Assembly (NCBI GenBank): GCA_016840305.1
Contig: JAEOSP010000065.1
Span: 1-27,419, forward strand
Length of the DNA: 27,419 nucleotides
Direction of reading: 5' to 3'
From: Candidatus Hodarchaeota archaeon
Lineage (GTDB): Archaea; Asgardarchaeota; Heimdallarchaeia; Hodarchaeales; Hodarchaeaceae
This document shows, piece by piece, positions 1 to 27,419 of the stretch (position 1 is the stretch's first letter; every line of letters begins with the position of its first letter). The translations under genes and the position numbers were made by a program. Below the pieces are notes generated by a model. That model was given only the letters and a program-made list of their open reading frames with translations. It searched no databases and had not been told where the DNA came from.

Positions 1-120
1 CACCTTTATCTTCAGGACTCATGATTCAAGCACCTTTTATTTATTGCAGAAAAAATTGATTTCAGTAAAAATTTGATACTAATTTTTGTATCTGAGTTTG
101 AGTTAATCAAACTTAACTGT

Positions 121-303
121 TTAAGTTTTTTGAGTCACGACAAGATGAGTCACAAATCCTCCATCTGCAAGAACAGTACAAACAGAGACGTGTATGAACT
201 TAGGGAATACTTTTTTATCAATAGGTAATCGCTAAAGGATGTTGATGCCAAGATTGCATTCGGTACTAATACAAAGACCACGTGAACAACAGATTTCTGT
301 GTT
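121..303 (-). pseudogene. decayed C-terminal remnant of a TnpB (IS1341-type) gene
   Basis: Read on the minus strand, this stretch translates into a degraded TnpB tail that aligns residue for residue with the C-terminus of the fragment at 3814-4362. It keeps a zinc-ribbon-like EICCSRGL segment where the other copy has YLCSSCGL, an INIL segment, RLPIDKKVFPK (other copy RLPFDEKVVPK), and an end of GGFVTHLVVTQKT (other copy RGCVTHPVATFKI). A TAG stop interrupts the frame directly after INIL. The RuvC-III aspartate region NADHN has become STECN. The natural TAA lies at 121-123. Nothing upstream of about 303 can be aligned, so most of the gene is lost. It is a molecular fossil of the same lineage as the second fragment and not of the intact tnpB beside it. 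Confidence 0.8.
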
Positions 304-573
304 CTATCTATTTTTTTGCCTTCTATAATCCTTTAAAGTGGGAAAGACCCAAGAATGATCAGATAAATTTCACCACATCATTTAAGACAAAAATGGTTAT
401 ACTAACACCGATAAAAGCCCTCATTATCCTAGTAGGGGACGAAGGACAGAGTAATGGAAATCTCATGATAAATAAATACTGAAAACGAATAATAGAAGAA
501 TGAAAAGACAAATAAGGGGAAAAAGAGTTTGATTTAATTGTATAATAGGGGAGAATAGGTTTAAAATATGCGA
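304..573. other. gene-free stretch before tnpB
   Basis: No credible coding region or structured RNA is visible. A 66-codon open frame at 282-482 runs antisense into the TnpB remnant and shows no recognisable domain. The left boundary of the intact tnpB element probably lies in the right-hand part of this stretch, but I cannot fix it. Confidence 0.4.
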
Positions 574-585
574 AGTTTATAAACT
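574..585 (+). promoter_or_regulatory. palindromic TATA element before tnpB
   Basis: AGTTTATAAACT is a perfect 12-bp palindrome containing a TATA-box-like TTTATAAA. Its centre lies about 21 bp upstream of the ATG at 601, which suggests a leaderless or nearly leaderless tnpB transcript. It could equally belong to the transposon left end. Confidence 0.45.
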
Positions 586-600
586 GTCTTGGATACTGAC

Positions 601-1878
601 ATGGTAACTCTCACAAAGAAATTTTCAATCAAACCCACCGAAAAACAAGAAAATGTATTGTGGGAATTAGCAGAAACATGTCGTTTACTTTATAATCATG
701 CTTTAGGAGAACAAAAATTTCTTTATAGCTCCTATAAGTATCGAGTAACCTATATAGACCAACAAAATGCTCTCCCACAATTAAAAGAAAGGTTTCCACG
801 TTATAAACATGTATATTCCAAAGTACTACAAATGACACTTAAAAAGGTTGATGCGGCGTATAAATCATTTTTTGGACTACTGAAAAATGGAGAAACCACT
901 GCACGATCACCAAGATTTCGTGGTAAGGATTATTTCTTCCCCTTATGTTATAATCAGTCAGGATTTACTATTACATACAAAACAATTAAATTTTCCCATA
1001 AACTTCCTGAAGCTATTGAATTGATATTTTCTATACCATTTGATTTTACAAGTACGCAAGTAAAACAAGTAGAGGTATTTCAAGACCGATATGATAGACA
1101 GTTCTATGTTGCAGTGGCTTATGAACAAAAAGAACCTCAATATATGGATAATGGCTATTATCAAGCTTTTGATCTGGGAATTATAAAGCATGCTGCAGTA
1201 AATTCTTCAGGTAAGTTTCTTGAATCAACTGTCAAACGTCCAGATAAGTACTGGCAACAACATGTCCAATTATTGCAGCATCGAAGAGACCATTGCCTAA
1301 AAAATAGTCGTAGATACCGCCTTCTATGCCAACGATTACGGGGAATTCATCGAAAATGTGCTAATCAAACAAAAGATTGGCAGCACAAACAAAGTAAGAA
1401 CTTACTGCAAAACACAAAGGCGAATACCATAATAGTAGGTGATCTTTCGGTTAAGAAAATGGTTTCTAACAAGAAAAAAAATCAAAAGCATAAATATACA
1501 AAGAGTCTTAATCGCGGTGTCCAAAATACGGGTCATCTAGGTCGTTTTATCGAATTACTAACCTATAAAGCGAAATTAGTAGGTAAAAGAGTAATAGTCA
1601 TTGATGAACGGGCTACGAGCAAGACCTGCGCGTTTTGTGGGCACAAGAAAAAACAGATGGCTCTTTCTGAGCGTATCTATCGTTGTGAGATTTGTGGAAT
1701 CGCCATCGATCGTGACCAAAATTCAGCCATTAATATTATGAAACGATTCCTCTCACGTAATGCCCAGTGTACGGGCTATCAGCAGTTTATTTCTTCTGTT
1801 GATAATCTACGACAAACAATCAATGGTAAAACGAAAGTTTCCCGCCTTCCTGTTATAGTGGGTTCTGCGAACTCGTAG
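601..1878 (+). CDS. tnpB: TnpB, RNA-guided nuclease of an IS1341-type element (IS200/IS605 superfamily)
   Basis: TnpB family: omega-RNA-guided DNA nuclease, ancestor of Cas12. I start at ATG 601 (425 aa) because MVTLTKKFSIKPTEKQ fits the family N-terminus; a TTG at 589 would add four residues. The N-terminal half is the helical wedge/REC part. RuvC-I is FDLGI (D191). RuvC-II reads IIVGDLSVKKM, with Gly280 where the canonical catalytic Glu sits. VIDERATSKTC carries Glu336, the position of the alternative glutamate described for Fanzor and rearranged TnpBs. The zinc ribbon uses C343, C346, C362 and C365. RuvC-III is IDRDQNSAINI (D370/D372). Length is normal and the frame is open, so the protein is probably functional. 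No tnpA lies nearby, so the element could move only with a TnpA in trans or by TnpB-assisted retention. Confidence 0.93.
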   Translation: MVTLTKKFSIKPTEKQENVLWELAETCRLLYNHALGEQKFLYSSYKYRVTYIDQQNALPQLKERFPRYKHVYSKVLQMTLKKVDAAYKSFFGLLKNGETTARSPRFRGKDYFFPLCYNQSGFTITYKTIKFSHKLPEAIELIFSIPFDFTSTQVKQVEVFQDRYDRQFYVAVAYEQKEPQYMDNGYYQAFDLGIIKHAAVNSSGKFLESTVKRPDKYWQQHVQLLQHRRDHCLKNSRRYRLLCQRLRGIHRKCANQTKDWQHKQSKNLLQNTKANTIIVGDLSVKKMVSNKKKNQKHKYTKSLNRGVQNTGHLGRFIELLTYKAKLVGKRVIVIDERATSKTCAFCGHKKKQMALSERIYRCEICGIAIDRDQNSAINIMKRFLSRNAQCTGYQQFISSVDNLRQTINGKTKVSRLPVIVGSANS

Positions 1879-1910
1879 GAAGCTACCTATTTTAATAGGT
1901 GGTAGTTCAC
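1879..1910 (+). ncRNA. omega-RNA 3' hairpin and right end of the tnpB element
   Basis: Directly after the tnpB stop, ACCTAT-TTTA-ATAGGT forms a 6-bp stem that can extend to CTACC/GGTAG with one bulged base, followed by GGTAGTTCAC. IS200/IS605 omega-RNAs usually end in a hairpin plus a GTTCAC-like tail at the right-end cleavage site, so the scaffold probably ends at 1910 and the guide begins at 1911. The 5' end of the omega-RNA would lie inside the tnpB 3' coding region and is not defined here. Confidence 0.7.
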
Positions 1911-1981
1911 AACCTCTGATATCTGTTCACCTCCCGAAATTGAGAGATAATTCTGTGTCTTTCTATCTTTGATTATGTGTA

Positions 1982-2464
1982 TTATCCGATCCGAACTTCG
2001 ATTATTTGTTGTTTTGTGCGGAGTTTAGATGAAAGAAATCGGCCCTCGGTCGATGAAAGTTCCAGCATTAAAGGATCTTTTGACCAAGAACATCGGATTG
2101 AAGCACCTTCAAAATGCTGATCAGTAAATTCAGGGTTGCCACGAACAATTACTGGATCTTGAAATTCAAACCCTTCTTTACCCTCTTTCACTTGTAAAAA
2201 AAAGACAGATAGGGCTATTCCGCGTTTCATCACGTTCGAAACATTTTCTTCTATTTCTATGGCTTGCTTTTCTGCATTCCAAGAAATTCGTGCTCGAATT
2301 CTTCTCGGTTCGGGTTGTTCGACATTAATAAAACGCATTCCAGTAATAAAGAAGCCTGTACGATTTCTTCCGTCTTCATCTTTGAGACCTTTTACATTTA
2401 AGTGGCTTTCTTCTCCAATTATTGGATATAATTCAATCTTCTTGATTTCATCTATACGAGTCAT
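1982..2464 (-). CDS. small unknown beta-rich protein, co-transcribed with aminotransferase
   Basis: I do not recognise this soluble protein of 160 aa. It has no signal peptide, membrane segment or cysteine cluster. Alternating hydrophobic strands around FFITGMRFINV, RRIRARISWN and IALSVFFLQVK suggest a mainly beta fold, perhaps a small-ligand or adaptor domain. The gene follows the aminotransferase stop by about 20 bp on the same strand, so it is very likely the distal gene of a two-gene operon. I prefer ATG 2464 because GTGAT lies four bases upstream as a ribosome binding site; a GTG at 2473 would add three residues. A metabolic partnership with the aminotransferase is only an inference from position. 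Confidence 0.7.
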   Translation of the reverse strand: MTRIDEIKKIELYPIIGEESHLNVKGLKDEDGRNRTGFFITGMRFINVEQPEPRRIRARISWNAEKQAIEIEENVSNVMKRGIALSVFFLQVKEGKEGFEFQDPVIVRGNPEFTDQHFEGASIRCSWSKDPLMLELSSTEGRFLSSKLRTKQQIIEVRIG

Positions 2465-2484
2465 TCTGATCACAAATTCTAGTA

Positions 2485-3660
2485 TTAAATTGTTTTAATA
2501 TAAGCTTCAACATGATTTAAGGCTTCTTCCATGATTTCAATATTGGGTAGAACAACTGACCGGAAATGTTGTTTACCTAATTCACCAAATCCACTTCCGA
2601 ATACAAACAAAACCCCTGTTTCCTTAAGAACGTTCATTACAAATTCTCTATCTTCTATTTCGATTTCAATCTTTGGAAAGGAATAAAACGCTCCTTGAGG
2701 TTCACGAACAGAAAAACAATCCATTTGATTTAGTCTTCGAACGAAATAGGTGGCTCTTTCTTTTAATTTCTTGTTCACATCAACTAAGAATTGCATTTTT
2801 TTGTTTAAGACTTTCGCTACTGCTTTCTGTATAGGAGTATTTGCACAAAGTCGTATTCTTGATTGTTTGTTCAACGCGTCCCAAAAATCTGAAAATTTAT
2901 CTTCCTCATCTCTGAGATTGGCCCAACCGATTCTCCACCCTGGTGATAAGAGTGTTTTCGATATCCCATTAAGTTCTAATACTGGAATATCAGTTAATGA
3001 AGCGGTTGATTTGAAGGGTGCGTTGAAAGTTAATAAGTCGTATATTTCATCTGAAATTACAAGAAGATCATGTTCTCCTGCAATATCAGTAATACTTTTC
3101 ACAATATTCGGAGAATAAACCGCTCCTGTTGGATTATTAGGATTAATAATGACAATAGCTTGAGTTTTATTAGTAATTTTTTTTCTAATATCCTGTAGAT
3201 CGGGTTGCCAATCTAAATTTTCTCGAGTTATGTATTCAACGGGTTTCACACCGTGAAAGGTGAAGTAAGAAAGATAAGAAGGATATAGGGGTGAGGGGAC
3301 GAGTATTTCTGTTCCCCGAGCTAAACTTGAGGCTATGAAAGATATCGCCTCAGATACGCCCGTTGTTACTAATATTTTGTTAGCGTCTAAATCTGTCCCC
3401 CAAAGACGTTTCTGTCTCTTCACAATCTCTTCTCTTAGACCAAGATCCCCAGCTGAATCACTATAGTAGTTGGCTTTGTCTATTGTCACCGCTTCAATTA
3501 GAGCATCTTTCAAAAACTGTGGTGTGTCAAAATCATACTTGTTTGGATCTCCAATATTGAAATAGTACAATTTTTTCCCAGCTTTCTCGACCTCTTTTGC
3601 AGAAATAATTATATCTCTGATTGCGTACTTAATTTTCTTGACGTCAATTGAGATTTCCAT
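2485..3660 (-). CDS. PLP-dependent class I/II aminotransferase (alanine/aspartate aminotransferase-like)
   Basis: Fold-type I transaminase of 391 aa, the normal length. It transfers an amino group between an amino acid and a 2-oxo acid using pyridoxal phosphate in the cytoplasm. Visible landmarks: FNIGDPN near residue 34, TTGVSEAI near 99 (phosphate-binding turn), NPNNPTG at 173-179, SDEIYD with Asp204 that contacts the pyridine nitrogen, SKTLLSPGWRIGW with the Schiff-base Lys235, and FRSVVLP with Arg367 that would bind the substrate carboxylate. The overall pattern is closest to archaeal AlaT/AspC-like enzymes; the exact substrate cannot be read from sequence. It begins at ATG 3660 and is the first gene of an apparent operon with the small unknown gene downstream. 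Confidence 0.9.
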   Translation of the reverse strand: MEISIDVKKIKYAIRDIIISAKEVEKAGKKLYYFNIGDPNKYDFDTPQFLKDALIEAVTIDKANYYSDSAGDLGLREEIVKRQKRLWGTDLDANKILVTTGVSEAISFIASSLARGTEILVPSPLYPSYLSYFTFHGVKPVEYITRENLDWQPDLQDIRKKITNKTQAIVIINPNNPTGAVYSPNIVKSITDIAGEHDLLVISDEIYDLLTFNAPFKSTASLTDIPVLELNGISKTLLSPGWRIGWANLRDEEDKFSDFWDALNKQSRIRLCANTPIQKAVAKVLNKKMQFLVDVNKKLKERATYFVRRLNQMDCFSVREPQGAFYSFPKIEIEIEDREFVMNVLKETGVLFVFGSGFGELGKQHFRSVVLPNIEIMEEALNHVEAYIKTI

Positions 3661-3813
3661 CTATACTACCTCTTTTAATTGCTATTAAATCAAATTTCCA
3701 AAAAAAATGGCCAAAGAATGTACGATTTAACACAAGCTACTTTACGTAAAAGTCTTTTAGCGACATTTATAATATAAGTTATGACTGAATTTGTCAGACA
3801 AACATAAATTATT

Positions 3814-4362
3814 TTATATTTTGAATGTCGCAACAGGATGAGTCACACATCCCCTATCCGGCTGATCAGAACAAACAGAGTTTGAACTGAGCTTAGGGAC
3901 TACTTTTTCATCAAAAGGTAAACGATGAAGAATATTAATGGCAGCATTATGATCCGCGTTAAGACGAAGACCACAAGAACTGCAAAGATATAAACCACGT
4001 GATTTACGATTATTTTTTTTCATAATTCCACAACCACTACATTGTTGAGAAGTATACGCCTCTGATACAAGAACAACGGTAATACCCACCATTTTTGCTT
4101 TATATTCCAGCATATGAAGCAATTTATAGAAGGGTATTTGGACAAATGATTGGTTCGTACGCTTTCCTAGGTTGCAATGTCGTTTCCAGCGCGCATTGTA
4201 ACCGATGACAATCGTACTAATATTTTTCTGCAAACAATGGTTGATAATGATTCTAGAGGTTTGATGGAAAAAATCTCTGATCTTATCTGCCCGTACACGA
4301 TGCATCTGTAATATTTTGTTCGTGGTGTGCTGTTGATTATGTTTTTTTGCTCGCATTCCCAC
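3814..4362 (-). pseudogene. 5'-truncated tnpB, C-terminal half only
   Basis: The open frame encodes only the last 182 residues of a TnpB. It starts in the helix before RuvC-II and keeps TIVIGYNARWKR (Gly at the canonical Glu position), VSEAYTSQQC with the alternative glutamate, a four-Cys zinc ribbon (CSGC and CSSC), and RuvC-III LNADHNAAINIL. The wedge/REC region and RuvC-I, roughly 200 residues, are absent, and no upstream sequence restores them. A TTCAC-type right end with a stable hairpin is not evident beyond the stop. It belongs to the same lineage as the remnant at 121-303. The remaining frame is intact, so truncation may be fairly recent, or a short product may still be made. Confidence 0.85.
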
Positions 4363-4656
4363 TTTATGTATGTATCTTCCTCTTTATAAGCTTTTAAGGA
4401 GAGAGGGCACCGAAAACGAAAATGAACGTTTACTTCTCTTCATTCACCTTCGATTTTTCCATTTTTTACCAATATTTATCAGCTAAATTTAACCATGTAT
4501 TTCTGAGAGTGAGGGTAATGAGCTTCTTTTAAACGTTTAAACGACAAAAACTTTGTAAATCACATTATCTTGGGATATTCTTGGTTGAGAAGCCTTTTTT
4601 AATTTTCGAGTTTATGAAAAAATAAGTGAAAATGTAAGTTTTTTGAGGCATTAAAA
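4363..4656. other. intergenic region between tnpB fragment and Roadblock gene
   Basis: No gene is visible and I could not recognise the missing TnpB N-terminal half here. GAGG at 4645-4648, eight bases before ATG 4657, is a plausible ribosome binding site for the Roadblock gene. Confidence 0.5.
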
Positions 4657-5346
4657 ATGAGCATTGATGTTAAATCCCTCTCAGTATTAATTGACTCCAT
4701 TGTTGAGCTTGGAGCTAAGATTTGTGTCCTTTCTGATAAGTCTGGGCTTTCAATGGTGACGCGTTCTAATTTAGATAAAGAGGATGTCGAGGTTGCTTTA
4801 AGTGCTCTTAGTAGTTTAGTTATTCCCACAGGTGATGCAATTGCAAGAGAGTTAGAGGGTAATTTTGTTAATATGACTGTCCGAACCACGGGTGGATTAC
4901 TGTTATCAACTGTTATTGATTCAAATCCCCAAGTTGTTTTAACCGCTATAGTTGATGAAAATTTGGAAGCAACGATTACACATGAAATGAAGAGATTACA
5001 ACCCATTATTTCCAATGCGATCGAAGGAATAGCTGTTGAAATTAAGGAAAGAAAACGATTTGATATCCCAAATCAGAGACAAATCACAATTTTTTTCGAC
5101 TCTCTACAAGAGAAAATAAAACAAGCTGTCACCCCTCAAGATTTAGTGAGTATTATGCGTGGTGCCAAGGATGATCTTTACACTCTAGTAAACTCAGGTA
5201 CTATATCATATGAAATGAATCGTTACGTTTTGAAACTACAAAAGGATGTGCAAAATAAATCTCCTAATCCAGAGTTCATGGGGAAAATCAAAAAAGACAT
5301 CGCTGGTTCAATAGCTGACTGGAAAGTCAGACTAAATGCTAATTAA
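4657..5346 (+). CDS. Roadblock/LC7-like domain protein with helical C-terminal extension
   Basis: 229 aa, soluble, no signal peptide. Residues 1-120 have the Roadblock/LC7 pattern: a first helix, a strand ICVLSDKSGLSMVTRS, a long second helix (about 42-65), strands NFVNMTVRTTGGLLLSTVI and QVVLTAIVDE, and a last helix. Roadblock domains dimerise and serve as scaffolds or regulators of small Ras-like GTPases; Asgard archaea carry many. Residues 120-229 form a charged helical extension not found in minimal Roadblock proteins, possibly for binding a partner. The start is fixed by GAGG at 4645-4648. It stands alone: no GTPase gene lies in this window. The fold assignment comes from pattern reading; the partner is unknown. 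Confidence 0.7.
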   Translation: MSIDVKSLSVLIDSIVELGAKICVLSDKSGLSMVTRSNLDKEDVEVALSALSSLVIPTGDAIARELEGNFVNMTVRTTGGLLLSTVIDSNPQVVLTAIVDENLEATITHEMKRLQPIISNAIEGIAVEIKERKRFDIPNQRQITIFFDSLQEKIKQAVTPQDLVSIMRGAKDDLYTLVNSGTISYEMNRYVLKLQKDVQNKSPNPEFMGKIKKDIAGSIADWKVRLNAN

Positions 5347-5714
5347 ATTGTTTAAGATTAAGACAATTCCTCAATTAGCAATCCACGTTGAGAAAAGTTG
5401 GTAAATGGAAAAAACTCTTTTTTTAGTTTCTACTACTCACAAAAATTATGAAATTGAATACTTACTCAACCACTGAAATGATGCCTTCACGCAATATTGG
5501 AACATCATTACCATTCATGATAGGTCGTTTGAACTCCCATAATTTTTCATCGGTCTCATTAACATTTTCTAGAAGCGACTTCATCCGTAGTTATAATGAA
5601 AATTTTTCATCTAAATATATAGCTCCTCTCACCTATTATTCCATATAGGAAAACGAACATTACTAAATAAAAAAAGGAAACAGTCGGTTTTATTTTACAA
5701 AAAACGGGAATCAG

Positions 5715-5736
5715 AAATATAAGAAAACTTATATTT
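5715..5736. repeat. perfect 9-bp inverted repeat (hairpin)
   Basis: AAATATAAG, loop AAAA, CTTATATTT. The stem is perfect but entirely AT-rich apart from one G:C pair. It could be a TATA-containing operator, a terminator-like hairpin, or part of a small RNA together with the next inverted repeat. Confidence 0.5.
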
Positions 5737-5760
5737 GAAGAAGTGTAAGACTCATATAAG

Positions 5761-5823
5761 AAAGGAAAGGCTTACTGTTCTTTATCCTCGTTAACGCAAG
5801 GTTATAGCAAACCGCCTTCCTTT
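5761..5823. ncRNA. possible structured RNA closed by a 10-bp stem
   Basis: AAAGGAAAGGC at 5761-5771 can pair with GCCTTCCTTT at 5814-5823, giving ten base pairs with one bulged A. The 42-nt interior holds the small palindrome CGTTAACG and a GGTT/AACC pair. The stem is richer in G:C than its surroundings. I tested it as a tRNA: it lacks a proper T-arm, D-arm and acceptor stem. No RNA family is recognised. Confidence 0.3.
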
Positions 5824-6058
5824 CACCTTTTCTCAATTTTTTCTTATTGTTTTATTTATTTCAATCCTCGATTTCCACTTTGATTCATCGACTCGATTTT
5901 GTATTCATACTTCATCATAATTTATACAATTGTATAAGCTTCCCTCGTATCTGATTCCTAGAAGTTCGCTAGAATTTCAAATCAATCTTAAAATTAGGAT
6001 TGTCAAAATATCCTTTTAAGTAAATGGTTCTTATAAAAAGTAAAAAAAAGGATTTATC

Positions 6059-6754
6059 TCAAGCAGCGGTAAGCCCTTGAAGAAAATTCATAATAGACCC
6101 TGCATTATCAGCACTTTCCTTTTGTATACCGCAGTTGTTACAAATGGAATATTTTAGCTTATGACTTTTCTCCCAATAACGAATTTGATAACTCCCCTGC
6201 ATGAAATTACCTCCACATTCACATTTATCTGAAGAATCCTCTGTAAATTTCTGATCTATTAAGCGTACCTGTGCTATAGCCTTCCTTAGATAAATCGTTG
6301 GTTCCCCAATTTTATGAATCGAAGCGGATTCGAACCGTGTTTCTAAAAATGTTATTTCTGTAATAAATGGAAATTCGTTTAAATAATCAAATTCTAACAG
6401 AGATGGAGTTAAAATTCCATTTGTCACAAATATAAAGTGCAGATTATCCATGTTGACACTTTTTAAACTTGTTAGACTTTCATTAAGAGCGTTATCTCCC
6501 TCAAAATGTGCTATTAAGCCCTCTGCTTCAATTACTTTTATGAAAGTTTTTTTACTCGATGTGTCAAGTGTTAGAATATCAGCAGTTTCTCCATTAATTA
6601 ATGGTAATATTGATTTAATGTCATCTCTGGATGCAAGTGGTGTCGTTGTCCGCGAAAGAGCATGATGAGCTATTCGATGACCATTAGTTTTTAAATAATC
6701 TATAATAACTCTTAGATGTAAGAATCGTGAACGTTGATCAGCAGCAGTAGCCAT
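6059..6754 (-). CDS. putative RPB5 N-terminal jaw-like protein with C-terminal zinc ribbon
   Basis: 231 aa, soluble, no database-level family recognised by me. Residues 10-157 follow the order of motifs of the eukaryotic RNA polymerase subunit RPB5 jaw domain (a restriction-endonuclease-like fold): FLHLRVIIDYLKTNGH resembles its first helix; FIKVIEAEG the central strand; SLTSLKSVNMDNLHFIFVT then LTPS resembles the RPB5 'ILVVQ..LTP' region; ITEITFLETR and then HKIGEPTIYL resemble its F-E...-EH.LVPEH..L end. The C-terminal assembly domain shared with archaeal RpoH (Rpb5) is absent. Instead residues 178-208 form a four-Cys ribbon (C178, C180, C205, C208). No PD-(D/E)xK catalytic triad is clear. 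Start ATG 6754 lies about 23 bp from TATA box centre 6777, so it is probably leaderless. Confidence 0.6.
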   Translation of the reverse strand: MATAADQRSRFLHLRVIIDYLKTNGHRIAHHALSRTTTPLASRDDIKSILPLINGETADILTLDTSSKKTFIKVIEAEGLIAHFEGDNALNESLTSLKSVNMDNLHFIFVTNGILTPSLLEFDYLNEFPFITEITFLETRFESASIHKIGEPTIYLRKAIAQVRLIDQKFTEDSSDKCECGGNFMQGSYQIRYWEKSHKLKYSICNNCGIQKESADNAGSIMNFLQGLTAA

Positions 6755-6891
6755 ATTATATCTTTTCCTATGGTTTATAAAAAAAACAAATAGTGATTTT
6801 CAGTTTAATTATTTTCACAGGGGGTTTATAAATTGAGTTAATTATTCCTGACCATAAAAGCTGTAAAGGATACAGTCTTTGAGTGCCAAAA
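6755..6891. promoter_or_regulatory. divergent promoter region with two opposed TATA boxes
   Basis: TTTATAA at 6774-6780 serves the minus-strand RPB5-like gene, with about 23 bp to its ATG. TTTATAAAT at 6825-6833 serves the plus-strand ATP-grasp-like gene, with about 60 bp to ATG 6892. Both carry a GG(G)TTTATAA-like context, and on the plus strand they look like near copies. Confidence 0.5.
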
Positions 6892-8061
6892 ATGCCATTA
6901 AGAAGCTCTATTAATCGTATATTGATAATTGGTCGAGAAGCTGGCCCTCTTGCAAAACTGATAAAAAAATTATATCCATATATGAAAATTGGATCAGTAG
7001 ATATTCTTGGAAATCTAGATACGCGAAATTCAGTAGAATCAGCATTCTCAGTTGTTAAACAAGCTTTTGGAGAATCGCTTGAAAGAATAAAAGTTAGATC
7101 AGATCTTGATTTGTTATATGAGTTAACTTTAATTATGTTAGAAGAAGTAGAATATGATATCTTAATACCCCTTACTCCTTTTAACTCCAACCCAAAATAT
7201 TTACAATTTCTATCAGATAAAATAAATTTACTTATTGTAGATTGGAATACTTTAGAAAAAACTAGCTCTCCTTGGAATTTCTTGTCTTATCTTACAAAAT
7301 TTGATCTTAATTTCTCCTCACTGGAAAATCTTAGAGAATTTGAAGAATTATCAGAGAAAAAAGGGGAAGAGGGCTTGTTTGTAACAAAAAATGGAATTCT
7401 GCATTCAGATAAAAGTATAAGCAAATCTGATTATTATCAGCTACCTGAAAAAGGATTTTTTCTTCCTATAAAAGAAATCCATTGTGCAGCTTTTTATTCA
7501 ACTCCTGCATTAATATCTAATATTGGTGTTCAAACGATCATTTCTTCCTCAAACCAGGCTTTGTTTTATAATGAACTTGAGAAAAATGCTTATATTCCGT
7601 TCAAATCGGCCCTTATATCATCTTATAGTGCAGTAATTGAAAGTCTAAGTGAAATTATTAAACAATGTCAACTTATGGGGTTTATAACAGTATATTTTGG
7701 CATTAAAGACAGTTCTATTGTTCCTATCTCCTGTAATTCTTTACTTGATGAAAAAATAGATCTTTGGAATGAAAGGAACTTGAATCATCTTATTCCACTC
7801 TTAGTTAATCCCTCTAAAAACAATTTTCTTCCGAAGACACAAATGGTTTATGGATACAAGTATCCTATCTTTGTCTCACATCCGATAAAGGTTCCTATGA
7901 TACCCAAAGAACTTGCAGGACAAAGAAATATACCAGGTGTATATTCTTCAATTGAGTATCCCGTATGCTCAATACAAAATTACTCTGATGATCTTAAGGC
8001 CCTATTTCGTCAATTAGAATTACATATTAAGCAAATTCACACGTTTCTCGCTAAATCTTGA
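6892..8061 (+). CDS. ATP-grasp-like protein, probably degenerate
   Basis: 389 aa from ATG 6892; a GTG at 6883 would add three residues. The N-terminus RILIIGREAGPLAKLIKKL followed by IGSVDILGN looks like the pre-ATP-grasp Rossmann-like domain in which a strand-turn-helix precedes D-I-L-G-N-x-D. The middle EEVEYDILIPLTPF and DYYQLPEKGFFLPIKEI segments, then a late helix and GFITVYFGIKDSSIVPISCN, resemble the ATP-grasp fold where the last strand pair normally carries Glu and Asn metal ligands (E-x-N-x-R). Here these read PISCNSLLDE, so the canonical Glu and Arg are not in place. That suggests an altered or lost ligase activity. Archaeal relatives I am reminded of are the cofactor-pathway ligases such as tyramine-glutamate ligase. 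No metabolic neighbours support a function. Confidence 0.5.
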   Translation: MPLRSSINRILIIGREAGPLAKLIKKLYPYMKIGSVDILGNLDTRNSVESAFSVVKQAFGESLERIKVRSDLDLLYELTLIMLEEVEYDILIPLTPFNSNPKYLQFLSDKINLLIVDWNTLEKTSSPWNFLSYLTKFDLNFSSLENLREFEELSEKKGEEGLFVTKNGILHSDKSISKSDYYQLPEKGFFLPIKEIHCAAFYSTPALISNIGVQTIISSSNQALFYNELEKNAYIPFKSALISSYSAVIESLSEIIKQCQLMGFITVYFGIKDSSIVPISCNSLLDEKIDLWNERNLNHLIPLLVNPSKNNFLPKTQMVYGYKYPIFVSHPIKVPMIPKELAGQRNIPGVYSSIEYPVCSIQNYSDDLKALFRQLELHIKQIHTFLAKS

Positions 8062-8428
8062 ACTGAACATGCTAATTTCACTAAAGAATTGACATTTGTC
8101 TATTAAACTTTGTTTAAATTAGTTAAATTTCTTAAGATCCTAAAACATCCAGAAATAATTGAAGGATTTCTACCACCTGCAGTATACGCACTTTAAATCC
8201 AGACTAGCTTTCAATTTATTATTAAAACCTAATTCAATAGATAAATCAAACTCCCAGATGAAGATTTCCCTTTTCTCCCACAGATACAATACAATGTATC
8301 ATATTTAAGGAATTTAGTCGAAAAGGATGAAATGGCAAATGTGGATTACTACTAAATGGCATTTTAGCGCAGATTAATAAGGATATATTTAATAAACTGA
8401 ACAAAGCAGTTGCCCTCAGTGATAGATT
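8062..8428. promoter_or_regulatory. intergenic region with promoter for the DUF5752-like gene
   Basis: About 360 bp without a gene. Near its right end ATATATTTA at 8383-8391 is a TATA-box candidate; a start of transcription about 25 bp later leaves a leader of only 10-20 nt before GTG 8429. The rest shows no gene, RNA or repeat that I can support. Confidence 0.4.
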
Positions 8429-8824
8429 GTGATTGGAACAGAAGTATCTGCAAAAGATGTGTTCAAAAAATGCAATCCAGATCTTGCCTTCAGATTTTAC
8501 GGATCTGGTGGACGAATTATTGCCACAATTTCCAATTTATCAGAATTAATCTCCACTTTACCAGAAATTCCAGCAGTGATTACACAATTTCATATTTTTA
8601 GAGAAACTACTCAGGATATTTTTGAACCTCGGCAACTAGACGGACCTGTTGTACGATCTGATCTTGCTTTGTGGATAAATTACGTCCTAGGAGACCTTGA
8701 TCTTTCACGTAGAGTCTACGAGATTGGTAAAACGGAAAAAAATGCTGAAATATTAAAATCCAAAATTATCACGCTGCTTAAAGATCGTGAAAAGGAATTA
8801 ATTGACTTAATCCGATCTTCTTAA
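8429..8824 (+). CDS. DUF5752-like small protein
   Basis: 131 aa, soluble. The arrangement F-R-F-Y near residue 21, NLSELISTLPEIP near 36, a FHIF strand near 54, and RSDLALWINYVLGDLDLSRRV near 77 fits what I recall of DUF5752: a strand, an A/N-L-x-E-L helix, a 'FH' strand and a D-x-x-x-W-x-x-x-x-L-G-D-x-x-L helix. The family occurs in archaea and bacteria and has no assigned activity. GTG 8429 is the first possible start, because an in-frame TAG lies at 8423-8425. It is a single gene with its own promoter. If not DUF5752, it is a conserved hypothetical protein. Confidence 0.6.
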   Translation: MIGTEVSAKDVFKKCNPDLAFRFYGSGGRIIATISNLSELISTLPEIPAVITQFHIFRETTQDIFEPRQLDGPVVRSDLALWINYVLGDLDLSRRVYEIGKTEKNAEILKSKIITLLKDREKELIDLIRSS

Positions 8825-9012
8825 CTTATTCATTGATTAGTGCAATATTAGGTCTCGGTAGGTTCTGAAATCAGCAATTTTACAGTTCTATTCGATTTAT
8901 TATGACGATTGTATTTTCTTCCAGTTTTTGGATGTAATAATATATTACTAAGAATTCAAAAAGATAGGTTTTCTTTCGCTGTTTCAATAGAAAATCGAGC
9001 AATGGTGATACT

Positions 9013-10272
9013 ATGTTTATCATACGACGTTTCCTTCACGTAGACCCTCAAGTTGAATTTGAAAAAGGCAGAACCGCATTTGAGAAGAAAAGATATACCA
9101 CTGCTTTGAAGTTATTTGAAAAATCTTATAAAAAATTCGATACGGAAGAAATGAGAATAATAGCGTTGGATAATGCTGCTTTATCAGCTCAAAACGCAAG
9201 ATTATATTCAAAAGCTGCAGATCTTTATTATAAATCATTATTATTTATCACCGCAAATAATAGTCCGACAAAAGATATTATACAAAACATTGATCGAACG
9301 TTGCAGATGATTCGTCTCAGTAAAAAATCCTCGATTCCACCAAATGAATTACGTTATTTGAAATTTTTAATCTTTCTTTCAGAAAAAGACTTCGATAAAT
9401 TATCTTTATTCTATAACAAGTATAAGAAGGAGTTTACTGATTCATGTGGAGGTGCAATAAACAGTACTTGGGATTTAGTGCACTCAGGGGAGACTTTTAT
9501 TAAGCATGAAACACTCCCAAGTATTGAACTCCCCCAAGAATTTCTAAAAATAAAGCAAGAAGCCGAGAATATTATGCAAAGGTGTTCTTTGTGTAAAGTG
9601 GAAATTTTACTAAAAGATGACAACCAGATTATTCAAAAAGGAACGGAATTTCAAATCACAGGAGTTTTAACCGCACATGCACCTCTATCTATTGTTTCTT
9701 TACCATTGAAGACAGGTTCTAGAGGAAGACTTATTTCATCATCAATGCCTGAATTGCCATTAAATCTAAGTACAGGTGAAAATTATTCAATTTCCTTCAC
9801 TTTGATTCCTAACCTTCCCGGAAAATGGAAAATTGGACCAATCACATTAAAATACGAAATTCCACATGAAAGTGGGGTATATCCTGCTAATTCAAATGAG
9901 CTTAGCGTGGAGGCACAGGATGCAGAACCCGCTCTAAGGATTACTATGACTTCTGAAACATTAGAAGAAGATTTCGAATACTCTGTTGTTGTTATTGCAG
10001 AAAATGTGGGAAAAATTCAACTACAAGATTTATCAATTATATTAGAAGTACCTGAAGGAGTGAAGATAGCCCAAGGAACTGAAGAGAAAGTCATTAGCTC
10101 TTTAGGTGAGGGTGAGACATTCCAGTACGAAGTTATCTTCAGATTTGATGTAGAACAAACACATTTTGATGGAAGAGTAATAAAAGTTGATGGAAATATG
10201 GGAGAAGGTCAAAGACTTGCGAAAAGCTCGATTAAACTCGGTGGGAGGCCTGTAGAAGTGAAAAAAGACTAA
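9013..10272 (+). CDS. TPR-like solenoid plus two beta-sandwich domains, cytoplasmic
   Basis: 419 aa. Residues 12-100 hold TPR-like helical hairpins (FEKGRTAFEKKRYTTALKLF; ALDNAALSAQNARLYSKAA) and residues 110-190 further helices. Residues 192-300 look like an immunoglobulin-like beta sandwich (LPGKWKIGPITLKYEI). Residues 305-410 are a second one of the CARDB/adaptin-ear type: VVVIAENVGKIQLQDLSI, then LEVPEGVKI, then GETFQYEVIFRF. No signal peptide or membrane segment is visible, so unlike most CARDB proteins it should be intracellular. Helical solenoid followed by Ig-like sandwiches is a layout shared with some eukaryotic trafficking subunits; homology is not shown. The specific role is unknown. 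It converges on the HEPN membrane protein gene. Confidence 0.65.
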   Translation: MFIIRRFLHVDPQVEFEKGRTAFEKKRYTTALKLFEKSYKKFDTEEMRIIALDNAALSAQNARLYSKAADLYYKSLLFITANNSPTKDIIQNIDRTLQMIRLSKKSSIPPNELRYLKFLIFLSEKDFDKLSLFYNKYKKEFTDSCGGAINSTWDLVHSGETFIKHETLPSIELPQEFLKIKQEAENIMQRCSLCKVEILLKDDNQIIQKGTEFQITGVLTAHAPLSIVSLPLKTGSRGRLISSSMPELPLNLSTGENYSISFTLIPNLPGKWKIGPITLKYEIPHESGVYPANSNELSVEAQDAEPALRITMTSETLEEDFEYSVVVIAENVGKIQLQDLSIILEVPEGVKIAQGTEEKVISSLGEGETFQYEVIFRFDVEQTHFDGRVIKVDGNMGEGQRLAKSSIKLGGRPVEVKKD

Positions 10273-10338
10273 CTGTTTTCCAAATCATTATTATCAAAAA
10301 TCTACTACAATTATAACTTTCTTGAGTCTTCTTGAACC

Positions 10339-12486
10339 TTAGGTTGGACGGAGACCAAGTCTAGTTATAAAAGTGGAATAAAATGCAAAACAATCTACAG
10401 ATTCTTTTTCACTTAAAGTTACAGATGAATGAACAATTCTATTTCTTAAATTTCGAAAATTAGCAATTCTTCTGTCATTAGGTAAATCAAAACCTCGTTT
10501 CCTTAATTCAATCACTTGAGTCTGAAAATCTGGTTTGGAATACATGTTTTCAGGGCAGATTTGCATAAAACGAATAGATAGTAAATTCTTTACTGCAGCA
10601 TCTGCCTTAATAACAAATAATTCATAATTTTGACCTTTAAATGCATGCCTCGCTTGATTCCAAAGAACTCTTACATAATTTATACTCTTTGTAGCTTGTA
10701 ACGCGTCCATAGATGAAATAAAACTCTTTTTATCCCCAGTTTCTTGGTAATTTTGTATGATATATGTGATTCGATTTATTACTTGAGCATATGTTATGTA
10801 CGCAGATACATTCGTGAAAAGTACAATTACTATTAATACTACTGTTGGAATAAAGAGGAAAACTATAATGGATGTTAAAGTGGGAAAGTAGAATGGAAGA
10901 AAATGGATAGAAAACAGTAGATAAGAAATTATATTTAGAATATCATAGATAATTAGACTAAGTAAAAAATACTGCCCCCACTCGTACTTCCGGTTAATCC
11001 TTTTGGATAACACCAGAGTTTCATTTTCAGAGGACTCCGCAAAATTCAGAATTGCATGTGTTTGAAATGGAATACTTGCTACTTGTATCATAATTGAGTC
11101 ATCTGGTACCTCCTTAGTAATGTAAATACCCCGAAAGCTGTTTCTAAATGTTTTATAGGTTTCCTGAACAGAAGCTGGAGTGATCCATTGATTTATCCGG
11201 TAAAATTTTCCTTTTGAATCAAGATAAACCAAGTAAAGTGGTAATACTAAAGTTATTCCGATACTAAGTAATATTGCTGGAAGACCCCAAATAAAAGGTC
11301 TTGGTAAGCGATATTTAAGCAATATATAGAAAGTTCCAACCGCAATTGACTCTGGCGTAACAACCAAATAGTAGGTTCCTTCATCTAAAGTCTCTGAAAT
11401 ATTAATCTGCCCATCTCTATCCTCATAATCTTCATGTTTTGTTACCTTTGGATCTTGAAGACTTTCATCATATAATTCAACTACTGCAAAGTTTAAAACC
11501 GTAGATGTTGTGAAATTTGCTTCATACACGCTAATACTGACATCTGATCTACTGATATTGACGTTAAATTTGAAATAATATCGCTTTCTCGGAAGATACC
11601 CCTGTGTAACCGTAACTGGGAGAGTTTGATTTTCCATTATTTCCTGTGCAGTCTCAAAATTATAAGTAGATGTTTCTGAAGAGAACGAAATATTATATTC
11701 ACCTATGGAATCCCCCACCTCAGATTGATGTCTAACCACCACGAAATAGGTATCTGTTGCAGGAGCATTCCATGAGTGATTGAAATTTGCCTGTGTAATA
11801 GTAGTTAATTCAAGAATCGGATTTTGGGGATTCTGTTCACGAAAAATGTTTATTTTTGATCCAAGTAATACGAGGGGATCACTACTACGAAGATTTATTA
11901 TCCCATTCTGGTTTTCATGAAGTAAGACCTTCCAAAAATGACTTTCATGATCAATGGTAAAGTTTGCTAGGTAAGGTGAGTCTGTAACTACTACAGCTGT
12001 TTCAACATCGAATCCCGAGGAGGGGACTATTACTAATAGGTCGTAAGTTTCGTTCGTTGATCTACTTTCACGTGTATCATTTACTTGAATTATCCAATCA
12101 CCATAATTTGGACTAACCCATGAAGCAAGATATTTTGAGGATGAACTTAAAGCTCTTTGAACAATATTGGCATAATTAATGCCTGAAGGGCGAAATAGCT
12201 TCATTTCTAGTATTTTTTCATTTGTTATGGAAACGTAAACAATTTCCCCTTCACCGATATTTTCTAATTTCCAGTTCTGAGTAGGTGTTTCATTAGTAAG
12301 GGTGCTTGTAATCAAAACGCCTGGTTGAATTATTGTTGCATTTTGAAATTCATCACTGTTCGACGATAGTTTGGCATATACTATTGTTAAACCGTAATCT
12401 ACGTCAAGAAAAGTACTTGTAGAAAAGGATAATCCTATAAATAAAGCCCAAAATATCAATTGGTATGTTTTGGCCAAGCGACTCAC
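10339..12486 (-). CDS. membrane protein: extracellular beta-sandwich domains, three TM helices, cytoplasmic HEPN-like domain
   Basis: 715 aa. Residues 8-24 form a signal peptide or anchor. Residues 40-395 are a secreted region rich in Asn, Ser and Thr with repeated strand patterns that resemble pre-peptidase C-terminal (PPC) beta sandwiches: NYGDWIIQVNDT, DTYFVVVRHQS and EGTYYLVVTPES each close one domain. TM helices lie at about 398-421, 505-530 and 534-560, which puts 422-503 and the C-terminus in the cytoplasm. Residues 606-712 look like a HEPN domain: a helix GQNYELFVIKADAAVKNLL, then RNRIVH (R681, N682, H686), the R-x4-H motif of HEPN RNases and toxins. Start GTG 12486 has AAGGTG just upstream. 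It may be a sensor or an assembly factor; substrate and activity are not known. Confidence 0.7.
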   Translation of the reverse strand: MSRLAKTYQLIFWALFIGLSFSTSTFLDVDYGLTIVYAKLSSNSDEFQNATIIQPGVLITSTLTNETPTQNWKLENIGEGEIVYVSITNEKILEMKLFRPSGINYANIVQRALSSSSKYLASWVSPNYGDWIIQVNDTRESRSTNETYDLLVIVPSSGFDVETAVVVTDSPYLANFTIDHESHFWKVLLHENQNGIINLRSSDPLVLLGSKINIFREQNPQNPILELTTITQANFNHSWNAPATDTYFVVVRHQSEVGDSIGEYNISFSSETSTYNFETAQEIMENQTLPVTVTQGYLPRKRYYFKFNVNISRSDVSISVYEANFTTSTVLNFAVVELYDESLQDPKVTKHEDYEDRDGQINISETLDEGTYYLVVTPESIAVGTFYILLKYRLPRPFIWGLPAILLSIGITLVLPLYLVYLDSKGKFYRINQWITPASVQETYKTFRNSFRGIYITKEVPDDSIMIQVASIPFQTHAILNFAESSENETLVLSKRINRKYEWGQYFLLSLIIYDILNIISYLLFSIHFLPFYFPTLTSIIVFLFIPTVVLIVIVLFTNVSAYITYAQVINRITYIIQNYQETGDKKSFISSMDALQATKSINYVRVLWNQARHAFKGQNYELFVIKADAAVKNLLSIRFMQICPENMYSKPDFQTQVIELRKRGFDLPNDRRIANFRNLRNRIVHSSVTLSEKESVDCFAFYSTFITRLGLRPT

Positions 12487-12690
12487 ACACCTTTCAAAAT
12501 AGAAAGGAGATATTTATCTACTGACAAAATCTGAATGATTTAGAGTACTAGCATAGACATTATTAAAAAATTGCTTTCAATAAATTAACCCATGAAATCA
12601 TCGTTATTTTTAAAGATTCGCTTCCTATTTGATTAGCCTTTAAAGGTATGATTGATTATAATTAGAATGAGACATGTACCAAAGCGATTT

Positions 12691-12730
12691 AGTATAATAT
12701 AAAGAGCTGATTCAGTTAACCAGATAGGAG
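12691..12730 (+). promoter_or_regulatory. TATA box and ribosome binding site for the helical protein gene
   Basis: ATAATATAAA at 12694-12703 is a good archaeal TATA box, placing the transcription start near 12726-12728. AGGAG at 12726-12730 lies ten bases before TTG 12741, which supports that start. The wider gap 12487-12740 separates divergent genes. Confidence 0.5.
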
Positions 12731-12740
12731 CAAAGTTGAA

Positions 12741-13382
12741 TTGAGCCAGAATATCCGCATCTTCAAAAAAAGATTGCAAATTTCTCAAAAGAAATGGGCT
12801 ACGATTCAAGGCCAGTCTTTGCGCACTGTAAATATGATTTTATCTATAATGTCAAGATTTAATTTGACTAAGAGGTCAGATGTTTTTTCACAGGATCTTC
12901 TTACGCGTTTTGATTCAATACCATCCCGATTAGAATTCCAATTAGCTGAAACAATTAACAAGAACATAACAGAATTGTACAATTATGTAACTCAGTTTTC
13001 AGAAGTTGTGAAAGAAATGTGGAAAATTGAAAACCAATTTCGTAAGGATTTCTTGAATTTTGCTAAGAAACGTGCTTTAGAGGATGATCAACAACAGTTC
13101 CATAATTTGGAAATTATTGATCAAGCGGAAAAAACATTTCAGGAAATAATTAGTATGTATGAAACAGAATTAGCTCTTCGAAAACAAATTATTTCGGAAA
13201 TTCAAGAATCCATTACTCCTCAACCCCATATGATTACTGCATACTTAGTATTATGGAGTTCCGAAATTTATGTTGAAACAGCAAAGATTCATGAGCTAAT
13301 TGAAGAATTTAGTTTTGTTGAGAAGATCTACGATCGATTTCAACAACCAGAATCAATTAACTCATTGCAAAATAATCGATGA
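12741..13382 (+). CDS. unknown all-helical protein with coiled-coil character
   Basis: 213 aa, almost entirely amphipathic helix, with no membrane segment. Helical stretches run from residues 6-40, 50-110 (LEFQLAETINKNITELYNYV), 115-157 and 165-205. There is no catalytic motif or metal site. The layout is that of a helical bundle or scaffold protein and I do not recognise the family. TTG 12741 is supported by AGGAG at 12726-12730 and by the upstream TATA box; no closer ATG with a ribosome binding site exists. It is divergent from the HEPN membrane protein gene and convergent with the FtsZ-like gene. Linkage to either is only positional. Confidence 0.65.
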   Translation: MSQNIRIFKKRLQISQKKWATIQGQSLRTVNMILSIMSRFNLTKRSDVFSQDLLTRFDSIPSRLEFQLAETINKNITELYNYVTQFSEVVKEMWKIENQFRKDFLNFAKKRALEDDQQQFHNLEIIDQAEKTFQEIISMYETELALRKQIISEIQESITPQPHMITAYLVLWSSEIYVETAKIHELIEEFSFVEKIYDRFQQPESINSLQNNR

Positions 13383-13406
13383 TTCATTTTCTGCATACAA
13401 AAAGTA

Positions 13407-14870
13407 CTAACTTGCTTGATATTTAACTGTCGAGAAAATATTCCCTAGTTCTCCATTCTGATAGCTTGATACAAGAATACTCTGTAACTTATCATTGATG
13501 ACATATTCAGGTTCTCCCTGAATTATAAAGCTTTGCACAAGATCCAATGAGATTTTAAGATCTTTCCGAGCCTTATCTTCCAGTCCTTCAGCACAAATAG
13601 CAACTCCTCGCAATTGTACATTATCAGGTCCTCTCTGAGTTATGAACATACAACGTTTATCTCCTGCAGTGAGATGATCAGGTGAATGCCCTATTAAGTC
13701 CGAACTCATTGATTGAATTGCAGAAAATAACCCTGTGTATAAACAAACTTCTTGGCCTGCAGGACGGTGACTGGCAAATAAAGGAAGCCCTCCATCATCG
13801 AAGATGTATACTTCTGTTTCAGAGAATATTTTCCCCAAAATTTTAAATTTCATATCCTCATCATCATCATCCCCCGTATTGTTTTGACGATGAGTCGGTA
13901 AATTTGTTTCAATAGAAGATTCCACAGAGTCATCAAAAATACTATTAGGGATTGGAGTTATAAGAGAAATAATTTCTTGAACAGGATGATTGTCTGTTAG
14001 AATTGCAAATGCTTCGTAACCTTCTAACTCTTTTTCACACGAATTCGAGAAGTGTATTTCGATTTCTCGGCCGAATGTATTTGTAAATTTCTGTGTGATT
14101 TTATTCATTGTCTGTAGATTGAGTGAATTCTTTGATATTACTGATACAAAAACAACATCCAATTGTTCGAGTGTCTCGGGGAGAGCACTTACAAGGCCTT
14201 CGCCAATTTGGTCAACAATGCTATCTAGAACTTCATCTAAACTATTTGAAAACGAAATTCCATAAAATACACATGATGATTTTCCAAATATCTGCAGTAA
14301 ATTTGAGAAAGATATGCCTACACCAGAAGTTGACGCAAGAGCTGAGATCATTCCTTCCAAAAATATTTGAAACTGCTTACTCGTTTGATCCCCAGAAAGA
14401 TCGAAATGAAAATAGCATTCTCCAAGAAATTTCCTTTTATCCAGTGTTAATCCTGATCCTGTGTCAATAAAAATGGGAATTGAACCACGATATTCAATTG
14501 AAGCCAGAATTGTACCAAGAATCCTAAGAATTCCTTGCTCTGAAGAGTTAAAAATAAAAAATAGAAAGTGGGAATTTAGTAAATTGTGAACCAGAGGAAG
14601 AGTTATATCTGGGTCAAAGATCACAGCTTGATCAACATATTCACTCTGTTGGTCTGTTGAACTCAATAATAGTACAGGCAATCTCTTGGCATCATCAGCT
14701 TCTAAAATCGTATTTATAAGTTCTAACTCGGAATTCAAGTTATCTCCAATGCAGATGATTTTTCCTTTTGGTCGAAAGTAGTCCATCATAGATGTACTGC
14801 TAATAGATGAGCTCACGATTGGATTCACACTGAAAATGTTAGTTAAACATAGAGAAGGCTGTAAAATCAA
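13407..14870 (-). CDS. degenerate FtsZ/tubulin-like protein fused to a longin/roadblock-like domain
   Basis: 487 aa. Residues 36-295 follow the FtsZ/tubulin plan: a first strand GKIICIGD; a strand plus helix FLFFIFNSSEQGILRILGTI and IPIFIDT where T4 would lie; GISFSNLLQIFGKSSCVFYG followed by a helix as in FtsZ 'DFADV...G...MG'; and LDVVFVSVI, LNLQTMNKITQKF, EIEIHFSN and FAILTD as in the FtsZ C-terminal domain. The GTP motifs are gone: GDNLNSE replaces GGGGxN, FNSSEQG replaces GGGTGS, and the T7 aspartates are missing. After an acidic linker (DDDDED, 334-339), residues 340-455 (VYIFDDGGLPLFASHRP, LYTGLFSAIQSM, DKRCMFITQRG) resemble longin or roadblock sheets. TTG 14870 fits the promoter at 14911-14924; ATG at residue 28 is an alternative. 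Confidence 0.6.
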   Translation of the reverse strand: MILQPSLCLTNIFSVNPIVSSSISSTSMMDYFRPKGKIICIGDNLNSELELINTILEADDAKRLPVLLLSSTDQQSEYVDQAVIFDPDITLPLVHNLLNSHFLFFIFNSSEQGILRILGTILASIEYRGSIPIFIDTGSGLTLDKRKFLGECYFHFDLSGDQTSKQFQIFLEGMISALASTSGVGISFSNLLQIFGKSSCVFYGISFSNSLDEVLDSIVDQIGEGLVSALPETLEQLDVVFVSVISKNSLNLQTMNKITQKFTNTFGREIEIHFSNSCEKELEGYEAFAILTDNHPVQEIISLITPIPNSIFDDSVESSIETNLPTHRQNNTGDDDDEDMKFKILGKIFSETEVYIFDDGGLPLFASHRPAGQEVCLYTGLFSAIQSMSSDLIGHSPDHLTAGDKRCMFITQRGPDNVQLRGVAICAEGLEDKARKDLKISLDLVQSFIIQGEPEYVINDKLQSILVSSYQNGELGNIFSTVKYQAS

Positions 14871-14910
14871 CCTTAATTATTGCTGTATCCTGTACTCTTT
14901 CAGTGAAGAT

Positions 14911-14924
14911 GTTATATACATAAT
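14911..14924 (-). promoter_or_regulatory. TATA box for the FtsZ-like gene
   Basis: On the minus strand ATTATGTATATAAC is a TATA-like element about 45 bp before TTG 14870; a start about 25 bp downstream leaves a short leader. Confidence 0.45.
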
Positions 14925-15062
14925 ACGGAATTCTTACTGTGAAATGCATTACAAAAATGAAATAGTTAAAGCTTCGACGTCTCCCTCTTAGATCCATCCA
15001 TTTGAATTCAAAGTTTTAAGTTAATAGTTTTAATATTAGGTACACTCACAAGGTAGAAATTA

Positions 15063-16997
15063 ATGACATTTGAAATACAAAAGAAAGAAGGCCTTGGAAG
15101 GCTAGGAACCATATCTATGGCAAAAAATTTTGAAACCCCCACTTTTCTGAATATCAGATTAAGAGAAAAACCTAAAATTATTACTGAGCTGGAGGAATTA
15201 ATGCTTCCTCACCAATCCAATGAATTACAACAAACTTTAAGCCAAGCGAATCTGTTGGATTATGATAATGATAATTCTCAGACTTTCACTAAGAATGATT
15301 ACCCTACTTGTTTTTTGTATCCACATTTACAAATACAAGGAAAATCTATTAATAAAATTAGTCACATTCAAGATTTTTTCCCAAGAGAATTTCACAATTC
15401 ATTGAAAAAGTTAGATGCTTATCACTTTATTCCATGGGACTTACCAAGTATTTTTTTAGATAATATCAATGAATATATTCAAGTCATTCAAAATTTAAAC
15501 CAGCAAGAAACAATAAATAGAAATTTAATGATCAATATTCCTTTTTCACCTGACCTTGAAAGGAATCTCGATGATTTTACATCTTTAGGTATCGGAATTG
15601 TTAGTCTAGGAGACATCTCATCGTTATTGAATCATCCTGAATATTTAATAAAATACATAACAGTAACAAAACAAAAATTTTCTCCTGATGTGATACTGTA
15701 TGCTCCTTCTGTACCTTCCTTCTATTTCCCAATCTTATCGTATTTAGGCATAGATTTATTTGACTTCACATTTTTAACTACAATTTCAACTACAGGAGAG
15801 AATCAAACTCCTGTTATTTTTGAACATGGGAACACTCATTCGGATTATATTTATACGCTTAATCGGGTCAGAAGAGCACTGAAAATAAATAAATTGAGAG
15901 ATTTAGCCCGTGTTTACGCGAATTCTTATCCACCACAAAAAACACTATTGAAAAAAATCGATCAAAAACATTCGTTGGAACAACAAACGTCTCTTTATGG
16001 AGCAGAGACTTTATATTGCACGGATGACACAGATCTCACTCGTCCAGAAGTTTCTTTGTTTAGAGAACGAGTCGCAAATCGTTTCTCTGTTCCTTCTTAT
16101 ACTCGAGGAATAATATTTCTTCCTTGTTCTGCTAGAAAACCTTATTCTCAATCGAAATCGCATGCTTCATTTAGACACGTTATCAAACGAAGTTTGAAAA
16201 GTGCACGTCATTCGGTTATGGAAATTATTCTCACAAGTCCATTGGGAGTTGTCCCTAGAGACCTTGAATATACTTTTCCAGCAGCTCATTATGATATTCC
16301 AGTTACAGGGGATTGGAGCAATGTTGAAAGGAATCATCTCGCTCAAGATCTCAGACAACTGTTATCAAAATGCTCTGATTCTACAATACTTATTGGTTAT
16401 GTAAAAGGTGCGGAAAGAGAGGTACTAAAGGCTGTATGTCTTGAACAGAATCGCAAAATTCACTTAATTGGAGAAGATATAACCTCATTAACCTCTAAAG
16501 AGGGCCTTTTTCAATTAAACCTACTTTTGAAAGAAAAATTATTAGCACTACCACGTTTAAAAGTAAATAACCAGCTGGAATTCTTACGTACCGTCTGTGA
16601 TTATCAATTCGGTCAGGGGACTGGAAATAAATTAATTCCTGATACTGTACAAATTAGAGGCAGAAAAGAGATAGGTTTACGGGTTACACTTAATGGAAAA
16701 CATCTTCTGACATTTAGAAAATCGACTGGATTATTAACACTCTCTCTCGAGGCTGCTAGACTTCTGTTTGGTCATTCTGAAAATATCGTAAAATTTGATG
16801 GAGATCATATACAAGGATCAACCATCTTTGCTAACGCAATAAAGGAAGCTCATTCAGAGATCCGTATTAATGATGAGGTTATTATTGTAAATAATGAGAA
16901 TGAGATAATTGCTACAGGCGTTGCATATCTACCAGGTAACTTGCTTGTAAGTATGAAGCACGGATTTGGTATAAAAATAAGGCAGAAGGTGAAATAA
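15063..16997 (+). CDS. arcS: archaeosine synthase ArcS (TGT-paralogue with PUA domain)
   Basis: 644 aa. In archaeosine synthesis ArcTGT places preQ0 at G15 of tRNA, then ArcS attaches lysine to the preQ0 nitrile, giving the intermediate RaSEA converts to G+. The N-terminal half is a divergent TGT-like barrel. ArcS is identified by PCSARKPYSQSKSH at 354-367, a family signature, followed by SPLGVVPRDLEYTFPAAHYD around 392-411. Residues about 570-643 are a PUA domain (VKFDGDHIQGSTIF, DEVIIVNNENEIIATGVA), which binds tRNA. This is not the transglycosylase itself: the catalytic ArcTGT motifs are missing and the ArcS motif is present. Start ATG 15063 has AGGT at 15051-15054. It is followed after one base by raSEA. 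Confidence 0.92.
   Translation: MTFEIQKKEGLGRLGTISMAKNFETPTFLNIRLREKPKIITELEELMLPHQSNELQQTLSQANLLDYDNDNSQTFTKNDYPTCFLYPHLQIQGKSINKISHIQDFFPREFHNSLKKLDAYHFIPWDLPSIFLDNINEYIQVIQNLNQQETINRNLMINIPFSPDLERNLDDFTSLGIGIVSLGDISSLLNHPEYLIKYITVTKQKFSPDVILYAPSVPSFYFPILSYLGIDLFDFTFLTTISTTGENQTPVIFEHGNTHSDYIYTLNRVRRALKINKLRDLARVYANSYPPQKTLLKKIDQKHSLEQQTSLYGAETLYCTDDTDLTRPEVSLFRERVANRFSVPSYTRGIIFLPCSARKPYSQSKSHASFRHVIKRSLKSARHSVMEIILTSPLGVVPRDLEYTFPAAHYDIPVTGDWSNVERNHLAQDLRQLLSKCSDSTILIGYVKGAEREVLKAVCLEQNRKIHLIGEDITSLTSKEGLFQLNLLLKEKLLALPRLKVNNQLEFLRTVCDYQFGQGTGNKLIPDTVQIRGRKEIGLRVTLNGKHLLTFRKSTGLLTLSLEAARLLFGHSENIVKFDGDHIQGSTIFANAIKEAHSEIRINDEVIIVNNENEIIATGVAYLPGNLLVSMKHGFGIKIRQKVK
16986..16992 (+). promoter_or_regulatory. 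ribosome binding site of raSEA inside arcS
   Basis: AAGGTGA lies in the last codons of arcS, six bases before ATG 16999. Stop and start codons are one base apart, so translation of the two subunits should be coupled. Confidence 0.7.
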
Positions 16998-16998
16998 T

Positions 16999-18096
16999 AT
17001 GGTTTACCCTAATAATAAACTGCTGACTTCGAAAATCCAGGAGATAAGGAACAAGCATCTAGCTCAGATTTCAGACAATGTTAATCCAAAGATTTGGAGC
17101 AGCGTTTCAGAAAATGAAGAGTATATAACTGTAACAATTGTTATACCTTCGAGGGGTTGTAGTTGGGCCTTAGGAGAATACGGTGGATGTTCTGTCTGTG
17201 GTTATATAAATGATTCATCACGGGATAGAGTAGTTCCAATAGAAATAATAATTAAGCATTTGACAAAATTATTAGTTGAAACAGAATATTCTAAAAAAAT
17301 AGAAGTCCAAATATTTAATTCTGGTAGCTTTTTTGATGAAAAAGATGTTTCTTCTGATTTAAGATCAAGAATTATTAGCTTAATCACCAATGTTCCAAAC
17401 GTATTCAAATTAGCTGTTGAATGTAGGACAGAATACATCATTAAAGAAAAATCTATTATTGAGGAAACAATTAAGCAGCTTAAAGGAGTTATTCTAGAGA
17501 TAGGAATAGGATTAGAAAGCTCAAATGATACCATTCTAAGGGATTGTTGGAATAAAGGTACTACACTTGAGAACTACAAAAAATCTGTAAAAATACTGCA
17601 AACACTGGGCGTGAAAATCAAAAGTTATATTTTTATAAAACCACCATTTCTTACAGAGAGAGACGCTATAAGAGACACAATCATAACTATTTCTGAGGTT
17701 GCTAAGATAGGTACTGATGTAATCTCCATTAATCCTTGCAATGTTCAGAACGGAACCCTTGTAAACGAACTTTTCCGTCAAAATAGATATCGTCCCCCCT
17801 GGTTATGGTCTGTCCTCCACATAATTCAAACAGCTACAAAGATTGCTCCTGATACAGCAATTATCTGTGATCCTTCGGCGGCAGGTAAGCTTCGAGGAGC
17901 ACATAACTGCGGAAAATGTGACAAAACAGTTTTACATTTATTGACAAAAGCAATTAACAAGGAAAAATTACCTTCTGATCTATCCCAAATATGTTCATGT
18001 TATAATAAATGGGAAATCATCATCTCGACTCCATCGGAATTTCTGAGAATAAGAAATATTGCAAAGCTTCAACGTCTCTCGTTATTACAAGAATAG
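16999..18096 (+). CDS. raSEA: RaSEA, radical SAM enzyme for archaeosine formation
   Basis: 365 aa. RaSEA is the partner of ArcS: it cleaves the lysine side chain of the preQ0-lysine tRNA intermediate by radical SAM chemistry to leave archaeosine. The sequence has a radical SAM cysteine cluster at C54, C64 and C67 (RGCSWALGEYGGCSVCGY), a CX9CX2C spacing typical of the Elp3-like TIGR01210 family rather than the standard CX3CX2C. Barrel elements include the strand LKGVILEIGIGLESSND at about 165-181 and VKIKSYIFIKPPFL near 206. A C-terminal Cys-rich segment (NCGKCDK, near 309-315, and later ICSCYN) may bind metal or an auxiliary cluster. It is cotranslated with arcS and converges on dnaJ. Confidence 0.88.
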   Translation: MVYPNNKLLTSKIQEIRNKHLAQISDNVNPKIWSSVSENEEYITVTIVIPSRGCSWALGEYGGCSVCGYINDSSRDRVVPIEIIIKHLTKLLVETEYSKKIEVQIFNSGSFFDEKDVSSDLRSRIISLITNVPNVFKLAVECRTEYIIKEKSIIEETIKQLKGVILEIGIGLESSNDTILRDCWNKGTTLENYKKSVKILQTLGVKIKSYIFIKPPFLTERDAIRDTIITISEVAKIGTDVISINPCNVQNGTLVNELFRQNRYRPPWLWSVLHIIQTATKIAPDTAIICDPSAAGKLRGAHNCGKCDKTVLHLLTKAINKEKLPSDLSQICSCYNKWEIIISTPSEFLRIRNIAKLQRLSLLQE

Positions 18097-18125
18097 TCAA
18101 GATAGTAACGTTGGGCTAAATACGA

Positions 18126-19277
18126 TTACTTTTTAGCGAGAAAATGCTTTTCTAATGCTGAATAATCCTTAAAAACATAATTATTATCGACTTGGGATTG
18201 TATTTGTTCGAATTGGGATTTTATATCTTTTTTTAGTTTGGAAGGTATCTTTACCATTATCCCTATATGCATATCTCCGCGTCTGGAACTATTTGGGTCA
18301 GGTGCTCCTTTATTACGGAGTGTGATGATTTTTCCTGATTCAGTACCAGGTTTAATAGTAATTTTCTCCTCACCATTAATTGTAGGTATAGTCATTTTTT
18401 TACCAAGTAAGGCATCAAAAAAACTTATAGGAAGTTCTAGAATGATGTCTGACCCATTTCTTTGGAAAAATGGATGAGGGAGAACATTAATAACAACCAT
18501 TAAGTCACCCGAAGGACCATTCATCTCACCTGGCCTACCTTCCCCTCGAATAACAACACGCATACCATTATCGACACCTGCGGGAATTTGTGCTTCTACA
18601 GTACGCGTTTGCTTAACTTTTCCATTTCCATCACAAGTTTGACATTCAGTTCCCCGTATCAGCATTTCTCCTTCGCCCCGACATTTTGGGCAAGTTGTTA
18701 TGTTGATCATCTGACCAAAAACTGTTCGTTGGACCTGACGAACTTCTCCTGCACCATTACATGAGTCACATTTCTTAAGCGACTTTCCCTCTCGAACTCT
18801 TTTACCATGACAGGTAGGACATTGGGCCCAATTGGGAACTTTTATCTTCTTCGTTAACCCTTGCATAGCTTCTTCAAACGTTAATTCTAAATTCAGTCTA
18901 ACATCTTGGCCCCGCCTCGTGCGAGATTGATAAGAACGGTTTCTAGATCCTCCACCTCCGAAAGCACTGAAGAGGTCATCAAAAATACCAAATCCACTAA
19001 ATATATCCTCCAATCCAGAACCTGAAAAATCACGGAACGAACTCCCCGATAATCCTTCATGACCAAAACGATCGTACCGCGACCTTTTCTCTGAATCGGA
19101 GAGGACCTCAAATGCTTCTGCTACTTCTTTAAACTTGTTCTCTGCATCTGGATCCTCTGGATTCATATCAGGATGATATTTGCGAGCGAGCTTTCGAAAT
19201 ACTTTCTTTATCTCTTTACCGTCAGCATTTCGTTGAACACCGAGGACTTCATAATAGTCACGCTTATTTTTACTCAA
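18126..19277 (-). CDS. dnaJ: DnaJ (Hsp40) co-chaperone
   Basis: 383 aa, type I DnaJ. The J domain at the N-terminus contains KYHPD, the HPD motif that stimulates DnaK ATPase. A Gly/Phe-rich segment follows ([15 protein letters not shown]). Four zinc-binding repeats then come: [24 protein letters not shown] and CQTCDGNG. The first lacks the usual final Gly-x-Gly pattern but keeps both Cys. The C-terminal substrate-binding beta domains end with LRNKGAPDP. The start is TTG 19277, supported by AGGTGAT (plus-strand 19282-19288) four bases upstream. Gene order grpE-dnaK-dnaJ is a normal archaeal heat-shock arrangement, probably acquired long ago from bacteria. It is the last gene of the operon. Confidence 0.96.
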
Positions 19278-19307
19278 CTATATCACCTGATTTGGGAACA
19301 GAAGAAT

Positions 19308-21176
19308 TTATTCGTCATCATCAACGATTTCATAATCTACGTCGACAACTTCAGAATCATCTTGTTTACTAGTAGATGGACCACCTGGAGCTCCTTGAAA
19401 CCCTGCACCTGGAGTACCTTGAAAACCAGATCCACCTGGCGCACCTTGTTGAGCGTAGAGTTTCTGAGCTAATTCTTGTGCGACTTTTTCTAGTGCTTCA
19501 TTCTTCTGGGTAATCTCTGATACATTTCCAGATTGAAGAGCAGACTTTAGTTCTTCGATTTGTTTCTCCAGATTTTCTTTTTCAGAACTACCGAGTTTTT
19601 CACCAAGATCCTTTATTAATTTTTCAACTTGATATATCAAAGAATCTCCTTTATTACGAGCTTCTGCCTCTTTTAGTCGCTGATTATCTTCTTCCTCATA
19701 CTTTGCAGCTTCATCGGCCATTCTTTGGAAATCCTTTTCAGAAAGACCAGTATCACTTTTTATTGTAATTTTCTGTTCATTTCCAGTTCCCAAATCCTTT
19801 GCTTTTACATTCACTATACCATTAGCATCTATGTCAAAACTTACCTCTATTTGAGGAACTCCACGAGGAGCTGGGGGAATACCAACAAGTTGAAAACGTC
19901 CAAGTGTAATATTATCGGCAGCCATTTTTCTCTCGCCTTGTAACACATGAATTTCAACCGATGGTTGATTATCAGCGGCAGTTGAGAATATTTGTTCCTT
20001 GTGAGTTGGTATTGTTGTATTTCTATCTATTAATGGAGTAAAAACACGACCTAATGTTTCAATTCCCAAGGATAAGGGAGTAACATCTAATAAAAGAACA
20101 TCCTTAACATCTCCTGTTAGAATAGCTGCTTGTATTGCAGCACCCAAAGCAACACACTCATCAGGATTAAGCTCCTTTGAGGGTTCCTTGTTGAAATAGC
20201 TTTTAATCGCAGATTGCACAGCTGGAACACGAGTTGAACCTCCAACAAGCAGAATTTTGTGAATATCTGAAGGTTCCATTTTAGCATCTTTCATTGCGCT
20301 TCTAGTAGGGCCCATTGCAGCTTCAATTAGATCTGCAATCATTATTTCAAATTTAGATCTAGTTAAGGTGAGATTTAAGTGTTTTGGTCCTGTATTATCT
20401 GCATAAATATATGGTAAATTCATATCTGCTGAATTTTTTTGAGATAGTTCAATTTTGGCCATTTCTGCGGAATCTTTTAGCCTTTGAAGTGCCATTGGAT
20501 CATTTGATAGGTCTAATCCACTCTCTTTCTTGAATTCTTCAATCATCCAATCCATTATTCGTTGATCGAAATCGTCACCGCCAAGGCGATTATTTCCTGA
20601 AGTGGCCTTAACCTCGAATACACCTTCGGATAATTCTAAGATTGAAACATCGAATGTTCCTCCGCCTAAATCAAAGACTAGAATTGTAGATTCGCCTTCT
20701 TTATCCATACCATAGGCTAATGATGCACTTGTGGGTTCATTTATGATTCTCAACACTTCTAATCCTGCAATTTTACCTGCATCTTTGGTAGCTTGTCGTT
20801 GAGAATCAGAAAAATAAGCGGGACCAGTAATAACTGCTTGTGTTATAGATTCTCCCAAATATGCTTCTGCATCGCGCTTAAGCTTTTGAAGAATCATCGC
20901 ACTTAATTCCGCTGGTTTGTAAACCTTTCCATCGATTGTCTTTGTGTAAGAAGTTCCCATTTCTCTTTTAATGGACCGAACAGTTCGATCAGGATTGGAA
21001 ATGGCTTGTCTTTTTGCTAATGTACCAACTATTCGTTCGCCTTCTTTTGTAATGGCGATCACTGATGGAGTGGTTCGTTGACCCTCCGCGTTGGGTATGA
21101 TTTTCGCTTTTCCACCTTCCATTGTAGCAATGGCGGAAAAAGTTGTTCCTAAGTCTATGCCAATTGGTCTTTGCAT
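19308..21176 (-). CDS. dnaK: DnaK (Hsp70) chaperone
   Basis: 622 aa. ATP-dependent chaperone that binds hydrophobic peptide segments. The actin-like ATPase domain has the phosphate-1 loop [12 protein letters not shown] (residues 5-16), phosphate-2 region [22 protein letters not shown], and adenosine region [12 protein letters not shown]. The interdomain linker is [15 protein letters not shown], followed by the substrate domain and a helical lid. The tail is Gly/Pro-rich and ends in an acidic stretch ([11 protein letters not shown]) rather than the bacterial EEVD-like form. Start ATG 21176 has AAGGAG at about ten bases upstream, the best ribosome binding site in the operon; it is also the only ATG start among the operon's genes. 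Confidence 0.98.
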
Positions 21177-21194
21177 CTTTATTTCTCCTTTATT

Positions 21195-21806
21195 TTATTT
21201 TTTTGCAATTATAACTTTACTAGGACGTAGTAAAACTGAATCCAATTTATATCCAGCTTGAATTTCCTCTATAATAGTATCTTCCTCTACACTAGAATCC
21301 TGTCGAACAAGAATGACTTCATGTACGGCAGGATCGAATTTTTCACCAATGCAGGTAACCCTTTGAACACCTTCGTTTTTTAAGATGGTGAAAAATTGAG
21401 CTTCAACAGCCTTAAAACCCTCCTTTACAACATCAAGGGTTACAGATGTTTCTGAAAAACTGCTGGTACCTTTTTCAAAACTGTCAGCAAGATCAAGAAA
21501 TTTTGTGATAAGATCTGCATTTGCTGATTTAAGCAATTTAAGACGCTCTGCTTTAGTTCTTTTGTTTAAATTCTCATAATCGGCCAATGCACGTAAGTGA
21601 TGACTTTTTAACTTCTTATTTTCCTCAATCTTCTCTTCTAGTTCTTTTTGAAGATGTGCTATATTATCTTGTATCTTATCCTTCTGTATCTTCTGATCTG
21701 AAACAGTGTCTTGTTGGGTTGTTTCACTTTGCATTATTTGTTCCTCTATATCTATGACATTATTTTCGTCACTATCTGTATCCTGAGGAGTTTTATCTTC
21801 GATCAA
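21195..21806 (-). CDS. grpE: GrpE nucleotide exchange factor
   Basis: 203 aa. GrpE releases ADP from DnaK. An acidic, Gln-rich N-terminal tail precedes a long dimerising helix (residues about 40-110, with LQKELEEKIEENKKLKSHHL). The C-terminal beta-wing domain is well kept: GEKFDPAVHEVILVRQ and then IIEEIQAGYKLDSVLLRPS, the family signature. TTG 21806 is the only reasonable start; it comes six bases after the upstream TGA (21813-21815). The next gene, dnaK, follows by 18 bases. Confidence 0.95.
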   Translation of the reverse strand: MIEDKTPQDTDSDENNVIDIEEQIMQSETTQQDTVSDQKIQKDKIQDNIAHLQKELEEKIEENKKLKSHHLRALADYENLNKRTKAERLKLLKSANADLITKFLDLADSFEKGTSSFSETSVTLDVVKEGFKAVEAQFFTILKNEGVQRVTCIGEKFDPAVHEVILVRQDSSVEEDTIIEEIQAGYKLDSVLLRPSKVIIAKK

Positions 21807-21812
21807 TGTTTT

Positions 21813-22550
21813 TCACTCTGTTTGGTTATTCACTGTTACTTCAAGTTTGCGCATTAAATCTAAACCTCTTGCTGGTAAAAGATTTTTCTCATTTAACCTT
21901 TTAAAAGATGCAAGAAGTTCATCGCGTTGTGTTTCAATCTCTTTTTGAAGAATGTCAATTTTAATCGGAGCAGAACTAGAAAATATCGTATAAGCTAACT
22001 CACGATCTTTCCTATGGTCGTCACCCTCTAATTTCATCGAAATTGTTTCGTTTAATTCTCCCGTTACACTGAGTTTTCGACTAAGAATAAAGCTCTCAAT
22101 CGATCCTAATTTATCTAGAATAATGTTTAGAGAACGAATCTGATCAGCATAATTCTGATGATCTTTTTCCACTGCACGAGAAAGTAGTGTTGACATATCT
22201 TTACTTATTTCTTCTAGATGGGACTGTAAATCATCCTCAGGAAGGCTAAGATCCCCAAGCTGAATGTCTATGACATCAATATCGAACGAATGCTGACTGA
22301 GTGTTATTCTTACTGACAGGTTTTTCGCAATACGGTATAATTTTCTACTAGGGCCATGTGGACCTTCAACTAATTCCTGATTCAGCCACCCTTTCTCTAA
22401 TAAGCATTGAAGATGTCGTAAGAGGTATTGTTGAGATCTTTTCAGCTCTCCTGCTAGCTGAAAAAGATATTTAGGCTCTTGAGCAACGGATCGCAGTATT
22501 TCCCTACGTATATCGCTTCCCACTAGCTCGAAAAATTCTTTTTCATCCAA
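21813..22550 (-). CDS. winged-helix regulator heading the heat-shock operon
   Basis: 245 aa. Residues 5-75 form an ArsR-like winged helix (SDIRREILRSVAQEP; LAGELKRSQQYLLRHLQCLLEKGWL; wing GPSRKLYRIAK). Residues 100-165 form a helical linker with coiled-coil character. Residues 183-230 appear to hold a second winged helix (RELAYTIFSSSAPIKIDIL; LLASFKRLNEKNLLPARGL). Two wHTH units in one chain could bridge an operator or bind two sites. As the first gene of the grpE-dnaK-dnaJ operon it is a good candidate for an autoregulating heat-shock repressor, similar in role to Phr of Pyrococcus but not clearly its orthologue. TTG 22550 follows an in-frame TAA TAG and has AGGAG (plus 22561-22565). Confidence 0.8.
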   Translation of the reverse strand: MDEKEFFELVGSDIRREILRSVAQEPKYLFQLAGELKRSQQYLLRHLQCLLEKGWLNQELVEGPHGPSRKLYRIAKNLSVRITLSQHSFDIDVIDIQLGDLSLPEDDLQSHLEEISKDMSTLLSRAVEKDHQNYADQIRSLNIILDKLGSIESFILSRKLSVTGELNETISMKLEGDDHRKDRELAYTIFSSSAPIKIDILQKEIETQRDELLASFKRLNEKNLLPARGLDLMRKLEVTVNNQTE

Positions 22551-22583
22551 ACAGCATCTACTCTCCTATTAAAAGTCACTTTA

Positions 22584-22604
22584 CTCTATTTAATAGAAGA
22601 TATA
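22584..22604 (-). promoter_or_regulatory. heat-shock operon TATA box and candidate operator
   Basis: On the minus strand CTTATATC (plus 22597-22604) is a TATA-like box about 50 bp before TTG 22550. Just downstream of it the perfect palindrome CTATTTAATAG (22584-22594) lies between TATA and the predicted transcription start near 22574. A protein bound here would block pre-initiation complex assembly or polymerase recruitment. AT-rich palindromes of this size also occur by chance. Confidence 0.45.
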
Positions 22605-22701
22605 AGACCTAATAAAAATTTTGTTTAGTACTTATCGTTTTATTCACTAGCTTAGATTAGCTAATTGAATTATCTAAAATGAATATTCAAAGATTATTGC
22701 C

Positions 22702-23664
22702 TTATTCTTCTTCATCAAATATTAATTCATCTTCATCGTGCAAAAAGTCAGGATCTTGAGTCATCATGATTCGCATCTCTTCAAAGGTTAAAACTTTCTT
22801 TTTCTTCGTGCTCAATTTTTCTTGAATAATTGCCTTTTGTTCTTCAAGGAGTTCTGCGCTAGCTTGTTCACGTTTGATTTGAACACGTTCTTTTTGCATT
22901 CGATTTTGTTCTCTGAAAATACTTGATTTATCTCTTAGAGCTTTATTTAATTCTCGGAATTCTTCACGAAACTTTCTGATGGCATCAGCTTTTTCCAGAA
23001 ATATCTTATGACATTTATCAGCGTCGTCTTTAGCCTTTTTTCCTGTTTCGTAAAGATCTGTTAGCTGTTGATGTGATTTCTGTGAGTTTTCAACTAGATC
23101 TTGAAAATCCTTCCAACTATGATCTAAAAAACCACGAAGATGGTTGATTTCCCTGTTAATTTCCTTTCGTGCCTTAAGCTTTTCTGTGGAGACAGAAATT
23201 TCTCCTAATTGTGACATTAAGGCATTAACCTGGTCAGTTAGCTGTCGTTCTTCAGCGATTCCCATTGTAGGTGTGGTTTGAATTTTCCAATCAAGAGTGT
23301 CGATTCGTTTTTTCAAACGATGGGATTTCTGAATGTCAATCTCTGTAATCTCTAAAGAAGTAATCTCCTCTTGAAGAGATTTCGCTTTTTCAATCAGACC
23401 TTTCATTTCTTCAAGTACACTTCGACGTACTGATTTTAATTCCTGAATTGAGCGATTATTCTTATCGCGATGTTCTTTTAATTCACGAACTTTACCAAAA
23501 TTCTCAGATGCTATTTTATTGAGCCTGTCACGATCTTCTCGGTTCTGATTTCGTTCTTTCTCCAGTTTTCGGAGGTTTTCCAACAAATCAGCTTTCGCTT
23601 CTCGAAGCTGTATTATTTCTTCCCGAAGACTTCGTAGATCGTGAATTTCAAAAGCTTTCGACAT
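22702..23664 (-). CDS. archaeal coiled-coil protein (COG1340-like)
   Basis: 320 aa, nearly all charged coiled coil from residue 8 to about 285, with heptad-like leucine spacing and many Glu, Lys and Arg residues (LREEIIQLREAKADLLENLR). It breaks near residue 130 (TTPTMGIAEER), where the family has a turn, which would let the helices fold back on each other. The C-terminus is strongly acidic (DEDELIFDEEE). No ATPase head is present, so it is not an SMC or Rad50 protein. This type of protein is widespread and single-copy in archaea; function is not established. Start ATG 23664 has GTGATATAG just upstream. It is on the same strand as the heat-shock operon but separated by 150 bp, so likely has its own promoter. 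Confidence 0.75.
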   Translation of the reverse strand: MSKAFEIHDLRSLREEIIQLREAKADLLENLRKLEKERNQNREDRDRLNKIASENFGKVRELKEHRDKNNRSIQELKSVRRSVLEEMKGLIEKAKSLQEEITSLEITEIDIQKSHRLKKRIDTLDWKIQTTPTMGIAEERQLTDQVNALMSQLGEISVSTEKLKARKEINREINHLRGFLDHSWKDFQDLVENSQKSHQQLTDLYETGKKAKDDADKCHKIFLEKADAIRKFREEFRELNKALRDKSSIFREQNRMQKERVQIKREQASAELLEEQKAIIQEKLSTKKKKVLTFEEMRIMMTQDPDFLHDEDELIFDEEE

Positions 23665-23981
23665 CTATATCACATGTTCAGAATTAATCAAAAAACGCTT
23701 TATACTGGCGTTAGATTGGTACAAGAAAAACCCATCTGACTGTATTTCATCGAAAATCTCTGAAATTTAAATTTGCTTTGATAACAATTTTCTTAGATTT
23801 CTTCAAATTTATTGCTCTAAATTCTTTAATCGCCTTTTTATTCGAAAAAACCAATATTACAAGAGGGGTTCACAATTTCAAATGTGTAGAGGGGTGAAGT
23901 AACATAAATACGCAAAAATAAGTAATTGAGCAATAACGAATTGCTTATTTGATCTATCTAGCTCCTGAAAACATAAGTAAG
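23665..23981. other. divergent intergenic region with an inverted repeat
   Basis: About 315 bp between the coiled-coil and HAD genes, with no gene visible. At 23917-23949, AATAAGTAATT and AATTGCTTATT form arms that pair in 10 of 11 positions around an 11-nt loop, ending 32 bp before ATG 23982. It may be an operator or a leader hairpin. The rest shows nothing I can name. Confidence 0.4.
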
Positions 23982-24704
23982 ATGACAACTCCCGTTGCAA
24001 AAACAGTAATATTTGATTTGGATGGTACTTTACTTGATTCCATGCGAATTTTTAAAGAAATTGTTGTTTCTAACTTGGATAGATACGGAGTTGTAAAGAC
24101 AAAAGAATCAATGAACGAAATTGGGATTAAACTTCTAGAAATAAATCGTACCTCTCAAACGAAACCAAGTATAATCTTAATTTTCAAGATATTCTGGCGA
24201 GTAGGAAGATCTTTTGGATTATCGAGAATAGGAGCCCTCCAGTTTACAACTAAGTGTCTTAAAAATGTTAAAGCGGTGTATAAAAACGCAAAATTATTCC
24301 CAAAGACGAAAGAAAGTTTACTGAAGCTTCTCGAAAATGGTTATTGTCTGGGAATTTGTACATCGGCGAATCGTGATCAAATGAACTTAACCTTGAAAAA
24401 GCATGAATTAATTGATTTATTTCACCCAAAAGCTCTTATCTCACGAGATGATGTTATTAATTTGAAACCAGCTCCAGAAGGGATTTTTCTTGCTATGAAC
24501 GCATGTTCATCTCGAGTAGAGGATTGTTTCTATTTAGGAGATATGCCTTCTGATATAATAGCTGGAGAAAGTGCAGGATTAACCACAATAGGTCTTACAA
24601 CAGGACTTGTGAGTCGTGAACTATTATTCAGATTTAGTTCTCCAACGATAGTTCTAGATTCGATTGAGGAAGCAACCGAGTGGATTTTAACTTCTAATAA
24701 GTAG
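23982..24704 (+). CDS. HAD-superfamily phosphatase (phosphoglycolate phosphatase-like)
   Basis: 240 aa. A haloacid dehalogenase-fold hydrolase that removes phosphate from a small metabolite. Motif I is FDLDGTLLDS (nucleophile Asp12, acid/base Asp14). A helical cap lies at about 20-90. Motif II is CTSAN (Ser/Thr contact), motif III is the lysine in NLKPAPEG, and motif IV is LGDMPSDI, the Mg2+-binding acidic pair. Motifs and length match the Gph/PGP-like subgroup. Substrate is not readable. I start at ATG 23982, 33 bases after a TTG that is also in frame, because MTTPVAKTVIFDLDGT is the usual spacing to motif I. No clear ribosome binding site precedes it, so the transcript may be leaderless. 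Confidence 0.88.
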   Translation: MTTPVAKTVIFDLDGTLLDSMRIFKEIVVSNLDRYGVVKTKESMNEIGIKLLEINRTSQTKPSIILIFKIFWRVGRSFGLSRIGALQFTTKCLKNVKAVYKNAKLFPKTKESLLKLLENGYCLGICTSANRDQMNLTLKKHELIDLFHPKALISRDDVINLKPAPEGIFLAMNACSSRVEDCFYLGDMPSDIIAGESAGLTTIGLTTGLVSRELLFRFSSPTIVLDSIEEATEWILTSNK

Positions 24705-24918
24705 ATAGCAGATTATTAGATATTTTTTATTCCATAGATCAGATTTTCCTTGGATTCCTATTTCTAACCAATATAATTTGTACTTCTTCTATTATTGATT
24801 TTAACGTAAGTTTAATTTAATAGCTATTCTTTAGCTCTTTTATTGGTATAATTACTCGTTAACTTACTCTTAAGATCAAATCCAGATTTTTATGCCTGTA
24901 ATTATTATATTAACAATT

Positions 24919-24925
24919 AGGTGAT
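24919..24925 (+). promoter_or_regulatory. strong ribosome binding site for GGPP synthase
   Basis: AGGTGAT, complementary to the expected archaeal 16S tail, lies six bases before ATG 24932. It fixes the start. Confidence 0.75.
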
Positions 24926-24931
24926 TTTTAA

Positions 24932-25981
24932 ATGCCCGATGATGAATTAAAAACTGTTTTTTCTAAACTGAGCGTTCTTGGTAAATCTGTCGAAGAAAAA
25001 ATGTATGAATTTTTGCTTAAAGATGTAAATAATGATTTTAAAGATCTTGTTGCATGGCAAACTCATACAGGTGGGAAAAGATTACGTCCAGCTTTAACTA
25101 TTTTATTTGCAGAAGCATTTGGATCTTCTCCAAGTGATTCAGAGGTTCTTTCAGCAGCAGCAGGCATTGAATTAATTCATACTTATTCTTTAATTTTAGA
25201 TGATATTATTGATAGGGGTGATCTTCGTAGGGGACAACCTACTACTCGTGCTAAGTACGGGGATGAGTTTGCAATTTTATCAGCTATTATTCATCGTGAA
25301 GCAGTTTATGAGGCAGCTAAAGCAACCGGTAAGCATATTAACCAATCCATCGCCATTTATTCGCAAACAATTCGTCGATTAACTGAAGGTGAACGTTTAG
25401 ATGTTCTTTTTGAGCAGAAAGAGGAAAGAGAAAATGAATACTTCAAAGATTATCGATTTAACGAGGTAACACTAGCGGATTATCTAAGAATGATAACAGG
25501 GAAAACAGCTGCTTTATTAGCAGCTGCATGCAGATTAGGAGCAATAGTAGGAGGCGCTTCTTTAGATGAACAAGCTTGTGCAGAGAAATATGGTTGGTCA
25601 ACTGGGGTTGCATTCCAGATTGCGGATGATTATTTAGATATCTTTTCTGCCGTGGATACATTTGGTAAAGTTATCTATAAAGATATCATTGAGCAAAAAC
25701 TTGGTAATTTTGTTATAGTTCAAGCACTCAAGATGTTAGATGATAATGATGCTCAATTACTTAAAGAATTTATAACAGATAAGAATTTAACAGACGATGA
25801 CAGGGTTAAAAAATGCATTCCCCTCATTGAAAAATCCCAAGTAAAGAAACATGTTATGAATGAGGCAGAAAAATGGTCTCACAAAGCAAAAATGATTTTA
25901 TCTACAATTGAGTTTGAAAAAGAGGAGAAAAAGATACTTTTGGAGAAAATTGCTGATTTTTCTGTGAAGAGAGCATATTGA
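24932..25981 (+). CDS. geranylgeranyl diphosphate synthase (polyprenyl synthetase)
   Basis: 349 aa. Condenses IPP with allylic diphosphates to make C20 GGPP, the precursor of archaeal ether-lipid side chains. Visible: GGKRLRP at 47-53 (diphosphate-binding), first Asp-rich motif DDIID at 90-94 followed by the RR-containing segment, and second motif DDYLD at 232-236 with TFGK nearby. Tyr85, five residues before the first motif, is the aromatic residue that limits chain length in archaeal type I GGPP synthases, so C20 product is likely. A modest insertion around residues 160-178 (EQKEERENEYFKDYRF) is notable. It converges with the TFE gene, 13 bases between stop codons. Confidence 0.93.
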   Translation: MPDDELKTVFSKLSVLGKSVEEKMYEFLLKDVNNDFKDLVAWQTHTGGKRLRPALTILFAEAFGSSPSDSEVLSAAAGIELIHTYSLILDDIIDRGDLRRGQPTTRAKYGDEFAILSAIIHREAVYEAAKATGKHINQSIAIYSQTIRRLTEGERLDVLFEQKEERENEYFKDYRFNEVTLADYLRMITGKTAALLAAACRLGAIVGGASLDEQACAEKYGWSTGVAFQIADDYLDIFSAVDTFGKVIYKDIIEQKLGNFVIVQALKMLDDNDAQLLKEFITDKNLTDDDRVKKCIPLIEKSQVKKHVMNEAEKWSHKAKMILSTIEFEKEEKKILLEKIADFSVKRAY

Positions 25982-25994
25982 AGAAAAAATGTAA

Positions 25995-26672
25995 CTACTT
26001 CGTGGCTTTCTCCATTCGAGCTTCTATGCCCTGAATATCTTCCAAACCAGTTTTAAGCGCTTTTTCAACATCACTGATTTTACTTTGAAGTACTGCAATG
26101 GTAGAAGCATTTTCTTTTTGAGCAAGTTCTTGGCCACAAACCGTACAAATAAATCCCAATTCAAATGCATCAGAGAAAGTTACAGGGGTATGCCCTTCTT
26201 CACATACATAGAGCAAATTCCTTTGTTCATAATCTAAACGCTGTTTGAGCTTTTTAATTGTCTGTTTCCGTCTACTCACAATTAAATCTCGAATTCTCTC
26301 CCAGATAGGTGACCAGTAATACACGAAATATCCAGTTTCTTTATCACGAACTCTTCTGTATCTAGCTAGTGATCTTTCATTTAACTTGTAAAGGGATTTT
26401 CGTACTTCTTTTAAGGCAATTCGAACAAGTTGATCCTCTTCGCTTTTTTCCTCTTCTTTAGGTGCTTCAGAATCTTCTTGAACGAATTCTATGCCCTCAT
26501 TCAAAGTATTCACGATATCTTCATCAATAATCTCACGATGGTCAAGTAGGACATTTAAGACCTTCACGGTTACTTCATCGGTTAGTTGTAAGATGATATC
26601 ATCTAATTGTGAATAGGGCACGGTGCATCCTTCTCCATTAGTGAGCTTAGGACATTTGGCATTAGTATTCAT
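25995..26672 (-). CDS. tfe: transcription initiation factor TFE alpha (TFIIE-alpha homologue)
   Basis: 225 aa. TFE helps melt the promoter and stabilises the open complex of archaeal RNA polymerase. The N-terminal winged helix spans about residues 25-125 and ends with the conserved ARYRRVRDKETGYFVYYW wing. A highly acidic insertion (about 64-80, EDSEAPKEEEKSEED) splits the helices of the winged helix. A long charged helix (about 123-152) leads to a zinc ribbon C157, H161, C176, C179. Its first knuckle reads CEEGH where TFEs normally have CPxC, so one Cys ligand seems replaced by His. A C-terminal coil follows. Two extra Cys (7, 16) lie at the N-terminus. It follows the Roadblock gene by 34 bases. 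Confidence 0.92.
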   Translation of the reverse strand: MNTNAKCPKLTNGEGCTVPYSQLDDIILQLTDEVTVKVLNVLLDHREIIDEDIVNTLNEGIEFVQEDSEAPKEEEKSEEDQLVRIALKEVRKSLYKLNERSLARYRRVRDKETGYFVYYWSPIWERIRDLIVSRRKQTIKKLKQRLDYEQRNLLYVCEEGHTPVTFSDAFELGFICTVCGQELAQKENASTIAVLQSKISDVEKALKTGLEDIQGIEARMEKATK

Positions 26673-26706
26673 TTATCTAATAACAGAAAAAGGGTGGAAA
26701 AGTGAA

Positions 26707-27180
26707 TCAAAAGTTATCTAGTTCTTTTAAAGCAGCCATAATTGACTGAGATTCTTGTTTTTTAATTTTAACTGCAGAAGGCTCAGTTAATCTATCCATT
26801 AGTCGCGATAAAGACTCAGATGATTCTTTCATTCGCATACGAATTAATCCAAGCTGAGCATCGGATTCAGCAACTACTACCAATACACCACGTTCTCCGC
26901 TTTGCGCAGTTAATATTTTCCCATCAGAAAACTCTGCTAACATAATTCCAAGCGCACCAAGAGTAAGGGTACTTCCCTGCTCAGCTGCGCCACAAAAAAC
27001 TGCAGATGCTATGGCACCAATGCTTTCAAGGTCAAATGCACCCATAGTTTCAGAGACTAGTAATCTGGAAGCTCTAGCAATAGTTAAACCAGTTCTGTCG
27101 CCCAATAAAGTAACTTTAATAGAAGTATCACTTTTTAATAGACGAGTTAACTCGCGGTGGATATCGTCTCGTTGTTGCAT
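26707..27180 (-). CDS. Roadblock/LC7 domain protein
   Basis: 157 aa. A clearer Roadblock/LC7 domain than that at 4657: helix DIHRELTRLLKSD, strand IKVTLLGDRTGLTIARAS, the long helix DLESIGAIASAVFCGA, strand STLTLGALGIMLAEFSDG, strand ILTAQSGERGVLVVVAESD, and a final helix LGLIRMRMKESSESLSRLMD. Roadblock proteins usually form homodimers that bind or activate Ras/Rag-like GTPases. Pairing with TFE in one operon is not what I know for eukaryotes and hints at a transcription-coupled or merely co-expressed role. Start ATG 27180 has GGTGT upstream, and a TATA box lies at 27262-27273. Confidence 0.85.
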   Translation of the reverse strand: MQQRDDIHRELTRLLKSDTSIKVTLLGDRTGLTIARASRLLVSETMGAFDLESIGAIASAVFCGAAEQGSTLTLGALGIMLAEFSDGKILTAQSGERGVLVVVAESDAQLGLIRMRMKESSESLSRLMDRLTEPSAVKIKKQESQSIMAALKELDNF

Positions 27181-27261
27181 AAAGTCTACACCTAATTCTG
27201 ATAAACGTACAATTCAGACATACATTCAAAGAACGTATTTAACGCTAGTCCTTAAATTCTT

Positions 27262-27273
27262 TTTTATATATAA
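27262..27273 (-). promoter_or_regulatory. TATA box of the Roadblock-TFE operon
   Basis: On the minus strand TTATATATAAAA is a strong archaeal TATA box. Transcription would begin near 27240, giving a leader of about 60 nt before ATG 27180. Confidence 0.5.
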
Positions 27274-27419
27274 GTTTATTACATTATAATCCTCTAACCA
27301 GATTTCTAGCCTTATTACTATCATACAACCTGGGAACGGCAATTATATGCTTTCTTTGTGCTTATTTCTTTGTTTACTCATGTATACAAAGTCTTGCACA
27401 ATTAAATTTGCTATCACTA

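Follow-up and report, generated by a model that had tools for sequence, protein, structure and literature searches.

A conserved Asgard archaeal protein with a predicted, altered nuclease-like fold, and an RPB5-type jaw on Asgard Rpo5

The window analyzed here, a 27,419-nucleotide stretch of a contig from a Candidatus Hodarchaeota archaeon, encodes a 231-aa protein, here called P0001, on the minus strand at positions 6059..6754. The translation contains the segments quoted in an earlier sequence-only reading of this DNA, and the open reading frame is a genuine gene, with its own protein family and a well-scored structural model (pLDDT 90.9, pTM 0.89). A single-sequence search gave 60 homologous proteins, P0001 itself counted, and a search with a profile of 40 members enlarged the family to 65, including two distant members with 38 % identity (P0064 and P0065). 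The named sources are Hodarchaeales or Hodarchaeota, Heimdallarchaeota or "Promethearchaeota", and one "Thorarchaeota". The sequence-only reading had suggested a scan for orthologues in Asgard genomes: P0001 occurs in 13 of 227 genomes, in a single copy in each, with divergent copies in two of them (G053 and G054). These genomes represent the phylum of a relative (G001), and statements on the other genes of the organism are drawn from relatives. Scanning genomes with the single sequence was unproductive, and the profile scan retrieved 11 loci. P0001 is a strongly conserved, lineage-marking, uncharacterised chromosomal protein of Hodarchaeales-type Asgard archaea, and its family is new. Comparison of P0001 and its relatives with Pfam, PADLOC, NCBIfam and PHROGs brought no match better than chance, nuclease families in Pfam included, except for a weak match to the zinc-ribbon family DUF7479 (31 of 40 members; best E 2.8e-4 in Pfam). 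PDB searches with the sequence and with the profile, as well as a scan of IMG/VR, returned no useful match. Identities as a phage protein or a defence protein were considered and rejected.

The gene order of the window is common to the 11 loci fetched by the profile. The divergent neighbour at 6883-8061 is present in all 11 and the convergent neighbour at 4657-5346 in 10, the contig of the remaining locus (L009) ending there; the farther genes are mostly the same as far as the loci extend. None of the neighbouring genes in the window and these loci names a pathway for P0001. Several other features of the window were recorded. P0001 and the gene at 4657-5346 converge, and the gap that separates them contains a conserved element (5705-5842, plus strand), in which a TATA-like box is followed by a GAAAGGAAAGGC/GCCTTCCTTTC-type hairpin at about 5760-5824. 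Box and hairpin are kept in 11/11 aligned sequences (the window and 10 loci, L009 being excluded by its contig end), and a T-rich tract follows the hairpin in the window. Rfam gave no gathering-score match for the element in the window and six loci, and no tRNA was found in the window; the element is possibly a small RNA gene. Two OrfB/TnpB-type transposase-related genes, matching PF07282 with PF01385, are located at 589-1878 (plus strand) and 3814-4362 (minus strand), the second one being short. At 15063-18096, a gene with DUF5591, TGT_C2 and PUA domains is directly followed by one whose match to radical SAM is weak (E 5.8e-5, under the curated cut-off), a pair that we take to resemble the archaeosine synthesis pair. 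Finally, the gene at 12741-13382 (plus strand) matches PF15011, "Ribosome biogenesis protein C1orf109-like" (E 5.2e-9), a family named for a eukaryotic protein.

The AlphaFold model of P0001 comprises a restriction-endonuclease-like domain and a zinc-ribbon-like domain. The former, residues 1-140 (6335..6754, minus strand), is defined by the secondary structure of the model and by structural matches, with helices at residues 2-23, 44-47, 88-98, 117-120 and 124-127 and strands at 27-31, 60-63, 69-75, 105-111 and 131-139. In the structure comparisons (VIA-align and Foldseek), RPB5 chains were among the matches, but nuclease-fold proteins equalled or outdid them; two structure libraries favoured nuclease-fold proteins, the two best viral matches having probabilities of 0.99-1.00. 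These matches point to a predicted PD-(D/E)xK, or restriction-endonuclease-like, fold for the core. The tail, residues 171-213 (6116..6244, minus strand), has two Cys-pair knuckles on a beta-sheet, judged from cysteine conservation and model strands, with the metal presumed from the residues. C178, C180, C205 and C208 are each found in 59 of 61 aligned members, an alignment that leaves out four short proteins (P0050, P0055, P0059 and P0060). Since all four cysteines are missing in P0064 and P0065, zinc is not indispensable to the family. A search of P0001 at E up to 10 found no assembly domain of RpoH and RPB5 (PF01191), and the zinc-ribbon-like tail proposed in the sequence-only reading is supported.

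The hairpin at residues 59-75 (6530..6580, minus strand) carries the putative remnant of a nuclease site. D59, T70 and K73 are invariant in the 61 aligned members, all of which have V, I, M, F or Y at residue 75. When the hairpin is matched without gaps to that of an Asgard NucS (DILGLDRDGVLTIVEVK, L044), D59 would be the catalytic Asp, while K73 would stand where the Glu is expected and residue 75 where the Lys is expected, an equivalence drawn from linear position. On this equivalence the catalytic Asp is kept and the (D/E)xK residues are not, and the canonical metal site of the domain looks altered. K22, N24, R27, H31, T36, R43, D45, H83, D87, H106 and E138 are also found in 61/61 members. 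In the most divergent homologue position 73 is R, and two further genome homologues deviate at H31 and T70, or at N24. P0001 thus shares the restriction-endonuclease-like fold, predicted in its case, with NucS/EndoMS, AF1548, Hjc and Mrr, but differs from PD-(D/E)xK nucleases in the replaced Glu and Lys, again on this positional equivalence, and in the added zinc ribbon. Nor was a profile relation to Mrr or NucS detected: hhalign gave the N-terminal part of the family 0.2 % against ten Mrr-like Asgard proteins and 1.8 %, in a wrong register, against eight NucS, and Mrr_cat (PF04471) was absent from the families matched by 40 members.

The analysis shows the fold prediction, the conservation, distribution and gene order of P0001 and the lack of a detectable profile relation to RPB5. 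We lean toward P0001 being a non-cleaving nucleic-acid-binding protein with an altered nuclease fold and a zinc-ribbon tail, rather than a polymerase subunit. We infer the altered active site, the nucleic-acid binding and the absence of cleavage alike. P0001 would act as a stand-alone protein in which the altered restriction-endonuclease-like domain is followed by a zinc-ribbon-like domain that has a helix at its C terminus. In its canonical site, D59 would be kept, the Glu position would hold Lys or Arg and the catalytic Lys position a hydrophobic residue, so that the protein would most likely bind nucleic acid through its nuclease-type face with no cutting. At the would-be metal place, phosphates may be held by K73 together with basic residues that are conserved (K22, R27, R43 and, largely, R35), and the zinc-ribbon tail may provide a second contact or stabilise the protein. 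Where a genome's Rpo5 has an N-terminal jaw domain, the jaw role at RNA polymerase would belong to that domain and not to P0001. A less probable alternative, to which we would give about one chance in four, is an active PD-(D/E)xK-fold nuclease with a rearranged site, formed by D59 with D45, D87, E138 or the invariant histidines and directed at a particular DNA or RNA structure. The predicted fold and the many invariant polar residues of the family are consistent with it, as is the precedent of EndA, which has an unrelated active site on the opposite side of the fold according to the excerpted text of PMC1185551 and PMC551604. The canonical Glu and Lys positions, being Lys and hydrophobic on the inferred equivalence, disfavour metal binding there, and a non-cleaving binder is still preferred.

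The sequence-only reading had seen in P0001 segments ordered and spaced much as in the eukaryotic RPB5 jaw and proposed that it may be a source or relative of that jaw. This was borne out in part: its fallback, a remote PD-(D/E)xK protein with nothing but the fold in common, is supported, whereas a specific relation to the jaw is not. The likeness in fold is genuine in the predicted model; the similarity in sequence is near chance. With hhalign, the N-terminal part of the family scored 0.2 % against the N-terminal domain of Asgard Rpo5 (Rpo5-N, described below) and 0.2 % against five RPB5 jaws, equal to seven unrelated neighbour families used as negative controls (0.1-0.2 %), a negative result limited by the low diversity of the family profile (Neff about 2.4). 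The positive control, Rpo5-N against the RPB5 jaw, reached 95.7 % (E 8.8e-9), five RPB5 sequences being sufficient. These profile-profile controls exclude L045, L070 and L073 (wrong frame) and L087 (long frame), and Hjc, with two loci, one of them in a wrong frame, was unused. The proposed search with the jaw profile PF03871 was likewise negative: with E values up to 10 allowed, 40 members together matched 15 Pfam families and PF03871 was not one of them, in a search whose HMMER filters discard most weak matches.

Pairwise comparisons agreed with this result. Shuffle z values of P0001 were 1.1 with yeast, 0.1 with Komagataella, 0.2 with S. pombe, 0.2 with human and 4.0 with Arabidopsis RPB5, the last one stemming from a non-equivalent register. 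Median z values against RPB5 were 0.07-0.87 for the P0001 family and 4.4-6.1 for 16 Rpo5 jaws; on the other side, z exceeded 3 in 12 of 305 family comparisons (10 of 305 on a rerun, the difference being shuffle noise). The "IFV..ILTPS" stretch of P0001 was the best local match to the yeast "IFV..NITPS", at z 1.1, and of the residues compared with the TPSA DNA-contact motif P117 is found in 60/61 members, T116 in 45/61 and S118 in 21/61. P0001 resembles the RPB5 jaw (PF03871) in fold class, in standard nuclease residues missing from both and in an "IFV...TPS"-like stretch, but differs in having no detectable profile homology, no RpoH assembly domain and an unconserved Thr and Ser of TPS. By profile comparison it does not appear to be an RPB5 jaw.

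Real kinship with the RPB5/Rpo5 jaw, P0001 being a detached copy or source that diverged past sequence recognition and works at RNA polymerase, is improbable, even though several observations speak for it. RPB5 chains fill 25 of the 50 VIA-align rows for the P0001 model, the ASFV RNA polymerase chain E stands at Foldseek rank 2-3 (225-227 columns, TM about 0.3), and pithovirus RPB5 is at rank 3-4 in the viral structure library. In addition, four of 61 members align with Arabidopsis RPB5 only (z 3.2-4.8) in a plausible register, pairing the N-terminal helix and the hairpin, which counts against a non-jaw reading. Six hodarchaeal Rpo5 also have an Asp followed by a basic residue 14 positions on (D34, R48), spaced like D59 and K73 in P0001. 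Slightly weaker still is the idea that the fold assignment is an artefact of a common arrangement and that the real fold is different, as the two structure libraries agree on nuclease-fold proteins, with the viral probabilities given above, and the element order of the model fits the restriction-endonuclease-like fold.

A true RPB5-type jaw sits on Asgard Rpo5 and is, by profile comparison, clearly homologous to RPB5. In six relatives' genomes PF03871 gave no match over the cut-off, and the jaw was found because a single weak match (E 7) inside the Rpo5 frame gave the lead: the Rpo5 genes of these relatives (L017-L022) encode it at the N terminus. The premise of the sequence-only reading that archaeal RpoH has no jaw is therefore wrong for this lineage. 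Since the relatives' Rpo5 already carries a jaw, no stand-alone protein has to be invoked as the jaw's source, and P0001 was rejected in that role. Asgard Rpo5 is annotated as "RNA polymerase subunit H", with PF01191 and often PF04471/PF22722. It has no detectable relation to P0001, from which it differs in its fusion to the assembly domain and its clear homology to RPB5; it is like P0001 in its restriction-endonuclease-like N domain and, in the six hodarchaeal proteins, in the basic residue at the Glu position. Among the matches listed, 122 of the 227 Asgard genomes have a match to the jaw profile and 205 of 227 to the assembly domain, the two counts coming from separate match lists, and many other Asgard genomes have Rpo5 frames of only 81-115 aa. 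Eleven of the 13 P0001-bearing genomes have the jaw; the other two (G052 and G053) are without any Rpo5 among the matches listed. In the Rpo5 alignments, P0155, P0156 and P0159 (A3), which resemble RPB5 of eukaryotes or viruses, were left out of A4 and A5. Both A4 and A5 include P0150 and P0152, and A5 also includes P0153; all three are Rpo5.

Rpo5 architecture varies further among these genomes. In G036-G046, two jaw matches stand in tandem before the assembly domain, in one frame by length (e.g., L066 and L067); these frames measure 432-500 aa in ten genomes and 321 in one, and a single frame was seen directly in G036 and G043. G194 and G225 have two adjoining Rpo5 genes, both of which encode a jaw as well as an assembly domain (L063, L064, L068 and L069). 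There are also small stand-alone Mrr-like Asgard proteins with a "KDWKR.VGV"-like stretch replacing the (D/E)xK strand (L071, L074-L077, L081, L082, L089, L094 and L097). By profile, these are kin of the Rpo5 jaw (95.3 % for Rpo5-N against Mrr) and better source candidates than P0001; Rpo5-N against NucS gave 60 % and RPB5 against Mrr 66 %.

The RPB5 jaw is usually described as a eukaryotic domain. We consider it likely, with somewhat more confidence than for the function of P0001, that the jaw is no eukaryotic invention: an Mrr-like nuclease domain would have been captured and fused to Rpo5 already in Asgard archaea including Hodarchaeales, and then inherited by eukaryotes. In a tree of 25 Rpo5 and 5 RPB5, the stem leading to the eukaryotes is long, at 2.3 changes per column, and long branches are joined, so that the donor group cannot be read from it. 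As described in the excerpted text of PMC1185551 and PMC551604, the RPB5 jaw is a catalytically inactive nuclease fold. The Mrr_cat label on jaw-bearing Asgard Rpo5 is already known from precomputed annotation. Among the papers listed by full-text literature searches, no title or abstract start describes a jaw on Asgard Rpo5, a scope that leaves most subscription papers and preprints outside and novelty unproven. The available portions of PMC13257274, published in 2026 and dealing with the subunits of archaeal polymerases, do not mention it, and those of PMC10307638, PMC12395588, PMC7289017, PMC7408454 and PMC8160253 are silent on it.

The archaea that bear P0001 are often placed next to eukaryotes. 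Testing P0001 removed the premise of a jawless archaeal RpoH, and the RPB5-type jaw on Asgard Rpo5 outweighs P0001 itself in importance. Roughly half of the Asgard genomes sampled have an Rpo5 with a jaw, which makes it possible to test directly where this domain of the eukaryotic nuclear RNA polymerases came from. P0001 illustrates the loose reuse of the nuclease fold and, if the jaw was indeed inherited from Asgard Rpo5, these archaea would have put an altered nuclease fold to use a second time, separately, in P0001.
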